Assembly: GCF_022761125.1 (NCBI RefSeq)
Contig: NZ_JAKWJR010000010.1
Span: 62,001-126,000 of the forward strand
Source: Nocardioides sp. SR21
GTDB taxonomy: Bacteria; Actinomycetota; Actinomycetes; Propionibacteriales; Nocardioidaceae
Direction: 5' to 3'
Length of the DNA: 64,000 nucleotides
Numbering within the stretch: the first letter of the stretch is position 1; the number at the start of each line of letters is the position of its first letter. The notes below the pieces were generated by a model. It worked only from the letters and a program-made list of their open reading frames with translations, was not told the origin of the DNA and made no database searches. The translations under genes and the position numbers were made by a program. Below, one piece after another: positions 1-64,000 of this stretch.

Positions 1-433
1 CGGAGAACGCCAGTGCGAGCGCCTCGAGCACGGCGACGTCGGCCTTCGCGCCGAGTGCGTCGCGGAACCGGCGGACGAACTCCGAGCCGATGCGCAGCCG
101 CAGCTCGTCGACCTCCGGGTCCGGGCCGAGCAGCGCCGGCGTGACCGCGGCCGCGAGCTCGGGCGCCTCGGCCAGCCGGTTCGCCAGGTTGCGGGTCACC
201 GACCGCACCCGCGCGACGGCGTCGGCGCCCTCGGCCACCTGCTCGTCCTCGACCAGGAAGCGCCAGAACAGCTCGGCGTACAGCCGGTTCTTGGACTCGA
301 GGTAGGTGTACGCCGTGGCCGACGAGACCCCCGCGCGCTGGGCCACCATCCGGATCGTCAGGGTCTGGTGCCCGACGGCACGCAGCTCCTCACGACCGGC
401 CTCGAGGAGGCGCTCGGCGGTGGAGTTGGACAC
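1..433 (-). CDS. TetR-family transcriptional regulator (partial, C-terminus beyond window)
   Basis: This is the N-terminal part of a TetR/AcrR repressor; about 144 codons are visible and the gene runs off the left edge. The first 50 residues form the typical DNA-binding domain, with a helix-turn-helix around QRAGVSSATAYTYLESKNRLY. The GTG start at 433 is the only start that keeps the HTH at its usual distance from the N-terminus. The gene is divergent from the SnoaL-like gene at 488, and a 16-bp inverted repeat covers its own start codon, so autorepression and control of the divergent gene are likely. The ligand is unknown. Confidence 0.9.
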   Translation of the reverse strand, partial: MSNSTAERLLEAGREELRAVGHQTLTIRMVAQRAGVSSATAYTYLESKNRLYAELFWRFLVEDEQVAEGADAVARVRSVTRNLANRLAEAPELAAAVTPALLGPDPEVDELRLRIGSEFVRRFRDALGAKADVAVLEALALAFS

Positions 434-441
434 CTGTCCAA
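426..441. promoter_or_regulatory. Inverted repeat, probable TetR operator; adjacent KstR-like motif
   Basis: TTGGACA-CC-TGTCCAA is a perfect 7-bp inverted repeat with a 2-bp spacer lying over the GTG start of the TetR gene. Eighteen bases further on, 444-457 reads TAGAACGTGTTCCC, which fits the actinobacterial KstR pattern TnnAACnnGTTnnA except for the last base. The first repeat is the natural candidate for autoregulation. The second could be the -10 region of the SnoaL-like gene or a sterol-responsive site. Both roles are inferred from position and symmetry. Confidence 0.55.
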
Positions 442-487
442 TTTAGAACGTGTTCCCATTCCGGCGCAAGGCCCCTACAGTCCGGGC

Positions 488-982
488 ATGCCCACGTATG
501 CGCGCACAGAGCTCGAGTCCGCGTTCCAGCACTACCAGGACGAGGTCGCGGGGATCGCCTCCAGCGGCGAGTGGTCGCGCTTCGCCGACCTCTTCACCGA
601 GGACGCGACGTACGTCGAGCACGCGTACGGCACGTTCAACGGCCGCGAGCAGATCCGCGACTGGATCGTGCGCACGATGACGACGTTCCCCGGCAGCGAG
701 ATGCCGGGGTTCCCGATCGAGTGGTACGTCGTCGACGAGGAGCGCGGCCGGATCGTGTGCGAGGTCTGGAACGACCTGCGCGACCCCGGCGACGGCGCGC
801 GCCACGGCGCCAGCAACCTGACGATCCTCACCTACGCGGGCGACAACCTGTGGTCGTGCGAGGAGGACGTCTACAACCCGGCGACGTTCCTGCGCGCCAC
901 CCGGAAGTGGGCCAAGGTCGCAGCGACCAACGGCGAGCTCGGCGCCGACGGTGAGGCGTGGCTGGAGATGTTCGCCCGCTAG
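488..982 (+). CDS. SnoaL-like / NTF2-fold protein
   Basis: A 164-residue protein of the SnoaL-like (NTF2-fold) superfamily, which contains small polyketide cyclases, ketosteroid isomerases and hydrolases acting in a cone-shaped pocket. Typical features are the N-terminal helix followed by FADLFTEDATYVEH and the GREQIRDWI segment. The ATG at 488 is chosen because the fold begins there; an upstream in-frame extension would overlap the TetR promoter. It is divergent from TetR and convergent with the SDR operon (4-nt overlap at the 3' ends). The substrate cannot be told. Steroid or terpenoid metabolism is a guess from the neighbouring SDR and GMC genes. Confidence 0.85.
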   Translation: MPTYARTELESAFQHYQDEVAGIASSGEWSRFADLFTEDATYVEHAYGTFNGREQIRDWIVRTMTTFPGSEMPGFPIEWYVVDEERGRIVCEVWNDLRDPGDGARHGASNLTILTYAGDNLWSCEEDVYNPATFLRATRKWAKVAATNGELGADGEAWLEMFAR

Positions 983-1782
983 CTCGACGGCTCGAGCGGC
1001 GGCACCGGGATGTCGAACGACGGCGCCGTCGTACCCCCGTCGACGCGCAGCACCACGCCGGTGACCCACGACGAGGCGGGTGACGCGAGGTAGAGCGCCG
1101 CGGCCGCGATGTCGCGCGGCTGGCCGATCCGGCCCATCGGGGTGTTCTGCTCGTACGTCGACCGCAGTGCGTCGTCGTTCATCACGAAGTCCATCGCCTG
1201 GGTGGCGACGCCGCCGACGCCGATCGCGTTGACCCGCACCGTCGGCGCGAGGTCCGCGGCGAGGTTCTGCGTGATCATGTTGAGCGCGGCCTTGCCGGCG
1301 CCGTACGCGAGCATCGAGGTCATCACCAGGTCGCCGGAACGCGAGGAGATGTTGACGATCGAGCCGCCACCCTGGGTGTCGACCATCGCCTGGGCCGCGA
1401 GCTTGCTGAGCAGGAACGGCGCGACCGCGTTGAAGTGCAGTGCGGTCGTGAGGTAGCGCTGCGACGTCTGCATGGCCGGGCGCGGCAGGCTGCCGCCGGC
1501 GTTGTTGACCAGGATCGACAGCCTGCCGAAGCGCTCGACCGTGGCCGTCACCAGCCGCTCGAGGTCCTCATCGACCATCACGTCGGCGACCACCGCGAGG
1601 CCGGCGCGGCCCGTCGCCTCGATCGCCCGGACGGTCTCGTCGAGGTCCGCCTGGGTGCGCGACGCGACCACGACGTCGGCGCCCGCCTCGGCGAACGCCA
1701 CCGCGATCGCGCGGCCGATCCCGGCGCCGCCGCCGGTCACGATCGCGACCTGGTCGGTCAGCCGGAAGTCGTCGAGGATCAC
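979..1782 (-). CDS. SDR-family NAD(P)-dependent oxidoreductase
   Basis: A 267-residue classical short-chain dehydrogenase/reductase. It has the cofactor motif TGGGAGIG near residue 17, NNAG near residue 91, the catalytic serine in NISSRSG and the YxxxK pair in YGAGKAA. The C-terminal WVTGVVLRVDGG is typical of FabG-like members. It is the last gene of a four-gene minus-strand operon (GMC oxidoreductase, VOC, SDR, SDR) and its ATG overlaps the stop of the preceding SDR (ATGA). It probably interconverts a hydroxyl and a ketone on the compound handled by the operon; the substrate is not predictable. Confidence 0.92.
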   Translation of the reverse strand: MILDDFRLTDQVAIVTGGGAGIGRAIAVAFAEAGADVVVASRTQADLDETVRAIEATGRAGLAVVADVMVDEDLERLVTATVERFGRLSILVNNAGGSLPRPAMQTSQRYLTTALHFNAVAPFLLSKLAAQAMVDTQGGGSIVNISSRSGDLVMTSMLAYGAGKAALNMITQNLAADLAPTVRVNAIGVGGVATQAMDFVMNDDALRSTYEQNTPMGRIGQPRDIAAAALYLASPASSWVTGVVLRVDGGTTAPSFDIPVPPLEPSS

Positions 1783-2573
1783 AGCGAGACCGCCTTCGCC
1801 ATCTGCGCCTTGACGAACTTGATGGCCGTCTTCGGCATCACCTTGATCGCGATGCTCATCAGCCTCGCGTCGGCGCCGACGTAGATGTGCAGCCGGTCCC
1901 TCTCGATCCCGTCGACCATGATCCGCGCGGCCTTGTCGGGCGGGGTCATCCGGACGCTGCCCTCCTCGCCGGTGGGTGCGTCGACGCCGGAGTTCGTGGT
2001 GATCTCGGTGGCGATGGCACCGGGCATGATCACGGAGACAGCGACGTTCGTGTCGAGCAGCTCGGCGTACAGGCCCTCGGTGAACAGCTTCACCGCGGCC
2101 TTGCTGGCGCCGTACATCGTCTGGCCGGGGAACGGGAAGAAGCCGCCCATGCTCGCGACGTTCGCGAGGTGCGCCTCTGGCCGCTCGACGAGCAGCGGCA
2201 GGAACGCGCGGGTCATGTGCACGGTGCCCATCAGGTTGATGTCGAGGACCCGCCGGATCGCGGCGTCGTCGAGCTCGGTGACCGGCAGGAACGGCTGGAT
2301 CACCCCGGCGTTGTTGAGCAGGCCGTCGACCGCGCCGTGCACCGCGACGACCGTGTCGGGCAGCGCCTCGACGCCGGACTGGTCGGTGATGTCGAGGACG
2401 TGCGTCGACAGCCGGTCGGGCGCACCCGCCAGCCGCGCGGTCTCCTCGAGCCCGGCCGCGCTCACGTCGACCGCGGCGACCCGGGCACCGCGGCCGAGCA
2501 TCAGCAGCACCAGCTCCCGGCCCATCCCGTTGCCCGCGCCGGTGACCACCCAGACCTTGTCGCGAATCCGCAT
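1779..2573 (-). CDS. SDR-family oxidoreductase
   Basis: A 264-residue classical SDR with TGAGNGMG at the N-terminus, LLNNAG, the serine in ANVASMGG and YGASKAA as the catalytic Tyr/Lys pair. The C-terminal part (ERDRLHIYVGADARL) resembles SDRs that keep a hydrophobic C-terminal helix and act on lipophilic substrates. The ATG at 2573 directly precedes the Rossmann strand. It is translationally coupled to the downstream SDR by a 4-nt overlap. Two different SDRs plus a GMC oxidase in one operon suggest stepwise oxidation of a sterol- or terpene-like alcohol (inference). Confidence 0.9.
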   Translation of the reverse strand: MRIRDKVWVVTGAGNGMGRELVLLMLGRGARVAAVDVSAAGLEETARLAGAPDRLSTHVLDITDQSGVEALPDTVVAVHGAVDGLLNNAGVIQPFLPVTELDDAAIRRVLDINLMGTVHMTRAFLPLLVERPEAHLANVASMGGFFPFPGQTMYGASKAAVKLFTEGLYAELLDTNVAVSVIMPGAIATEITTNSGVDAPTGEEGSVRMTPPDKAARIMVDGIERDRLHIYVGADARLMSIAIKVMPKTAIKFVKAQMAKAVSL

Positions 2574-2590
2574 GGCGGGAGTATGGCGAA

Positions 2591-2965
2591 CTAGCCCTTC
2601 GGCTCGAAGACCTCGACCAGGTTGCCGGCCGGGTCGGTCACCAGGACCTGGCGTCCGCCCGGACCCGAGACGACGTCGCTGCGGAACGGCACCCCGGCCG
2701 CGTCGAGCCGCTCCATCTCGGCCTCCAGGTCGTCGACCACGATGAGGATCCGGTTGCGCCCCGGCACGTTCATGTCGGAGGGCGTGGACCTCGCCCCCGA
2801 GCTCGGCGGCCCGGACACCAGCAGCCGGATCGGTCCGCGGACGACGTCCGCGAACGCCGGCGCGACGTTGCTGTTCACGCTGAACCCGAAGTGGGTCACG
2901 TAGAAGTCGACCGACGCCTGCACGTCGTCGACCACGTAGCGGATGGAGGCACGCTCGTCGGTCAT
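2591..2965 (-). CDS. VOC-family (glyoxalase/extradiol-fold) protein
   Basis: A 124-residue single-domain vicinal-oxygen-chelate protein. Two beta-alpha-beta-beta-beta halves are visible: residues 1-60, beginning SIRYVVDDVQASVDFYVTHFG, and residues 70-124, ending VLVTDPAGNLVEVFEPKG. The final Glu matches the usual metal-binding position, whereas the first metal position is Tyr rather than His, so metal binding is uncertain. It is the second gene of the minus-strand oxidoreductase operon, 12 bp after the GMC gene. Isomerase, dioxygenase or binding roles are all possible. Confidence 0.85.
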   Translation of the reverse strand: MTDERASIRYVVDDVQASVDFYVTHFGFSVNSNVAPAFADVVRGPIRLLVSGPPSSGARSTPSDMNVPGRNRILIVVDDLEAEMERLDAAGVPFRSDVVSGPGGRQVLVTDPAGNLVEVFEPKG

Positions 2966-2977
2966 GACTCCAGTGGG

Positions 2978-4657
2978 TCACGCCGTCGGCGCGTTGTCGA
3001 GCCTGAGCGCGCCGGAGGCGCCCTCGGGCACGACCGGGGCGTTCGGCGGCACCGGCGCGACCGCGGCGTACGCCGCCCCGGGCGCCGGTCGCGGATCCGC
3101 CTCGCCGCGGTTCGGCCAGAGCGCCGTGGCCCGCTCGGCCAGGGCGGTGATGGTGAGCGACGGGTTCACGCCGAGGTTCGCCGTGATCGCCGAGCCGTCG
3201 ATGACGTGCAGGCCGGGGTAGCCGTGCACGCGGTGGTAGGGGTCGACGACACCGTCGTCCGCACTGAGCCCCATCACCGCGCCGCCCAGGTAGTGCGCGG
3301 TGACCGGCTTGTCGAACGGGTCGGCCAGCGAGCCGCGAGCCTCACCGTCGATGCGGTCGGCGAACATCCGGGTGATCCGGTGCGCGACCGGGATCCAGTC
3401 GGGGTTGGGCTCGCCGCGCCCGGCGCGGGTGGAGAGCCGCAGCCCGAACGGCGTGCGTCGCAGGTACGACGTCAGCGAGTTGTCGAGCGACTGCATGACC
3501 AGGATGAACGCCGTCCGCTCGGCCTTCTGCCCGCGCAGCGCGAAGCGGAGATGGTGGACCGGCCGGCGCAGCAGCATCCCGGCGAACCGGAGCGCACGCC
3601 GCGGCCCACCGTCGACCAGCGGCGCGCTGCTCGCGAGGATCGCGTCCTGGCCCGGCCCGTAGCGGCACACCTCGACGTGGGTGTGCGGCTCGGGGTGGAT
3701 CGACGCGCTGATCGCGACCCCGTCGGCCAGGTCGGTGCGCGACCGGCTGACCGCCATCAGCCCGGCCTCGGAGTTCGTCCGGCTCAGCTCGCCGAGGCGG
3801 TCCGACAGCCGCGGCAGACCACGGCGCTTCACCCGGTGCAGCAGCTCCTGGGTGCCGAGCGCGGCCGCGGAGAACACGACCTGCTCGGCCGTGTGCACCG
3901 TGCGCCCGCGACGCAGCCACCGGCCCGAGCGCACCGAGACGACGTCGTACCCGCCGCCGGCCCGTGGTGCGACGTCGACGACGGTCCGCAGCTCCTGCAC
4001 GGACGCCCCCGCGCGCTCGGCCAGGTAGAGGTAGTTGGTCAGCATCGTGTTCTTCGCGTTGTGCGGGCAGCCGCTGAAGCAGCGCGCGCAGAACGTGCAG
4101 CCGGTCCGCGCGGGACCGACGCCGCCGAAGTACGGGTCCGGCTGGGTGCGGCCGGGCTCGCCGAAGTACACGCCGACCTGCGTCGCGTGGAACGAGTCGG
4201 CCACGCCGAGGTCGGTGGCGATGCCGAGCAGCACGTCGTCGCTCGCGGTCAGCCGCGGGTTCTGCGCCGCCCCGAGCATCCGCTTCGCCTGGTCGTAGTA
4301 CGGCGCGAGCTCGCGCCTCCAGTCGGTGATGTGCGCCCACTGCGGGTCGGACCAGAACTCGTCGAGCGGCTCGTACAGCGTGTTGCCGTAGATGATCGAC
4401 CCGCCGCCCACGGCGGCCGCGCTGACGACCGTGGTCCGCCCGATCGGGCTGAACCGCATCGCACCGCGCAGCCCGAGCCGCGGCATCCAGACCATCGAGC
4501 GCGGGTCGCGGCTGCGCTCGGGGAAGTCCTCGGGTCGCCAGCGCCGGCCCGCCTCGAGCACCCCGACGCGGTAGCCCTTCTCGGTGAGCCGGAGCGCGGT
4601 GACGCTGCCGCCGAAGCCCGACCCGATCACGAGGACGTCGAAGTCGAAGCCGGTCAC
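2978..4657 (-). CDS. GMC-family FAD oxidoreductase, cholesterol-oxidase-like
   Basis: A 559-residue flavoprotein of the glucose-methanol-choline family, closest in pattern to actinobacterial cholesterol oxidase/ChoD-type proteins. The FAD dinucleotide motif GSGFGGS is near residue 12, followed by GRRW and AAAVGGGS, and the C-terminal part carries HYLGGAVMG and IDGSAITANLGVNPSLTI. The cysteine-rich stretch TGCTFCARCFSGCPHNAKNT, around residues 190-210, is typical of this subgroup. The likely reaction is FAD-dependent oxidation of a secondary alcohol. The GTG at 4657 starts immediately before the FAD motif. It is the first gene of the oxidoreductase operon. Confidence 0.9.
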   Translation of the reverse strand: MTGFDFDVLVIGSGFGGSVTALRLTEKGYRVGVLEAGRRWRPEDFPERSRDPRSMVWMPRLGLRGAMRFSPIGRTTVVSAAAVGGGSIIYGNTLYEPLDEFWSDPQWAHITDWRRELAPYYDQAKRMLGAAQNPRLTASDDVLLGIATDLGVADSFHATQVGVYFGEPGRTQPDPYFGGVGPARTGCTFCARCFSGCPHNAKNTMLTNYLYLAERAGASVQELRTVVDVAPRAGGGYDVVSVRSGRWLRRGRTVHTAEQVVFSAAALGTQELLHRVKRRGLPRLSDRLGELSRTNSEAGLMAVSRSRTDLADGVAISASIHPEPHTHVEVCRYGPGQDAILASSAPLVDGGPRRALRFAGMLLRRPVHHLRFALRGQKAERTAFILVMQSLDNSLTSYLRRTPFGLRLSTRAGRGEPNPDWIPVAHRITRMFADRIDGEARGSLADPFDKPVTAHYLGGAVMGLSADDGVVDPYHRVHGYPGLHVIDGSAITANLGVNPSLTITALAERATALWPNRGEADPRPAPGAAYAAVAPVPPNAPVVPEGASGALRLDNAPTA

Positions 4658-4674
4658 GGGCGGCAGTGTGCCAC

Positions 4675-4902
4675 TCAGTCGCGGCGCGTGACGTGCTCCT
4701 GGCGAACCCACTCGAGATAGGCGCGCGGCTTCACGTTCCCGCCGCCGTCGGCCCAGACGACGTACGCCTCCCAGCGGCCCTGGACCGTGCGCCAGTCGAG
4801 GAGGATCCCGGGCGCGCGTCCGGTCGAGGCGCCGGTGACGTTGACCCAGACGTGCTTGGGGCCGACGTGCCCCCGCTGCCCCGTCTGGTCGTTCGCCCGC
4901 AT
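4675..4902 (-). CDS. Small conserved-looking protein, probable SOS gene
   Basis: A 75-residue basic, tryptophan-rich protein that I do not recognise. It has WVNVTGASTGRAPGILLDWR in the middle and RAYLEWVRQEHVTRRD at the end, with no signal peptide or membrane segment. The ATG at 4902 lies 11 bp from a near-consensus actinobacterial LexA box on the upstream side, so the gene is probably induced by DNA damage. It ends 17 bp before the GMC start and could be read through into that operon. A role in the damage response is inferred from the promoter only. Confidence 0.75.
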   Translation of the reverse strand: MRANDQTGQRGHVGPKHVWVNVTGASTGRAPGILLDWRTVQGRWEAYVVWADGGGNVKPRAYLEWVRQEHVTRRD

Positions 4903-4912
4903 CCGAGAAGAA

Positions 4913-4928
4913 TAGAACATATGTTCGA
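4913..4928. promoter_or_regulatory. LexA (SOS) box
   Basis: TAGAACATATGTTCGA differs from the actinobacterial/mycobacterial SOS consensus TCGAACnnnnGTTCGA at one base. The core GAACATATGTTC (4915-4926) is a perfect palindrome. It sits just upstream of the 75-residue gene on the minus strand and about 40-100 bp upstream of the phosphatase gene on the plus strand. Its position over the minus-strand promoter makes LexA repression of that gene the simplest reading. Confidence 0.75.
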
Positions 4929-5029
4929 ATCCGGGCGAGTGGCCTCCGCAGATCGCGATCGACTGGATAATGCGGATCATCGACAGGGCGCCGAGAGAGA
5001 CTCGTGAGGTGGCAGGCGAGGTAGGACCG

Positions 5030-7135
5030 GTGACGCGGCACCCCGTGGACCCGGTCGAGCGCGTCTGGTGGCTGGTCGGGCTGGCCGTGGTCGCGATGCT
5101 CGCCGTCACCGACTTCGTCTCGGGCCGGCAGATCAACGGCGCGTACGGCGTCGGGGCCGTCATCGCTGCGTTCTGGTGCAGCCCGCGGCGCACGCTGGTG
5201 GTCGCCGTCGTCGCGTCGGTCGCCTCCGTCGCCTCCGGGGTCTGGAACGACGACCTCGGCGAGCCCGTGTGGACGGTCCGCTTCCTCACCTGCCTCCTGC
5301 TCTGCGCGGTCGCGCTGGCGACGGCGCACACCAACCAGCGCCGGCGCCGGCAGGTCGAGCGCATCCAGCTGCTCGCGCAGCAGGTCCTCGACGCGTTGGC
5401 CGTCGAGCTGACCGGCGCGCGGACCGTGACGGAGGTGGCGGACGGGTTCGTCAGCCACGCCGTGAGGGTCCTGGGCGCGAAGTCGGCGATGGTGCTGTCG
5501 CTGGACCCCGACGACATGCTGCGCGCGGTGACGTGGAACGGGCGCGGCGGCCAGGCCGCCGACCAGTTCCAGGAGGTGGCGTTGCACAGCGACCTCCCGG
5601 GCGCCGTCGCTGCCCGCGACGGCGTCGACCTGCACTACCGGACCGTGCAGGAGATCGAGACCGTCTTCCCGGCCCTCGCCGGCTACTACCCGACCGAGCT
5701 GAGCCTGCACGTGCTGCCCCTGCGCCGGGGCGACCGGACGCTCGGCCTGCTGGCGCTGACGTTCCCTCCGGGCTCGTTCGGACCGGCCGAGGACGGCTTC
5801 CTGCACTCGCTCGCCGGCGCGCTGGCCAGCGCGCTGACCCGGGCCGAGGAGCTCCAGGCGGCCGACGCCGAGACCCAGCGCACCGCGCTGCTGGCCGAGG
5901 CGTCCATGACGCTCTCCCGCAGCCTCGACATGGAGGGCACCCTCGCGGAGGTCGTGCGGCTCCTCGTCCCGAGGTTCGCGGACTGGTGCGCGGTCCAGCT
6001 GCTGCGGAACGGTGAGCTCGAGACGATCGAGATCCAGCACCGCGATCCCGAGACCACCGAGTGGGCGCGCAGCATGCGCGACGCGTTCCCCACCCGCATG
6101 GACGCAGCCACCGGCGCCCCCCAGGTCGTGCGGACCGGGACCAGCGAGATCTACCCGTTCATCCCGGCCGACCTGGTGGACGCGGCCGCGGTCAACGACG
6201 AGCACCGCGCGATCCTGCGGCGAATGGGGTTCACGAGCGCGATCGTCGCTCCGCTGAAGGGCCGGGACCGGATCCTCGGCGCCGTCACCCTGATCCACGC
6301 CGAGTCGGGACGCCGGTACGCCGAGGCGGACCTGACGTTCCTGGAGGAGATCGCCGAGCGGGTGGCCCTCGCCCTGGACACCGCCGCGACGTTCGAGCAG
6401 CAGTCCGAGCGGCTCGCGGGCGTGACGCTGATCGCCGAGGCCGCGCAGCGCGCCATCCTCGCTCCACCGCCGCCGCGGGTCGGACCCGTGGTGCTCAACG
6501 CGCGCTACATCTCCGCCGCGGTGGAGGCCCAGGTCGGCGGCGACCTGTACGAGCTGGTCGCGCGCCCCACCTCGGTGCGGCTGCTCGTGGGCGACGTACG
6601 CGGCAAGGGGCTGGGTGCCGTCCGCACCGCCACGGTCGTGCTCGGCGAGTTCCGCGCCGCCGCGGCCGGCACCGGTGACGTCGCCGAGGTCGCCCGCGAG
6701 ATCGACCGGCGGCTGGTGCCGTACCTGCCCGACATCGAGGACTTCGTCACCGGGGTGCTGGTCGACATCGACCACGACGGCCGGTTCAGCATCGCCTCGT
6801 GCGGCCACCCACCGCCGGTCCTGGTGACCGCCGCGGGCGAGGTCCGCACCATCGACCTCGACCACGCGGTCCCGCTGGGGCTCGGCGCCGACCCTCGCCC
6901 GACGCACGGCCGGCTGGGGCCGGGCGACAGCCTGCTGCTCTACACCGACGGCCTCATCGAGGCGCGCTCCCCCGACGGGTCGTTCGTCGACCCGACCCCG
7001 CTCCTCGCCGGGCTCGTCAGCGATCCGCCCGAGACCGCCCTCGACAACCTGCTCGCGTCCCTCAAGGCCGCGGCCGGGCAGGCGCTGGACGACGACCTCG
7101 CACTGCTGCTCGCCTGCTACGACCCTCGGCCCTGA
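5030..7135 (+). CDS. Membrane-anchored GAF-domain PP2C (SpoIIE/RsbU-type) serine phosphatase
   Basis: About 701 residues. Four hydrophobic segments lie in the first 90 residues, then two GAF-like sensor domains (roughly 110-260 and 280-450) and a C-terminal PP2C/SpoIIE domain with GGDLYELV, VGDVRGKGLGA, LLYTDGLIEAR and DDDLALLL, which carry the metal-binding aspartates. Such proteins dephosphorylate anti-sigma-factor antagonists in stress or partner-switching pathways. The GTG at 5030 follows GAGGTAGGA; an ATG at 4970 (20 residues longer) is possible. No partner-switching gene is nearby, so its target lies elsewhere. Confidence 0.9.
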   Translation: MTRHPVDPVERVWWLVGLAVVAMLAVTDFVSGRQINGAYGVGAVIAAFWCSPRRTLVVAVVASVASVASGVWNDDLGEPVWTVRFLTCLLLCAVALATAHTNQRRRRQVERIQLLAQQVLDALAVELTGARTVTEVADGFVSHAVRVLGAKSAMVLSLDPDDMLRAVTWNGRGGQAADQFQEVALHSDLPGAVAARDGVDLHYRTVQEIETVFPALAGYYPTELSLHVLPLRRGDRTLGLLALTFPPGSFGPAEDGFLHSLAGALASALTRAEELQAADAETQRTALLAEASMTLSRSLDMEGTLAEVVRLLVPRFADWCAVQLLRNGELETIEIQHRDPETTEWARSMRDAFPTRMDAATGAPQVVRTGTSEIYPFIPADLVDAAAVNDEHRAILRRMGFTSAIVAPLKGRDRILGAVTLIHAESGRRYAEADLTFLEEIAERVALALDTAATFEQQSERLAGVTLIAEAAQRAILAPPPPRVGPVVLNARYISAAVEAQVGGDLYELVARPTSVRLLVGDVRGKGLGAVRTATVVLGEFRAAAAGTGDVAEVAREIDRRLVPYLPDIEDFVTGVLVDIDHDGRFSIASCGHPPPVLVTAAGEVRTIDLDHAVPLGLGADPRPTHGRLGPGDSLLLYTDGLIEARSPDGSFVDPTPLLAGLVSDPPETALDNLLASLKAAAGQALDDDLALLLACYDPRP

Positions 7136-7138
7136 TCC

Positions 7139-7402
7139 TCAGTCACGGTCCGGCAGCGGCAGGCGGGCACGGAGCCAGGCCACGGTGCCTCCGGTGAGGC
7201 CACGCGCCTTCGGCCGATGACCGAGCGGCGCCACGACGAGGGCGCACTCGTCGCTCAGGAGCGACTTCGCCTCGTGGTAGATCCGCGACACGGTCTCGTC
7301 CGACTCGACGACGACGAGCCCGGGCCCCGCCTCGACCAGCTCACGCCACGGCCCGGGGGTCGCCATCACGACCTGCGCCTGCGCCGGGTCACCGAGCCAC
7401 AT
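7139..7402 (-). CDS. Hypothetical protein
   Basis: An 87-residue protein with no recognised domain. It has MWLGDPAQAQVV at the start, a central acidic/hydrophobic part (GPGLVVVESDETVSRIYHEAKSLL) and a basic C-terminus. A GTG five codons upstream (7417) is an alternative start. It converges with the phosphatase (3-bp gap) and is divergent from the alpha/beta hydrolase. No function can be assigned. Confidence 0.6.
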   Translation of the reverse strand: MWLGDPAQAQVVMATPGPWRELVEAGPGLVVVESDETVSRIYHEAKSLLSDECALVVAPLGHRPKARGLTGGTVAWLRARLPLPDRD

Positions 7403-7468
7403 CAGATGGACTGCCACGACACAGCAGTGCCCGCCCGGGGACCGGGGCGAACGTGGGACGATCCGGCG

Positions 7469-8254
7469 GTGCGGACCGACGACGGCTGGGTGACCGAGCA
7501 CCTGCTGATCGGCGGCACCCGGGTCGACTGCCGGCGCAGCACGCGCGGCGACGGCGTCCCCATCGTGCACGTCCACGGCTTCGCGATCTCCGGCACGTAC
7601 CTCCTGCCGACCGCCCGCATCCTCGCCGACCGCTGGGTCAACGTGGTCCCGGACCTGCCCGGCTACGGGCGCAGCCAGCGTCCCGGCCGCGTGCTCGACA
7701 TCCCGCAGCTGGGCGAGGCGCTGGTCGGCGTGCTCGACGCCCTCGAGATCGAGAAGGCGGTGCTGCTCGGCAACTCGATGGGCTGCCCCGTCTCCCTGGA
7801 GGTCGCCCACGCGGCTCCCGAGCGCGTGCACCGACTCGTGCTGGTCTCGCCGGCCGGCGGCGTCCAGAACCAGCCGCTGGCCAGGGCCCTCGGCCAGCTC
7901 GGCAAGGACATGTTCCTCGAGAGCCCGCGGATGTTCCCGGTCGCGGTGCCGGACTACCTCCGCTTCGGGCCGGTCAACGGGTTGCGGCTGTTCGGCGAGC
8001 TCGCCCGCTACCCGTCGCTCGAGCGCCTGGTGCACGTCCAGGTGCCGACGCTGGCGGTGCTCGGACGGCGCGACCCGCTGATCCCGACGCCCGAGCGGGT
8101 CCGCGAGGTCGCCGCGATGTCGCCCGTGCACCTGTCGGTCGCGGTCATCGACGCCGCCGCGCACGCGGTGAACTTCAGCCACCCCGACGAGCTCGCCGCG
8201 GTCGTCGGGGCCTGGCTCGACGACCCGGACCCGGCGCCGGGGCGCGCGGGCTGA
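7469..8254 (+). CDS. Alpha/beta-fold hydrolase (MhpC/BphD-like)
   Basis: A 261-residue alpha/beta hydrolase. HVHGFAISG gives the oxyanion loop, the nucleophile elbow is GNSMG, the acid lies in GRRDPLIP and the histidine in AAHAVNFSHP, so the whole catalytic triad is present. The closest families are small esterases and meta-cleavage-product (C-C bond) hydrolases. The GTG at 7469 is chosen; longer starts would run into the divergent gene's promoter. It stands alone, converging with the regulator gene at 8261. The substrate is unknown. Confidence 0.88.
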   Translation: MRTDDGWVTEHLLIGGTRVDCRRSTRGDGVPIVHVHGFAISGTYLLPTARILADRWVNVVPDLPGYGRSQRPGRVLDIPQLGEALVGVLDALEIEKAVLLGNSMGCPVSLEVAHAAPERVHRLVLVSPAGGVQNQPLARALGQLGKDMFLESPRMFPVAVPDYLRFGPVNGLRLFGELARYPSLERLVHVQVPTLAVLGRRDPLIPTPERVREVAAMSPVHLSVAVIDAAAHAVNFSHPDELAAVVGAWLDDPDPAPGRAG

Positions 8255-8260
8255 CCTGGG

Positions 8261-9241
8261 TCAGGCCCACCCGTTCCGGGAGGCGTACCAGCCCAGCTGC
8301 ATCCGGCTCTGCACGCCGGCCAGGTCCTCCAGGTGACGGAGCCGGCGCTGGAGCGTCCGCAGCGACAGCCCCAGCTGGGACGCGACCGCCTGGTCGGTGA
8401 GGCCGGCGAGCAGCAGGCTCAGGATCTTCAGGTCGAGGGCGGTCGGCACGCCGTCGAGGTCCTCGGTCGTGACGGTGCCGGCGTCGAGGCTCGACAGCCG
8501 GAGCGGGTACGACCGCGCCCAGACCGCCTCGAACAGCGACTCCAGCGCCGCGACCAGCCCGCTGCGCTGCAGCAGGACCGCGCCGGGCTCGTCGGTCGGC
8601 GCGAGCGTCAGCGGCACCAGCGCGAGGTCGCCGTCGGCGAGCACGAGCTTGATGGGGATCTCGTCGGCGACCCGGATCTCGACACCGTTGCGCAGCGAGT
8701 CCACCACCTCGGCCATGGCGCCGGGCCCGTCGAGAACCGCTCGCTCCACGATCACCCGGACCCGGACGCCGCGGTCGACGGCCGCGGGCTCCGCGGTGTT
8801 CTCGCCCATCGGCACGGCCACGAACGGCGCGGTCACGAACATCCGCAGCTGGCCGGTCGCGGCCTGCTGGACCTGCTGGTACCGGTGCCGGATCGGGTCG
8901 ATGCCGGTGACCACCTCGATCAGGGCGTCGATGGTCTGCCCGGCGAGCGAGGCCCGGTGCTCCTCGGCGAGGGTGGCCAGCGCCTGCTCGGCGAGCCGCA
9001 GCCCGTCGCGCCGGTCCGTGATCAGCGCCCCGAGGGCGACGGCCGGTGGCGCCGCGACGTACACGCCCCCGCCGGGGCGGAACGCCAGCCCGGCCGAGAC
9101 CAGGCTGGCCAGCGCCGACTCCGCGTCCGCGGCCGCGACTCCGACCTCCGCGGCGAGGTCTGCGGGGGTCACGCTCGGGTGGGCGAGCAGGGCTCGGTAC
9201 ACGAGCTCCACACCGGGCTCCACACCCAACGCCTCCAGCAT
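8261..9241 (-). CDS. TrmB/LuxR-type helix-turn-helix regulator
   Basis: A 326-residue regulator with a TrmB-like winged helix at residues 1-70 (PADLAAEVGVAAADAESALASLVSAGL), a central domain of the sort seen in TrmB/LuxR-fused proteins, and a C-terminal LuxR-type HTH (ILSLLLAGLTDQAVASQLGLSLRTLQRRL). The ATG at 9241 follows GGAGGGG. In Streptomyces and Nocardioides such proteins often sit beside secreted-peptidase or secondary-metabolite genes. Here it lies between the hydrolase and the subtilase, which it may control (inference). Confidence 0.85.
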   Translation of the reverse strand: MLEALGVEPGVELVYRALLAHPSVTPADLAAEVGVAAADAESALASLVSAGLAFRPGGGVYVAAPPAVALGALITDRRDGLRLAEQALATLAEEHRASLAGQTIDALIEVVTGIDPIRHRYQQVQQAATGQLRMFVTAPFVAVPMGENTAEPAAVDRGVRVRVIVERAVLDGPGAMAEVVDSLRNGVEIRVADEIPIKLVLADGDLALVPLTLAPTDEPGAVLLQRSGLVAALESLFEAVWARSYPLRLSSLDAGTVTTEDLDGVPTALDLKILSLLLAGLTDQAVASQLGLSLRTLQRRLRHLEDLAGVQSRMQLGWYASRNGWA

Positions 9242-9292
9242 CGGCACCCCTCCCCGAGTCGGCGATCGCCGTGGGGAGAGTACCGCCGGCCG

Positions 9293-9328
9293 GGCGGGTG
9301 CCGGGAGGTCTCCCTCCCGGCACCCGCC
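9293..9328. terminator. Perfect 16-bp hairpin, probable terminator
   Basis: GGCGGGTGCCGGGAGG pairs perfectly with CCTCCCGGCACCCGCC around a TCTC loop. It lies 11 bp beyond the stop of the minus-strand subtilase. There is no U tract, which is common for actinobacterial terminators. Confidence 0.7.
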
Positions 9329-9339
9329 AGGACCCGAGG

Positions 9340-12300
9340 TCACCGGAGGCCGTACGCGGAGATGACCTCCTGCTCGATCGAGTAGCCGGCGTCCGTGGCC
9401 GCGCTCGCCCGCACCGAGACGAAGCCGCCGGGCCGCTTCGCGGTGTCGAGGGTGCCGTCCCACCAGCCGCCGGAGCCGCGGCTCAGCCGCACCGTGCGCC
9501 AGGTGGCTCCCCCGTCGTACGACACCTCGAGGCTGACCCGGGTGAGCTTCCCCGGCACCTCGCCGAGGTCCATCGACGACGGGAGCACCGAGATCCGCTG
9601 CTTCGCACCGGCGCGGATGTCGCCGCGCAGGTCGGTCTCGACGCGGTAGTCGAGCTCCATCACCGAGAACGGCTCGAAGTAGTCGGAGTCCACGGTGTCG
9701 GACATGAACTCCCACTCGGTGTGGGTCCGGGTCGACAGCCGGAAGATGTCCGCCGGCCGCTCGGCGTCGAGGACGACGCGGTACGGGAGGTTGCCGGCCG
9801 GCACCTCCTTCCACTGCATGTCCGCGCTGTACGGGTTGTCGTGGATGAGCGTGTCGCCCTGGAAGACCTGGAGGTGCGTCGGCGTCTCGCCCCACGGGAG
9901 GAACCCACCGAGCTCGACGCGCTCGTTGAACGAGCTCCAGGGCTGGACGTTGAAGGTCATGTAGTCCTGGGCACGGGAGTTGAAGACGCCGAACGAGTCG
10001 CTGAACCCGGGCCGGATCGTCGGCCGGAACCAGTCGAGCTCTGCCTTCTCGCCACGGTCGTACGACGTGACGCCCGAGACCATCGGCCAGTAGAGCGGGG
10101 TGTCGATCCCCTGGGCGTGCGACTCGACCCACGCCTGGTCGGGCGTGACCCACTCGACCCGGGTGGCCGGGTGCTGCTCGAGCTCCTCGAAGCCCAGGGA
10201 CGGGCTGAGCGTGACGTCGTAGCGGTATCCGCTCGAGACCGTCGGCTTCACGGCGTAGTAGCTCGCGTCGATCCGCGCCAGGTCCCGCTGGCTCGGCCGG
10301 TAGACCATCGCGCGGTCCGGCACCTGGCCCGGGTACTCGCGGGTCAGGTCGTAGACGTACGACGGGAACTCGGCCTGGCGCAGTGTCAGCCGGGTGCCCC
10401 GCTTGGCCAGGGCGACCAGCACGGCTCCGGCGTCGCGGTGGACGCCGGCGACGGGGATCGGCACGTCACCGACGTACTCCTGGAGACCGCCGACGCCGTC
10501 GTTGACGACGACCAGCGCGAGCGCCCCGGCCGCGACCGCGGCCGCGGCCCGCTCCTCGGGCGACACCGACTCGGTGCGCTCGACGACGACGATCCGGCCC
10601 CGGGCGTCGAGGCCCTGGTAGTCGGCCGCTGCCCCCGAGCGGGCGTACACGGTGGCCGCGGAGTCGGTGGTCGTCCCCACGGTGCTGCCCGGCTGCACGA
10701 GGGTGTCGATGGTGCCCCCGTGGCGGCGGCCGTGGCGGCCGTGGGGGCCGCTGAGGGTGAGCGCCGGCTCGCCCTTGCGCCAGCGGGTGGTCAGGATGAA
10801 GGAGCCTTGCTCCATCGGGTCGGTCGGTGCGACGTAGACGTCGTCGACGTCAGGCGAGACGGCGTACGCGCTGCGGAACTCCAGGCCGCTCTCGTCGACG
10901 ATGCTGAGGTCGACCTTGCGCTGCCGGTCCTCGGTGCGCTGCGGCGCCGCGGTCTGCAGGAGGTTCGCCTCGCGGGCGTCGAGGACGACCTCGGTCGACT
11001 CGTCGAGCACGGTCTCCGGGTCGACCAGCACGGCCAGGCCGGACCGGTCCGCCCGCTCGCCCTGCACGTCGAGGTAGGTCGTCACCGAGTAGGTGCCCGG
11101 CGGCAGCCGCAGGGTCTTCTCGCCGTCGACGTACTCGCCCCAGGCGCCGAGCGGGTCGCCGGCCCGGTTGATCGAGACCCAGGTGGCCGCGGGTGCGCCG
11201 TTGCGGTCGACGAGCTTGATGTCGAGGTCGTAGCGCTCGTCCTCCTTCAGCAGGGCCAGGGAGGTCCGGGTGACCGGAGTGCCGGTGGCGGCGTCCGTGC
11301 CGACCACGTAGCCGACGTGACGCCCCAGGCCTGCGGCCATCGGGTCTCCGGTCACGGGCACGACGGCCTTGGCGCCGGCCGGCACGGTGACGGTCGACTC
11401 GCCCAGCGTGAACGCCTGCCCGCCACCCGCGAGGGCCAGGTCGAGCGTGACGTCCTGGTCGCCGGTGTTGGTGAAGGTCAGGTCGTGGGTGACCGCGGCC
11501 TCCGCTTCGTCGTGCGGCCAGGTGTAGTTGCCGAAGAACAGCGATCCGGTGCCGCGCACGGTGGCGTCGACGGCAGCCGCGACGTCGAGCCGGCCGGTGC
11601 CGACCTCGTACGGCGAGTACGCCGGGTCGAGCCCGTGGGTGCTGCTCACCAGCTGCTCCTTGAGCTGCTCACCGGTCCAGCCCGGGTGCTGCTGGGCGAG
11701 GATCGCGGCGGCGCCCGCGACGTGCGGGGTGGCCATCGAGGTGCCGCTGATCGTGCGGTACATCCCGGAGCCGCCGTCGGTCATGTCCTGCGAGCGGGCC
11801 GCGGTGATGTCCACGCCCGGAGCCGAGAGGTCGGGCTTGATGGCGCCGGTGACGGTCAGCGGACCGGTGCTGGAGAACGAGGCCAGGGCGTCCTGCTTGT
11901 CGACGGCGCCGACGGTCAGCGCCGAGGCGGCTGCGCCGGGGGACGAGATGGTCTCGGGCCCGGAGTTGCCCGCGGCGATCACGAAGAGGGTGCCGTACTG
12001 CGCGGAGAGCGTGTCGACGGCCTGGGACATCGGGTCGCTGCCGTCGGACGGTGCGACGTCGCCCAGGCTCATGTTGACGACCTCGGCGCCGGACTCGGCG
12101 GCCCACTGCATGCCGGCCATCACCCAGGAGTCCTGGCCGTTGCCCTCGGGGCCGCCCAGCACCTTGCCCACGATGAGGTCCGCACCGGGAGCGACACCGC
12201 GGTTCTCACCGTCCGAGGCGGCGCCGGTGCCGACGATCGTGGAGGCGACGTGGGTGCCGTGGCCGTTGACGTCGGCCATCCCCTCGCCGGGCACGAAGCT

Positions 12301-13086
12301 CTCGGTCCCGTCGATCTGGGTCGCGAGGTCGGGGTGGCTCGCGTCGATGCCGGTGTCGAGCACGGCGACCGTCACGCCGGTGCCGTCGAGGCCCTTCGCC
12401 CACGCGGCCGGCGCTCCGATCTGCGGGACGCTGTCCTTCAGGCTGACCTGCACGCGACCGTCGAGCCAGAGCTTGGCCACGCCGCCGCGCAGGCTCGGGG
12501 TCGGGTCGGTCGGGTCGGCCGGAGCGATCGACGTCCAGAACGTGCGGGCCCGCGGCTTGGGCGTGACGATCGCGGCGCCGTCGATGACCGGGAGGCGGCG
12601 TACCGTCCGGCTGGCTCGCGGGGCCGCGGGTGCCGCCACGCGTGCCCGCGCCTGGGTGTAGGAGACGATCAGCGGCACGGTGCGCGTCCCGGCGTCGTCG
12701 TACCCCATCTCGATCAGCGTGGTGACGTCGAACAGCCGGGGGTCGATCTCGTGCGCACCGAGCAGGCCGACAGCCTCGTCGGGGATCACGTAGAGGTCGC
12801 CGCCGCTCTCCTGCACGCGCACGCCCCCGACCGCGTCGTCGGGCCGGTCGACGTCGGCGACCTGGCTGCCGTCCGCGAGCGTCGTGACCGTCACGACGTC
12901 GCCGGTGACCAGGGTGACCCGGTGCCGCGAGGACGGGGTGTCGGGGCTGCCCGGAAGGTCGGGCGCAGCCGCGTGTGCTGGCGCGTGGAGGTTGGTGGAG
13001 ATCAGGAGGGCGGGGGTCGCGACGGCAACGGCGAGGAGTGTCGGACGCCAGCGACGCCGCCCCGAGAAGGGCGCAGATGGATGCAT
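9340..13086 (-). CDS. Secreted S8 (subtilisin-like) serine peptidase with PA domain
   Basis: A 1,248-residue secreted protease. A Sec signal peptide (arginines, then [14 protein letters not shown], cut near AHA-AA at about 40) is followed by a propeptide to about 205 and an S8 catalytic domain with Asp244 (VLDTGID), His276 (NGHGTHVAS), Asn374 (AAGNSG) and Ser450 ([11 protein letters not shown]). Beta-rich accessory domains and a protease-associated segment (around [18 protein letters not shown]) fill the rest. All catalytic residues are present. The ATG at 13086 gives a good signal peptide. It is a single gene, with a strong hairpin after its stop. Confidence 0.95.
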
Positions 13087-13140
13087 GGGTGGATGTCTAT
13101 CCGGCGCTCGCCCCGCGCTGGTAGGTCCTCGGATGACGCA

Positions 13141-13160
13141 GATCCGCCATGGCGCGGATC
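13141..13160. terminator. Short hairpin downstream of the long minus-strand operon
   Basis: GATCCGC-CATGGC-GCGGATC is a perfect 7-bp inverted repeat 10 bp beyond the stop of the beta-lactamase-fold hydrolase and before the subtilase gene. It may end the nine-gene operon that starts at 23393. The stem is short, so this is tentative. Confidence 0.4.
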
Positions 13161-13170
13161 CGCCTCCTGC

Positions 13171-14325
13171 TCAGGCCGGCGGGTCGACCACCCGGGCCAG
13201 CGCGCGCAGCATCTCCATGTTCTCGGCCTCGCGGTTGTCGGACTCCTCGAGCGACGTGCCGTACCTGCGGTTGGCGCTGAGCTTCACCACGACGACCTCG
13301 CGCGCGGGGTCGACGTACACGAACTGGTTGTAGACCCCGATGCCGCTGAACTCGCCGGTGGTCTCGCCGGCGTCGGTCTTCGGGATCCACCACTGGTAGC
13401 CGTAGCCGATCGGCGGCTCCCCCTCGAGACCCGGGATCGGCTCGAACGGCGGCGCCGACTCCGCGACCGACTCCGCGACCCACGCCTCCGGCACGACCTG
13501 CACGTCGCCGACGCGGCCGCCGTTGCGGTAGAGCTCGCCGAGCCGGGCGAAGTCGCGGGCCGTCACCGTCAGGCACGCGAACGCCGCCTCGGTGCCGGCG
13601 CTGTCCACCAGCCAGGAGCAGGACGACGTGAACCCGAGCGGCTCGACGAGCTTCTCGTGCATGTAGTCGGCGAGCGACCGCCCGGTCGCCTTGATGAGCA
13701 GCAGGCCGAGGGCCTGCGTGTCACCGGAGTTGTAGCGGCACATCGTGCCCGGCTCCAGCTCGCGCACCATCCCGCCGACGAAGTCGACCAGCGTGCCCTG
13801 ACCGGACATCGCCGCAGCCAGGCGCAGCGCGTCGGACGTCGGGTCGCTGTAGTCCTCGCTCCATCGGGCCCCCGACGCCATCCGCAGCACGTCGCGGATC
13901 GCGACACCGTCGTACGCCGAACCGTCGGGGACGTCGACGTAGTCGCTGATCATGTCGTCGACGCCGCCGATGTGGCCCTCCTCGATCGCGATGCCGACCA
14001 GCGCCGAGACGAAGCTCTTCGCGACCGACATCGAGATCCACCGCACCTCGGGCCCGCCGGTCAGCGCGTAGCGCTCGTAGCGGACCTCGCCGCGGTGCAG
14101 CAGGAGCAGCGCCGCGGTCTCGGTCTCGGCGAACCCGTCCTCGAACGGCTTCACGCGCCCGGCGTGGTCGAACGTCGCCGGCGCCTCGACCGGCGCACCG
14201 GACGGCCACGGACGCGGACGGGTGGACGCCGGCATCTCGACCGACGGCAGCAGGTCCGCCATCCGGCAGAAGTTGTCCACCTGGGCGACCCCGGTGAAGA
14301 GGCCCAGGTCTGCGAATCGGGTCAT
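13171..14325 (-). CDS. Serine hydrolase of the beta-lactamase / 6-aminohexanoate-dimer-hydrolase family
   Basis: A 384-residue penicillin-recognising-fold hydrolase without a signal peptide, hence probably cytoplasmic. The SxxK nucleophile is S100-VAK103, and the tyrosine region reads RYNSGDTQALG as in NylB-type esterases and amidases. Such enzymes cleave linear amides or esters rather than beta-lactams. It is the last gene of the operon starting at 23393, 27 bp after the amidohydrolase. Together with the CocE hydrolase it suggests that an imported amide or ester is broken down inside the cell. Confidence 0.88.
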   Translation of the reverse strand: MTRFADLGLFTGVAQVDNFCRMADLLPSVEMPASTRPRPWPSGAPVEAPATFDHAGRVKPFEDGFAETETAALLLLHRGEVRYERYALTGGPEVRWISMSVAKSFVSALVGIAIEEGHIGGVDDMISDYVDVPDGSAYDGVAIRDVLRMASGARWSEDYSDPTSDALRLAAAMSGQGTLVDFVGGMVRELEPGTMCRYNSGDTQALGLLLIKATGRSLADYMHEKLVEPLGFTSSCSWLVDSAGTEAAFACLTVTARDFARLGELYRNGGRVGDVQVVPEAWVAESVAESAPPFEPIPGLEGEPPIGYGYQWWIPKTDAGETTGEFSGIGVYNQFVYVDPAREVVVVKLSANRRYGTSLEESDNREAENMEMLRALARVVDPPA

Positions 14326-14352
14326 CGTGCCTTCTCTCGTGCTCTCGTGGGG

Positions 14353-15234
14353 TCAGCGGAGCCGCAGCACGCGCGCGGCGTTGTCGACGAAGATGTCGCG
14401 GTACGCCTCGTCGCGGACGCCGAGCTCCGCGAACGACGACATCCAGCGGTCGGGGGTGAGCACCGGGTAGTCCGAGCCGAACAGCGCCTTGCGACGCAGC
14501 AGCGTGCCGAGCTGGCGGACCAGGGCGGGCGGGAAGTACTTCGGCAGCCAGCCGGACAGGTCGATGTGCACGTTGGCCTTGTGGGTGGCCACCGAGATCG
14601 CGGCGTCCGACCACGGCACGCCCGGGTGCGCCATCACGATCGTCAGCTCGGGGAAGTCGGCCGCGACATCGTCGAGCAACATCGGGTCGGAGAGCCGCAG
14701 CTTGATGCCGCGGCCACCCGGCAGGCCCGCGCCGATCCCGGTCTGGCCGGTGTGGAACAGCGCGACGACGCCACGCGCGGCGAGCTCGCCGTACAGCGGG
14801 TAGTACGTCGGGTCGTTCGGCGCGAAGCCCTGCAGGCTGGGGTGGAACTTCATGCCGCGGACGCCGTAGTCCTCGATCAGGCGTACGGCGCGCTCGATCG
14901 CGTCCGGTCGTCGCGGGTCGACCGAGCCGAACGGGATCAGCACGTCGTTGTTGCGCGCGGCGCCCTCGGCGATCTCCTCGCTCGACAGGGCCGGGTGACC
15001 GGTCTCGGTCTCGGCGTCGACGGTGAACACGACCGCCGCCATCGACCGCTCGCGGTAGTGCGCCGCGATCCGGTCGAGCGTGGGCGTGCGGTCCTGGTCG
15101 GCCTTGAAGTACGCCGCTGACGCGTCCATCAGCTCCTGGTCGAGGGAGAAGTGCCCGTGGTCGTCGGCCTCGACGTGCGTGTGCACGTCGAGCGCGACGA
15201 TCGCGTCCAGGTCGATGGCGGGTTCGTACCGCAT
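14353..15234 (-). CDS. Amidohydrolase (COG2159-type)
   Basis: A 293-residue TIM-barrel amidohydrolase of the type that includes ACMSD and other decarboxylases or hydrolases. The N-terminal metal motif is present as DVHTHV, further metal or structural positions are in KFHPS and AHPG, and GSDYPVL carries the C-terminal Asp. The ATG at 15234 is chosen over longer frames because the barrel begins at once. It follows the dehydrogenase gene by 8 bp in the same operon. It probably hydrolyses or decarboxylates an intermediate; which one cannot be told. Confidence 0.86.
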   Translation of the reverse strand: MRYEPAIDLDAIVALDVHTHVEADDHGHFSLDQELMDASAAYFKADQDRTPTLDRIAAHYRERSMAAVVFTVDAETETGHPALSSEEIAEGAARNNDVLIPFGSVDPRRPDAIERAVRLIEDYGVRGMKFHPSLQGFAPNDPTYYPLYGELAARGVVALFHTGQTGIGAGLPGGRGIKLRLSDPMLLDDVAADFPELTIVMAHPGVPWSDAAISVATHKANVHIDLSGWLPKYFPPALVRQLGTLLRRKALFGSDYPVLTPDRWMSSFAELGVRDEAYRDIFVDNAARVLRLR

Positions 15235-15242
15235 GGGTCTCC

Positions 15243-16118
15243 TCAGGGAAGGTCGGTGTGCTGGGCCTTGGCGGTGAGCAGGCCGACGAGCAGCTCGTCG
15301 CGGGCCGCCGCCATCGCGGCCTGGTCGACGCCGGCGAGCTCGTCGTCGACGCCGCGCACGAGGAGGTCGACGAGCTCCGGCGACAGGCGCGGGTCGCCGA
15401 GGTCGTCCATGATCGCCTGGGTCGGCGGGCCGAGGTGGGCGAGCACGTGCGCCAGTCCCCCGGCGCCGCCGGACAGGTGCTGGTTCACGAGCGGGCCGAG
15501 GAGCGCCCAGCGCAGCCCGGGCCCGTGGGCGATCGCGGCGTCCACGTCCGCGACCGACGCAACCCCGCTCTCGACGAGCGAGTAGGCCTCGCGCCACAGC
15601 GCCGCCTGCAGCCGGTTGGCCAGGTGGCCGGCGACCTCTCGACGGAGGTGGACCGGGCGCTTGCCGAGCGAGCGGTAGAACCGGAGCGCGGCCTCGACCG
15701 CCGCGGGCGAGGTCCCCGGCCCGCCGACGACCTCGACGAGCGGCATCAGGCGGACGGGGTTGAACGGGTGCCCGACGAGCACCCGCTCGGGGTGCTCGGG
15801 CGCCATCGCGGCCAGCGTGCTCGGCATCATCGTCGACGACGAGCTCGCGACCACGACGTGCGGCCGGGCCGCGAGGTCGATCTCCCGGATGATCTCCGCC
15901 TTCACGTCCTCGCGCTCGGGTCCGTTCTCCTGGACGAAGTCCGCGTCGCGCACGGCGTCCTCGATCGTCCCGGCGAACGAGAGCCGCGAGTCGCGCGGCA
16001 TCGACTCCTCGGCTTCCGGCGCGGGGTCGAAGACCCGCACCTCCAGGTCCTGAGCCAGGCAGCTCGCGGCCCAGCCGCTGCCGATGACGCCGCCACCGAT
16101 GAGGGCGACGCGCCTCAT
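15243..16118 (-). CDS. 3-hydroxyacyl-CoA dehydrogenase-family protein, L-carnitine-dehydrogenase-like
   Basis: A 291-residue NAD-dependent beta-hydroxyacid dehydrogenase. The N-terminal Rossmann fold reads ALIGGGVIGSGWA, ENGPER and SSSSTMMPS follow, HPFNPVRLMPLVEVV carries the catalytic His, and the C-terminal domain has GPGLRWALLGP. The QENGPER and GPGLRWA segments resemble L-carnitine dehydrogenases and lambda-crystallin-type enzymes more than fatty-acid FadB proteins. It would oxidise a beta-hydroxy acid to a beta-keto acid, which fits the acetoacetyl-CoA synthetase in the same putative regulon. The start overlaps the preceding stop by 4 nt. Confidence 0.88.
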   Translation of the reverse strand: MRRVALIGGGVIGSGWAASCLAQDLEVRVFDPAPEAEESMPRDSRLSFAGTIEDAVRDADFVQENGPEREDVKAEIIREIDLAARPHVVVASSSSTMMPSTLAAMAPEHPERVLVGHPFNPVRLMPLVEVVGGPGTSPAAVEAALRFYRSLGKRPVHLRREVAGHLANRLQAALWREAYSLVESGVASVADVDAAIAHGPGLRWALLGPLVNQHLSGGAGGLAHVLAHLGPPTQAIMDDLGDPRLSPELVDLLVRGVDDELAGVDQAAMAAARDELLVGLLTAKAQHTDLP

Positions 16119-17719
16119 CCGGCGGCGCCCGGCAGCACGTGGAACGTGAGCACGGCGTCGGCCAGCGTCTGCGTGTTCGGCACGACCTTCTCCGCGAGCC
16201 ACGGGTGCTCGCCGGTGCCGGGCTGAGGCACGAACTCCGGGTAGTCGCTGCTGCTGACCTGGGCGCGCAGGTGGTGGCCGGCGCGCAGCCGGTAGCCGAC
16301 CTGCCCGAGGTCGACGGTCACCGGCCGGCGCTCGGAGGTGTCGACGACGTGGACCTGGCCGCGCGCCACCAGGTGCGCCGCGCCCGAGGCGTCCACGTCG
16401 AGCAGCCGTACGAAGACGTCCATCCGCGGACCGTCGCTACCCACGGTCGCCGTCAGCCCGACAGCACCGACCAGGTCCGTGTCGGCGTCGACCGGCGACT
16501 CCTCGAAGACGAGGACGTCGGCCCGATCCGCCCAGGCGCGCTCGTCGGGGTACTCGCCCAGGAACGCGAAGGCGTTCTCGACCGGCGACGGCACCAGGTC
16601 GTCGGGATCGTGCACCCACGTCAGCTCGTCGGTCGTGAGCCGCCACGGACGAGCCTCGATGCCGGCGGGCGGCCAGGTGGGCGACGTACGGAACCCCTCG
16701 GTGTGCGCGAGGTTCCAGCGCACCTTCGGGATCGTGGCCGCCGGCACCCGGTCGCGCAGGAACACGTCGAAGAACTCGATGGTCGGGTCGAGGTACGCCG
16801 GCAGCGACGCCTCCACCTGCTCCGGGCTCTTCTCGCCGCGCGGGTCGAGGAGGTGGATGTTCTCGTGGTCGATCGAGTCGATCAGCAGGTACTCGTTGTG
16901 CGCCCACGCCTGGTGCTCGACCAGCTTCCAGTGGTCGCTCCACTGCCAGGGCGCGCAGTTGTCCCACCAGCCGATGGTCTGCAGGACCGGGACGGCCTTG
17001 GCCTCGAACGGGTGGCCGAACGGGAACCGGCGCAGCCGGACCTGCTCGGGGAACCACTGGTCGAACGAGATCGATCGCGACCCGACGGTCTCGAAGAACT
17101 CCTCGACGCCGGCCACCAGCGGCCGGCGCTTCCAGTCCGGCTCCCAGTAGTAGACGTCGTTGTCGTGGAAGAACGTGCACGGATAGAGCCGGTGCACGCC
17201 CATCTCGACCTCGCGGGTCCAGCTGCCCGGCTGTACGTCGCCGTCGTCGGGGAGCTCGCCGAGCCGGGTGCCGGTCACCCGCGGCGAGATCGCGCGCAGC
17301 GCCGGGTGGCCGGTCGAGACGGCGGCCCACTGCGTGTAGCCGTAGTACGAGTCGCCCCACATGCCGACGACGCCGTTCGACCAGGACTGCTCGACGAGCC
17401 AGTCGAGCGTGTCGTGGCCGTCGGCGGCCTCGTTGACGAACAGCAGCGTCTCGCCCTCGGAGCGGAACTTGCCGCGCACGTCCTGGGCGACGACGTGGTA
17501 GCCGTGCCGCACGAAGTACGCCGCGATCAGCGGGATGAACGTGTAGGTGCCGACCTTGTCGTACGGCAGCCGGATCAGCACCGCCTCGGCCGCCTCGTCG
17601 CCCGCGAGGTAGACGTCGGTCGCCAGCCGCACACCGTCGCGCATCCGCACCATGTGGTGCTGCGCGCGGTCGTCCAGCGGCGCCGGGCGGACGTGCTCGT
17701 ACTCGGTCGGCACGGTCAC
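16115..17719 (-). CDS. CocE/NonD-family hydrolase
   Basis: A 534-residue hydrolase of the X-Pro dipeptidyl-peptidase/cocaine-esterase class. The alpha/beta domain starts with DGVRLATDVYL, the nucleophile is in WGDSYYGYTQ, and a C-terminal jelly-roll domain (VGLTATVGSDGPRMDVFVRLLDV...LRAQVSSSDYPEF) follows. No signal peptide is seen. It is coupled by 4-nt overlaps to both neighbours. The probable role is cleaving an ester or amide bond in the substrate brought in by the ABC importer of the operon. Confidence 0.9.
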   Translation of the reverse strand: MTVPTEYEHVRPAPLDDRAQHHMVRMRDGVRLATDVYLAGDEAAEAVLIRLPYDKVGTYTFIPLIAAYFVRHGYHVVAQDVRGKFRSEGETLLFVNEAADGHDTLDWLVEQSWSNGVVGMWGDSYYGYTQWAAVSTGHPALRAISPRVTGTRLGELPDDGDVQPGSWTREVEMGVHRLYPCTFFHDNDVYYWEPDWKRRPLVAGVEEFFETVGSRSISFDQWFPEQVRLRRFPFGHPFEAKAVPVLQTIGWWDNCAPWQWSDHWKLVEHQAWAHNEYLLIDSIDHENIHLLDPRGEKSPEQVEASLPAYLDPTIEFFDVFLRDRVPAATIPKVRWNLAHTEGFRTSPTWPPAGIEARPWRLTTDELTWVHDPDDLVPSPVENAFAFLGEYPDERAWADRADVLVFEESPVDADTDLVGAVGLTATVGSDGPRMDVFVRLLDVDASGAAHLVARGQVHVVDTSERRPVTVDLGQVGYRLRAGHHLRAQVSSSDYPEFVPQPGTGEHPWLAEKVVPNTQTLADAVLTFHVLPGAAG

Positions 17720-18195
17720 TTCACCTCGAAGAACTGGATCCTGATCTGGTGCACGTCGGCGTCGTCGTACGCCATCCCGACGAAGACCGTGTGCGTGAGC
17801 CAGGTGTGCTGCGGCGCGTCGGTGCGGAAGACCGGCTGGGTGCGGAAGTAGTACTCCGACGGGTCCACCGGCTCGCCGGCCTCGGCGCGCTCGTTGACCT
17901 CGTCGGAGGCGACCCAGAAGCCGCGGTTGACGATGTCGATGAGCGCCCCGTCGTCCGCGCGGATCAGGTAGCGCGCGTCGAGGTCGACGGCCACGCCGGG
18001 CCGCGCGATCGCCCAGTCGCCGCCGCCGGGGACCACGGTCCCGTTGAGGCGCGGGCCGCTGACGGTGCCGCCGGTGATCGGAGTCATGCCGACGGGGGCG
18101 GAGCCCGCGTGGCCGATGTGCTCGGACGGCGCGATGTCGACGCGCGCCTCGAACGCGAACGCGAGCTCGGGGACGATCTGGGGTACGGCGGTCAC
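17716..18195 (-). CDS. DUF3237-domain protein
   Basis: A 159-residue protein of the DUF3237 family, a small beta-barrel of unknown function often found in catabolic operons. The family pattern is seen in PELAFAFEARVDIAP, GPRLNGTVVPGGGDW and VDLDARYLIRADDGALIDIVNRG. It overlaps the ABC ATPase and CocE genes by 4 nt on each side, so it is co-translated with the transporter and hydrolases. A lipocalin-like binding or isomerase role is possible but unproven. Confidence 0.88.
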   Translation of the reverse strand: MTAVPQIVPELAFAFEARVDIAPSEHIGHAGSAPVGMTPITGGTVSGPRLNGTVVPGGGDWAIARPGVAVDLDARYLIRADDGALIDIVNRGFWVASDEVNERAEAGEPVDPSEYYFRTQPVFRTDAPQHTWLTHTVFVGMAYDDADVHQIRIQFFEVK

Positions 18196-19862
18196 GGAAC
18201 CTCCACGGGGTCGGGTGCTGCAGGGGTCGTACGGCGGCGGCGGGGCTGCCAGCCCTCGCGCGGCACCGAGTCGATGAGCCGGCGGGTGTAGTCCTCCCGC
18301 GGGGCGGAGAGCACGTCGTTCACCGCCCCGGACTCGACGACCTCGCCGCGGTGCATGACCAGGACGTCGTCGCTGATCTGCTGCACCACCGGCAGGTCGT
18401 GGGAGATGAAGAGCAGTGCCACGTCGAGCTCGCGGCGGATCCGGTCCAGCAGCTCGAGCACCTGTGCCTGCACCGAGACGTCGAGCGCGGAGACCGCCTC
18501 GTCGAGGATCAGCACCGAGGGGTCGGCCGCCAGCGCTCGGGCGATCGCCACCCGCTGCCGCTGCCCGCCGGACAGCGACCGGGGCAGGGCGCGGCCCTGC
18601 TCGGCCGTGAGCCCGACCTGGTCGAGCAGCTCCGCGACCCGCTGGTCCCGCTGCTTCTTGGGGAGGTGGCCGTGCACCGCGAGCGCCTCACGCAGGCAGT
18701 CCTGTGCGCTCTGGCGCCGGTCGAGCGACGAGTACGGGTCCTGGAACACCATCTGCACGAGCCGCCCGCGGCGCCGCCGCTCGGCGGAGCTCAGCCGGCC
18801 GGGCTGCCACTCGTCGCCGTCGACGACGATCCGGCCCGACGTCGGCTGGGCCAGGCCGACGATCATCCGGGCGGTGGTCGACTTGCCGGAGCCGGACTCG
18901 CCCACGATGGCCAGCGACCCGGCACGCGGCAGCCCGAAGGAGATGCTGTCCACGGCGACGAGGTCCTCGTGCCCGGTGCCGGTCGCCGGGCGAACCCGGT
19001 AGACCTTGCGCAGCTCCGCGACCTCCAGGAGCGGAGCGGCGGCGGGCTTCTCGTCGTACGGCCGGCCCGAGGGCACGGAGACCTGGAGGCGTGGGCGCGC
19101 GGCGATCAGCGCCTTCGTGTAGTCGTGCGAGGCCTGCTGACGCAGGCCCTCGGCGCCGAGCTCCTCGACGATGCGGCCGTCCTTCATGACCGCGATCCGG
19201 TCGCAGACGGCGTCGGCGAGGTCGAGGTCGTGGCTGACGAACAGCATCGCCAGGCCGCGGGCCTTGCGCTGCTCGTCGAGGATCGCCATCACCTCCTCCT
19301 GGGTGGTGACGTCGAGCGCCGTCGTCGGCTCGTCGGCGAGCAGCAGGCTCGGCTCGGCGGCCATCGCGGCCGCGATCATCACCCGTTGCAGCAGTCCGCC
19401 CGACAGCTCGTACGGCTTCTGCCGCATCCGCCGCTCGGGATCGGTGATGCCGACGTCGACGAGGAGGCCACGCACGGTCCTCTCCGCCTCGGCGCGCGGC
19501 TTGCGCTGCACCTCGACGAGGTTCTCGAGCAGGAAGTCGCCGACCGAGCGGAGCGGGTTGATGTGGGCGCGGGGGTCCTGGAACACCACCGCGGTCTGGG
19601 TCCCGCGGAAGCGCCGCAGCTCGGCCTTCGACAACGTGCCGATGTCGGTGCCGTTGACGTGGATCGTGCCGCTCCTGGTCGCGCCCCGCGGCAGCAGGCC
19701 GACCACGGCGCGCAGCGAGGTGGTCTTGCCGGAGCCGCTCTCGCCGACCAGGCCGAGCGCCTCGCCCGGCGCGATCGTGAGGCTGACCCCGTCGAGGATC
19801 GTCTTGCTGCCCCAGCGCACGGGTACGGCGACCCGCAGGTCCTGGATGTCCAGCGTGGTCAT
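18192..19862 (-). CDS. Dipeptide/opine-type ABC transporter, fused double ATP-binding protein (DppD-DppF)
   Basis: A 556-residue tandem ATPase energising the DppB/DppC-type permeases next to it. Half one has Walker A GESGSGKTTS, signature LSGGLLQRV and Walker B LLLADEPTTALD; half two has GESGSGKSTTA, LSGGQRQRV and LILDEAVSALD. The fusion of the two subunits is common in actinobacteria. The ATG at 19862 opens the first beta strand. Import of a peptide-like, opine-like or other amide solute fits the intracellular hydrolases downstream. Confidence 0.93.
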   Translation of the reverse strand: MTTLDIQDLRVAVPVRWGSKTILDGVSLTIAPGEALGLVGESGSGKTTSLRAVVGLLPRGATRSGTIHVNGTDIGTLSKAELRRFRGTQTAVVFQDPRAHINPLRSVGDFLLENLVEVQRKPRAEAERTVRGLLVDVGITDPERRMRQKPYELSGGLLQRVMIAAAMAAEPSLLLADEPTTALDVTTQEEVMAILDEQRKARGLAMLFVSHDLDLADAVCDRIAVMKDGRIVEELGAEGLRQQASHDYTKALIAARPRLQVSVPSGRPYDEKPAAAPLLEVAELRKVYRVRPATGTGHEDLVAVDSISFGLPRAGSLAIVGESGSGKSTTARMIVGLAQPTSGRIVVDGDEWQPGRLSSAERRRRGRLVQMVFQDPYSSLDRRQSAQDCLREALAVHGHLPKKQRDQRVAELLDQVGLTAEQGRALPRSLSGGQRQRVAIARALAADPSVLILDEAVSALDVSVQAQVLELLDRIRRELDVALLFISHDLPVVQQISDDVLVMHRGEVVESGAVNDVLSAPREDYTRRLIDSVPREGWQPRRRRTTPAAPDPVEVP

Positions 19863-19930
19863 TTCGGGGTGCCCGCGGAAGCGCGGGCTGGAGGAGCGCA
19901 GCGGGGGAGGCTCGTGGTTTCGCGGGGTGT

Positions 19931-20800
19931 TCACAGCTCGGCTCCTCGCACGTCGTACCGCTCGGCGACCCAGCCGCTGACCAGGTTGAGGCAGACGACC
20001 GTGACCAGCACGGCGCCCGCGGCGTACAGCGACTCCTGGGGGTAGCCCTCGATGATCGAGGACTGGCCCTCGGCGACCATCACGCCCCAGTCGGCGGTCG
20101 GCGGCTGCAGGCCGAGCCCGAGGTAGGAGATCGCGGCGAGGTCGAGCATCGCGTAGGCGAAGCCGATGCCGGCCTGCACGGTGATCATCGGCATCAGGTT
20201 GGGCAGCAGGTGGCGCACGGCGATGCGCGGCGCCGGCACGCCCTGGATCTGGAGGGCCGCGACGTACGGCAGGTTGCGCTCGCGCAGCGCCACCGAGCGC
20301 AGGATGCGGGCCACCATCGGGACGTAGGCGATCGACAGCGCGACCACCGGCGCCCAGAAGCCGGCGCCGAACACGGCGACGGCGACGACCGCGAGGATCA
20401 GGCCGGGGAACGCGAACAGCACCTCGATGAGCCGCGAGATCACGGCGTCCACCTTGCCGCCGCACCACGCGGCGACCAGGGCGAGCAGCACGCCGGCGGT
20501 CATCGAGCACGCGATGACCAGCGCCGGACCGGCCAGGCTGATCCGCGCGCCGTACAGGAGGCGGCTGAGGATGTCGCGACCGCTGGCATCGGTGCCCAGC
20601 CAGTGCGCGGGGCTCGAGCCCTCGTAGGGGCTCATCAGGTCCACGGCGTTCGGGTCGTACGGCGCGATCAGCGGTGCCAGCAGGGCCGCGAGCACGATCA
20701 GCGCCAGTACCGTGCCGGCAACGACGATCACCGGGCTGACGCCCGCGAACCGGCGCAGCAGCAGCGGTCGCCGGGGGCTCAGGGCGAGCTCGGCGCTCAT
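19931..20800 (-). CDS. Peptide-type ABC transporter permease (DppC/OppC family)
   Basis: A 289-residue inner-membrane permease. An N-terminal helix (VIVVAGTVLALIVLAALLAPLIAPYDPN) is followed by the family motif HWLGTDASGRDILSRLLYGARISL, and the EAA loop LQIQGVPAPRIAVRHLLPN couples to the ATPase. About six membrane segments are seen. The ATG at 20800 overlaps the stop of the DppB-type gene. It forms the channel together with the 319-residue partner. Confidence 0.93.
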   Translation of the reverse strand: MSAELALSPRRPLLLRRFAGVSPVIVVAGTVLALIVLAALLAPLIAPYDPNAVDLMSPYEGSSPAHWLGTDASGRDILSRLLYGARISLAGPALVIACSMTAGVLLALVAAWCGGKVDAVISRLIEVLFAFPGLILAVVAVAVFGAGFWAPVVALSIAYVPMVARILRSVALRERNLPYVAALQIQGVPAPRIAVRHLLPNLMPMITVQAGIGFAYAMLDLAAISYLGLGLQPPTADWGVMVAEGQSSIIEGYPQESLYAAGAVLVTVVCLNLVSGWVAERYDVRGAEL

Positions 20801-21756
20801 GCGGCGGCTCCTTCGAGAGCGGTGCGCGGGTCGAGCAGGGCGTTCACGGCGTCGATGACCGCATTGACGACCACGAACGCCGCGACCATGAACAGCGAGA
20901 TCACCTGGACGACCGCGAGGTCCCCCTTGGCGGACGCGTCGACCAGCAGCGAGCCGATCCCGTTGACGCCGAACGCCTGCTCCGCGACGGCGGTGCCGGC
21001 GAACAGGCCCGCGATGCTGAGGCCGGACACGGTGAGGATCGGGGCGACGGCGTTGCGCATCACGTGCCGGCGGGTGATCAGCCGTTGCGGCGTACCCCGG
21101 CTGACGGCGGTCTCGACGTGCTCCGACACCTTCTCCTCGTCGACGGCCGCGCGCGTCACCGTGGCGACGTACGCGACGTAGCTCAGGCTGAGCGCGATCG
21201 CGGGCAGGGTCAGGTGCGCCAACCGGTCCGTCAGTCCCTCGCCGGTGCCGTAGATCGGGAGCCAGTCGAGGGTGGTCGCGAAGATCGCGATCAGCGCGAT
21301 CGCGACGACGAACGTCGGCGCACCCATGGCGACCGTGGTCACCACGTTGATGACCGTGCGCGTCACCCGGCCGCGCAGGCCGGCCAGCACGCCGAGCCCG
21401 ATCCCGAAGACCAGGATCAGGGCGCCGGCGTACAGGACGAGCAGCGCGGTGCTGCCGACCCGGGCGGTGAGCAGGGTGCTGACGTCGGTCTTGTAGACCA
21501 TCGACGTGCCGAGGTCGCCGGTGACGATCCCGTGCAGCCAGTGGAGGTACTGGCTCCACCACGGGTCGTCGAGGTTGTACTCCGCCCGGATGCGGGCGAG
21601 GTTCTCCGGGTTGGGCTTGGTGCCTCCGGCGATCGCCGTCGCTGGGTCGCCCGGCGCGAGGTGGAGCGCGAGGAAGATCGTCAGGCTCGAGACGAGCAGC
21701 GTGACGACCAGCGCCCCGACCTTGCGCAGGACGAACAGCGGCCAGCGAGCCGGCAC
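20797..21756 (-). CDS. Peptide-type ABC transporter permease (DppB/OppB family)
   Basis: A 319-residue permease. The N-terminus (LFVLRKVGALVVTLLVSSLTIFLALHLAPGDPA) is the DppB hallmark, DLGTSMVYKTDV follows, and the EAA loop is near AVSRGTPQRLITRRHVMRNA. The GTG at 21756 overlaps the TAG stop of the solute-binding protein by one base, so translation is coupled. It pairs with the DppC-type gene downstream. Confidence 0.93.
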   Translation of the reverse strand: MPARWPLFVLRKVGALVVTLLVSSLTIFLALHLAPGDPATAIAGGTKPNPENLARIRAEYNLDDPWWSQYLHWLHGIVTGDLGTSMVYKTDVSTLLTARVGSTALLVLYAGALILVFGIGLGVLAGLRGRVTRTVINVVTTVAMGAPTFVVAIALIAIFATTLDWLPIYGTGEGLTDRLAHLTLPAIALSLSYVAYVATVTRAAVDEEKVSEHVETAVSRGTPQRLITRRHVMRNAVAPILTVSGLSIAGLFAGTAVAEQAFGVNGIGSLLVDASAKGDLAVVQVISLFMVAAFVVVNAVIDAVNALLDPRTALEGAAA

Positions 21757-23393
21757 TACTCCGTCCCACCCAGGGAGGCGGCCCACGGGGAGGCGATGTA
21801 CGAGATCGAGGCGGGGGAGCCGCTGAGGCCGTCGCCCAGGTAGAGCAGCACGTTCATGCCCGCGAGCGTCACCTGCAGGTTGTCCGGCGCGAAGATCGCC
21901 TGGGCCTCCACGAACTTCTCCGCGGTCACCGCCGGGTCGGTGGTCGTGCGCGCCTCCTCGAGGAGCGCGGTCACCTCGGGGTTGTCGTACTGCGACCAGT
22001 TGTAGAGGCCGGTCGGCGTCGCGAACTCCGGCGCGTAGTAGAGCCCACCGGGAACCTCCTGGAAGCCGATGGTGCAGACGAAGTCGACGCCGGCGCGCTT
22101 CTCGGGGTTGTAGAAGAGCTCGGAGAACTCGGTCGGCTGCATGGTCTTCAGCTGCAGGTCGATGCCGATCTCCTTGGCCGCGGCCTGCACGACGGTCGCG
22201 GCCTGCGACTCGGTCGCGCCGCCGGCAGGGATCGCCATCACGAGCTTCGCGCCGTCGGCGCCGGCCTCCTGGACCAGCTCCTTCGCGCGCTCGAGGTCGG
22301 GCGAGTCGTTGGCCGGCAGGGCGTCGTACCCGTCCTGGTAGGTGCTCGCCTCGCTGTCGCCGCTCCACGCGAGCGGCGCGGTGAACGTCTTCTGGATGGT
22401 GCCGAGGCCGCGCAGGACCGTGGAGATCAGGCCCTTCTTGTCGATCGCGAGGTTGAGCGCCTCGCGGACCCGCGGGTCGGCGCCGAAGCCCTCGGTCGAG
22501 GTGGGACCGAAGCTCAGCGACTGCGTGCTGAAGCCGCGGTAGACGGTGCCGGAGTCCGCCTTCTCGAGGGCGACGGCCGTCGAGACCGGCAGGTCGTAGG
22601 CACCGTCGATCTCGCCGGCGCGCAGCGCCGAGGTGAGGGTGGCGGCGTCGCCGACGAACTTGAAGGTGACCTCGCCGACCTTCGGGGCGCCGTCCCAGTA
22701 GTCCGGGTAGGCCTTCACCTCGATGCTCTCGCCGGTGTTCCAGCGCACGAACTCGTAGGGGCCGGTGCACATCACGCCGCCCTGCGCGGTGCCGAAGGCC
22801 GGGCCGGCCTTGGTCGCGAACGCCTGCTGGACGATGCCACCGCCCGGGCCGGCGAGGCCGTACTTGAACTGGGCGTCGGGCTGGCTGAACGCCAGCGTCA
22901 CCTGGAGGTCACCGGTCTTCTCGATCGAGGTGACGTAGCGGAAGGCGCCGCTCCAGAAGCTCGGGCCCTTCGGGTCGGCGGTGCGCTGGAGGCTGTAGAC
23001 GACGTCGTCGGCAGTGAGCGGCGAGCCGTCCCAGAACGTCACGTCGTCGCGGAGGTCGATCACGAAGGTCGTGTCGTCGGCCCACTCGGCCGACGTGGCG
23101 AGCGCGGGCTGGACGGAGAAGTCGGGCTCGACGCGCAGCAGGTTCTCGCAGAGGTTCGGCGACACGGTCATCTCGGAGGTGGCGCCCGACACGATCGGGT
23201 CGACCGACGTGGGCTCTCCGGTCGGCAGGCCCCAGACGATCGAGTCGACCGCCTCGGTGCCCTCGGGCGTGGTGCTGACGATCTCGCTCTTCGTGAGCTC
23301 GCTCTTCTTCGGGCCGCCATCGCTGCCGCACGCGGTGAGCCCGAGCCCCACCACGAGACCGATGCCGACCAGCCGAACCGACGTACGCGCCAT
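21756..23393 (-). CDS. Extracellular solute-binding lipoprotein, family 5 (DppA/OppA-like)
   Basis: A 545-residue SBP_bac_5 protein. The lipobox LTAC at about 19-22 marks a lipoprotein anchored to the outer face of the membrane. Family features are SPNLCENLLRVEPDFSVQPALA, FVIDLRDDVTFWDGSPLTADDVVYSLQR and VREALNLAIDKKGL. It is the first gene of a nine-gene operon (to 13171) and is divergent from the MarR gene; two operator-like palindromes lie between. It captures the operon's substrate, which is probably peptide- or amide-like. Confidence 0.94.
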   Translation of the reverse strand: MARTSVRLVGIGLVVGLGLTACGSDGGPKKSELTKSEIVSTTPEGTEAVDSIVWGLPTGEPTSVDPIVSGATSEMTVSPNLCENLLRVEPDFSVQPALATSAEWADDTTFVIDLRDDVTFWDGSPLTADDVVYSLQRTADPKGPSFWSGAFRYVTSIEKTGDLQVTLAFSQPDAQFKYGLAGPGGGIVQQAFATKAGPAFGTAQGGVMCTGPYEFVRWNTGESIEVKAYPDYWDGAPKVGEVTFKFVGDAATLTSALRAGEIDGAYDLPVSTAVALEKADSGTVYRGFSTQSLSFGPTSTEGFGADPRVREALNLAIDKKGLISTVLRGLGTIQKTFTAPLAWSGDSEASTYQDGYDALPANDSPDLERAKELVQEAGADGAKLVMAIPAGGATESQAATVVQAAAKEIGIDLQLKTMQPTEFSELFYNPEKRAGVDFVCTIGFQEVPGGLYYAPEFATPTGLYNWSQYDNPEVTALLEEARTTTDPAVTAEKFVEAQAIFAPDNLQVTLAGMNVLLYLGDGLSGSPASISYIASPWAASLGGTE

Positions 23394-23460
23394 GGTTCCT
23401 CCTCCGGCCGGGACGTGATCCAGGCCTCATCTCAGGGTCGACGGAACAGTAATTCTTTGA

Positions 23461-23471
23461 CAGGTATCCTG
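23461..23471. promoter_or_regulatory. MarR operator candidate 1 (CAGGTATCCTG)
   Basis: CAGG-TAT-CCTG, extended to TGaCAGG...CCTGaCA, lies between the ABC operon (23393) and the MarR gene (23565). On the minus strand it falls between a possible -35 (TTGTCA, 23475-23470) and -10 (TACTGT, 23451-23446), where a bound repressor would block transcription. Related copies lie at 23486, 26798 and 26834. Confidence 0.6.
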
Positions 23472-23485
23472 ACAACAGTCTTTGA

Positions 23486-23496
23486 CAAGTTTCTTG
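23486..23496. promoter_or_regulatory. MarR operator candidate 2 (CAAGTTTCTTG)
   Basis: CAAG-TTT-CTTG is a symmetric variant of the same palindrome, 25 bp from the first copy. It sits directly upstream of the MarR coding region, suggesting autoregulation. Confidence 0.5.
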
Positions 23497-23564
23497 GCTA
23501 TTTCCCCGGACGTCGCCCGGCCGGTAGCGTGCGCGGTGCCACCGACGAGGAAGGGTTCGGGCGC

Positions 23565-24008
23565 ATGGCCGAGACCGAGCACCACGCGCAGCCACCGCTG
23601 CTGATGTACGCCGTCAAGCAGGTCGAGCTCGCGGTCCGCGCGCACCTCGACGACGTGCTGAAGCCGTCCGGCGTCACGGCGCTGCAGTACACCGCGCTCT
23701 CCGTGCTCGAGCACAGCGGCGAGCTGTCAGCGGCGCAGCTCGCGCGCAACTCGTTCGTCACCGCGCAGTCGATGGCCGACATGGTGAAGGCCCTGACCAG
23801 CAAGGGCCTCATCACCCGGACCCAGGACGAGACCGACCGCAAGCGGCTGCTGATCAGCCTGACGGCCGAGGGACGCTCCTTCCTCGCCGAGGTGCGCGAC
23901 GAGGTCGAGGAGCTCGACCGCCGGATGACCGGCGCGCTGACCGCACGGCAGCGCGACGCGCTGCGCAACAGCCTCAACGAGTGCCGGGCGGCCCTGCAGC
24001 GGCTGTGA
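23565..24008 (+). CDS. MarR-family transcriptional regulator
   Basis: A 147-residue winged-helix regulator. Its HTH reads LSAAQLARNSFVTAQSMADMVKALTSKGLI, followed by the wing TRTQDETDRKRLLISLTAEGR. The ATG at 23565 gives the usual MarR length; the frame stays open upstream but covers the promoter. It is divergent from the ABC operon and convergent with acetoacetyl-CoA synthetase, overlapping it by 35 nt. Palindromes of one type occur in its own promoter and in the enoyl-CoA hydratase/oxidase promoter, so it likely represses both units until a catabolite binds. Confidence 0.9.
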   Translation: MAETEHHAQPPLLMYAVKQVELAVRAHLDDVLKPSGVTALQYTALSVLEHSGELSAAQLARNSFVTAQSMADMVKALTSKGLITRTQDETDRKRLLISLTAEGRSFLAEVRDEVEELDRRMTGALTARQRDALRNSLNECRAALQRL

Positions 24009-25956
24009 CCCGCTCGCCCGCGAGCTCGACGAACGCGTCGAGCGAGTGCGGGTCGACCAGGGACTGCAGGTCGGCGACCTGCTCGAGAGGCTTGCCCTGG
24101 AGGATCCGCTTGGCCGGCACCTCGAGCTTCTTGCCCGTCCGGGTGCGCGGCACGCTCGGCACCTGGACGACGAGGTCGGGCACGTGCCGCGGCGAGAGGG
24201 CCGACCGGAGCGCCGCCGCGATCGCGCGCCGGCGATCGTCGTCGAGGACGAGCCCGTCCTCGAGCACGACGGCGAGGATCAGGTCGCCGTTCCCTCCGGC
24301 GCGGTCCTCGAGGTGGACGACCAGGCAGTCGAGCACGCCCGGCAGCTCCTCGACCACGCGGTAGAACTCCGCCGTACCCAGCCGGACGCCGCCGCGGTTG
24401 AGGGTCGCGTCGGAGCGGCCCTCGATCACCGATGACCCGACGGCGTTGAAGCGGATCCAGTCGCCGTGGCGCCAGACGCCCGGGTAGGCGTCGAAGTACG
24501 CGGACCGGTAGATCTCGCCGTCGCGGTCGCCCCAGAAGGAGACCGGCATCGACGGCATCGGCTCGGTGATCACGAGCTCGCCGAGCTCGCCGACGACCTC
24601 GTTCCCGGAGACGTCGTACGCCGCCGCGGCGACCGCGAGGCACGGCGCGGAGATCTCGCCGAGGTACACCGGCTGCGCCGGGCTGCCCTGCAGGATCCCC
24701 GAGCACACGTCGGTGCCGCCGGAGCCGACGTTGAGCAGCACTCGCGGCCCGAACTCGTCGAGCACCCAGCGGTAGCCCTCCTCGGCCAGCGGGCTGCCGG
24801 CCGCGCACAGCTCGCGGAGCGCCGACAGGTCGTGGTTCTCCGCCGGGCGGAGGCCCTCGCGCCGGCTGCCCATCAGGAAGCCGGGGCTCGCGCCCATGAC
24901 GGTCGCGCGGGTCTCGGCCGCGACCTCCCACTGCCAGTCGAGGCTGGGGTACGCCGGGTTGCCGTCGAGCATCACGATCGAGCAGTCGACGAGGAGCGCG
25001 GACATCACCGAGTTCCAGATCATCCACGAGGTGGTGGTGAACCACAGCAGCCGGTCGTCGGCGCCCAGGTCCCAGCTCAGCGCGTGGTTCTTCAGGTGCT
25101 CGACGAGGATGCCGCCGTGCCCGTGCACGATCGCCTTGGGCCGGCCGGTGGTCCCGGACGAGAAGAGGATGAACAGCGGGTGCGCCGCCTCGACCTCCTC
25201 GTAGACCGGCTCGACCTCGTCGCCGTCGACCAGGTCCGACCACGCGATCGCACCGGGCACCGGGGATCCGCCGTACGTCACCTCGACGACGTGCTCGACG
25301 GTCGGCAGTCCCGCGCGGATCGTCGCGATGTCGGCGGCCTTGTCGACCGGCTTGTCGCCGTAGGTGTAGCCGCCGACCACAAGCAGCACCTTCGGCTCGA
25401 CCTGGCCGAGCCGGTCGAGCACGCTCGGCGCGCCGAACTCCGGTGCGCAGCTGGTCCAGGTGGCGCCGATCGCAGCGGTCGCGAGGAACGCGACGAGGGT
25501 CTCGGGGAGGTTGGGCAGGTAGCCCGCGACGCGATCGCCCGGCCGGACGCCCAGGCTGCGCAGGGATACGGCGGCGCGCGCGACCTGCGCGGTCAGCTCA
25601 CCGAAGGTCAGGGTCACCGGCTCGCGCGACTGCGAGTGCGCGATCACCGCGACCCGGTCATCGCCCGCGTGACCGGCGAGCAGGTGCCGCGCGTAGTTGA
25701 GGCGCGCACCCTCGAACCAGCGGGCACCGGGCATGGTCCGGGACGAGAGCACGGCGTCGTACGGCGTGCTCGGGTCGATCTCGAAGTAGTCCCAGACCGC
25801 GGCCCAGAAGGCCTCGACCTCGGTGACCGACCAGCGCCAGAGGTCGTCCCAGGTGTCGAGCCGGACGTCGCGCTCCGACGCGAGCCAGTCCATGAAGCGC
25901 CCGACGTGCGTGGCCGTGCGCCAGTCGGCAGCCGGCTCCCACAGCACTGACGTCAC
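23974..25956 (-). CDS. Acetoacetyl-CoA synthetase (acetoacetate-CoA ligase)
   Basis: A 660-residue acyl-adenylate-forming enzyme that activates a beta-keto acid, typically acetoacetate, with ATP and CoA. The N-terminal AACS-type extension (RFMDWLASERDVRLDTWDDL, then FWAAVWDYFEI) is present. The A3 motif is ILFSSGTTGRPKAIVHGHGG, A8 is near GRSDATLNRGGVRLG, and the catalytic Lys is in RTRTGKKLEVPAKRIL. The GTG at 25956 overlaps the hydratase stop (GTGA). It would activate the beta-keto acid made by the carnitine-dehydrogenase-like enzyme if both serve one pathway (inference). Confidence 0.92.
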   Translation of the reverse strand: MTSVLWEPAADWRTATHVGRFMDWLASERDVRLDTWDDLWRWSVTEVEAFWAAVWDYFEIDPSTPYDAVLSSRTMPGARWFEGARLNYARHLLAGHAGDDRVAVIAHSQSREPVTLTFGELTAQVARAAVSLRSLGVRPGDRVAGYLPNLPETLVAFLATAAIGATWTSCAPEFGAPSVLDRLGQVEPKVLLVVGGYTYGDKPVDKAADIATIRAGLPTVEHVVEVTYGGSPVPGAIAWSDLVDGDEVEPVYEEVEAAHPLFILFSSGTTGRPKAIVHGHGGILVEHLKNHALSWDLGADDRLLWFTTTSWMIWNSVMSALLVDCSIVMLDGNPAYPSLDWQWEVAAETRATVMGASPGFLMGSRREGLRPAENHDLSALRELCAAGSPLAEEGYRWVLDEFGPRVLLNVGSGGTDVCSGILQGSPAQPVYLGEISAPCLAVAAAAYDVSGNEVVGELGELVITEPMPSMPVSFWGDRDGEIYRSAYFDAYPGVWRHGDWIRFNAVGSSVIEGRSDATLNRGGVRLGTAEFYRVVEELPGVLDCLVVHLEDRAGGNGDLILAVVLEDGLVLDDDRRRAIAAALRSALSPRHVPDLVVQVPSVPRTRTGKKLEVPAKRILQGKPLEQVADLQSLVDPHSLDAFVELAGERVTAAAGPPGTR

Positions 25957-26780
25957 TCCTGGCCCCCTACCTTGCCCGCACGCCCCTCGAGGAACGACCG
26001 CATCCGTTGCTTGGCCTCCGGACTTCCCGAGGCGACCGCGGCCATGAGGGATTCCATCAGGTAGCCCTGAGCGGGATCGCCCTGGGCGATCAACGGGAGC
26101 GCGTGGAGCACGGCGAAGTTCGTGACCGGCGCGTTCTCGGCGATCCGCAGCGCGAGGCTGAGCGCGTGCTCGAAGCCCTCGCCCTCCTCGACGAGGTAGT
26201 GGGTCAGCCCGAGGTCCTGGCCCTCGCGGGCGTCGAGCACGCGGCCGGTGAGCATCAGGTCGGTCATCCGGTGCGCTCCGATCAGCCGAGGCACCCGCAC
26301 CGAGGCGCCACCGCCGACGAACAGGCCACGCTGGCCCTCGGGCAGCGCGTAGAAGGCCGACGTCTCCGCGACCCGGATGTGCGTGGCGGTGGCGAACTCC
26401 AGGCCGCCACCGATCACCGCGCCCTTGAGCACGCTGACGACCGGCAGCCGCCCGGACTCCATCGCGGCGAAGGCCCGGTGCCAGCTCATCGAGTGCTCGA
26501 GACCGGCGATGGTGTCGCGCTCGGCGAGCTCGTTGAGGTCGAGCCCCGCGGAGAAGTGGTCGCCGTCGGCGTCCAGCACGACGACGGCCGCCCACTCCGG
26601 CGGCGTCGCGAAGAACCGGTGGAGACCCTCGACCGTCGTGTCGTCGAGCGCGTTGCGCTTCGCCGCCCGGGCCAGCGTCAGTACGGCGACCGCACCTTGC
26701 CGACCCAGCCGCAGCGTCGGAGGCAGCCCCAGTTCGGCCCCGGTCGGGTCCTCCGGGTCGGGCATCGAGATCGCGGGCAC
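25953..26780 (-). CDS. Enoyl-CoA hydratase/isomerase (crotonase family)
   Basis: About 275 residues of crotonase fold. The oxyanion-hole segments are DHFSAGLDLNEL and KGAVIGGGLEFATATHIRVA; the position that is a catalytic Glu in hydratases is around LPEGQRGLFVGGGASVRVPRLIG. The GTG at 26780 follows GGAGG; ATG 26765 or a longer start are alternatives, but a longer start would place the operator at 26798 inside the gene. It is the first gene of a two-gene unit with AACS. It probably handles a beta-hydroxyacyl/enoyl-CoA from the same regulon. Confidence 0.88.
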   Translation of the reverse strand: MPAISMPDPEDPTGAELGLPPTLRLGRQGAVAVLTLARAAKRNALDDTTVEGLHRFFATPPEWAAVVVLDADGDHFSAGLDLNELAERDTIAGLEHSMSWHRAFAAMESGRLPVVSVLKGAVIGGGLEFATATHIRVAETSAFYALPEGQRGLFVGGGASVRVPRLIGAHRMTDLMLTGRVLDAREGQDLGLTHYLVEEGEGFEHALSLALRIAENAPVTNFAVLHALPLIAQGDPAQGYLMESLMAAVASGSPEAKQRMRSFLEGRAGKVGGQE

Positions 26781-26797
26781 CACGCCTCCGTCATTGT

Positions 26798-26808
26798 CAG
26801 GTTTCCTG
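26798..26808. promoter_or_regulatory. MarR operator candidate 3 (CAGGTTTCCTG)
   Basis: CAGG-TTT-CCTG is a perfect palindrome with a 3-bp centre, 18 bp upstream of the chosen hydratase start. It matches the sites in the MarR promoter and places the hydratase/AACS unit in the same putative regulon. Confidence 0.6.
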
Positions 26809-26829
26809 GCGGCGCCCATCCTCGTCATA

Positions 26830-26844
26830 GACAGGAAACCTGTC
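26830..26844. promoter_or_regulatory. MarR operator candidate 4 (GACAGG-AAA-CCTGTC)
   Basis: A perfect 15-bp inverted repeat with a 3-bp centre, 29 bp before the oxidase ATG at 26874. It is the most symmetric copy of the CAGG-n3-CCTG element and would serve the plus-strand oxidase promoter. Confidence 0.65.
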
Positions 26845-26873
26845 AATAGATTCGGTGGCGGTACGGTCGAACC

Positions 26874-28007
26874 ATGACCGGCCAGACCGCGATCGTCGTC
26901 GGCGCCGGCGCGTGGGGCCTGCCCACCGCGGCACAGCTCGCCCTGCGGGGCCACCAGGTGACGCTGGTCGACCGGTACGGCGTCGCCAACGAGCTCTCGT
27001 CGTCGCCCGGCCCGACCCGCGTCTGGCGGCACGCCGACACGACGCCGGTGCTGTGCCGCCTCGGGCTGCGCAGTGTCGGCGCGATGGACCGGCTGGCCGA
27101 GCGGTCGGGCGTGGAGACCTACCGCAAGGTCGGCGTCCTGTGGCGCGACGCCGACCCGTCGCGGCTGCTCGCCACCCTGCGCGAAGAGGACGTCGAGCAC
27201 GTCGAGGTGGACGCGGCCGACGTCGGCCGCTGGCTGCCGGGCCTGACGCCCAACGAGCGACCGGCGGTGTGGACGCCGCTGGGCGGCTGCGTGCTCGCCG
27301 CGCACTCGATGGCGGCCCAGGCCCAGCTCTTCAACGGCGCCGGCGGCCGGCTCCTGAAGGACGAGGTCGTCGGCATCGACGCGTCGAGCGGGACCGTCGA
27401 GCTGCGTGAGTCCGGCCGGCTGGTCGCCGACACCGTCGTGGTCGCGCCCGGCCCCGGCGCGGTGGCACTGCTGCCGATGCTCGACGTCGACCTCCCGCTC
27501 GTGCCGCACCTGGAGCAGGTCGTGCACTTCGGCTCGCCCGACGACCCGCACCGGTACGACGACGTCCCGTGCCTCTTCGAGGGCGCGTACGGCGCCAGCC
27601 CCGGCTTCTACTCGATGCCCACGCCGGGCCTGGGCTTCAAGATCGGCCTGGACGCGCAGGTGCGCGACTGGACGCCGGACGACCTCGACCGCACGCCGTC
27701 CGAGCAGCGCACCCGCGAGACCGCGGTCGAGGCCGAGCGCCTGGGCTTCATCACCGACCCGGTCCTCGACGCGCAGGTCTGCAGCTGGACCGACTCCCCC
27801 GACGGGCTGTTCGTGATCGACCGGGTCGGCAGGGTCGTGCTCGCGTGCGGCGACTCCGGCGCCGGCTTCAAGTTCTCGGCGCTGATGGGCGAGATCCTCG
27901 CCGGCCTGGCCGAGGGCGACGAGCCCGACGCGGACGTCGCGTCACTCGGCCTCGACCGGTTCGACGGACCGATCGCGCCGCAGCGCCGCAGCGGTCACTT
28001 CCTCTGA
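26874..28007 (+). CDS. FAD-dependent oxidoreductase, DAO / sarcosine-oxidase-like
   Basis: A 377-residue amine-oxidising flavoprotein of the DAO (MSOX/N-methyltryptophan oxidase) group. The FAD motif is VVGAGAWGLPTA, followed by SSSPGPTRVWRHAD, as in sarcosine-oxidase-type enzymes, and FKIGLDAQ and CGDSGAGFKFSALMGEILA at the C-terminus. The likely reaction is oxidative demethylation or deamination of a secondary amine or amino acid. It is divergent from the hydratase, with an operator in the gap. Its last 13 bases overlap the Zur gene, which converges with it. Confidence 0.9.
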   Translation: MTGQTAIVVGAGAWGLPTAAQLALRGHQVTLVDRYGVANELSSSPGPTRVWRHADTTPVLCRLGLRSVGAMDRLAERSGVETYRKVGVLWRDADPSRLLATLREEDVEHVEVDAADVGRWLPGLTPNERPAVWTPLGGCVLAAHSMAAQAQLFNGAGGRLLKDEVVGIDASSGTVELRESGRLVADTVVVAPGPGAVALLPMLDVDLPLVPHLEQVVHFGSPDDPHRYDDVPCLFEGAYGASPGFYSMPTPGLGFKIGLDAQVRDWTPDDLDRTPSEQRTRETAVEAERLGFITDPVLDAQVCSWTDSPDGLFVIDRVGRVVLACGDSGAGFKFSALMGEILAGLAEGDEPDADVASLGLDRFDGPIAPQRRSGHFL

Positions 28008-28432
28008 CGCGCCTGCTTCTGGCAGACCGGGCAGATGCCGAACAGCTCGACCGAGTGGCTGACGTCCTGGTAGCCGTTGTCCTCGGCCACCCGGGTCGCC
28101 CACTTCTCCACCGCGGGACCCGCGATCTCGACGGTGCGCCCGCACTGCCGGCACACCAGGTGGTGGTGGTGCGTCCGACTGCAGAGGCGGTACGCCGCTT
28201 CCCCGACGTCGGACTGCACCTGGTCGACCTCGCCGCTCTCGACGAGCGCCTGCAGCGCCCGGTAGACCGTCGCCAGCCCGACCTTCTCGCCGCTGGCCCG
28301 CAGAGCGGCATAGATGTCCTGCGCGCTGCGGAAGCCCTCGGACGCCTCGAGCTCGGCGATCAACGCACGCCGCTGGCGGGTGCTCCGCTGGCGCGGGGCC
28401 GCGGGCGCGGACTCAGAGGTGGGAGACGGCAC
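27995..28432 (-). CDS. zur: Zinc uptake regulator, Fur family
   Basis: A 145-residue Fur-family repressor of the Zur type. The winged helix carries SAQDIYAALRASGEKVGLATVYRALQALVESGEV. Metal sites are seen as Cys84, THHHHLVCRQC (residues 87-97) and CPVC (134-137), the last pair being the structural zinc. It is the final gene of the rpmB-rpmG-rpsN-zur cluster, so its own synthesis probably rises when the zinc-starvation promoter is open. Neighbouring genes are the classical Zur targets, which separates it from Fur or Nur. Confidence 0.92.
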   Translation of the reverse strand: MPSPTSESAPAAPRQRSTRQRRALIAELEASEGFRSAQDIYAALRASGEKVGLATVYRALQALVESGEVDQVQSDVGEAAYRLCSRTHHHHLVCRQCGRTVEIAGPAVEKWATRVAEDNGYQDVSHSVELFGICPVCQKQARQRK

Positions 28433-28450
28433 GCCCCCACCGTAGTCGGC

Positions 28451-28756
28451 TCACCAGCTCGCCTTGCGGATGCCCGGCAGCTCACCGCGGTGCGCGAGCT
28501 CGCGGAACCGGATCCGTGAGGTCCCGGTCTTGCGCAGGTAGCCGCGCGGTCGGCCGTCGACCTGGTCCCGGTTGCGCAGCCGCACGGGCGAGCTGTCGCG
28601 CGGCAGCCGGGACAGCGCCCGCACCGCCGCGGCGTGCGCCACCGAGCCCGGCTCGGCGGTCCGGATCACGTCCTTGAGCGCGATCCGACGCTCGGCGTAC
28701 CGCTCGACCAGGCGCCGGCGCCGTTGCTCGGCGGCGACCAAGCTCTGCTTCGCCAT
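28451..28756 (-). CDS. rpsN: 30S ribosomal protein S14, zinc-independent paralogue
   Basis: A 101-residue S14 of the long, cysteine-free form ([16 protein letters not shown], then [39 protein letters not shown]). It lacks the CxxC pairs of the zinc-binding S14, so it can replace that protein in the ribosome when zinc is scarce. It overlaps the L33 gene by one base and is read from the Zur-controlled promoter at 29184. Confidence 0.95.
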
Positions 28757-28926
28757 CAGCGCTCCTCGCGGAAGACGACGTGCCGGCGCACCCGCGGGTC
28801 GAACTTGCGCAGCTCGAGCCGGCCGGGGTCGTTGCGCCGGTTCTTGCGGGTGACGTAGGTGTAGCCGGTTCCGGCGGTCGACCGCAGCTTCACGATCGGC
28901 CGGACGTCACTTGCCTTGCTCGCCAT
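28756..28926 (-). CDS. rpmG: 50S ribosomal protein L33, zinc-independent paralogue
   Basis: A 56-residue L33 ([46 protein letters not shown]) with no cysteines, whereas the zinc form has two CxxC motifs. The ATG at 28926 overlaps the L28 stop. Exchange of such proteins frees ribosome-bound zinc during starvation. Confidence 0.95.
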
Positions 28927-29162
28927 CAGATCCTCCCCTCCCGACGGATGACCTGGGCCACGACGGCGTCGATGCCGCGGACGTCGATCACCTTGATGCC
29001 ACGGGCACTGACCCGCAGCGTGACGTGCCGGCCGAGGCTCGGCACCCAGTAGCGCTTGCGCTGGACGTTGACGCCGAACCGGCGGTTCGTGCGGCGGTGC
29101 GAGTGCGAGACGTGGTGGCCGAATCCCGGCCGGCGTCCCGTCACCTGACACGTACGTGACAT
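28926..29162 (-). CDS. rpmB: 50S ribosomal protein L28, zinc-independent paralogue
   Basis: A 78-residue L28 ([34 protein letters not shown]). Only one cysteine remains, so the four-cysteine zinc site of the ordinary form is missing. It is the first gene of the minus-strand rpmB-rpmG-rpsN-zur operon. The Zur box lies 22 bp upstream of its ATG and is shared with the divergent L31 gene. Confidence 0.95.
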
Positions 29163-29183
29163 GAGGCAGCTCCTTCGTCATAC

Positions 29184-29198
29184 TGAGAACGATTCTCA
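29184..29198. promoter_or_regulatory. Zur box, divergent
   Basis: TGAGAA-CGA-TTCTCA is a perfect 15-bp inverted repeat between rpmB (minus) and rpmE (plus). It matches the A/T-rich inverted-repeat form of actinobacterial Zur boxes (TGAnAA...TTnTCA) and stands out in this GC-rich DNA. It should control both ribosomal-protein operons. Confidence 0.85.
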
Positions 29199-29217
29199 TT
29201 CTAGCAAAGGAGTGCCG

Positions 29218-29469
29218 ATGAAGGACGGGATCCATCCGACCTACGGCCCGGTGGTGTTCCGCGACCGGACCGGAGACCTGCTGCTGACCCGGTCGACCCT
29301 GGCCGCGCGGTCCGGCGGGGAGACCGTGGAGCTCGACGGCGCGACCTACCCGGTCGTCGACGTCGACGTGTCCAGTGCCAGCCACCCGTTCTGGACCGGA
29401 CGTGGCCGCGTGGTCGACTCCGAAGGGCGCGTCGAGGCCTTCCGCCGGCGCTACGGAGGTGGCGCATGA
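29218..29469 (+). CDS. rpmE2: 50S ribosomal protein L31 type B, zinc-independent
   Basis: An 83-residue type-B L31 ([28 protein letters not shown], then [32 protein letters not shown]), cysteine-free and with the longer C-terminus of the B form. ATG 29218 follows AAAGGAG at good spacing, whereas the frame stays open to 29161 through the Zur box. It is the first gene of the plus-strand operon rpmE2-COG0523-rpmF-rpmJ. Confidence 0.95.
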
Positions 29470-30539
29470 GGACGCCCGTGGTGCTGCTGACCGGGGTCGA
29501 TCGGGAGGCCATGACCGGGGCGATGGTCGGGCTGCAGCTCGACCTGCCGGCCGCCGTGGCCGTCTGCCACCACATCGACGTCGAGCGCAGCGTGCTGCAG
29601 CGGATCGTCAGCGACGTCACCGGCATCGTGGAGCAGGTCGAGATCGACCTCGAGCACGCGTGCGTCAGCTGCGCGATCCGGGAGGACGTGGTCCCCACGC
29701 TCGAGCGGCTGGCGCGCAGCGGACGCTGGTCGACGATCCTCGCCCACCTGCCGGTCGGCGCAGAGGCGCGCCAGGTCTGCAACGTCCTCGCGTGGGACAC
29801 CCGGCTCGCGCGACACCTCCGGGTCTCCGGGGTCGTCGCCGCCGTCGACGGACCGGGCGTGATCGAGGACCTCCTCGGCGACGACCTCCTGGCCGAGCGC
29901 GGGGTCCACAGCTCCGAGGACGACCGCCGCGGTCTCGGCGAGGTCGCCGCCGCGATGGTGGAGTACGCCGACGTCGTGGTCACCGACGGGCCCGCTGAGC
30001 CGGCGGGTGCCGAGCTGCTGGAGGCGCTGGCGATGCCGGACGCGACCCTGGTCAGCGGGGTGGAGAACCTCGACGCCGGGGCACTCGCGGACTCGCGGCA
30101 CGTGCACGGGCGCACCGACGCGTGGACCGCGCCCGCCTCCCTCGCGCCGCTCCCCCAGGTCGACTGGAAGCACGTGTGGCGACGCGAGCTGGTCTCCCCG
30201 CTCGCGTTCCACCCCGACCGCCTGCTCGACGACCTCGAGCGCCTCGGCGGCGGACGGCACCGGTCGCGGGGCTGCTTCTGGCTGCCGACGCGACCGGATC
30301 GGGTACTGGTGTGGGACGGAGCCGGCGGCCAGCTGAGCATCGGCAACGGCGACCCCTGGGGCACCCGCCCGCCGATGACCCGCCTGATCCTGACCGGGGT
30401 CGGCACCCCGCCGGGCGGCCTCGCCGACGCGTTCCGCGCGATGTTGCTGGCGCCGGACGAGGCGGCTGCCGGGGGCAGCTGGCGGACCGCCGAGGACGGG
30501 TTCGAGCCGTGGCTCGGTCCGGTACGCCGGGTGGCCTGA
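29466..30539 (+). CDS. COG0523 (CobW/G3E-like) protein without a P-loop, Zur-regulon type
   Basis: A 357-residue CobW-like protein. The C-terminal CobW_C domain ([21 protein letters not shown]...[25 protein letters not shown]) and CVSC (66-69) are clear. The N-terminal [14 protein letters not shown] replaces the GxxGxGKT P-loop, and no NKxD is seen, so GTP hydrolysis as in true G3E metallochaperones is unlikely. It resembles the Zur-regulated mycobacterial Rv0106 type (from memory). It overlaps L31 (ATGA) and L32 by a few bases. The probable role is zinc handling during starvation. Confidence 0.88.
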
Positions 30540-30742
30540 TGGCGGTCCCGAAGCGCCGCGTCTCGCGCAGCAACACCCGGCACCGCCGGGCGCAGTGGAA
30601 GGCGTCCCCGCCGTCGTTGGTCACCGTCGTCGTCGGCGGCGAGGAGCACCGGGTCCCCCGCCGGCTCGCGCCGGCCGTGCTGCGTGGGCTGGTCGACCCG
30701 CGCACCGGCCGTCCCACGACGTCCAGGAAGGAGGAGGCATGA
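30539..30742 (+). CDS. rpmF: 50S ribosomal protein L32, zinc-independent paralogue
   Basis: A 67-residue L32 ([22 protein letters not shown]). The usual cysteines of the C-terminal half are absent, which marks the zinc-free version. The ATG overlaps the TGA of the COG0523 gene, and its own stop overlaps the L36 start. Confidence 0.93.
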
Positions 30743-30861
30743 AGGTTCGCAACTCGCTGCGCTCGCTGAAGAGCCAGCCGGGCTCGCAGGTGGTCCGACG
30801 GCGCGGCCGCGTCTACGTGATCAACAAGCAGAACCCGCGTCTCAAGGCACGCCAGGGCTGA
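30739..30861 (+). CDS. ykgO: 50S ribosomal protein L36, zinc-independent paralogue (YkgO-like)
   Basis: A 40-residue L36 ([20 protein letters not shown], then a basic tail to KARQG) without the zinc-binding C/C/C/H residues of RpmJ. The ATG follows AAGGAGGAGG. It is the last gene of the plus-strand Zur operon, with a strong hairpin 17 bp after the stop. Confidence 0.94.
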
Positions 30862-30878
30862 CGCCCCAGCACGCACGA

Positions 30879-30907
30879 GGGCCGGGCTCCCCAGGGGAGC
30901 CCGGCCC
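30879..30907. terminator. Bidirectional intrinsic terminator
   Basis: GGGCCGGGCTCCCC pairs perfectly with GGGGAGCCCGGCCC (14 bp) around a minimal loop and is followed by TTT on the plus strand. It separates the convergent L36 and HU genes and probably serves both. Confidence 0.85.
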
Positions 30908-30924
30908 TTTCGTCGTACGACGGG

Positions 30925-31203
30925 TCAGTCGCCGGCGACCGCCTTCTTGAACGCGGCGCCCGCCTTGAACGCGGGCGCGGTCGTCGCGGCGATCTCGATC
31001 TCGGCGCCGGTCTGGGGGTTGCGGCCGGTCCGCGCGGAGCGCTCGCGCGCCTCGAACGTGCCGAAGCCCGGGATCGTGACCTTGTCACCGGACGCGACGG
31101 CGTCGGTGATCGAGGTCAGCACGGCGTCGAGCGCCGCATCGGCCTGGGCGCCGCTGAGGCCGGTCTTCTCAGCGACGGCGTCGCTCAGCTGGGACTTGTT
31201 CAT
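30925..31203 (-). CDS. HU-family DNA-binding protein
   Basis: A 92-residue HU protein (MNKSQLSDAVAEKTGLSGAQ; TIPGFGTFEARERSARTGRNPQTG; FKAGAAFKKAV). It has the dimer core and the DNA-binding arm but not the long lysine/alanine tail of the actinobacterial housekeeping HupB. Its ATG overlaps the stop of the metal-binding SBP gene (ATGA), so it is the fourth gene of the metal ABC operon. This is an unusual place for a nucleoid protein. Confidence 0.93.
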   Translation of the reverse strand: MNKSQLSDAVAEKTGLSGAQADAALDAVLTSITDAVASGDKVTIPGFGTFEARERSARTGRNPQTGAEIEIAATTAPAFKAGAAFKKAVAGD

Positions 31204-32221
31204 TCTTGTTCCTCTCCATCGGTGAACATCTCGGGGTGCAGCAGCCGGGCGACCTCCTCGACTCCGAGGGAGGATCGCACGCCGCCGCCGAACACGGGCT
31301 CCGGAACTCCGACGACGCGACCACCACGCACCGCATCGGTGGTACCCAACCGGTCCTCGATGTAGGCGAGGGCGGTCTCACGCACCTGCTCGTCGTTGTA
31401 CGGGAAGACGATGACATCCGGATTCAACCGCACGATCTTCTCAGGCGACCACGCGGCGTAGTACTCGCCCGCCGGCAGGTCGGCCGACGTGATCAGGTTG
31501 CGGCCGCCCGCGCGCTCCACGACGTCGGTGTACAGACCGCCGGCCTGCACGTAGAGCGTGGACTCGTAGACGCTCAGGATCGCCAGCGATGCCGGCTCCT
31601 CGCCCGCGACGGCCTCCTGCACCCCGGCGACGACGTCCTCGAGCTCGGCGACCAGGTCGGCCGCCCGCTCCTCCACGCCGAAGAGCCGGCCGAGGCGCTC
31701 GAGGTCCTCGTAGGTGTCGGGCACGGTGGTCTCGGTCTTCGTGTCCGCGCAGAGCGACTCGCTCACCAGGACCGGCAGGCCGTCCTCGGCGTACGACGCA
31801 CGCGTCGGCAGCCGCTTGCCGTCGAAGCGCCACTCCTGCTCGGCCAGCAGCAGGTCGGGCCGCTCGCCGATGACGGTCTCGGCCGACGGCTCGCCCTCGG
31901 CGACCACCCGGACGGCGTCGTACGCGTCGGCGTACTGCTCGGAGGGCGTGCCGTACTGGGTGTTGACCTGGCCGACGAGCCGGTCCTCCAGGCCGAGCGC
32001 GACCATCATCTCGGTCATCGTCGGGTAGAACGACAGCACCCGCTCGGGTGCTGCCGGCACGGTCACGTCGGTGCCGCAGGAGTCGAACGTCATCGGGAAC
32101 GCCGAGGCAGCAGCGCCGGCGGCGGGCTCCTCGGCGTCGGTGTCGGGGGCGGAGCCGCAGGCGGACAGCGCCAGCAGCGGCAGCAGCGCGCCCACGGAGA
32201 GGCGGGCGCGACGGGATCGGG

Positions 32222-32225
<4 letters not shown>
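31200..32225 (-). CDS. Metal/metallophore ABC transporter substrate-binding lipoprotein (FecB/BtuF-like fold)
   Basis: A 341-residue class-III periplasmic-binding-fold lipoprotein with the lipobox LSAC at 21-24. The two lobes show FDSCGTDVTVPAAPERVLSFYPTMTEMMVALGLEDRLVG and KIVRLNPDVIVFPYNDEQ, typical of siderophore, haem and B12 binders. It is coupled by 4-nt overlaps to the ATPase and the HU gene. Because a Zur-box-like palindrome heads the operon, import of a zinc-metallophore complex is more likely than of ferric siderophore; this is inferred from regulation. Confidence 0.88.
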
Positions 32226-33015
<790 letters not shown>

Positions 33016-33019
<4 letters not shown>

Positions 33020-34080
33020 CCGGCGACCTCGGCACTGTCGCGGCGCAGCAGCCAGATGAGGAAGGGCGCACCGACCAGGGCCGTCACGATGCCGACGGGC
33101 AGCTCCGCAGGCGCCTGGACGACGCGACAGAGGATGTCGACGAGCACCAGGTAGCACCCGCCCAGCAGCAGCGAGAGCGGGACGACGCGGCGGTGCGCGG
33201 GACCGACCAGCAGCCGCGCGACGTGCGGGATCATCAGCCCGACGAACCCGATCCCGCCGGCCACCGCCACCACGACCGCCGTGCAGAGCGCGGCCACGAG
33301 CACCAGCTCGAGCCGGAACCGCGGCAGGTCGACACCCAGGCTGCTGGCCGCGTCGTCGCCGAGGCTGAGCAGGTCGAGCGCGGTCGCCCGGGCGAGCGCG
33401 AGGACGGCGCACACCAGCACGACGACCGTGGCGACCGGCAGGTCCGACCACGACGTACCGGCCAGGCTCCCGAGGATCCAGAAGAGGACGTTGGCCAGCT
33501 CCTCGGGCGTCGCGCGCAGCTGGAGGTAGCTGGTGACCGCGGCCATCAGGTAGCCGACGGCGACCCCGGCGAGCAGCATCCGCGGCGGGTCGATGCGTCC
33601 GTGCCGCCGGCCCAGGGCGAGCACCAGCACCATCGTGGCGGCGGCGCCGGCGAAGGCGACGACCGGGATGCCCAGCCCGGCCAACGCCGCGATCCCCAGC
33701 GTCATCGCCGCCGTCGCGGCGGCCGACGCCCCGGACGCGACCCCCAGGATGTAGGGATCGGCGAGCGGGTTGCGCACCAGCGCCTGCATCAGCACGCCGG
33801 CCAGCGACAGCCCGGCGCCGACCACGAAGGCGAGCAGGGTCCGCGGGAAGCGGTACTCCCACACGATCGTGTCGGTCGCGAGGTCGACCCCCTCTCCCCA
33901 GCCCAGCAACCGGCGCGCGAGCGTCGCGACGACGTCGTCGATCGGCACCGGCACCGCGCCGGTCCCGACGCCGAGGACCACCAGGACGACGGCGCCTGCC
34001 AGGCACCCGGCCATCAGGGCCGCATGACCGCGCGCGCCCAGCAGGTACGGACCGGCCGACTGCCGGGAGGGGAGGGACAC
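33016..34080 (-). CDS. Metal ABC transporter permease (FecCD family)
   Basis: About 354 residues with roughly ten membrane helices. The FecCD hallmarks are FPRTLLAFVVGAGLSLAGVLMQALVRNPLADPYILGVASGA and GGIGFVGLMIPHVARLLVG. The GTG at 34080 is chosen; an ATG closer to the first helix is possible. It is the first gene of the metal-import operon permease-ATPase-SBP-HU, divergent from the MFS gene across a Zur-box-like palindrome. Confidence 0.92.
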
Positions 34081-34097
34081 GAGACCGAACGCTAAAC

Positions 34098-34103
34098 CAT
34101 AAT
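34098..34103 (+). promoter_or_regulatory. Possible -10 element of a leaderless MFS transcript
   Basis: CATAAT matches the TATAAT consensus at five of six bases and ends 7 bp before ATG 34111. Transcription would begin at or next to that ATG, giving a leaderless mRNA, and no Shine-Dalgarno sequence is present. The Zur box overlaps this spot. Confidence 0.5.
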
Positions 34104-34117
34104 GAGAATCATGTTCA
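34103..34117. promoter_or_regulatory. Zur box-like palindrome, divergent
   Basis: TGAGAA-TCA-TGTTCA differs from the perfect box at 29184 at one arm position apart from the centre. It lies between the metal ABC operon (minus) and the MFS gene (plus) and overlaps the plus-strand -10 and first codons, which fits zinc-dependent repression of both units. Confidence 0.7.
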
Positions 34118-35328
34118 ACATGACGACGTCTCCGTCGCCCGCCTTCCGACGCTTCGCGCTCTCCCGGATCCTCGTGTGGTCGGGAGCGGCGACCAGCCTG
34201 GTCGCGCTGCCCGTGCTCGTGTACGACCTGACCGGAAGCGCCACGGCCACCGCGGTCCTCGCCGCTCTGGAGGCCGCGCCCTACCTCGCCTTCGGCCTCG
34301 TCGCCGGCGCGTGGGGCGACCGCTTCGACCGCACCCGGATCCTGGTCAGCGCCGGCCTCGCGGGCGCCCTGCTGCTCGCGAGCGTCCCGGTCGCCGCCCA
34401 CCTCGCGACGCTCCACGTCGCGCACGTCCTCGCCGTCGCCCTCGCCGTCGGCGTCCTCGGCGTGTTCGCCGACGCCGCCGCGTTCGGGTCCATCACGACG
34501 CTCGTCGAGCGTGGTCAGCTCGCCGAGGCACAGGGCCTGCTGACCACCGTCGGCACCCTGGTCGGGGTCGCCGGGCCTGCCGTCGGCGGCGTCCTCCTCA
34601 GCCGGATCGGGGCGGCCCAGGTGCTCTGGATCGAGGCGGCGGCGTACGTCGTCGGCGCGGCGCTGCTGCGCGGACTCCACCTCGGCGGACGCCACCGGCC
34701 CGCGGGCGCGTCGCTCCTCGGCTCGATCCGCGAGGGGCTGGGCTTCGTCATGCGGGAGCCACTCGTGCGCGGGCTGACCCTCTGCGGCATCGGCGTCAGC
34801 CTCGCCGGCGGCGGGGTGCTCGGCCTGCAGGTCGTGCTCGCCGTCGACGTGCTGGGCGTCCCGCTCGACGGACCGCAGCTCGGCCTGCTCCTGGCCGCGG
34901 GCGCGTGCGGCAGCGCTGCTGCAGGCGTCCTCGCGCCGGTGGTCAGGCGGCGCTGGCGCGCGGGCCTGGTGGCATCGGTCGGCTACCTCGCCGGCTTCGC
35001 CGCCGTCGCCGCCCTGGCCCTCAGCCCCGGTTGGCTTGCGGCAGCAGCGCTGCTCGCCGCCTGGCACCTGGTGGCGACGACCGTGATCGTGAACGGGATC
35101 GTCGCGCGCCAGGCGCTCGCGCCCGACGAGCTGCAGTCACGGGTCAACGCGACCGCCCGGATGATCGCGTGGGGCGGCCAGCCGGTCGGCGCGCTCGTCG
35201 CCGCCGCCCTCGTCACGGTCGTCGACGTGCGCGCGACCATCCTGCTCGTCTCGACCGCCCTGCTCGCGTCGGCGCTGGCCGCCTGGACGAGCGGGCTCCA
35301 CCGACGCGCGGTCGCGCCTGCAACCTAA
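34111..35328 (+). CDS. MFS transporter
   Basis: A 405-residue, twelve-helix major-facilitator protein of the drug/metallophore-exporter type. The loop between helices 2 and 3 reads GAWGDRFDRTRIL. The internal repeat starts near residue 210 (EGLGFVMREPLVRGL). ATG 34111 would give a leaderless start; 34120 and 34102 are alternatives. It is divergent from the metal importer under a shared Zur-type box, so it may export a zinc-binding metallophore or balance metal (inference). No metallophore synthesis gene is in the window. Confidence 0.88.
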   Translation: MFNMTTSPSPAFRRFALSRILVWSGAATSLVALPVLVYDLTGSATATAVLAALEAAPYLAFGLVAGAWGDRFDRTRILVSAGLAGALLLASVPVAAHLATLHVAHVLAVALAVGVLGVFADAAAFGSITTLVERGQLAEAQGLLTTVGTLVGVAGPAVGGVLLSRIGAAQVLWIEAAAYVVGAALLRGLHLGGRHRPAGASLLGSIREGLGFVMREPLVRGLTLCGIGVSLAGGGVLGLQVVLAVDVLGVPLDGPQLGLLLAAGACGSAAAGVLAPVVRRRWRAGLVASVGYLAGFAAVAALALSPGWLAAAALLAAWHLVATTVIVNGIVARQALAPDELQSRVNATARMIAWGGQPVGALVAAALVTVVDVRATILLVSTALLASALAAWTSGLHRRAVAPAT

Positions 35329-35343
35329 TTGGAACGATTTTCA
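35329..35343. promoter_or_regulatory. Zur box-like palindrome upstream of the DUF318-type permease
   Basis: TTGGAA-CGA-TTTTCA keeps the CGA centre and arm bases of the box at 29184 with three arm changes, and resembles the mycobacterial form TGAAAAtgaTTTTCA. It starts on the base after the MFS stop and 13 bp before the permease GTG. It is followed by CATTAT (35342-35347), a plausible -10 for a nearly leaderless transcript. Confidence 0.65.
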
Positions 35344-35356
35344 TTATCGTGAACCC

Positions 35357-36325
35357 GTGAGCACCTCGACGACCGTCGCACTCCGGCGACCGAGCCAGGG
35401 CCAGGTCGTCGTGGCGGGACTGGTCCTGATCGCCCTGGCCCAGCGCTGGCTGGTCCCGCGCCTGGACTTCCCCGCCCTCCAGACGTGGAGCACGATCTTC
35501 GTCGCGATGGTGCTCCAGGCGCTGCCGTTCCTGGTCGGCGGAGTGCTCCTCGCCGCGCTGATCTCGGCGTTCGTCACCGAGGAGCGGCTGCGCCGGATGA
35601 CCCCGCGCAGTCCCTGGCTCGGGGTGCCCGCCGCCGGGGCCGCCGGCATCGCGCTCCCGGGCTGCGAGTGTGCGTCCGTCCCGGTCGCCGCCGGCCTGGT
35701 ACGGCGAGGGGTCGCCCCAGCGGTCGCGTTCACGTTCATGCTCGCGGCGCCCGCGGTGAACCCGGTCGTGCTCGTGTCGACCGCCGTCGCCTTCTCGGGC
35801 CGCACCGACATGGTCGCGGCCCGCTTCGCCGCGTCGATGGCCACGGCGGTCGCCGTGGGCTGGTGGTGGCAGTGGCGCGGGCACGCCGTACCCCTGACGT
35901 CCGGCGCCGGTCACCAGCACGCGACCGGCTGGCGCGGCTTCGCCGACAGCGCACGGCACGACGTCGTGCACGCGGGCGGCTTCCTCGTGGCGGGCGCCGC
36001 GATCGCGGCGGCCGTGAGCGCACTGCTGCCGCGCCAACTGCTGGACGCCGTCTCCGGCAGCGCCGTGCTCGCGGTGCTGGCGCTCGCCACGTTCGCGTTC
36101 GTCGTGGCCATGTGCTCGGAGGCGGACGCCTTCGTGGCGGCCAGCCTGACGATGTTCTCGGACACCGCGAAGCTGGTGTTCCTCGTGGTGGGCCCGGCGA
36201 TGGACGTGAAGCTCGCGGCGATGGGCGCCGGGACGTTCGGCAGCGGGTTCGCCGTCCGCTTCGTCCCGGCCGTCCTCGTCGTCGCGACGAGCGCCGCCGT
36301 GATCGCCGGGGCGGTGCTGCTGTGA
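35357..36325 (+). CDS. DUF318/UPF0718-type membrane permease
   Basis: A 322-residue permease with about eight helices. The family signature is AAGIALPGCECASVPVAAGLVRRGVAPAVAFTFMLAAPAVNPVVL, and a second similar stretch, MCSEADAFVAASL, lies in the C-terminal half. The conserved Cys/Glu/Pro and Cys/Glu residues suggest metal passage. In actinobacteria the gene is often in the Zur regulon with a TIGR03943 partner, exactly as here. The GTG at 35357 lacks a ribosome-binding site. It overlaps the next gene by 4 nt (GTGA). Confidence 0.88.
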   Translation: MSTSTTVALRRPSQGQVVVAGLVLIALAQRWLVPRLDFPALQTWSTIFVAMVLQALPFLVGGVLLAALISAFVTEERLRRMTPRSPWLGVPAAGAAGIALPGCECASVPVAAGLVRRGVAPAVAFTFMLAAPAVNPVVLVSTAVAFSGRTDMVAARFAASMATAVAVGWWWQWRGHAVPLTSGAGHQHATGWRGFADSARHDVVHAGGFLVAGAAIAAAVSALLPRQLLDAVSGSAVLAVLALATFAFVVAMCSEADAFVAASLTMFSDTAKLVFLVVGPAMDVKLAAMGAGTFGSGFAVRFVPAVLVVATSAAVIAGAVLL

Positions 36326-36999
36326 ACCAGCAGGCACAGGCGCTCCTCCTCGTCGTGGTCGGCGCGTTCGCGATCCGGCTCGGCTGGACCGACGAGCACC
36401 TCGTCTACGTCCGCGACTGGGTGCGGTGGCCGCTCATGGCCGCCGGCCTGGTGCTCCTCGCGCTCGCGGCCGGACTCGTGCTCTCCCAGCACCAGGAGCA
36501 GGCCGCGCCGCGGACGGCCTGGCTGCTCTTCGCGCCGTTCGTGGTGCTGCTGCTCGTGAGCCCGCCGCCGCTCGGCGCGGACTTCGCGGAGCGGACCGCC
36601 AGCACGCCGTACCGCGACCCGGGCCGCGCCGTGTCGGGCCTGCGCCCGCTCCCGGACGGCGACCCGGTCCGGCTGGACGTCGCCGACTTCTACGTCCGGG
36701 CGCGGTACGACGCGGGCGCGAGCCTGGTCGGCCGCCGGGTCGAGCTGACCGGGTTCGTGAGCCACGACCCCGACGGCGCCTGGTACGTCACGCGCTTCCA
36801 GATCGCCTGCTGCGCGGCGGACGCCGTCGCCGTGCGGGTGCGCGTCGACGGCTCCGAGTGGTCACCCGCCCGCGACGTCTGGGTGAACGTGGTCGGGACG
36901 TGGGTCGACGGGAGCGGGGTCACGCGACGCTCGGCCGCACCGGCGATCGACGCCGAGAGCGTCGAGCCGACCGACGTCCCGCGCCATCCCTACGAGTGA
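36322..36999 (+). CDS. TIGR03943 / DUF1980-family membrane protein
   Basis: A 225-residue protein with two to three N-terminal helices (QALLLVVVGAFAIRLGW, PLMAAGLVLLALAAGLVL, LLFAPFVVLLLV) and a soluble C-terminal beta-rich domain with VELTGFVSH, ITRF-like VTRFQIACCAADA and VWVNVVGTW. The CC pair and the family pattern identify the partner of DUF318 permeases, thought to act in zinc uptake under Zur. The GTG overlaps the permease stop. Its 3' end overlaps the YibE/F gene by 10 bp in convergent orientation. Confidence 0.88.
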   Translation: MNQQAQALLLVVVGAFAIRLGWTDEHLVYVRDWVRWPLMAAGLVLLALAAGLVLSQHQEQAAPRTAWLLFAPFVVLLLVSPPPLGADFAERTASTPYRDPGRAVSGLRPLPDGDPVRLDVADFYVRARYDAGASLVGRRVELTGFVSHDPDGAWYVTRFQIACCAADAVAVRVRVDGSEWSPARDVWVNVVGTWVDGSGVTRRSAAPAIDAESVEPTDVPRHPYE

Positions 37000-38198
37000 G
37001 ACGGGCCGGGCATCACCAGGGTGGCGATGCCGGTCGTGAGGGGTACGGCGAGGACCAGCCCGATGCTGCTGGCCATCGTGCGCACCAGCTCCTGGGTGAT
37101 CTCCTCGGTCGAGAGCAGGTCGGCGACCGGGAGCCCGTACAGCTGCAGCAGCATCAGCACGGTCAGCGCGGTGCCGGCGTACGCGAAGACGATCGTGTAG
37201 ATCGTGGAGGCGATGTGGTCGCGGCCGATCCGCATCCCACTGGCGAACACCTCGAGCCGCCCGGCGGTCGGCGCCGCGGCCCGGATCTCCCACACCGACG
37301 ACGCCTGGGTGATCGTGACGTCGTTGAGGACGCCGAGCCCGGCGACGACGATCGCGCAGGCGAACAGGCTCTGGAAGTCGAGGTCCCCGGCGATCGACGA
37401 GAGCAGGGCACCGCCCTCGTCGGCGATGCCGGTGACCCGGCCGGCCGACGTGGCGAGCACGCCGATGCCGGCGGTCAGGACCACGCCCGCGAGAGTGCCC
37501 GCCAGCGCTGCCGACGTACGCACCGAGAAGCCGTGGGTCGTGTAGAGGACGACGAACATGATCGCGGCGGACCCGACCAGGCCGACCGCGAGGCCGGAGG
37601 AGCCGGTGACCAGCGCGGGCAGCATGAACTTCCAGATGACCAGGCCGCTGAACGCCAGCCCGAACAGCGCGAACAGCCCACGCCAGCGCGCGACCACCAG
37701 CACCAGCACGACGAAAGCGACGAACAGCAGGAGGAGCGTCCCGCTGCGGACCGTGCCGAAGTAGGAGTACGACGGGTCCGCACCCTCGGCGCCGGGGCTG
37801 CGCAGCAGCTTGATGGTGTCGCCCGCCGCGAGTCCGGAGGTGCTCACCTCGGGCGGCACCGACACGGTCGCCGGGTCGCCCTTGCCGGCGCCCTCGTCGA
37901 CGGTGACCACGACGTTGCCGCAGTCCTCCTGCATGCTGCCCGGGCCGTCGCAGGCGGGCTGCACCTCCTCGACCGTCGCGGTCGGGAAGGTGACGCCGGG
38001 GGCGGCGAAGTTGACCCGGTCGGCGACCTCGGCGACCTCGTCGCCGTCCGGCCAGAGCAGCAGCAGGCCGATGAGCGTCGCCAGCAGCGAGAGGCCGAGC
38101 GCCCCCAGCAGCACCGTGCGCGGACCGCGCGGCACGACGACGTCGTCACCCCGCCCCGCGCGGTGCGATCCGTGCGAGTGTCCTGCGCCCATGTGCAC
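36990..38198 (-). CDS. YibE/F-family membrane protein
   Basis: A 402-residue protein with about eight helices. An N-terminal histidine-rich segment (MGAGHSHGSHRAGRG) precedes helix 1, and an extracytoplasmic beta domain follows (about residues 60-150). The YibE/F part carries GVLNDVTITQASSVWEIRA and FAYAGTALTVLMLLQLYG. GTG 38198 or ATG 38192 may be the start. The function of the family is unknown; transport has been proposed. The histidines and the neighbouring zinc genes make metal handling possible, but no Zur box is seen upstream. Confidence 0.88.
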   Translation of the reverse strand: MHMGAGHSHGSHRAGRGDDVVVPRGPRTVLLGALGLSLLATLIGLLLLWPDGDEVAEVADRVNFAAPGVTFPTATVEEVQPACDGPGSMQEDCGNVVVTVDEGAGKGDPATVSVPPEVSTSGLAAGDTIKLLRSPGAEGADPSYSYFGTVRSGTLLLLFVAFVVLVLVVARWRGLFALFGLAFSGLVIWKFMLPALVTGSSGLAVGLVGSAAIMFVVLYTTHGFSVRTSAALAGTLAGVVLTAGIGVLATSAGRVTGIADEGGALLSSIAGDLDFQSLFACAIVVAGLGVLNDVTITQASSVWEIRAAAPTAGRLEVFASGMRIGRDHIASTIYTIVFAYAGTALTVLMLLQLYGLPVADLLSTEEITQELVRTMASSIGLVLAVPLTTGIATLVMPGPSHS

Positions 38199-38240
38199 AT
38201 CGTTCCGTAGGCATGGACGAAGGGCTCATCACGGGTTATC

Positions 38241-38254
38241 GTTTGGATGCGAAC
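38241..38254. promoter_or_regulatory. Regulon operator site 1 (GTTTGG-AT-GCGAAC)
   Basis: A 14-bp imperfect inverted repeat 24 bp before the ATG of the VanB-type reductase, flanked as TC...GA. It is one of seven copies of GTTTGG-NN-CCRAAC in the window, all in promoters of catabolic genes. Confidence 0.6.
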
Positions 38255-38278
38255 GACTACCGAGCGAGTGGGACACCG

Positions 38279-39256
38279 ATGACGCAGAGCGCAGCACCCC
38301 TGATGAGCGAGTTCGAGGCCGACGCCGTGGTCGCAGCAGCCGAGACCGTCGCCGACGACGTGGTCCTGCTGACCCTCCGGCCCGCCGACCAGGCGCACCT
38401 GCCGGCCTGGACGCCCGGCGCCCACCTCGACCTGATCCTCGGCGACGGCTCCGGCGAGGTCGTGCGGCAGTACTCCCTCTGCGGCAGCCCCGCGACCCGC
38501 GACAGCTACCAGGTCGCCGTACTGCGGACGCCCGACAGCCGCGGTGGCTCCGAGGCCGTGCACCGCCTCGCCGAGGGCGACCGGCTGCGGATCCGCGGCC
38601 CGCGCAACCACTTCCCGCTCGTCAGCAGCCCGCGCTACGTCTTCGTGGCCGGCGGCATCGGCATCACCCCGATGATCCCGATGATCGAGGAGGCCGACGC
38701 CGCGGGCGCCGACTGGGTCCTCCACTACGGCGGCCGCTCGTCGGACTCGATGGCGTTCCGCGAGCTCCTCACCAAGTACGGCGACCGCGTGCACCTCGTG
38801 CCGCAGGACCAGACCGGTCTGCTCGACCTCGAGGCCGTGCTCGGGACGCCTGCGCCCCAGACGCTCGTCTACTGCTGCGGGCCCGAGCCGCTGCTGCGCG
38901 CGGTCGAGGAGCGCTGCCACGCCTGGCCCTCGAACTCGCTGCACCTGGAGCGCTTCACGCCGAAGGAGCGCGCCGACGACGGCGACGACGCGGCGTTCGA
39001 GGTCGTGCTGCAGCGCTCGGGCCTCACGATCCAGGTGCCGCCCGGCACGTCGGTGTTCGACTCGATGCGCGACGCAGGCGTCAGCGTCCTCGGCTCCTGC
39101 CTCGAGGGCATCTGCGGGACCTGCGAGCAGACCGTGCTCGAGGGCGACGTCGACCACCGCGACTCCGTGCTCGACGAGGACGAGCAGGCGTCGAACGAGT
39201 GCATGATGGTGTGCGTCTCGCGGGCGCGCGGCCCGCGCCTGGTGCTGGACGCCTGA
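38279..39256 (+). CDS. VanB-type reductase (FMN/NAD plus [2Fe-2S] ferredoxin)
   Basis: A 325-residue single-component electron-transfer protein of the phthalate-dioxygenase-reductase class. The flavin-binding RQYS is at 63-66, the nicotinamide site GGIGITP at 125-131, and a C-terminal plant-type ferredoxin has Cys274, Cys279, Cys282 and Cys312, all present. It passes electrons from NAD(P)H to an oxygenase. The ATG at 38279 follows GTGGGAC. It precedes the Rieske-like gene by 9 bp. Because that protein's cluster site is damaged, the reductase may instead or also serve the P450 in the same putative regulon. Confidence 0.92.
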   Translation: MTQSAAPLMSEFEADAVVAAAETVADDVVLLTLRPADQAHLPAWTPGAHLDLILGDGSGEVVRQYSLCGSPATRDSYQVAVLRTPDSRGGSEAVHRLAEGDRLRIRGPRNHFPLVSSPRYVFVAGGIGITPMIPMIEEADAAGADWVLHYGGRSSDSMAFRELLTKYGDRVHLVPQDQTGLLDLEAVLGTPAPQTLVYCCGPEPLLRAVEERCHAWPSNSLHLERFTPKERADDGDDAAFEVVLQRSGLTIQVPPGTSVFDSMRDAGVSVLGSCLEGICGTCEQTVLEGDVDHRDSVLDEDEQASNECMMVCVSRARGPRLVLDA

Positions 39257-39265
39257 GGAGGAGCG

Positions 39266-40285
39266 ATGAGCATCCCTCGCAACGCCTGGTACCCGATCGC
39301 CGCCTCCGAGGAGGTCGGCCGCGCACCGATCGCGCGCCGCGTCCTCGACGTACCCGTCGTCCTCTACCGCACCACCTCCGGCGAGCCGGTCGCGCTCGAG
39401 GACCGGTGCGCCCACCGGCCGGTGCGGCTCAGCGACGGCGTGCTCGAGGGCGACCTGATCCGCTCGACGTACACCGGCTTCACCTACGACCCCGCCGGCC
39501 GCTGCGTCTCGGTGCCCACGCAGGACCATGTGCCGTACGGCGCCGCCGTGCGCTGCTTCCCGGTGCAGGACGACGGCAGCTTCGTCTGGGTGTGGGCCGG
39601 CGAGACCGGTCTCGCCGCGCTGCGCACGCCGCCGGACACCGCGCTGCTGCGCGACGCCGGGTGGACGACGTTCGGCGGATCGCTGGACACCGCGGCCGGG
39701 ATCGGGCTGCTGCTCGACAACTTCTGCGACATCACCCACGTCGCCCAGCTCGACCAGGACATCGCGCCGCCGGCGCTGACCGCCGGCCCGACCCCGCCGC
39801 TCGAGGTCGAGGTCAGCGAGACGACCGTGCGGTTCTGGCGCCGCTTCGACGCGTCGCCGCTCGCGCCCTGGAACGCCCAGGTGCTCGAGCTCCCCGAGGA
39901 CGCCGAGCACGAGCAGGTCGAGGAGGGCGAGTTCGTCGGCCCCGGCTACTGGGTCGACCGCTGGACGGTCGAGGTCAAGGGCCACGACGACCGCGACGGC
40001 CAGCACGTCTTCGTGTTCAGCCACGCGCTGACGCCCCTGTCGGCCACTCGCACCCGCCACATCTGGCGGGTCAGCCGGAACTTCGCCAGCAGCGCCGCGG
40101 CCGACGGCACCCTCACCCCGCTCTTCGAGGCCTACTACGCCCGCGTCGGCGAGGTGCTGGAGCAGATGCAGAGCATCCTCGACGAGGAGGGCCCGCGCCC
40201 CGAGGTCGCCGTCGCCGCCGACGCCGCCGTCAGCCACGTACGCCGGATCGTGCAGCGGATGGTCGCCGACGAGCTCGGCGGCTGA
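39266..40285 (+). CDS. VanA-like Rieske oxygenase homologue with degenerate metal sites
   Basis: A 339-residue homologue of vanillate demethylase/dicamba-monooxygenase alpha subunits. The N-terminal Rieske domain keeps the first ligand pair (Cys48-A-His50) but the second, normally C-x-Y-H-G, reads STYTG, so Cys is Ser67 and His is Thr70. In the catalytic domain DNFCDITHVAQLD has His158, but Asp163 stands where the family has the second iron His. It is not truncated and codon use is normal. It may have lost Rieske chemistry or use another metal arrangement. It is paired with a VanB reductase 9 bp upstream. Confidence 0.85.
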   Translation: MSIPRNAWYPIAASEEVGRAPIARRVLDVPVVLYRTTSGEPVALEDRCAHRPVRLSDGVLEGDLIRSTYTGFTYDPAGRCVSVPTQDHVPYGAAVRCFPVQDDGSFVWVWAGETGLAALRTPPDTALLRDAGWTTFGGSLDTAAGIGLLLDNFCDITHVAQLDQDIAPPALTAGPTPPLEVEVSETTVRFWRRFDASPLAPWNAQVLELPEDAEHEQVEEGEFVGPGYWVDRWTVEVKGHDDRDGQHVFVFSHALTPLSATRTRHIWRVSRNFASSAAADGTLTPLFEAYYARVGEVLEQMQSILDEEGPRPEVAVAADAAVSHVRRIVQRMVADELGG

Positions 40286-40368
40286 CTCGCTCCTCGGTTT
40301 GGCGGAGGTCGCGAACGGACACAGTCTCGTCAGTAGGTCCGGGGACAGACCTTTCGAGGAGACGAATC

Positions 40369-40608
40369 ATGGGTTACGGCGTCGGCATCTTCCTGCTTGC
40401 TCTCGGCCTGATCCTGGCGCTGGCCGTCCAGGACTCGGTCAGTGGCGTGGACCTGACGATGGTCGGCTGGATCCTGGCTGCGGTCGGCGTCCTCGCATTG
40501 GTGCTGACGGCGGTCACGCTCAGCCGTCGCAACGCCGCCCAGGTGCGGTCGACGACGACGCACGCGGACGGCCGGCAGACGGTGCGTGAGACCCGCTCGG
40601 ACATCTGA
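40369..40608 (+). CDS. Small two-helix membrane protein (DUF6458-like)
   Basis: A 79-residue protein with two helices (GIFLLALGLILALAV and MVGWILAAVGVLALVLTAVTL) joined by a short polar turn, and a polar C-terminal tail. It resembles small actinobacterial DUF6458 proteins of unknown function. The ATG at 40369 follows GAGGAG. It stands alone between the Rieske-like gene and a small CxxC gene. Confidence 0.85.
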   Translation: MGYGVGIFLLALGLILALAVQDSVSGVDLTMVGWILAAVGVLALVLTAVTLSRRNAAQVRSTTTHADGRQTVRETRSDI

Positions 40609-40615
40609 CGCCGGG

Positions 40616-40756
40616 ATGAGCGTCGACGCGGCGACGGGCGAGGCCGCGGCGCCGGCGCACGAGCACGACTGGCGCCAGCGCGCGGTGCTGTACGAGGACG
40701 GCCGCTCGACCGAGGAGCTCGGGTGCTCCGGGTGCGAGGGCGTGTGGTTCCGGTGA
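40616..40756 (+). CDS. 46-residue CxxC protein
   Basis: A short open frame from ATG 40616 to TGA 40756 encoding 46 residues, ending GRSTEELGCSGCEGVWFR. A single CxxC pair could bind zinc as a dimer or be redox-active. It lies 7 bp after the DUF6458-like gene and ends one base before the convergent LLM gene. The ribosome-binding site is weak (CCGGG). I do not recognise it; coding is supported by the frame, spacing and composition only. Confidence 0.5.
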   Translation: MSVDAATGEAAAPAHEHDWRQRAVLYEDGRSTEELGCSGCEGVWFR

Positions 40757-41695
40757 TCAGCCGGCGATCGCCTCGGCCCGGCGCATCACGTCGCGCAGGA
40801 ACGCCGGGAGCTCGTCGACCGAGTCGATGAACTGCGACGGCTTCACGCAGAACGTCGTGAACCCCTGCTCGAGCTGCTCCGCGATCGGCGCCATCGCGGC
40901 GCCGAGGTCGGCGACGGAGTCGTCGTCAGCGAACGTCGCGCGGGTGCCGCCGACCATCTCGATCTCGCCGGGGTCACGGCCGGCGTCGAGCAGGCCGCTG
41001 CGCAGCATCGCGAGGTCGTCGGGCGTCGGCGTGCCGAACGGGTGGAAGCCGTGGCCGTAGCGGACCAGCCGCTCCAGCACCGGTCCGTGCACGTGCTGCC
41101 CACCGAACCACAGCCGCGGCCCTTCCGGGCGGAACGCCTTCGGCTCCAGGTAGACGTCGGTGAAGTCGAAGAACTCGCCGTGGAAGCTGGCCGGGCTCTC
41201 CCGCCACACCAGGTCCAGCACGGCGAGCTGCTCGTCGAGGATCCGGCCGCGCTTGCCGAACGGCACCCCGAGCGCGGCGTACTCGTCGCGGCTCCAGCTG
41301 ACACCGGGCTGTACGACGAGCCGCCCCTGCGACAGCAGGTCGAGGGTGCCGAGCTCGCGGGCGAGCAGCAGCGGGTGCCGCAACGGCGCCAACACGGCAC
41401 TGGCGACGAGCCGAAGTCGCGACGTCGCGGACGCGATCGCGCTCAACAGCAGCAACGAGCTCGGCCACGGCGTCGCGGGGTCCTGGTTCCCAGGAGCGGC
41501 GTACGCCCGCGGGTTGGTCATGATCCCGTGCGCGCCGGCGTCCGGGCCGAGTACGACGTGCTCGCTCAGCATCACCGAGTCGAACCCGGCGTCCTCGGCC
41601 TCGCGCGACCACCGCACCAGCTCCGGGAGGTCCCGCCCCGAAGCCAGCGTCCAGTTCTCACTGAGGATCAGCAGCATCCTCGGGGCGGCGGCCAT
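40757..41695 (-). CDS. LLM-class F420-dependent (luciferase-like) oxidoreductase
   Basis: A 312-residue TIM-barrel protein of the bacterial luciferase-like/F420 family. MLLILSENWTLASGRDLPELVRWSREAEDAGFDSVMLSEHVV opens the barrel, and ARELGTLDLLSQGRLVVQPGVSWSRDEYAALG is the family core. The cofactor is F420 or FMN. It is the third gene of the glutamine-synthetase-like/P450/LLM operon, its ATG sharing one base with the P450 stop. It probably oxidises or reduces an intermediate of that pathway. Confidence 0.9.
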   Translation of the reverse strand: MAAAPRMLLILSENWTLASGRDLPELVRWSREAEDAGFDSVMLSEHVVLGPDAGAHGIMTNPRAYAAPGNQDPATPWPSSLLLLSAIASATSRLRLVASAVLAPLRHPLLLARELGTLDLLSQGRLVVQPGVSWSRDEYAALGVPFGKRGRILDEQLAVLDLVWRESPASFHGEFFDFTDVYLEPKAFRPEGPRLWFGGQHVHGPVLERLVRYGHGFHPFGTPTPDDLAMLRSGLLDAGRDPGEIEMVGGTRATFADDDSVADLGAAMAPIAEQLEQGFTTFCVKPSQFIDSVDELPAFLRDVMRRAEAIAG

Positions 41696-42972
41696 CAGGC
41701 GGCGGTGATCTTGACGGGGAAGCCCTTGATGCCGTTGACGAAGTTGCTGCGGATGCGGCGTACGTCGCCGGCGAGCTCGATGTCGGCGAGCCGCGGCAGC
41801 AGCTCCTCGAACATCAGCCGGACCTCGAGGCGGGCCAGGGCGTTGCCCAGGCAGAGGTGCGGGCTGCCCTTGCCGAACGTCATGTGGTCGACGTTGATGC
41901 GGGTGACGTCGATCGAGTACGGGTCCTCGAAGACCGACTCGTCGCGGTTGCCGGAGGCGAACCACATGACGACCTTCTGGCCCTCCTTGATGTCCTTGCC
42001 CCCGATCTCGAGGTCGCGGGTCGCCGTACGCCGGAAGTGGTAGACCGGGTTCGCCCAGCGCAGCAGCTCCTCGACCGCCGTCGGCAGCAGCTCCGGCTTG
42101 TCCTGCAGGATCCGCATCTGGTCGCGCTGCTCCATCAGGCCGAGCATCGAGTTGCTGATCGCGTGCCGGGTGGTCTCGTTGCCGGCGATGACCAGCAGCG
42201 AGAAGTAGTTGTTGAAGTCCTGCTGGCTCAGCGGGATCCCGTCCTCGGGCATCCGGTTGGCGAGGATCGACACCAGGTCGGTGCCGTCGCCGCCGACGCG
42301 GGCGCGGCGCAGGTCGTTGCCGTAGTCCCAGACGTCCTGGACCGTGGGCGAGCGGAACGGCAGGTGCCGGTACTGCTCCGACTCCTCGGCGTCCAGCAGC
42401 ACCTTGGCGTAGTCGGGGTCGGAGTTCGCGACCATCTCGTTGCCCCAGGCGATCAGCTGGCCGGTGTCCTCACCGGGTACGTCGAGCAGCCGCGCGAGCA
42501 CCTGGATCGGGAAGTCGGCGCTGATCATCTTCACGAAGTCGATCTCGCCGCCGTTGTCGGCTGCGGCCGCGAACGCGCGGTCCACGGTCTGCTTGGTCAG
42601 CTCGCGCAGGAAGCTCTCGTAGTTCTTCATCAGGTTGCGCGGCGTGAACTCGCGGTGGATCAGCCGGCGCAGCGCCTGGTGGCGCGGCCCGTCGGTCTCG
42701 AGCAGCGAGCGGCGGAAGTCGCGCAGGTCGTCGTCGACGTCCTCGAGGTTCACGAACCGCTCGGACGTGAACGACTCCGAGTCGCGGCCGACGTTCCAGA
42801 TGTCGTCGTACTTCGTGATGGCCCAGAAGCCGGTGCCGTCCTTCTCGTCGGTCCAGTGGACCGGGTCCTCGGCGCGGAGGGTGTCGAGCTGCGAGAAGCC
42901 ACGCAGGTCGGCGAAGCCGTCGATGTCGGAGAGGTCGACCTCGGACAGCGGAACGGGTGCATGACGGGGCAT
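41695..42972 (-). CDS. Cytochrome P450
   Basis: A 425-residue soluble bacterial P450. The I-helix motif is AGNETTR (263-269), ExxR is Glu302-Arg305, the heme loop is FGKGSPHLCLGNA with Cys374, and HFRRTATRD precedes the meander. No membrane anchor is present. It would hydroxylate or N-dealkylate the operon's substrate. No ferredoxin gene is adjacent, so electrons must come from elsewhere; the VanB-type reductase under the same type of operator is a candidate. It is the second gene, 11 bp after the glutamine-synthetase-like gene. Confidence 0.94.
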   Translation of the reverse strand: MPRHAPVPLSEVDLSDIDGFADLRGFSQLDTLRAEDPVHWTDEKDGTGFWAITKYDDIWNVGRDSESFTSERFVNLEDVDDDLRDFRRSLLETDGPRHQALRRLIHREFTPRNLMKNYESFLRELTKQTVDRAFAAAADNGGEIDFVKMISADFPIQVLARLLDVPGEDTGQLIAWGNEMVANSDPDYAKVLLDAEESEQYRHLPFRSPTVQDVWDYGNDLRRARVGGDGTDLVSILANRMPEDGIPLSQQDFNNYFSLLVIAGNETTRHAISNSMLGLMEQRDQMRILQDKPELLPTAVEELLRWANPVYHFRRTATRDLEIGGKDIKEGQKVVMWFASGNRDESVFEDPYSIDVTRINVDHMTFGKGSPHLCLGNALARLEVRLMFEELLPRLADIELAGDVRRIRSNFVNGIKGFPVKITAA

Positions 42973-42983
42973 GGGAGGTCTCC

Positions 42984-44336
42984 TCAGATGTGGTACGTGT
43001 ACTCGTGGAACTCCCAGTCGGTGATCCACGTCCGGAACCGCTCGACCTCGTCGCGCTTGTAGGCGAGGAAGGCGTTGACCAGCGGCTCGCCCAGCAGGTC
43101 GGCGAGCTCCTTGTCCTGCTCGAGGGCGTCGAGTGCCTCGGAGAGCGACTGGGGCAGCTTCTCCGACTTGGTGTCGTCGTACCCGTAGCCGACCAGCGGC
43201 TCGGGCGGCTCGATCTTGTTGCGGATGCCGAGCAGCGCGGCGGCGAGCATCGAGGCGACCGCGAGGTAGGAGTTCGCGCTCGCGTCGCCGAGGCGCAGCT
43301 CGAGGCGGGTGCCGGAGCCGCGCTCCGGGGGGATGCGGACCATCGCGCTGCGGTTGTCGAGGCCCCAGTCGATCAGCCACGGCGCGAGGGTGTCGGGCCC
43401 GAACCGCTTGTAGGAGTTGATGGTCGGGTTCGACAGCGCCGCGATCGCCGGGGCGTGCGCGAGGATGCCGCCGATCGCGTGCCGCGCCAGCGGCGAGAGG
43501 CCGTGCGGGTCGGACGGGTCGTGGAACAGCGGGGTGCCGTCGGCGTCCGCGATCGAGAAGTGCAGGTGGTAGCCCGAGCCGCCCTCGTCGTTGAACGGCT
43601 TCGGCATGAACGTCGCGAGCTGGCCGCGGCGGCGGGCGAGCTCCTTGATCGCGTCCTTGAAGCGGTGCGCGCGGTCGGCGGCGTCGAGCGCCTCGCTGTG
43701 CCAGAGATTGATCTCGAACTGGCCGGAGGAGAACTCGTGGTTGGCGGAGATGACGTCGATGCCGTAGTTGCCGAGCTGGCGCAGCGCGTCGAGGAGCACG
43801 TTCTCGGGGTCGCCCTTGAGCCCGGACGTGTAGACGTTGCCGGTGCCCTCGCCGTAGCGCTTCCAGCCGGACGGCGACTCCTTGCTCTCCTCGAGCACGT
43901 AGAACTCGAGCTCCGGGCCGACGACCGGCGTCAGTCCCAGCTCGGTGAACTGCTCGCAGATCTGGCGCAGCACGTAGCGCGGGCTCTCCTGCGACGGCGT
44001 GCCGTCGGGGTTGAAGACGTCGGCGATGCAGTGCGCGACGCCCGGCTCCCACGGCACCGGCAGCAGCGTGTCGAGGTCCGGGAAGGCCTGGACGTCGGGG
44101 AGGCCGGCCGACAGCCCGCCCTCGAAGTCGACGACGCCACCGCGCGGCGTCGTACCGAACACGGAGCGGCAGAACGCCACGCCGCTGCCCACGGTCCGCG
44201 AGAAGCGGTTGACCAGGACGTCGCGGCCGCGGTCCACCCCGATGAGGTCGGCGTAGCCGAGCCGGACGACGTCGATCCCCTGCTCGGTGAGGCGGTCCTG
44301 AGCGGGCTGGAGACCGGAGGTGTCGAAGTGGGTCAC
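42984..44336 (-). CDS. Glutamine-synthetase-like gamma-glutamyl ligase (GlnA3/GlnA4/PuuA type)
   Basis: A 450-residue member of the glutamine synthetase family. Metal and substrate motifs are seen in GPELEFYVLEE, ANHEFSSGQFEIN, PFNDEGGSGYHLHFSI, NPTINSYKRF and IPPERGSGTRLELRLGDASANSYLA. The adenylylation-site motif of housekeeping GlnA is missing, which fits catabolic ligases that join glutamate to amines. The GTG at 44336 follows GGAAGGAA. It is the first gene of the GS-P450-LLM operon. A P450 next to a GS-like gene is also known from mycobacterial cyclic-amine (morpholine/piperidine) clusters, from memory. The amine is not known. Confidence 0.88.
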   Translation of the reverse strand: MTHFDTSGLQPAQDRLTEQGIDVVRLGYADLIGVDRGRDVLVNRFSRTVGSGVAFCRSVFGTTPRGGVVDFEGGLSAGLPDVQAFPDLDTLLPVPWEPGVAHCIADVFNPDGTPSQESPRYVLRQICEQFTELGLTPVVGPELEFYVLEESKESPSGWKRYGEGTGNVYTSGLKGDPENVLLDALRQLGNYGIDVISANHEFSSGQFEINLWHSEALDAADRAHRFKDAIKELARRRGQLATFMPKPFNDEGGSGYHLHFSIADADGTPLFHDPSDPHGLSPLARHAIGGILAHAPAIAALSNPTINSYKRFGPDTLAPWLIDWGLDNRSAMVRIPPERGSGTRLELRLGDASANSYLAVASMLAAALLGIRNKIEPPEPLVGYGYDDTKSEKLPQSLSEALDALEQDKELADLLGEPLVNAFLAYKRDEVERFRTWITDWEFHEYTYHI

Positions 44337-44354
44337 GGCCGTTCCTTCCAAGTC

Positions 44355-44368
44355 GTTTGGATCCGAAC
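44355..44368. promoter_or_regulatory. Regulon operator site 2 (GTTTGG-AT-CCGAAC)
   Basis: A nearly perfect inverted repeat 18 bp upstream of the glutamine-synthetase-like gene's GTG (minus strand). Flanked by TC on the left as at site 1. Confidence 0.7.
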
Positions 44369-44425
44369 AGTAACGCGGTGTGGCCGGGAGCACAAGGCTT
44401 CCCAAGCCGGTCGGTTCGCCGTATC

Positions 44426-44439
44426 GTACGGACCCAAAC
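44426..44439. promoter_or_regulatory. Regulon operator site 3 (GTACGG-AC-CCAAAC)
   Basis: A copy of the element 19 bp before the acetoacetate-decarboxylase-like ATG (plus strand), flanked TC...GA. With site 2 it brackets the divergent promoter, one site per direction. Confidence 0.7.
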
Positions 44440-44458
44440 GACACAAGGAGAGCAGCAG

Positions 44459-45271
44459 ATGCGCGAGATGAACGGCTTCCTCTACCCGCGGACGGCGTCC
44501 GGGGTCTCGTCGCTGATCCCGTCGCCGCCCTGGTACTACTCCGGGGATCTGCTCACCGTCGAGTACCGCACCGACCCGGCCAACGTCGAGGCGCTGCTGC
44601 CGGCGCCGCTCGAGCTCGCGCCGGAGGACCCGGGCGCGGTCGCGCTGATCTGGGCGGACTGGCAGTCGTGCTCCGGCTCGCGCGAGCAGCTGCTCGACCC
44701 GGTGCGGTCGCAGTACAAGGAGGCGTTCGTCGTGGTGCGCTGCTCCTTCGAGGGCACGACGTACTCCCGGTGCGTCTTCATCTGGGTCGACAAGGACTTC
44801 GCGATCGCGCGCGGCCTGCACCAGGGCTACCCGAAGAAGCTCGGCTCGATGTGGCAGACCCGCCCGCACCCGTTCGCGCACGCCGCTCCGCAGATCGGCC
44901 CCGGCGGCGTCTTCGGCGCGACGCTCGCAGCGTCCGACCGGCGGCTGGCCGAGGCCGTGGTGACCCTGCGCGAGGAGTCGGACACCAACGGCTTCGTCAA
45001 CGGCCACCCGATGGCGCACCACCGGGTCTTCCCCGACATCGCCGGCGACGGCGACGCGTACGCCGAGCTGATCTCGTCGGGCGCCAGCTCGTTCGAGGGC
45101 GGCCAGTCCTGGAAGGGCGACGCCGAGCTGCGGCTGTTCGAGGCGCCGACCGAGGAGCTCGCGCGGCTCGAGGTCGAGGAGGTCATCGGCGGCTACTACC
45201 GGCAGGTCGGCGTCGAGTGGAACGGCGGCAGCACGCTGGCACGCCTCACTCCCGGGACTCTGACCAGCTAG
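44459..45271 (+). CDS. Acetoacetate-decarboxylase-family protein
   Basis: A 270-residue ADC-fold protein. PPWYYSGDLLTVEYRTDP opens it, and the Schiff-base lysine region reads GLHQGYPKKLGSM, matching the PKK motif of the family. Members include true decarboxylases and aldolase/dehydratase-like enzymes, so decarboxylation of a beta-keto acid is only the default guess. The ATG at 44459 follows AAGGAGAG. It is divergent from the glutamine-synthetase-like operon and followed by a MarR gene after 17 bp. Confidence 0.88.
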   Translation: MREMNGFLYPRTASGVSSLIPSPPWYYSGDLLTVEYRTDPANVEALLPAPLELAPEDPGAVALIWADWQSCSGSREQLLDPVRSQYKEAFVVVRCSFEGTTYSRCVFIWVDKDFAIARGLHQGYPKKLGSMWQTRPHPFAHAAPQIGPGGVFGATLAASDRRLAEAVVTLREESDTNGFVNGHPMAHHRVFPDIAGDGDAYAELISSGASSFEGGQSWKGDAELRLFEAPTEELARLEVEEVIGGYYRQVGVEWNGGSTLARLTPGTLTS

Positions 45272-45288
45272 CCAATAGAGTTTCGGTC

Positions 45289-45786
45289 ATGCCAGACCGT
45301 CACACGCTCGCCGAGACCGAGCAGGCCACGCGCGAACGGGTCCAGCACCTCCCGCTCGACTTCGCCGCGTCGCACGCGCTGCTCAGCCTCTACCGGGCCG
45401 CGAACGCCGTCCGAGGCCACCTCACCAACAACGTGCTGCGGCCCCACGACCTCACGTGGACGGGCTTCCTCGTGCTGTGGACGCTCTGGATCTGGGACTC
45501 GATGGAGACCCGCGACATCGCGGAGTCCGTCGGCATCAGCAAGGGCACGCTCACCGGCGTCGCCAAGACCCTGGCGTCGCGCGAGCTCATCGAGCGGATC
45601 CCCAGCACCGCCGACCGGCGCCTGGTGAACCTCAAGCTCAGCCCCGCGGGCGTGGAGCTGATGGAGGAGATCTACCCCGAGTTCAACAAGACCGAGTCGC
45701 GCATCGTCGGCGACCTCGACGCCCGCGAGCTCGACACGATGACCTCCGCCCTGCGCACCCTGGTGGAGACCTCCGAGCAGTCCTGA
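45289..45786 (+). CDS. MarR-family transcriptional regulator
   Basis: A 165-residue MarR protein with the HTH METRDIAESVGISKGTLTGVAKTLASRELI and wing ERIPSTADRRLVNLKLSPAGVELM. It is co-transcribed with the decarboxylase-like gene under operator site 3. HpaR, the known repressor of homoprotocatechuate genes in enterobacteria, is also a MarR protein, which makes this the leading candidate to bind the GTTTGG-NN-CCRAAC sites (inference). No strong ribosome-binding site precedes the ATG. Confidence 0.9.
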   Translation: MPDRHTLAETEQATRERVQHLPLDFAASHALLSLYRAANAVRGHLTNNVLRPHDLTWTGFLVLWTLWIWDSMETRDIAESVGISKGTLTGVAKTLASRELIERIPSTADRRLVNLKLSPAGVELMEEIYPEFNKTESRIVGDLDARELDTMTSALRTLVETSEQS

Positions 45787-45806
45787 GTCGTCTCGCTGAT
45801 CGAGCA

Positions 45807-45906
45807 GCGAGGTGGTGGTCTCGAGGCTCGTTCCGCTCGCACCCCAACCACCGTGCGGTGGTTGAGGTGCGAGGAGCGCTGGCGACGAGTCTCGACACCA
45901 CCTCGC
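45807..45906. repeat. 100-nt imperfect palindrome (long hairpin)
   Basis: GCGAGGTGGT at the left end pairs with ACCACCTCGC at the right end, the inner arms CTCGCACC-c-CAACCACCG and CGGTGGTTG-a-GGTGCGAG pair around a TG centre at 45854, and most of the rest also pairs. It lies between the convergent MarR and amidohydrolase genes. It could end transcription from both sides, or be a copy of a dispersed palindromic element; similar GGTGGTTGAG-type sequences are scattered in related genomes (from memory). Confidence 0.7.
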
Positions 45907-45912
45907 CGCCAG

Positions 45913-47784
45913 CTACCCGCCCAGGCGCTCGGTCAACGCGCAGCAGCACAACCCCTCGGCCAGGCAGGACGCCGACGTGTGGCTGCTGATCGAGCTCACG
46001 GCGGCCGCGCCGGCCCGCGCGCGACCCGCGCCGGACGCGGCGCCGTCGTACACGACCTCGCCGTTGACCAGCGTCGCTGCCACGCTCAGCCCGACGAGCT
46101 CACGCGGCGGCGTCCGCATCACGTCGCCGTCGAGCACGGTGATGTCGGCGACCTTGCCGACCTCCAGCGTGCCCTTCCACGCGGCCGAGTGGTCCTGCCA
46201 CGCCGGGGTCCGGGTGTACGTCGCCAGCGCCTCGCGGACCGAGATCCGCTCGGCCTCGCCCGCGACACCGCCGAACATGCCCTCGCGCAGCCGCATCGCC
46301 ATCACGCCCTGGAGCCAGGACGGGAACGTGACCGGCGCGTCCGACGAGCTCGAGACCCGGACGCCGGCGTCGAGCGCCGAGCGGTACGGCCACTGGTAGT
46401 CGGTGCGCTCCGGGCCGAGGACCGGGTCGAGCGTGCGGCCGAGCAGGTACTTGATCGTGCCGTTCATGTTCACGCCGATGTCGTTGCGCGCCATCTTCCG
46501 CAGCGTGGCCGGCGGCGTGAGGTCGCCGTGGATCACGTAGTGGCGCAGGTCGGCGCGCTTCCGGCTGTTGCGCATCGCGGCCAGGTAGCCCGCGACGACG
46601 GCGTCGATGGTCGCGTCGCCGGTGGCGTGCGTCCCGATCTGGAAGCCCTTCCGGTTCGCGAGCCGGATCATCCGGTGCAGCGTCGCGACCTGCTCCTCGA
46701 CGCTGGTGCCGTCGATCACGAGCGAGCCGTTGGTGCCGTCGAGGTAGGGCTCGTGCAGCCACGCGGTCTGCGCCGCGGTCGGGATGCCGTCGGCGAAGAT
46801 CTTCACGCCGGCGACCCGGAGGTAGCGGGCGTCCACGCCGCTGAGCGGCTCGTACGAGTCGATGGCGGCCTGCATCGAGGCGACGCTGGTGCCGCCCGAC
46901 AGCAGCGCGTTCACCCGCAGCGGCAGCTTCCCGGCGCCCACCTTGGCGGCGTACAGCTCGAGGGTCGCGGCACCGATCCCCGGGTCCGTGACGCTGGTGA
47001 TGCCCTGCGCGTGCAGCATCGCGATGCTGACGTCGAGCCCGCGCGAGATCTGGTCGGGCGAGAACGGCGGCACGACCGACTGCACGAGTCCCTGCGCGGT
47101 CTCGCGCAGCACGCCCGTCGGGTCGCCGTTGCTGTCGCGCTCGATGACGCCGCCGACCGGCGGCTGGGTGTCGCGGGTGATGCCGGCGAGCTCGAGCGCC
47201 TTGGTGTTGACCGCGATCGCGTGGAACGAGAAGTCCGTCAGCAGCACCGGGTGGTCGCCCGACACCGCGTCCAGGTCGTGGCGGTCCGGCGGCCGCGGCA
47301 GCCGGTTGTCGTTCCAACCCTGCCCGCGGATCCACTCGGTCGGCGTCGCCGCCTGCTCGGCGGCGCCCCTCACGATCGCGACCAGCGCGTCGATGGTGCC
47401 GGTGTCGACGTTGTACGACAGCGGCGGCAGCGTCAGCGCGAACCCGCTCAGGTGCAGGTGCGAGTCGTTGATGCCCGGCAGCACCGTGCCGCCTGCGGCG
47501 TCCACGACCTCGGTACGCCGCCCCGCCAGCCGCTTGATCTCCCGCGTGCTGCCGACGGCGACGATCCTGCCGTTGCGCACGGCCAGCGCCTGGGCGGTCC
47601 CGGACCTGGCGTCCATCTGCTGCACCGCGCCGTTGAGCACGACCAGGTCCGGGGCGGGCGTGCCCGCGCCGCGTCCGGCTCCGGTCACGGCCGCGGCCGA
47701 CGAGCCGGCGGCGGCCACGGCGCCCGCGGCCCCGGCCGCCGCAGCGCCGGCCAGCAGGCTGCGCCGAGTGACTTCGTTGTCCAT
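45913..47784 (-). CDS. Exported YtcJ-like amidohydrolase
   Basis: A 623-residue metal-dependent amidohydrolase of the YtcJ/amidohydrolase-3 family. The N-terminus has a Tat-type signal (TRRSLLAGAAAAGAAGAVAAAG), so it is probably exported folded. Metal-binding motifs are NDSHLHLSG, KIFADG (lysine position), GTHATGD, YVIHGD and SSSSDAPV. The domain ends near residue 585, and a tail of about 40 residues rich in Ala, Ser and Cys (CLAEGLCCCALTERLGG) follows, which is not usual. An operator site lies 60 bp upstream and it is divergent from an AraC gene. It may hydrolyse an amide outside the cell. Confidence 0.9.
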   Translation of the reverse strand: MDNEVTRRSLLAGAAAAGAAGAVAAAGSSAAAVTGAGRGAGTPAPDLVVLNGAVQQMDARSGTAQALAVRNGRIVAVGSTREIKRLAGRRTEVVDAAGGTVLPGINDSHLHLSGFALTLPPLSYNVDTGTIDALVAIVRGAAEQAATPTEWIRGQGWNDNRLPRPPDRHDLDAVSGDHPVLLTDFSFHAIAVNTKALELAGITRDTQPPVGGVIERDSNGDPTGVLRETAQGLVQSVVPPFSPDQISRGLDVSIAMLHAQGITSVTDPGIGAATLELYAAKVGAGKLPLRVNALLSGGTSVASMQAAIDSYEPLSGVDARYLRVAGVKIFADGIPTAAQTAWLHEPYLDGTNGSLVIDGTSVEEQVATLHRMIRLANRKGFQIGTHATGDATIDAVVAGYLAAMRNSRKRADLRHYVIHGDLTPPATLRKMARNDIGVNMNGTIKYLLGRTLDPVLGPERTDYQWPYRSALDAGVRVSSSSDAPVTFPSWLQGVMAMRLREGMFGGVAGEAERISVREALATYTRTPAWQDHSAAWKGTLEVGKVADITVLDGDVMRTPPRELVGLSVAATLVNGEVVYDGAASGAGRARAGAAAVSSISSHTSASCLAEGLCCCALTERLGG

Positions 47785-47843
47785 TGCGTTCTCCTGAGGT
47801 CCGTGGCCCGGAACCCCTGCTCCGCGCCGGATGGAGCGATATT

Positions 47844-47857
47844 GTTCGGACCCAAAG
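47844..47857. promoter_or_regulatory. Regulon operator site 4 (GTTCGG-AC-CCAAAG)
   Basis: A weaker copy of the 14-bp repeat in the gap between the amidohydrolase (start 47784) and the AraC gene (start 47945). It places this divergent pair in the same putative regulon. Confidence 0.55.
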
Positions 47858-47944
47858 GACTTGGGAACGGCGCTCGCCCGACAGGGCCGTCCAGGTCCAG
47901 ACGACGACCGTGAGGGTCAAGTCCGTGGGCAGGAGGTGCGACGC

Positions 47945-48841
47945 GTGCGGCCCGTCCTCTACGGCTACCTGACCGACCTGACCGACCCGGAGCTCGCGTC
48001 GGACGCGATCGTCGTGACCTCCGGCGAGGCACCCAGCCCCGTCTGGCGGCTGCGGCTCGGCCCGGTCGTCGGCTGCCTGTTCCACGGCGGCGCGGTGGAG
48101 GTCGTCCCGCACCATCCGTCCCCCGGCGACGGCCTGGCCGTCGGGTACGTCGCCGCCGGCCACGTCGTGGTCGAGCAGGGCGGGCGCCGGCTCGAGGTCG
48201 GCCCCGGCCAGGTCGCGCTCTACAACGCGGCGACGCCGTACCGCGTCAGCGCCGACGGCCCCCACACCTACCTCGTGGTCCGCATCCCCAGCCAGCGGCT
48301 GCGGGTCCAGGACCTCGACAACGACCCGGCCTTCGCGGCCGACCTGTCGACGTACCCTTCCGGCTCGGTCCTCGCGGCCCTGCTCCGCACGATCACCGAG
48401 CTCGCGGCTCCCCCGGCCCCGGCCGCCGCCCAGCACCTGGGCGACGCCGTCGCCGACTGCGTGCACGCCGTGCTCGCCGAGCAGCACCTCGACGTCGGCT
48501 CGTCGCAGCCCAGCGAGCTGTTCGAGCGGATGACCGCCTGGCTCGACGCCCGCCTCGGCAACCCGACCCTCGGCGCCGACGACCTCGCCCTCGGCCTCTT
48601 CGTGACGCCGCGCTACGTGCGCAAGGTCTTCGCGCAGCACGGCACGACGGTCTCGGAGCACGTGCGCCAGCGCCGGCTCGAGGTGATCCGCGGCGAGCTC
48701 CTCGACACCCGCAACGCCGACGACCAGATCTCCAGCATCGCCGCCCGCTGGGGCTTCCGCGACCCCAGCGTCTTCAGCCGCGCGTTCTCCAAGGAGTACG
48801 GCGAGAGCCCGCGCCAGTTCCGCAGTCGGCACGGCGGGTAG
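47945..48841 (+). CDS. AraC-family transcriptional regulator
   Basis: A 298-residue activator. An N-terminal AraC-binding-like cupin/effector region (residues 20-190, with VGYVAAGHVVVEQGGRRLEVGPGQVALYNAATPYRV) precedes a C-terminal pair of HTH motifs (LGADDLALGLFVTPRYVRKVF and ISSIAARWGFRDPSVFSRAFSKEYGESPRQFR). The GTG at 47945 follows AGGAGG at 8 bp; the frame stays open upstream through the operator. It is divergent from the amidohydrolase, which it probably activates. Confidence 0.9.
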   Translation: MRPVLYGYLTDLTDPELASDAIVVTSGEAPSPVWRLRLGPVVGCLFHGGAVEVVPHHPSPGDGLAVGYVAAGHVVVEQGGRRLEVGPGQVALYNAATPYRVSADGPHTYLVVRIPSQRLRVQDLDNDPAFAADLSTYPSGSVLAALLRTITELAAPPAPAAAQHLGDAVADCVHAVLAEQHLDVGSSQPSELFERMTAWLDARLGNPTLGADDLALGLFVTPRYVRKVFAQHGTTVSEHVRQRRLEVIRGELLDTRNADDQISSIAARWGFRDPSVFSRAFSKEYGESPRQFRSRHGG

Positions 48842-48992
48842 CCGTCCGCCCTATCCCCGAGATTTGGTAAATCGACTCGTTCTGCGGTGCGCATCGCGGA
48901 TACGGACGGGATCGATCTTCTCTGCCCGGAGAGAGCCGCCCTAGATTGCTGAACGGCGTCAACGGCGACGCCGATCTCTCGGAGGAGCTCTC

Positions 48993-50534
48993 GTGAAACC
49001 AACCCAGAAGGCAACACTCTTCGTGGCCGCAGCCGGCCTCGTGATGGCCGGCCTCGCCGCGGCCACCCCGGCCGAGGCCCACCGCGGGCACGGCGGACAC
49101 GGTGGCGGACACGGCCACCATGGCCACGGACACGGCTGTGACCATCGCACCAATGACTCGCTTCGCAAGGTCCTCGAGTGCGTGAAGGTCACGGAGGTCC
49201 TCAAGCACCAGCGGGCACTGCAGTGGATCGCCGACCACAACGACGGCACCCGCGCATCCGGAACACCGGGCTACGACGCCTCGGCGGCGTACGTCGCACA
49301 CAAGCTCAGGAAGGCCGGCTACCTGGTCACCACCCAGGAGTTCGACTTCAACATCTTCGAGGACCTCGGTGGTTCGGTCCTCGCCCAGACGGCACCTGGC
49401 TCGGTCACCTACACCGAGGGCACCGACTTCGGGGCGACCGACCACTCGGAGCCCGGGGACGTCACGGCGGCCGTCACCCCGGTCGACATCGCGCTCGGCG
49501 CGGGCAACACGTCCACGAGCGGCTGCGAGGCGGCGGACTTCGCCGGCTTCCCGGCGGGCAACATCGCGCTGATCCAGCGCGGGAGCTGCACCTTCGAGAT
49601 CAAGGGCGAGAACGCGGCGGCCGCGGGAGCGTCCGCCATCGTGTTCTTCAACCAGGGCAACGACCCCGCTGACCCCTCCAGGATGGACATCCCGGCCGTG
49701 ACGCTGGGCAATGGCTACACCGGCGGGATCCCGGCGTTGAACGCGACGTACGACCTCGGCGCGACGCTCTCGGGCATCGCGGGACTGCAGCTCCACGTGC
49801 TCGCGAACGTCACCCGCGTTCCTGGGACGACGACGAACGTGCTCGCCGAGTCGCGTGCCGGTGACCCCACGAACGTCGTCATGTCCGGCGCCCACCTCGA
49901 CTCGGTGCCGGAGGGCCCGGGCATCAACGACAACGGGTCCGGGTCCTCGGCCCTGTTGGAGGTCGCCGAGCAGATGGCCAAGGCGGCCAACCGCGGCAAG
50001 CTGGACAACCAGCTCCGGTTCGCCTGGTGGGGCGCCGAGGAGGCCAACCTGGTCGGGTCGAACGCGTACGTCGCCGGCCTGACCGACGAGGAGCTCGCGA
50101 GCATCGAGATGTACCTGAACTTCGACATGGTGGCCTCGCCCAACTACGGCCTGTTCATCTACGACGGCGACGGATCCGGGTTCGGCCTCGTCGGGCCGGA
50201 GGGCTCCGACGACATCGAGGCGCTGTTCCAGGAGTACTTCGACCTTCGCGGCGAGCCGACCGAGCCGAGCGCGTTCGACGGCCGTTCCGACTACCAGGCC
50301 TTCATCAACAACGGCGTACCTGCCGGCGGCCTGTTCACCGGAGCCGAAGTCGAGAAGACCGCCGAGCAGGCAGCGAAGTGGGGCGGCACCGCGGGTGAGC
50401 CGTTCGACCCGTGCTACCACCAGGCCTGCGACACGATCGACAACCTCAGCATCAAGGCACTGCAGATGAATGCGGACGCCATGGCGTACGTGATCTTCCT
50501 GTACGCGTCGGGCTGGGAGGCGATCAACCAGTAG
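48993..50534 (+). CDS. Secreted M28-family aminopeptidase with PA domain and histidine-rich leader
   Basis: A 513-residue secreted zinc peptidase. The signal peptide (TLFVAAAGLVMAGLAAATPAEA) is followed by a His/Gly-rich stretch at about 30-52. A PA insert (ALIQRGSCTFEIKGENAAAAGA) and the M28 catalytic core carry the two-zinc ligands in SGAHLDSV, GINDNGSG, WWGAEEANLVGS, NFDMV and CYHQACDTIDN. The closest type is the Streptomyces griseus aminopeptidase and related Xaa-specific enzymes. The GTG or ATG choice is clear: ATG 48993 follows GGAGGAG. The His-rich leader may gather zinc. A perfect hairpin follows the stop. Confidence 0.94.
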   Translation: MKPTQKATLFVAAAGLVMAGLAAATPAEAHRGHGGHGGGHGHHGHGHGCDHRTNDSLRKVLECVKVTEVLKHQRALQWIADHNDGTRASGTPGYDASAAYVAHKLRKAGYLVTTQEFDFNIFEDLGGSVLAQTAPGSVTYTEGTDFGATDHSEPGDVTAAVTPVDIALGAGNTSTSGCEAADFAGFPAGNIALIQRGSCTFEIKGENAAAAGASAIVFFNQGNDPADPSRMDIPAVTLGNGYTGGIPALNATYDLGATLSGIAGLQLHVLANVTRVPGTTTNVLAESRAGDPTNVVMSGAHLDSVPEGPGINDNGSGSSALLEVAEQMAKAANRGKLDNQLRFAWWGAEEANLVGSNAYVAGLTDEELASIEMYLNFDMVASPNYGLFIYDGDGSGFGLVGPEGSDDIEALFQEYFDLRGEPTEPSAFDGRSDYQAFINNGVPAGGLFTGAEVEKTAEQAAKWGGTAGEPFDPCYHQACDTIDNLSIKALQMNADAMAYVIFLYASGWEAINQ

Positions 50535-50547
50535 AGATCCTCTGACT

Positions 50548-50582
50548 GCGAGCGCCAGGGCCGCCCCCGCCCTGGCGCTCGC
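50548..50582. terminator. Bidirectional terminator hairpin
   Basis: GCGAGCGCCAGGGC pairs perfectly with GCCCTGGCGCTCGC (14 bp) around a 7-nt loop. It lies between the convergent M28 peptidase and NYN genes. Confidence 0.8.
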
Positions 50583-50589
50583 TCGTCGG

Positions 50590-51432
50590 CTAGCCCGACG
50601 GCGCCGCGGACTTCTTCGCAGCCGTCGCGGCGGTCTTCTTGGCTGACGACTTCTTGGCCGGCGACTTCTTCGTGGCGCTGGGCGTGCTGGGCGGTGCCGG
50701 CTCCGCCGGCGCCGGCTTCCGCCCGCGCAGCCGCACCCACAGGCTCCCTCGTCCCGAGGTGTTCTTGACGGTCTTGGTCTCGAGGAACGGTTGCTGGACG
50801 ACCAGGTCGCTGAGCTTGCCGAACCCGTAGTTGCGGGAGTCGAACGACGGATCGGTCCGGTTCAGGTGGTTGCCCAGCGCGGCGAGCGAGGTCCAGTTCT
50901 CATCATCGGAGGGCGCCTTGTTGAGCGCCTTCGTCAGGACACTCTGGATCGGCCGGGGCGGGTTCTCGTCGGTCTGCTCGGGCGTGGCCGCGGCTTCGGT
51001 GAACACCTCGAGGAACAGGAACCGCTCGCAGGCCTCCACGAACGCCTTCGGGGTCTTGCGCCGCCCGACGCCGATCACCCTCTTGCCCGACTCACGCAGG
51101 CGCATCGCCAAGGGCGTGAAGTCGCTGTCGCTCGAGACCAGGGCGAAGCCGTCCACGTTGCCGGAGTACAGGAGGTCCATGGCGTCGATGATCAGCGCCG
51201 AGTCGGTCGCGTTCTTACCGGAGGTGTAGGCGAACTGCTGCCGAGGGGAGATCGCGTTCCCGAGGAGCACCTCGCGCCAGCCCTTGAGGCCGTCGCTGCT
51301 CCAGTCGCCATAGGCCCGCTTGACGGTGATGGTCCCGTACCCGGCCAGTTCGTCGAACATCTCCCTGACGAACTTGGCAGACGTGTTGTCCGCGTCGATC
51401 AGGACGGCGAGACGAATGGATTCATCGGTCAT
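50590..51432 (-). CDS. NYN-domain protein with LOTUS/OST-HTH-like segment and basic tail
   Basis: A 280-residue protein with a PIN-like NYN ribonuclease domain at 1-140. The acidic metal-site residues are seen in LIDADN (Asp13, Asp15), ATDSALIIDAMD (Asp77, Asp83) and VSSDSDF (Asp102, Asp104). Residues about 155-230 (PIQSVLTKALNK, WTSLAALGNHLNRTDPSFDSRNYGFGKLSDLVVQQ) look like an OST-HTH/LOTUS RNA-binding module. A C-terminal Lys/Ala/Pro repeat (SPAKKSSAKKTAATAAKK) resembles a histone-H1-like tail. It probably binds and cuts RNA; targets are unknown. Confidence 0.9.
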   Translation of the reverse strand: MTDESIRLAVLIDADNTSAKFVREMFDELAGYGTITVKRAYGDWSSDGLKGWREVLLGNAISPRQQFAYTSGKNATDSALIIDAMDLLYSGNVDGFALVSSDSDFTPLAMRLRESGKRVIGVGRRKTPKAFVEACERFLFLEVFTEAAATPEQTDENPPRPIQSVLTKALNKAPSDDENWTSLAALGNHLNRTDPSFDSRNYGFGKLSDLVVQQPFLETKTVKNTSGRGSLWVRLRGRKPAPAEPAPPSTPSATKKSPAKKSSAKKTAATAAKKSAAPSG

Positions 51433-51763
51433 GGGTGTGCCTCCTGGATCGCGGAGCCACCATCCTTCCGCACCGAAGGCGATCGTCACCCCATCGCGGC
51501 GGAATGAAGGCGGTCGAGATCTCACGATTCGCGGGGCGGTTCGTCATCGAAGCTCGTGGCGACCGTCGACCGAAGACAAAATGCGGGAGCCATGGATCGA
51601 CATCGAGTGGGGCCGAGCGCATGATCAGAGCTGGATGATCTGCCACCCCGGACACCGGGCCGCTCGGGCCCGCGGAGTAGCACTCCCCCAACTCCAGCGG
51701 CGGCTCGCCTGGCGACGGGGCGACGGAGGTGGCGGGTTCTGAGCCTGCTGCGCGAGGTGTGAC
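51433..51763. other. 331-bp gap without a recognisable gene
   Basis: The stretch between the divergent NYN and PEP-mutase-like genes holds only short frames without a ribosome-binding site or family pattern. It is less GC-rich than most of the window. Promoters for both genes must lie here, but no convincing operator was found. Confidence 0.5.
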
Positions 51764-52570
51764 ATGGACGGGCACGGAGATCGGATCGCGGATTTCCAAA
51801 GGTTGCACGCGTCGGGGTGCTTCGTGATGCCGAACCCCTGGGATGTGGGAACCGCGCGGATCCTGGAACAGCTGGGATTCAAGGCGTTGGCCACGACGAG
51901 TGCCGGACTGGCCTGGTCGCTCGGCCGTCCGGACGCCGAGGTCACGCGCGACCAGACGCTCGAACATCTCCGCCAGATCGCTGCCGCGGCGACTGTGCCG
52001 GTGAACGCTGACTTCAGGGACGGCTTCGCGGTGGATCCTGCCGGCGTTGCGGCGAATGTGCGGCTGGCCGCGGAGACAGGGATCGCGGGGCTCTCGATCG
52101 AGGACTCATCCGGCGACGAGGCCGCACCTCTCTTCGACTTCGACCTGGCGGTGGAGCGCGTTGCCGCCGCCCGCCGAGCGATCGACGAGAGCGGCACGGG
52201 GATCGTCCTCACCGGCCGCTCCGAGGGTTTCGTCTGTGGAGCTCCGGACATCGACGAGACGATCCGCAGGCTCCGCGCGTACGCCGAAGCCGGCGCCGAC
52301 TGCCTCTATGCTCCGCGGATCGACGACCTGGAGCACGTGTCGGCCATCGTGGCTGCGGTGTCGCCGAAGCCGGTGAACCTCCTGATCAACTCTCCGTTCA
52401 CCAACGTCGCCGAGGCCGCGCAGCTCGGGGTGCGTCGGATCAGCGTCGGAGGCACGCTGGCGCGCACCGCCTGGGACGGAGTCCTAGCGGCCGCCCGGGA
52501 GATCGCGGAGGCGGGGACGTTCTCACGGTTCGATCGGCTGCCCGACGTCGAGGCCCTGTTCGGTGGCTGA
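51764..52570 (+). CDS. Isocitrate lyase / PEP phosphonomutase-family protein
   Basis: A 268-residue TIM-barrel protein of the ICL/PEPM superfamily (carboxyvinyl-carboxyphosphonate mutase-like). FVMPNPWDVGTARILEQLGFKALATTSAGLAWSLG opens it. The metal residues are in VNADFRDGF and SIEDSSGD, and the end has RRISVGGTLARTAW. The KKCGH lysine/cysteine loop of isocitrate lyase is not seen, so a lyase acting on oxaloacetate- or methylisocitrate-like acids is more likely. It is a single gene in the accessory stretch. Confidence 0.88.
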   Translation: MDGHGDRIADFQRLHASGCFVMPNPWDVGTARILEQLGFKALATTSAGLAWSLGRPDAEVTRDQTLEHLRQIAAAATVPVNADFRDGFAVDPAGVAANVRLAAETGIAGLSIEDSSGDEAAPLFDFDLAVERVAAARRAIDESGTGIVLTGRSEGFVCGAPDIDETIRRLRAYAEAGADCLYAPRIDDLEHVSAIVAAVSPKPVNLLINSPFTNVAEAAQLGVRRISVGGTLARTAWDGVLAAAREIAEAGTFSRFDRLPDVEALFGG

Positions 52571-52756
52571 CACCTCGCAGCGAAGCGCTGGCTGCACAGC
52601 TTGGCGCGGGATCGAGGCCTGGGCTCGACGGTCAAGACCAAGAAGGAATAGTCCGCGGCCGGGGGCGATCCAGCCGTACCTCGCCACTCACCGGACGCAT
52701 CTCCGGTTCGCGCTCATCGCGGTGCGGGCAGGTCGGCGGCTGAGACCGTTCCTGGG

Positions 52757-53221
52757 TCAGCGCTCGCGCTCGTCGTCGGTGTGGAACCCGTCGCGCTGGG
52801 AGCGCTGCTCCAAGGTCTCGAGCTCCTGGAAGAAGGTCACCTGCCAACCGGCGGGTCCTTCGACCCGCGCATTCAGGCTGCGAAACGGCGTCTCCACCGG
52901 GGGGGCGATGACGCGCGAGCCGACGGTCGTCACCGCCTCGACGGCCTGACGGGTGTCCGCGACCTCCAGCGCGAGACGGAGCGTGGGGCCGGCCGCCGGT
53001 GGTGCCCCCTCGATCTCATCGATGTTGCGGGCGTGCTGGGGCGAGGCCACCTCGATGGTCGCCGAACCGGCGTGCAGGATCGAGACGCGGTCGTCGCCGG
53101 TCGTGGCGAAGGCGATCTGCTCGGGCATGCCGAGGACGTCGCGGAAGAACGTGACAGCCTCGTCGAAGTCGTCCGCCTCGATGATGAGCCGCAGCTGACG
53201 GGGCGCAGGAGAGTTGGTCAT
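52757..53221 (-). CDS. VOC-family protein
   Basis: A 154-residue vicinal-oxygen-chelate protein (LRLIIEADDFDEAVTFFRDVLGMPEQIAF; GPTLRLALEVADTRQAVEAVTTVG; VEGPAGWQVTFFQELE). One half-domain pair is present. The usual first His metal ligand is not evident. It is divergent from the MerR gene, and a symmetric 20-bp operator lies between, so it is probably the MerR target. This arrangement of MerR with a VOC or oxidoreductase gene is common in actinobacteria. Confidence 0.86.
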   Translation of the reverse strand: MTNSPAPRQLRLIIEADDFDEAVTFFRDVLGMPEQIAFATTGDDRVSILHAGSATIEVASPQHARNIDEIEGAPPAAGPTLRLALEVADTRQAVEAVTTVGSRVIAPPVETPFRSLNARVEGPAGWQVTFFQELETLEQRSQRDGFHTDDERER

Positions 53222-53235
53222 GGAACGATGGTGCA

Positions 53236-53255
53236 ACCTGACACTGATGTCAGGT
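53236..53255. promoter_or_regulatory. MerR operator
   Basis: ACCTGACA-CTGA-TGTCAGGT is a perfect 8-bp inverted repeat with a 4-bp centre between the VOC gene (53221) and the MerR gene (53281). Its length and symmetry are those of MerR-family sites set between -35 and -10. Confidence 0.75.
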
Positions 53256-53280
53256 GCAAGTCGAGTCCGTGGAGATGGCG

Positions 53281-53652
53281 ATGAAGATCGGAGAGCTGGC
53301 CGAGCGAACAGGGGCGAGCGTTCGGTCCCTGCGCTACTACGAGCAGCGCGGCCTCCTCCGGTCCGAGCGGACCGTGGGCAACCAACGCGAGTACGACCAC
53401 GCGGCGGTCGACCGGGTCGGGCTCATCCGCAACCTGCTCGCCGCGGGCCTCTCGACCGAGACCATCGACGACGTGCTCCCGTGCATGAGTGAGCCAGCGA
53501 ACCAGACCCCTCGACTGACCCGGACGCTGCTGGCCGAGCGCTCGCGCCTCGATGCCGAGATCGCCCGCCTCGAGGAGACCAGGCGCCTCCTCGACGACGT
53601 CATCGCACAGGCTCCTCGAGACACGGACTCGAGGGCGGGATCCGAGCCGTGA
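53281..53652 (+). CDS. MerR-family transcriptional regulator
   Basis: A 123-residue MerR protein: MKIGELAERTGASVRSLRYYEQRGLLRSER is the winged HTH, followed by a dimerisation helix (RTLLAERSRLDAEIARLEETRRLLDDVIA). There are no cysteine ligands in the C-terminal part, so it does not look metal-sensing; members of this type respond to organic compounds or oxidative stress. The ATG at 53281 follows GGAG; 53275 is an alternative. It is divergent from the VOC gene. Confidence 0.9.
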   Translation: MKIGELAERTGASVRSLRYYEQRGLLRSERTVGNQREYDHAAVDRVGLIRNLLAAGLSTETIDDVLPCMSEPANQTPRLTRTLLAERSRLDAEIARLEETRRLLDDVIAQAPRDTDSRAGSEP

Positions 53653-53744
53653 TGGCACGGAGCCTTCGAGGATGTCTGCTGCGCGCGCAGCACGGCGAGA
53701 CCCCGGGCGCAGCGGACCGTAGAGGCGGGTAGTCGAGTCGCTCC

Positions 53745-54125
53745 TCAGCCAACGGAAGCCGTCATGCGAATGGAGACGAGCAAGCCCGGGATCTCGGCTC
53801 CCAGCTTGGCCGCGTAGCGCGCCGGTGGATCAGACGGGAACCACCGTGCGTACTCCTCGTTCATGCCCACGAAGTCGCCCGGATCGGCGAGCAGCACGCC
53901 TACCTCGACGACGTCGTCGAGCGTGCCGCCGGCCTCGCGCAGGATGGCCTCGCAGTTCGTCAACGCCTGCCGGGTCTGAGCCTGGATGCTGTCGCCGGCC
54001 AGGTGACCCGTGCTCGGGTCGATGCCGGTCGTTCCTGAGATGAACACCTGGGAGCCCGCTTTGACTCCCTGGCTGAAGAACGGCGAGCTCGGTGCGTTCG
54101 GTGTCGTGATGATCTGGCGCGGCAT
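53745..54125 (-). CDS. RidA-family (YjgF/UK114) protein
   Basis: A 126-residue RidA-like protein (MPRQIITTPNAPSSPFFSQGVKAGSQVFISGTTGIDPSTG; VGVLLADPGDFVGMNEEYARWFPSDPPAR). RidA proteins deaminate reactive enamine/imine intermediates. The substrate-anchoring Arg of classical RidA (R-x-A) is seen in PPARYAAKL. It is a single gene and may protect pyridoxal-phosphate enzymes or act on an aromatic imine. Confidence 0.9.
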   Translation of the reverse strand: MPRQIITTPNAPSSPFFSQGVKAGSQVFISGTTGIDPSTGHLAGDSIQAQTRQALTNCEAILREAGGTLDDVVEVGVLLADPGDFVGMNEEYARWFPSDPPARYAAKLGAEIPGLLVSIRMTASVG

Positions 54126-54302
54126 CTCGGACCTCCTGGCCGATGGTCCCACTGTCCGAAGCGGCTGGGAAGGCACCCCGACCAGGGGCCTGCCTGCGCT
54201 GGAAGGCGGCGGATCGACGTACCTGCCCACACCCGCGAGGCTGTGGCCGACGAGATGCCCACGCCCGTCGCGGGCTACGACTCCCAGAACGGGCTGCGTC
54301 GT

Positions 54303-54449
54303 CTAGAAGCTGCCGCCGCCGCTTCCGCTGCCCCACTGATCGTGCTGCGACCACCGCGGGTCACCGAGACCGGCGCGCCTGCGCTTCCTGTCGACCCAGA
54401 ATGCGATTCCGGCGATCGCGAGGACGACGACGAGCAGCAGCAACCACAT
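54303..54449 (-). CDS. Small single-helix membrane protein
   Basis: A 48-residue open frame, ATG 54449 to TAG 54303, preceded by AAGGAAG. MWLLLLVVVLAIAGIAFWV is one membrane helix, followed by a basic DRKRRR stop-transfer and a Gly/Ser-rich C-terminus (GSGSGGGSF). The hydrophobic start, positive-inside residues and ribosome-binding site support real coding. No family is recognised. Confidence 0.65.
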   Translation of the reverse strand: MWLLLLVVVLAIAGIAFWVDRKRRRAGLGDPRWSQHDQWGSGSGGGSF

Positions 54450-54689
54450 CACGGCCACTTCCTTCTGGAGAGTTCATCTCGATAGTCCTCCATCCCACGC
54501 GTGCGGTCCACGTCATGGCGGCCCGGCGGCGCTCCGGATGCGCTCGCTGGTCGGGCATCCGATGAAGGCGCTCCTCGAGGTCGTTGCGAGCAGCGACGCG
54601 CTGGCAGGCAGCTCTTGACAGGTCCAGCATCCGCAACCTGGACTGGCTCGCGGGACCCGACTGGTCCGGCTACCGCGAAGGGAGTGGGC

Positions 54690-55226
54690 ATGCCGACGCG
54701 CGCGCGAGCCGTGATCGTCACGTTGCTTGCCCTCCTGGCGGGCGGCTGTGGCGACGAGGAGACCGCGATACCTGCCGACGCGGTATCTGAGGCGAGCGGC
54801 ATCGTGGGCAGTAGCGCCGACGACGCCCTCACCCTCGCGCCGGCCGACATCGAACGCCTGGCGACCCAGGCGAACGTCAAGCAGGACGTCCTCGAGTCGG
54901 TCGCGTCGACGCTTGCCGAGGGAGACGTCTGGACGCAGTCGATGAGCGGGGTACGGACCATCTACGACGATGCTCCCGAGGGGGTGCCGTCCACCCTGGT
55001 CGACGTGGCGTGCAAGGCCGTAGCCACCAACATCCACACCGACTACCAGCTGCACTACGCGATCTTCCAGCGGGTCAACGGATTCAACGAGCAGGAGATC
55101 GACGGTCTCACGGAGACGACGTTCGATCTTTACCACGCGCTCTACGAGGCCAGCCGCAGCGACGAAGCCGAGGACCGTGCGGCCGCGGCGCTCACCTGTC
55201 ACACACTCGCGGAGATGCAGGGCTGA
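54690..55226 (+). CDS. Putative lipoprotein
   Basis: A 178-residue protein with an N-terminal basic/hydrophobic stretch (RARAVIVTLLALLAGGC) whose lipobox LAGGC makes it a likely lipoprotein, cut before Cys20. The mature part is acidic and mostly helical. The ATG at 54690 follows AAGGGAG; the frame continues upstream but without a signal. No family was recognised. It stands alone. Confidence 0.8.
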   Translation: MPTRARAVIVTLLALLAGGCGDEETAIPADAVSEASGIVGSSADDALTLAPADIERLATQANVKQDVLESVASTLAEGDVWTQSMSGVRTIYDDAPEGVPSTLVDVACKAVATNIHTDYQLHYAIFQRVNGFNEQEIDGLTETTFDLYHALYEASRSDEAEDRAAAALTCHTLAEMQG

Positions 55227-55375
55227 GGCTCGCCCAGCAGACGTCGCGATGGTCGGATGACGACGAACAGAACTGCCGCCTGATGTGCGCCGTGTCGCGG
55301 CGGACAGATGCACACGTCGCTCAACACGGATCGCGAGTCGCGGCATCCGGGGTCGGCGCCGATACATTCGGCGAC

Positions 55376-55855
55376 ATGGCTGCGCGAGAGGCGACCGTTG
55401 CCGACGTCGAGCGCATGGTCGAGCTGGCGGACAGGGCGAGACGCGAGTACGAACCGCATGCCCCGGTGTTTCAGCGACCCGCCGCCAACGCCAAGGATGT
55501 TCACCGGCCCTGGCTCTCCGAGCTTGTCGAGCACCTCGACGTAGGAACATTCGTGCACGAGGACTCCCACGGCGACGTGGACGGCTTCGTCATCGTCACC
55601 ACCCTGAACGCCCCACCCGTCTACGACCCCGGCGGCCTCTCATCGCTCATCGATGATTTCGCAGTGTCGTCCCCTGACAGGTGGGAGACGGCAGGCGCCG
55701 CACTGCTGGACGAAGCGACAGCCTGGGCACGGGCGCGGGGTGCCGTCCAGGTCGTGGTGGCGTCGGGTCCTCACGACGGACCGAAGCGTGCCGCGCTCCA
55801 GGCAGCCGGCCTGGTCGTCGCATCCGAGTGGTTCACGGCGCCGCTCGAGTCCTGA
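55376..55855 (+). CDS. GNAT-family acetyltransferase-like protein
   Basis: A 159-residue protein with a GNAT-like plan: REATVADVERMVELADRARREYE at the N-terminus, a central beta sheet (VDGFVIVTTL), and WETAGAALLDEATAWARARGAVQVVVASG with the C-terminal strand. The acetyl-CoA Q/RxxGxG/A loop is weak (DRWETAGAA), so catalysis is not certain. A single gene. Confidence 0.75.
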   Translation: MAAREATVADVERMVELADRARREYEPHAPVFQRPAANAKDVHRPWLSELVEHLDVGTFVHEDSHGDVDGFVIVTTLNAPPVYDPGGLSSLIDDFAVSSPDRWETAGAALLDEATAWARARGAVQVVVASGPHDGPKRAALQAAGLVVASEWFTAPLES

Positions 55856-55977
55856 CGAGACCCCGTTCCCGTTGCTGTGCGCGGTAGATCAACGCGTCCG
55901 GCTCGCGACGGAAGCGCGGGCGACGCCTGCCGGTCCGCAACGCGAGGCCGCTCATCGGCATCAGTGTCTGACGCTGG

Positions 55978-56805
55978 TCAGTTCTTGTTGTGTCCCAGCG
56001 ATCGTGCGTGGAGGACGTCCTTCCAGTACGACTCGCGCTGAAGGACGTGGTCGTCGTCGGTTCGCATCGACCAGTACTCCAGAAGAGCGAACCGCATGTT
56101 GGTTCGGTAGTACTCGTCACCCTTCTCATCGAGGAGTGCCTTCAGCCCGACGTTCCCTCCGTGCAACGTGGCCGCGTAGGTAGCCCAGCGTTGCCAGATC
56201 CCAGTGTCGCCGTACGCCGAGCCGACGTACCGCTGTCCGGTCTCTCTGTCGTGGATGACGTAGACGCCCTTCATGCTCTCCAACGCGATCCGCCAGTCGG
56301 CCCTGGCCTGGCTGACGACTGCCTGAAGATCGGCGAGGCTGTGGTTGATCCGGTCGTGGCCCGGAAACGGGTCGCCGGCGAAGGGCGCCTCGAGGATGGA
56401 GGAGACCGTCACCATCGGAAGGACCGACTCCATCCGCTGGCGAATGTTGCGGCCAGACCTCTTGTGGCGGAGCCAGAGCCGACGAACGAACGGACCCATC
56501 AGGTCGTCGCGCAGCGCCACCTTGTACGACTGTGCATGCGGTTCGGGCCCGCGCTCGAGGACTTGCCAGATTCCACCGAAGAGCCAGAGCGTCGCGTCGT
56601 GCTTGTCCTGAGCCACGGAGAAGATGAAGTCGCGGTTGAAGTCGTTGTTCACACTTCTCCACGAGTTCCAGCCCTGCCATTCCTCGGGGCTGGTCGCTAG
56701 AACGTCGATGGGGTGCTTGACCTGGTTCCAGACGGCGAAGTGGACCTTGTACTGCCTCGGGTCGAAGCCCTCGGGCACGACGCTGCTCAGCGGGATGGCC
56801 TCCAT
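55978..56805 (-). CDS. GIY-YIG nuclease-domain protein
   Basis: A 275-residue protein. The C-terminal GIY-YIG domain (about 178-270) shows GVYVI (180-184), RYVGSA (192-197), Arg206 in WQRWATY and the catalytic Glu258 in RESYWKDVL, so it looks active. The N-terminal 175 residues (VHFAVWNQVKHPIDVLATSPEEWQGWNSW; an FIFSVAQD strand) match no domain I know and may give target specificity. No methyltransferase or partner is adjacent. The gene is clearly less GC-rich than its neighbours, suggesting transfer. A standalone GIY-YIG restriction-like or repair nuclease are the main readings. Confidence 0.8.
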   Translation of the reverse strand: MEAIPLSSVVPEGFDPRQYKVHFAVWNQVKHPIDVLATSPEEWQGWNSWRSVNNDFNRDFIFSVAQDKHDATLWLFGGIWQVLERGPEPHAQSYKVALRDDLMGPFVRRLWLRHKRSGRNIRQRMESVLPMVTVSSILEAPFAGDPFPGHDRINHSLADLQAVVSQARADWRIALESMKGVYVIHDRETGQRYVGSAYGDTGIWQRWATYAATLHGGNVGLKALLDEKGDEYYRTNMRFALLEYWSMRTDDDHVLQRESYWKDVLHARSLGHNKN

Positions 56806-57136
56806 ATCGAGACCCTAGACGGGTGGGTATCGCGATCCTCGCGGCTGCCTCGCGGCAGTGGGACGACCAGCCAGGGCCCCCGAAGCAATCGAACGTACGC
56901 CATCGACGGGTCCCTGGGCGTTCAGCTCAGCAAGCTCGGGTTCGAACTCGGAGCCGCCTCTCAGCTGGCCGGGGAGCGACGAGCCTTCACATCCGGGCAA
57001 CGTTCCCGCCCCCGAAGAAGGCCTGGCGCCAGTGACCACGTCGCAAGCATGGGTGGCCCCGCTGGTGGCGACATGCCCGCACTCCTGAACGTCCGCCATC
57101 AGCAGGTCCGCAAGGCCCGGTAGGTGCCTTGCTGTA
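56806..57136. other. 331-bp gap without a recognisable gene
   Basis: The region between the GIY-YIG gene and the PuuD-like gene has only overlapping short frames. It is mixed in composition and may be an old junction between the accessory stretch and the catabolic block. No repeat, tRNA or integrase remnant could be made out. Confidence 0.45.
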
Positions 57137-57862
57137 CTACCGACGCCCGGCCGCCACCACAGCGCTGAACACCGCGAGCTGCTGCGGATCAGTCGCCCAG
57201 GTGTCCTCGGGGTGCCACTGCACGCCGAGGAACCAGCCCGGCGCCTGCGGGATCTCGACGCCCTCGATGACACCCTCCTCGGAGCGCGCGACGACGTGCA
57301 TGCCCTCGCCGAGCGAGGCGAGGCACTGGTGGTGGTAGCAGGAGGACTCGATCTTGTCGCCGACCACCGAGGACAGCAGCGAGCCCTCGTCGACCGCGAT
57401 CGCGTGGACGCGGTGGCGGTGGTGGCGCATCTCGCCGTACGTCTCGTCCATGTCCTGCACGACCGTGCCGCCGCGCGCCGCGTTGACGACCTGGAGGCCG
57501 CGGCAGACCGCGAGCAGCGGGATGCCCCGGGCGAGGCAGACCCGGGCGACGGCGAGGTCGAAGGCGTCCTGCTCGTCGTCGACGTCATAGAGGGTGGCGT
57601 GGGCCTCCTGGCCGCTCCAGTGCGCGGCGAGGTCGCCGCCGCCGGGGAGCAGGACGCCGTCCGCGACCTCGAGCCGCGACGCGACCTCAGCGTCGTCAGC
57701 AATACCGGCGGGTGCATGGGGGTGGATCACCAGCGGCTCTCCCCCGGCGGCCCACACGGCCTCGACCAGGTTGCGCGAGGTCACCTCCGCGCCGGACCGC
57801 AGCGCCGAGGCGCTGGTCGAGAAGCGTGCGGGGATCGCGATGCGCGGGCGGCGCTCACCCAT
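57137..57862 (-). CDS. Class I glutamine-amidotransferase-like hydrolase, PuuD-like (peptidase C26)
   Basis: A 241-residue member of the gamma-glutamyl hydrolase/PuuD group. The nucleophile is the Cys in LAVCRGLQVVN, and the His/Glu pair is in GVQWHPEDT. PuuD cleaves gamma-glutamyl-GABA to free the carboxylic acid. It is the last gene of the HPC-type operon, overlapping the aldehyde dehydrogenase by 8 nt. Together with the GS-like ligase under the same operator type, a gamma-glutamylated route is likely (inference). Confidence 0.88.
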   Translation of the reverse strand: MGERRPRIAIPARFSTSASALRSGAEVTSRNLVEAVWAAGGEPLVIHPHAPAGIADDAEVASRLEVADGVLLPGGGDLAAHWSGQEAHATLYDVDDEQDAFDLAVARVCLARGIPLLAVCRGLQVVNAARGGTVVQDMDETYGEMRHHRHRVHAIAVDEGSLLSSVVGDKIESSCYHHQCLASLGEGMHVVARSEEGVIEGVEIPQAPGWFLGVQWHPEDTWATDPQQLAVFSAVVAAGRR

Positions 57863-59351
57863 AGTGGATCCACGTCGTCTTCAGGTCGGTGTACTCGTCC
57901 AGCGCGTGCCGCGACTTGTCGCGACCGAAGCCGGAGAGCTTCACGCCGCCGAACGGCACGCTGAGGTCGCCCTCCTCGTAGCAGTTCACCCAGACCGTGC
58001 CGGCCTTGAGCTTGCGCGAGACGCGGTGCGCCGTACCGAGGTCGGAGGTCCACACCGCGGCGGCCAGGCCGTACGGCGTGTCGCCCGCGACCCGGACCGC
58101 CTCGTCCTCGTCGCCGACCTCGAGCACCGAGAGCACGGGAGCGAACAGCTCCTCGCGGACCAGCAGGTTGTCGGGCGCGAGGCCGGTGACGACGGTCGGC
58201 TCGAGGTAGGGGCCTCCGCTCTCCGATCGCGTACGCCGGCCGCCGACGCGGACCTGCCCGCCGGCCGCGACACCTTCGTCGAGCTGGCCGAGGATCCGCT
58301 CCAGGGAGCGCTCGTCCACGACCGGGCCCATCTTGGTGGCGGGGTCGAGCGGGTCCCCGGGCGCCCACTGCGCCGACGTCTCGACGATGCGCGAGACGAC
58401 CTGCTCGGCGACGTCGCGGTGCACGACCAGGCGCGAGCCCGCCGTGCACATCTCGCCCGAGTTGAAGAAGATCGCCCAGGCGGCGGTGTCCGCGGCGGCG
58501 TCGAGGTCGGGGGCGTCGGGAAGGATGATGTTCGGCGACTTCCCGCCGAGCTCGAGGTAGACCCGCTTGAGGTTGCTGTCCGCGGAGTACCGCAGGAAGT
58601 GCCGGCCGACGGCGGTCGATCCCGTGAACGTCAGGATGTCGACGTCGTGGTGCTCCCCCAGCGCGCGACCGACGACGACGCCGTCTCCGCTCAGCACGTT
58701 GAGGACGCCCGGTGGGAGCCCGGCCTCGAGCCCGAGCTCGGCCACCCGCTGCATCGACAGCGGTGACTGCTCGGCGGTCTTGAGCACGACGGTGCAGCCG
58801 GCGGCGAGCGCCGGGCCGATCTTCCAACCGGCCAGGGTCAGCGGGAAGTTCCACGGCACCACGGCCGCGACGACTCCGGCGGGCTCGCGGGTGACCAGCG
58901 AGAGGTCCCCGTCGGTGGTCGGCGTGATCTCGCCGTGCTCCTTGTCGGCGAGCTCGCCGTAGTAGCGCAGCGTCCGGACCAGCGCGCGCAGCTCGATCTC
59001 GTGAGCGATCCGGATCGGCTTGCCCATCTCGAGGCTGATCAGCAGCGCGAGCTCGTCGCGGTGCCGGTCGACCAGGGCAGCGAACGCCTGCAGGATCTCG
59101 CCGCGCTCGCGCGGGTGCAGCCGCGGCCACGGGCCGTGGTCGAACGCGCGCCGCGCCTCCGCGACCGCCCGGTCGGCGTCGGCCGCGTCCGCCCACGCGA
59201 GGTCACCCAGGGTCGAGCCGTCCCGCGGCGTGACGATGGACCGCGCGGAAGCCGCCTCGCGGAACTCGCCACCGACGAAGACCCCGCCCGGCACGGACAG
59301 CTCAGCGGCCCGAGCGGCCCAGTCGGTCGTCCCGACGTGATCGGTGGTCAT
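57855..59351 (-). CDS. NAD-dependent aldehyde dehydrogenase (PuuC-like)
   Basis: A 498-residue ALDH-superfamily enzyme. VVPWNFPLTLAGWKIGPALAAGCTVVLKTAEQSPLS opens the NAD domain, LELGGKSPN carries the general-base Glu, and the nucleophile is the Cys in NSGEMCTAGSR. PuuC-type enzymes oxidise gamma-glutamyl-aminoaldehydes or other aldehydes to acids. Its ATG shares one base with the FAH stop, and its 3' end overlaps the PuuD-like gene by 8 nt, which supports joint action. Confidence 0.92.
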   Translation of the reverse strand: MTTDHVGTTDWAARAAELSVPGGVFVGGEFREAASARSIVTPRDGSTLGDLAWADAADADRAVAEARRAFDHGPWPRLHPRERGEILQAFAALVDRHRDELALLISLEMGKPIRIAHEIELRALVRTLRYYGELADKEHGEITPTTDGDLSLVTREPAGVVAAVVPWNFPLTLAGWKIGPALAAGCTVVLKTAEQSPLSMQRVAELGLEAGLPPGVLNVLSGDGVVVGRALGEHHDVDILTFTGSTAVGRHFLRYSADSNLKRVYLELGGKSPNIILPDAPDLDAAADTAAWAIFFNSGEMCTAGSRLVVHRDVAEQVVSRIVETSAQWAPGDPLDPATKMGPVVDERSLERILGQLDEGVAAGGQVRVGGRRTRSESGGPYLEPTVVTGLAPDNLLVREELFAPVLSVLEVGDEDEAVRVAGDTPYGLAAAVWTSDLGTAHRVSRKLKAGTVWVNCYEEGDLSVPFGGVKLSGFGRDKSRHALDEYTDLKTTWIHYG

Positions 59352-60211
59352 CAGTGCGCCGCGGGCTTCGGCTTGCGGATGCCGCGGAACTCCCAGTCGC
59401 CACCCTGGGCGGTCGACAGGACCTCCTCGGACTCGGTCACCTGGGCGCCGACGTCGGTGCGGATCGGCGTCGGGCCGGACACGATGTGGTTGCGCAGCGT
59501 GCCGAGGCCCTCGACCTCCACCTCGACGACGTCGCCGGGATAGACGGTGCGCGAGATGGCCGGCGTACCGGACAGCAGCAGGTCGCCGGGCTGCAGCGTG
59601 ATCGTGCGCGCGATGTCCGCGACGAGGTAGTGCATGTCCCACTCCATCTCGTCGGTGTTGCCGTCCTGCTTCACCTCCCCGTTCACCCGGGTCTGGATGC
59701 CCTTGCCGCGGAAGTCCCAGCCCTCGATGACGCCGGGGCCGACCGGGCACAGCGTGTCCGCGCCCTTCACCCGCAGCATCGAGCCGGAGTCGGTGTCGCG
59801 GAAGTCGTGCAGGCCGTAGTCGTTCGCGACCGTGAAGCCGCGGATGTAGTCACCCGCCTCGGCCGGCGAGATGTTGCGCGCCGTGCGCCCGATGACGATC
59901 GCGATCTCGCCCTCGTAGTTGAGCCACTTGCAGCCCTCGGGCCGCACGACCGCGGCGTCGTGGGAGTTCAGCGCCGAGACCGGCTTGTGGAAATACGTCG
60001 GTGCCGGCGGCAGCGTCGTCTGCATCTCGCGCACCCGGCTGATGTAGTTCAGGTGCACGCACACGATCTTCGACGGGGTGACCGGCGGCAGGTGGCGGGC
60101 CTCGGCGATCGCCACCTCGCGGCCGTCGCCGGCGACCAGGGACTCGCCGTGGCGTACGACGTCGACGGGGTTGCCGTCGAGCAGGATGCGGCGCGTCTCG
60201 CGCAGGGTCAT
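59351..60211 (-). CDS. Fumarylacetoacetate-hydrolase-family protein (HpaG-like)
   Basis: A 286-residue FAH-fold enzyme. CVHLNYISRVREMQTTLPPAPTYFHKPVSALNSHD is the substrate loop; the metal-binding acidic residues are in NYEGEIAIVIG and in RGFTVANDYGLHDFRD; GTPAISRTVYPGDVVEVEVEGLG follows. In the homoprotocatechuate route, FAH proteins act as the 2-hydroxyhepta-2,4-diene-1,7-dioate isomerase/decarboxylase (HpaG). Position between the extradiol dioxygenase and an ALDH fits that. Confidence 0.88.
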   Translation of the reverse strand: MTLRETRRILLDGNPVDVVRHGESLVAGDGREVAIAEARHLPPVTPSKIVCVHLNYISRVREMQTTLPPAPTYFHKPVSALNSHDAAVVRPEGCKWLNYEGEIAIVIGRTARNISPAEAGDYIRGFTVANDYGLHDFRDTDSGSMLRVKGADTLCPVGPGVIEGWDFRGKGIQTRVNGEVKQDGNTDEMEWDMHYLVADIARTITLQPGDLLLSGTPAISRTVYPGDVVEVEVEGLGTLRNHIVSGPTPIRTDVGAQVTESEEVLSTAQGGDWEFRGIRKPKPAAH

Positions 60212-60232
60212 CGGTGTTCCTCGTCTTCTGGG

Positions 60233-61192
60233 TCAGCCGGCAGCCGGTACGTCGGCGCCGGGTGCGCCCATCTGGCGCACGTAGTCGGGGTCGGTCGGGG
60301 TCTCGTTCGCGGGCGGGAAGCCACCCTCGGGGCGGTCGAACCACAGGTGCACCTGGCCGGTGCCGATCGAGTTCTCGTACTCGCCGTACTGGCGGGCCGG
60401 CGCGGTGCAGCTCTCCTCGCCGAGGGCGCCGATCATCATCAGGTAGTGCATGAACTTGGCCTCCGGTCGGTAGCGGAGGAACTCGGGCATCGTGTCGAGG
60501 ACCCGCTTGTGGTCGCCGGACTTGAACCACTCGATGCGCTCGAGGTCGGCCTGCAGGGCCCCCGATGAGAAGATGTGCTCGTGGCCGGCGGCCTCGTGGT
60601 CGCGCAGCTGGCGCAGCGACCAGAACGTGTGCGACAGCGCGCCGGACGCGATCAGCAGCACCTTGCGGTCCGACTCGGCGATCGCCTCGCCGAGGGCACG
60701 GCCGAGGCGGAGGCTGTCCTCGCCGTCGGCGGTCTGGCAGACCCCGATGGAGATCCACTTCTTGTCGGGCAGGCCGGCGCCGAGGAACTCCCAGAGGTTC
60801 GTGGTCGCGTAGAAGATCGGCAGCGAGTGGTCGTCGATCGCGGTGATCCACGTCGAGTGCTTCGCGGCCTTGCTCGCGATGAGGTGCGCGAGCTCGGGGT
60901 CACCCGGGAAGTCGTACGGACGCCGCTGCATGCCGCGCGGCAGCTCCTCGGAGGTGAACAGCCCGCTGCGCCGGTCCTGCGCGGTGACGACGTACTCGAC
61001 CGTGGTCGCCCAGTGGGAGTCGAGGACGACGACGGTGTCGTAGTCGAGGGTGTCGAAGACCTCGCGGCGCAGCTGGTGCAGCCCCGAGACGAGCGTGGAG
61101 TCCTCACCGTTGTTGAGCTCGCGCCGGATCTCCTCCGACAGCACGATCGTCGGGACGTGCGCCAGCAGCCCGGCGCCCACCACCTCACCCAT
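60233..61192 (-). CDS. hpaD: Class III extradiol dioxygenase, 3,4-dihydroxyphenylacetate 2,3-dioxygenase-like (HpaD)
   Basis: A 319-residue LigB-superfamily ring-cleaving enzyme. GLLAHVPTIVLSEE and VVLDSHWATTVEYVVTAQDRRSG carry the iron-binding His residues, GALSHTFW includes a further conserved His, and the length fits HpaD/HpcB. It would open homoprotocatechuate (3,4-dihydroxyphenylacetate) to 5-carboxymethyl-2-hydroxymuconate semialdehyde. It lies 3 bp after the HpaE-like gene. Other catechol-type substrates remain possible. Confidence 0.87.
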   Translation of the reverse strand: MGEVVGAGLLAHVPTIVLSEEIRRELNNGEDSTLVSGLHQLRREVFDTLDYDTVVVLDSHWATTVEYVVTAQDRRSGLFTSEELPRGMQRRPYDFPGDPELAHLIASKAAKHSTWITAIDDHSLPIFYATTNLWEFLGAGLPDKKWISIGVCQTADGEDSLRLGRALGEAIAESDRKVLLIASGALSHTFWSLRQLRDHEAAGHEHIFSSGALQADLERIEWFKSGDHKRVLDTMPEFLRYRPEAKFMHYLMMIGALGEESCTAPARQYGEYENSIGTGQVHLWFDRPEGGFPPANETPTDPDYVRQMGAPGADVPAAG

Positions 61193-61195
61193 GAC

Positions 61196-62683
61196 TCACT
61201 CCTTCCAGCCGGTCGGGCTGAAGACGCTGTTCTTGATGTCGGTGTAGAAGTCGAACGACCAGATGCCGCCCTCGCGGCCGATGCCGGAGCGGCCGTTGCC
61301 GCCGAACGGTGCCTCGAGGTCGCGGACGAAGAAGCAGTTCACCCAGACCGTGCCCGCGTTGAGCTGGGCCGAGACCCGCTCGGCCGCGGCGCGGTCGCTG
61401 GTGACCAGGGTGGCCGCCAGCCCGAAGCGGGTGTCGTTGGCCCTGTGGACCGCCTCGTCCTCGGTGTCGAAGGACTCGATGGTCACGACCGGGCCGAAGA
61501 CCTCCTCGGTCATGATCTCGGCGTCCGGCTTGGCGTCGACCAGGATCGTCGGGCGGAAGTAGAGGCCGCCGAGCTCGTCGTTGGGACCACCACCGAGCAG
61601 GGGCCGAGCGCCGTCGGAGATCGCACGCTCCACGAACCCGCTGATCTGCTCGAAGTGGCGGCGCGAGATCAGGGCGGAGACGTCCGTCCCGTCCTCGCGC
61701 GGGTCGCCCTGGCGCAGCTCGGCCGCCCCCGCGACGACCCGCTCGGTGAACTCGTCGACGAGCGATGAGTGCACGAGCATCCGGGCCGCCTTGAGGCAGA
61801 CCTGCCCGGCGTTGTCGAACTGCTCGACCGCGATCTCGACGGCGAGGTCGAGGTCGGCGTCCTCCAGGACCACGAGGGGCGACTTGCCGCCGAGCTCGTA
61901 CGACAGCGGCACGATGTTCTCGGCCGCTGCCTTGGAGATGACGCCGGCGGTCGGCACCGAGCCGGTGAACGCCAGCCGGTTGATGCCGGGGTGCGCGGTC
62001 AGCGGAGCGCCCGCCTCGAGGCCGGTGCCCTGGACGACGTTGAAGACGCCGGCCGGTACGCCGGCCTCGTGCATGATGTCGGCCAGCAGGCTCGCGGTGA
62101 GCGGCGCCCACTCCGGCGGCTTCACGACGACGGTGTTGCCGGCGGCCAGCGCCGGGCCGATCCGCCAGGTGGCGAGCATCAGCGGCGCGTTCCAGGGCGT
62201 GATGATCGCGACGACGCCGGCGGGGTCGTAGCTGATCCGCTCGCGGTGACCGCGGCCCGGCACCTCCATGTCGGGGTGGCCGAGCTGCTGCTCGGCGAAG
62301 TCGGCGAACGCGCGGAAGTTCATGGCCACCCGCGGCATCACGCCGCGGCGGTGGCTGCGGATCAGCGAGCCGTTGTCGCGGGTCTCGACGCGGGCGAGGT
62401 CCTCGACCCGCGCCTCGATGCCCTCGGCGACGCGGCGCAGGATGGCGGACCGCTCGGCGACCGGCAGCGCGGCCCACGCCGGGAAGGCGGCACGGGCCGC
62501 GGCGACGGCGGCGTCCACCTCGGCGGCACCACCGGCGGCGACCTGGGCGATCTCGGACTCGTCGATGGGCGAGACGTCCGCGAAGGTCCGCTCGGAGGCG
62601 ACCCGCTCGCCGCCGATCCAGTGCCGGAGATCGACGGTGACGCCCTCGACCGTCGCCGTGAATGGGGCGGTGTGTGCCTGCAT
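61196..62683 (-). CDS. hpaE: 5-carboxymethyl-2-hydroxymuconate-semialdehyde dehydrogenase (HpaE-like)
   Basis: A 495-residue ALDH. ITPWNAPLMLATWRIGPALAAGNTVVVKPPEWAPL, SYELGGKSPLVVLED (base Glu) and NAGQVCLKAARMLVH (nucleophile Cys) are intact. The type and its place before the extradiol dioxygenase indicate oxidation of the ring-cleavage semialdehyde. ATG 62683 follows GGAGGG; a longer start is possible but covers an operator. It is the first gene of the five-gene operon HpaE-HpaD-FAH-ALDH-PuuD-like, under operator site 5. Confidence 0.88.
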   Translation of the reverse strand: MQAHTAPFTATVEGVTVDLRHWIGGERVASERTFADVSPIDESEIAQVAAGGAAEVDAAVAAARAAFPAWAALPVAERSAILRRVAEGIEARVEDLARVETRDNGSLIRSHRRGVMPRVAMNFRAFADFAEQQLGHPDMEVPGRGHRERISYDPAGVVAIITPWNAPLMLATWRIGPALAAGNTVVVKPPEWAPLTASLLADIMHEAGVPAGVFNVVQGTGLEAGAPLTAHPGINRLAFTGSVPTAGVISKAAAENIVPLSYELGGKSPLVVLEDADLDLAVEIAVEQFDNAGQVCLKAARMLVHSSLVDEFTERVVAGAAELRQGDPREDGTDVSALISRRHFEQISGFVERAISDGARPLLGGGPNDELGGLYFRPTILVDAKPDAEIMTEEVFGPVVTIESFDTEDEAVHRANDTRFGLAATLVTSDRAAAERVSAQLNAGTVWVNCFFVRDLEAPFGGNGRSGIGREGGIWSFDFYTDIKNSVFSPTGWKE

Positions 62684-62704
62684 GAACCCTCCGTGGCCGA
62701 GATC

Positions 62705-62718
62705 GTTTGGTCCCAAAC
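62705..62718. promoter_or_regulatory. Regulon operator site 5 (GTTTGG-TC-CCAAAC)
   Basis: The only perfect copy of the element: a 6-bp inverted repeat with a 2-bp centre, 21 bp upstream of the HpaE-like ATG (minus strand). Confidence 0.75.
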
Positions 62719-62774
62719 GTATTCGCCGCCCCCGGGTCCGTCAAGGGCGCCCGGACGACCCGTACGGACGTGCC

Positions 62775-62788
62775 ATTCGGAAACAAAC
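62775..62788. promoter_or_regulatory. Regulon operator site 6 (ATTCGG-AA-ACAAAC), weak
   Basis: A degenerate copy in the middle of the HpaE/APC permease divergent promoter: read on the minus strand it is GTTTGt-TT-CCGAAt. The 14-bp register is kept. Confidence 0.45.
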
Positions 62789-62816
62789 GATTTACCGAGA
62801 ACCCCTCGACAAAGTC

Positions 62817-62830
62817 GTTTGGGGCCGAAT
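62817..62830. promoter_or_regulatory. Regulon operator site 7 (GTTTGG-GG-CCGAAT)
   Basis: A good copy 46 bp upstream of the APC permease ATG (plus strand), flanked by TC as at sites 1 to 3. It links the transporter to the same control as the meta-cleavage operon. Confidence 0.65.
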
Positions 62831-62876
62831 ATGTTCCGGAGTAATCCAGGTCACACCGCAGAGAGGCCCGACTCCC

Positions 62877-64000
62877 ATGACCGCAGATCAGGGTGCACTT
62901 CGACCGCCGCCCGACCTCGCCGACGACGAGAAGCTGGCGCGCAACCGGCTCGGAGTCATCGGCATCGTCTTCTTCGTCGTCGCCGCCGCCGCTCCGCTCG
63001 TCGGCATGACCGGCGCCGTCCCGGTCGCGATCGTGCTCGGCAACGGCGCCGCGGCGCCGGGCGCCTACCTCGCCGCCGGCGTGGTGCTCCTCATCTTCAG
63101 CGTCGGCTACGCCGCGATGAGCCACCGGGTGACGAACACCGGCGCCTTCTTCGCGTACGTCGGTCGCGGCCTCGGCATCGTGCCGGGCGTGGGCTCGGCC
63201 TTCGTCTCCTTGCTGACCTACCTCGGGATCCAGCTCGCGGTCTACGGGTTCTTCGGCGGGGTCGCCGCCCCGCAGTTCGACGCGGAGCTCGGCATCGACC
63301 TCGCCTGGTGGGTCTGGGCGCTGTTCGCCTGGGCCATCGTCACCGCGCTCTCGGCGCTCCAGGTCGACATCGGCGCCAAGCTGCTCGGCGTCCTGATGCT
63401 CCTCGAGGTGCTGTCGCTGCTGCTGGTCGCCGTGGCCGTGCTGTTCCAGGGAGGTGGCCCGGACGGGCTCGACTTCGCCGCTTCCTTCGCGCCCTCCAAC
63501 ATCTTCGCCGGCGGTCTCGCCGGCTCGGCCGGCATCGCGCTGGCGTTCGCGTTCGCGTCGTACATCGGCTTCGAGGCGACCGCGATCTACGCGGAGGAGA
63601 CCAAGGACCCCAAGCGCAACGTCCCGATCGCGACGTACGCCGCGGTCTCCCTGATCGCGATCCTCTTCGCGCTGACCTCGTGGGCGGTCGTGAGCGGCGT
63701 CGGCTCGGACGACGTCGTCAACCAGGTCGCCACGATCTCGGCCGTCGAGGGGACCCCGCTCGCCGACCCCGCCGCGGTCCTCTTCTCCGTCGCCGACGAG
63801 TACGTCGGCAGCTGGCTCGCGGAGCTGATGAGCTGGCTCGTGCTGAGCAGCCTGTTCGCCGGCCTGCTCGCGTTCCAGAACAGCGCGGCGCGCTACTTCT
63901 TCTCGATGGGCCGCGCCGGCGTCCTGCCCCGCGCCCTGGACCGGGTCAACGGCCGCGGCGCGCCGATCGCGGCGACGCTGGCCACCTCGGTCGTCACTGG
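62877..64000 (+). CDS. APC-family amino acid/amine permease (partial, C-terminus beyond window)
   Basis: About 374 codons of an amino acid-polyamine-organocation transporter are visible; the gene runs off the right edge. The first helix starts near LGVIGIVFFVVAAAAPLVGMTGAVPVAI, the helix-6 region reads AFASYIGFEATAIYAEETKDPKRNVPIA, and about nine helices are seen. The start follows GAGAGGC weakly. It is divergent from the HpaE operon across three operator sites. It probably imports the amine or amino acid degraded by the regulon. Confidence 0.9.
   Translation, partial: MTADQGALRPPPDLADDEKLARNRLGVIGIVFFVVAAAAPLVGMTGAVPVAIVLGNGAAAPGAYLAAGVVLLIFSVGYAAMSHRVTNTGAFFAYVGRGLGIVPGVGSAFVSLLTYLGIQLAVYGFFGGVAAPQFDAELGIDLAWWVWALFAWAIVTALSALQVDIGAKLLGVLMLLEVLSLLLVAVAVLFQGGGPDGLDFAASFAPSNIFAGGLAGSAGIALAFAFASYIGFEATAIYAEETKDPKRNVPIATYAAVSLIAILFALTSWAVVSGVGSDDVVNQVATISAVEGTPLADPAAVLFSVADEYVGSWLAELMSWLVLSSLFAGLLAFQNSAARYFFSMGRAGVLPRALDRVNGRGAPIAATLATSVVT

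Follow-up and report, generated by a model that had tools for sequence, protein, structure and literature searches.

A Rieske oxygenase-like protein with broken metal sites, kept beside a VanB-type reductase and a cytochrome P450 in actinobacteria

The 64,000-nucleotide stretch of Nocardioides sp. SR21 DNA analysed here (the window) encodes, directly downstream of a VanB-type reductase, a Rieske oxygenase homologue, P0001, in which several of the residues expected to hold the metals are replaced. What is the function of such a protein, and is it a protein at work at all? The P0001 frame is free of internal stops, and its G+C content at the three codon positions (0.73/0.50/0.98) is typical of a real gene here, so that the initial annotation was right in describing it as open, of full length and normal in codon use. 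Both domains of a VanA-type oxygenase are found above the Pfam cut-offs, the Rieske domain (PF00355) with 55.6 bits and the VanA_C domain (PF19112) with 89.6 bits. The initial annotation had also proposed a structure model; the one built with AlphaFold2 from an alignment of 49 window and locus sequences (mean pLDDT 94.2, pTM 0.90) predicts with confidence an intact Rieske oxygenase fold. The best solved match of the model is dicamba monooxygenase (DMO, 3gb4; Z 38.3, rmsd 2.0, 332 aligned positions), on which Foldseek agrees. Judged by the model, P0001 is a complete VanA/DMO oxygenase fold and no fragment.

The metal sites are altered in more places than had been noticed. The first pair of Rieske ligands, Cys48 and His50, is kept within a CAHR motif, as stated in the initial annotation, and the phmmer alignment of P0001 with DMO, which has no gaps across the Rieske motif, places Ser and Thr of STYTG on Cys and His of the second pair, again in agreement with the earlier reading. 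The Rieske ligand positions are thus C48, H50, S67, and T70, with two of the four ligands lost and the 2Cys-2His set broken. In the iron site, DNFCDITHVAQLD retains Asn152, Asp155, and His158, with Asp163 at the position of the second iron His. The initial annotation had counted one lost iron ligand; its call on Asp163 is borne out by the alignment of homologues, while the number is too low, as a second loss, Val294, had been missed. Val294 aligns with Asp of ordinary VanA-like homologues, in a column that we take to be that of DMO Asp294, counting along the phmmer alignment. Of the 2-His-1-carboxylate triad, only His158 is therefore left. The observation is real and had been understated. His50 and Asp155 are invariant in the alignment of homologues (A5), and Asp155 is presumably the Asp bridging the two metal sites in known structures. 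By its defining features, as read from the sequence, P0001 is not a working Rieske oxygenase, and it descends from such enzymes with the fold kept.

Table 1. Features of the window around P0001 (positions are those of the window)
Feature	Coordinates	Strand	Basis or remark
VanB-type reductase (FAD, NAD, plant-type [2Fe-2S])	38213..39256	+	9 bp upstream of P0001; putative reductase of the P450
Rieske-oxygenase-fold pseudoenzyme P0001	39266..40285	+	339 aa; domains, alignment, predicted fold
First Rieske ligand pair Cys48-Ala-His50, kept (CAHR)	39407..39415	+	translation, homologue alignment
Second Rieske ligand pair lost, Ser67...Thr70 for Cys...His	39464..39475	+	translation, DMO and homologue alignments
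Asp155 and iron His158 kept, Asp163 for second iron His	39728..39754	+	translation, alignment
Val294 in place of iron-ligand Asp	40145..40147	+	homologue alignment
LLM-class F420-dependent oxidoreductase (TIGR03619)	40757..41644	-	profile matches, shared loci
Cytochrome P450	41695..42909	-	nearest solved structures: ancestral CYP125, CYP124/CYP125
Glutamine-synthetase-like enzyme, putative gamma-glutamyl-amine ligase	42984..44444	-	profile/structure matches
Acetoacetate-decarboxylase-like enzyme	44459..45271	+	profile matches, shared loci
MarR-family regulator	45280..45786	+	profile matches, shared loci
Gamma-glutamyl hydrolase-like (PuuD-like amidotransferase fold)	57137..57862	-	profile matches, shared loci
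PuuC-like aldehyde dehydrogenase	57855..59321	-	profile matches; close copies in only some clusters
Fumarylacetoacetate-hydrolase-fold, HpaG-like	59351..60211	-	profile matches, shared loci
HpaD-like extradiol ring-cleavage dioxygenase	60233..61192	-	profile matches; below HpaD equivalog cut-off
HpaE/hydroxymuconate-semialdehyde-dehydrogenase-like	61196..62686	-	profile matches, shared loci

The nearest homologues of P0001 found are 67% identical to it and are likewise without the ligands; the genome searches made returned no homologue of about 95% identity with intact ligands. In the 341 genomes of the family, searched with a four-row profile and with the best six candidates per genome scored, 31 places had E values of 4.5e-125 or lower, followed by a gap down to the ordinary VanA-like proteins at 6.3e-68. 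Clade A, to which P0001 belongs, is present in 20 of the 341 genomes, and clade B makes up 11 places, in nine further genomes and two genomes also carrying clade A. A protein-sequence scan of genome contigs gave no match; a profile scan run afterwards over the genomes of 84,980 species gave 31 loci, all of them recorded as actinobacterial save L083 and L086 (uncultured bacterium). Clade A is spread over at least nine named actinobacterial families. Its 38 distinct proteins (51 rows minus 13 with an identity of 98.5% or more to another row) comprise none with the canonical Rieske set and none with the full iron triad, and no stops occur within the rows read. The loss of ligands in P0001 is not a local error, since its clade A relatives are altered too. 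That the sequence was misread or misassembled, or that one gene alone is damaged, is in fact practically out of the question: the clade refutes it, as changes of this kind occur in dozens of separate assemblies. As to whether the STYTG and D163 changes are common to a clade, a point raised in the initial annotation, the loss of ligands is clade-wide, while the particular set of replacements varies by sub-clade.

The Rieske sets of the 38 proteins are DHSS (17), CHCC (8, one of them a fragment without the last iron position), CHAT (6), CHST (3), CHSS (2), CHCS (1), and CHDH (1), and the iron sites are mostly H/D/V or Q/A/V, with H/D/V in all 17 DHSS proteins. Such a pattern may be read as a rebuilding of the old metal sites for another metal or another chemistry: Asp, His, and two Ser of the DHSS group could act as a metal site or a hydrolase-like triad, and three Cys with one His of the CHCC group, a residue set that we take to be mitoNEET-like, might still hold a [2Fe-2S] cluster. 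The invariance of His50 and Asp155 speaks for this explanation, as does the fixation of replacements within sub-clades (DHSS in 17/38, always with H/D/V, and CHCC in 8/38). It is nevertheless unlikely, since a single new catalytic function is expected to fix one residue set, and the sets differ between sub-clades with the same gene cluster; moreover, CHST of P0001 and CHAT of its nearest relative have no plausible metal set in common.

The retention of the gene was approached by dN/dS in 14 locus pairs, 12 of which had the Rieske-like gene. In eight clade-A pairs of at least 80% identity its dN/dS is 0.085-0.300 (0.195 or lower in seven of them), similar to that of VanB (0.11-0.20 in seven usable close pairs) and higher than that of the P450 in 5 of the 7 pairs having both. 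The more distant clade-A pairs gave 0.42 (L079-L081) and 0.41 (L080-L058), with 0.40 and 0.42 for VanB. Two pairs including P0001 gave 0.53 and 0.71 (VanB 0.52 in both), values read with dS underestimated at this G+C content; a relaxed constraint in the P0001 lineage is possible. The VanB pair L070-L064 and the misaligned GS pair L076-L068 (7% identity) were excluded; in the GS pair L079-L081 (48%), the two genes may be paralogous. With open frames and the ratios of the eight close pairs, clade A does not have the features of degrading pseudogenes, and the codon comparisons indicate that its Rieske-like gene is under purifying selection. The changed function suggested in the initial annotation is thereby well supported, the altered sites defining a conserved clade under such selection.

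The rate of evolution is less specific as to the partner. After removal of the background, the distances of the Rieske-like gene correlate with those of VanB (0.78), P450 (0.74), GS (0.33), and C26 (0.19), and most strongly with those of the MarR gene (0.82), so that the correlation does not single out VanB or the P450. The Rieske-like gene evolves faster than VanB (ratio 1.52) and the P450 (1.70), and at the rate of the MarR gene. The mean site identity in clade A is 0.61 for the Rieske domain vs 0.55 for the catalytic domain, and in five ordinary VanA-like proteins the Rieske domain is ahead too (0.58 vs 0.47); the slightly higher conservation of the Rieske domain fits docking of VanB, but is small.

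More is told by the neighbours. The VanB of the window looks intact, as the initial annotation had it, with FAD, NAD, and Fer2 domains and the flavin, NAD, and Cys4 motifs; among 18 VanBs, one (L078) is without the NAD motif pattern. The P450 gene lies 1.4 kb downstream of P0001, on the opposite strand in the window and many relatives. VanB is directly beside the Rieske-like gene in all 35 stretches read, and a P450 is present in 31 of them, being absent from L057, L059, L070, and L083 (the L083 stretch spans 3 kb). When the count was tightened to 42 loci with longer flanks, VanB was found within 300 bp in 42/42, compared with 15/23 ordinary VanA-like controls, and a P450 within 5 kb in 37/42 (absent from L066, L070, L074, L082, and L093) vs 1/23 controls. 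The loci being mutually related, the Fisher value of this count is not a true probability, and the P450 queries were drawn from the cases, which favours the cases; still, the search detected case P450s of 31-36% identity and a control P450 of 29%. Left out because of short contigs or a repeat were nine clade-A loci of the 84,980-genome scan, L057, L059, L060, L063, L067, L075, L080, L083, and L086; no P450 is present in the stretches of L057, L059, and L083, and one is in the other six. P0001 thus belongs to the proposed clade of P450-associated pseudoenzymes by its position in the tree, the adjacent VanB, and a P450 within 5 kb. In the CHCC sub-clade (L034, L051, L078, L079, L081, L083, L084, L086, and others), where the second Rieske His is replaced by Cys, the order P450-VanB-pseudo-Rieske in a row is seen where the flanks allow. 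At one locus a second VanB-like gene (L176:16570-18678) lies beside a second P450.

In clade B the two neighbours are joined: in 10/11 loci, and also in L175, a single frame immediately ahead of the Rieske homologue encodes both P450 and VanB. The fused P450 at L023:7479-9965 is CYP153-like (named match 3rwl, CYP153A7; top match 5fyf, which we take to be a CYP153A), and the other fusions, at L088-L092, L094-L097, and L175, are 82-97% identical to it over the P450 part. L093/L138 (G182) has a clade-B homologue and VanB without the fused P450. In L171 and L172, P450, VanB, and the Rieske homologue are separate genes in a row, and in L173 the order is VanB-Rieske homologue-P450; clade B and L171-L173 have few other genes of the window cluster beside P450 and VanB. 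Since the type of the P450 and the arrangement vary between loci, the constant companions of the Rieske-like gene are VanB and some P450. The VanB tree does not unite clades A and B exclusively and its deep forks are weak, so that VanB sequence alone is no proof of a single ancestral P450-VanB event.

A window-type P450 is present in 25 of the 341 family genomes, an HpaD-like dioxygenase in 25, and both in 24. All 20 clade-A genomes have the P450, in G263 and G150 on different contigs. In five of the 25 P450 genomes (G019, G065, G225, G254, and G313) the P450 cluster occurs without a Rieske-like gene: tblastn at E 1e-3 found no Rieske-like relative in their 20-kb stretches, and no clade A member was among all candidates scored in G019 or among the best six scored per genome in the other four. 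VanB and the P450 are no more than about 350 bp apart in G019, G065, and G225 and 3.6 kb apart in G313; in the G254 stretch no VanB was found. The VanBs of these four genomes nest inside those of clade A, next to that of the window (99/97). Most simply, there would have been two or more losses of the Rieske-like gene with VanB and P450 retained, the inner forks of the tree being weak; instead of losses, the gene may have been regained in the window lineage. A strict need for the Rieske-like protein is rejected by these five genomes. The persistence of VanB with the P450 indicates that the P450 is what VanB serves, the Rieske-like protein being probably helpful and not essential. Together with the clade-B fusion, the four genomes with VanB near the P450 argue for VanB as the electron donor of the P450. 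The pairing with VanB claimed in the initial annotation thus holds for gene order, and as a functional pairing gives way to this better explanation. The fusion loci and the clusters lacking the gene are ready-made comparison systems.

Could P0001 then be a disappearing remnant that only its operon linkage or translational coupling has preserved so far? The absence of the gene from five relatives of the window's cluster and the long branch of P0001 in the tree would agree with that. It is very improbable in view of purifying selection resembling that on VanB in close clade-A pairs, the lack of stops in the rows read, the confident and intact predicted fold, and the distribution over at least nine named families.

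The genes around P0001 form a putative catabolic cluster (Table 1), to which other loci add a GATase and an APC permease. By analogy with the 1-naphthylamine pathway, it would degrade an amine, aromatic or not, through its gamma-glutamyl derivative, the P450 acting as oxygenase; none of the HpaD/E/G-like proteins reaches its equivalog cut-off, so that their scores do not name the substrate. In the aniline and 1-naphthylamine pathways, GATase-like and Rieske dioxygenase genes come after the GS-like ligase. The window shares the GS-like ligase with such gamma-glutamylation pathways and differs from them in having a dead Rieske protein and a P450. The GS-like ligase of these two pathways acts before the aromatic oxidation to a catechol-type product (PMC11335346). 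The position of the Rieske-like gene within the cluster, along with the conservation of the catalytic domain, which is close to that of the Rieske domain, would suit a binding or carrier protein whose old active-site pocket accommodates the substrate of the pathway or the gamma-glutamyl derivative of that substrate, as a sensor, buffer, or allosteric effector acting apart from VanB and the P450. This role is decidedly doubtful, as the constant partners are VanB and a P450, and not one substrate (clade B, L171-L173).

Several further genes accompany the cluster. An amidohydrolase with an RR-containing N-terminus, which could be a Tat signal, is encoded between the cluster halves (window 45913-47784), and an FAD monooxygenase with a C-terminus like a cytochrome b5 domain (HPGG by eye) lies beside the cluster at L026:4989-6773. 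In L074 and L082 the pseudo-Rieske gene stands beside a more distant GS/GATase/C26/P450 set (31-55% identity), perhaps following the same logic with another substrate.

P0001 is very unlikely to be the oxygenase of the cluster, since residues needed to bind a normal Rieske cluster and the catalytic iron are missing from it. We hold, with slightly more confidence than doubt, that it is a retained Rieske oxygenase pseudoenzyme, a helper of the VanB-fed P450 system. Weighing against this are the five P450 genomes that do without the gene, its fast evolution, the high ratios of the two P0001 pairs, the opposite strand of the P450 in the window and many relatives, the five loci with no P450 within 5 kb, and canonical L156. 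The ancestral operon would have encoded a Rieske oxygenase together with a P450 and a VanB-type reductase; VanB would then have come to donate electrons to the P450, and the Rieske protein would have lost its metal sites stepwise without leaving the operon, this order of events being a conjecture. P0001 might bind VanB by the ancestral docking surface, as a trimer, and perhaps the P450 too, and might act as a scaffold, or else slow down or stimulate the flow of electrons to the P450. Rather more tentatively, and with the balance of our judgement against it at present, the trio may represent a distinct bacterial P450 system of a P450, a VanB-type reductase, and a metal-free Rieske oxygenase trimer as docking hub or regulator of electron flow, which would have arisen when the P450 and a Rieske oxygenase had one reductase in common and the latter repeatedly lost its catalysis, though not its place.

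Relatives outside clade A show how such a state could have been reached. Searches at the class and order levels covered 394 and 391 genomes, drawn from larger groups, with the best five candidates per genome scored. The 17 rows read comprise six of clade A (all altered, some repeating loci of the 84,980-genome scan), one of clade B, three of the same lineage, and seven ordinary VanA-like ones, six of these with CHCH and H/H/D and L169 with H/Y/D. The three lineage rows have CHCH with D/H/D (L154), CHSH with D/H/D (L155), and CHCH with H/H/D (L156), the last being the sole canonical lineage member found. L173, a second G612 locus, has CHCH with Y/Y/D, and all ten clade-B rows examined keep CHCH, with Asn for the first iron His. 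A midpoint-rooted tree of 37 selected proteins sets the 28 members of the lineage, as a single group (100/100), off from the nine VanA-like proteins of the ordinary type; clade A, with P0001 inside, is supported at 100/99, and L156 groups with L173 (93/86) beside clade B. Most simply, the lineage would have begun as a working Rieske oxygenase whose sites were lost several times and in different ways. The graded series, from canonical L156 through altered iron sites (NHD, DHD, YYD) to the loss of both metal sites, makes it directly testable how an oxygenase turns into a helper, and whether a dead one can serve as partner of a P450. This canonical member is situated at L174:9286-10332 (G674), in a gene row VanB-Rieske-SDR-P450.

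P0001 resembles the VanA and DMO (DdmC) Rieske oxygenases in its whole fold, the Rieske and VanA_C domains, the VanB neighbour, the bridging Asp, and one iron His, and differs from them in that the C-x-H...C-x2-H and 2-His-1-carboxylate sets are both broken. The loci differ as well: VanB is upstream of P0001 and downstream in most ordinary VanA-like loci read (L135 is an exception), and a P450 is usually near P0001-type genes, unlike in ordinary VanA-like loci. In P450-PFOR proteins of the CYP116B type, a P450 is likewise driven by a module of the VanB/phthalate dioxygenase reductase type, clade B being a natural fusion of this kind; full-length chains such as 6laa, presumably a CYP116B, match both its P450 and VanB parts. 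Here, in contrast to P450-PFOR, a Rieske-fold protein follows directly, and the reductase of clade A is a separate protein. A redox enzyme that acts without its metal as a helper protein is known from the P450-derived glycosyltransferase activators of the DesVIII/EryCII type, with which P0001 shares this concept, the fold and partner being unrelated; TIGR04515 gave a weak P450 match in the window and nothing more.

Division of the metal sites between two chains occurs in the chlorophyllide a oxygenase of Micromonas. In P0001 both sites are broken and no second Rieske protein was seen in the window's cluster, unlike in that enzyme, where two chains form one active unit. It is characterized as a two-chain Rieske oxygenase system (PMC9615114). 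A search of the window's own genome at E 0.001 gave two weak P0001 paralogues elsewhere and nothing more. A partner oxygenase in a heteromer was rejected, as no second Rieske protein is among the genes listed around P0001.

Helpers that are pseudoenzymes, and fusions of a P450 to a VanB-type reductase, are of kinds known already. The titles and opening parts of abstracts listed from the open-licence literature gave no description of Rieske oxygenase pseudoenzymes tied to P450s, and the meeting of a pseudoenzyme helper, a P450, and VanB in one conserved trio appears to be new. A clade-B example is publicly annotated as "aromatic ring-hydroxylating dioxygenase subunit alpha", and P0001 itself passes the Pfam cut-offs, so that pathway predictions made from such names can be wrong.
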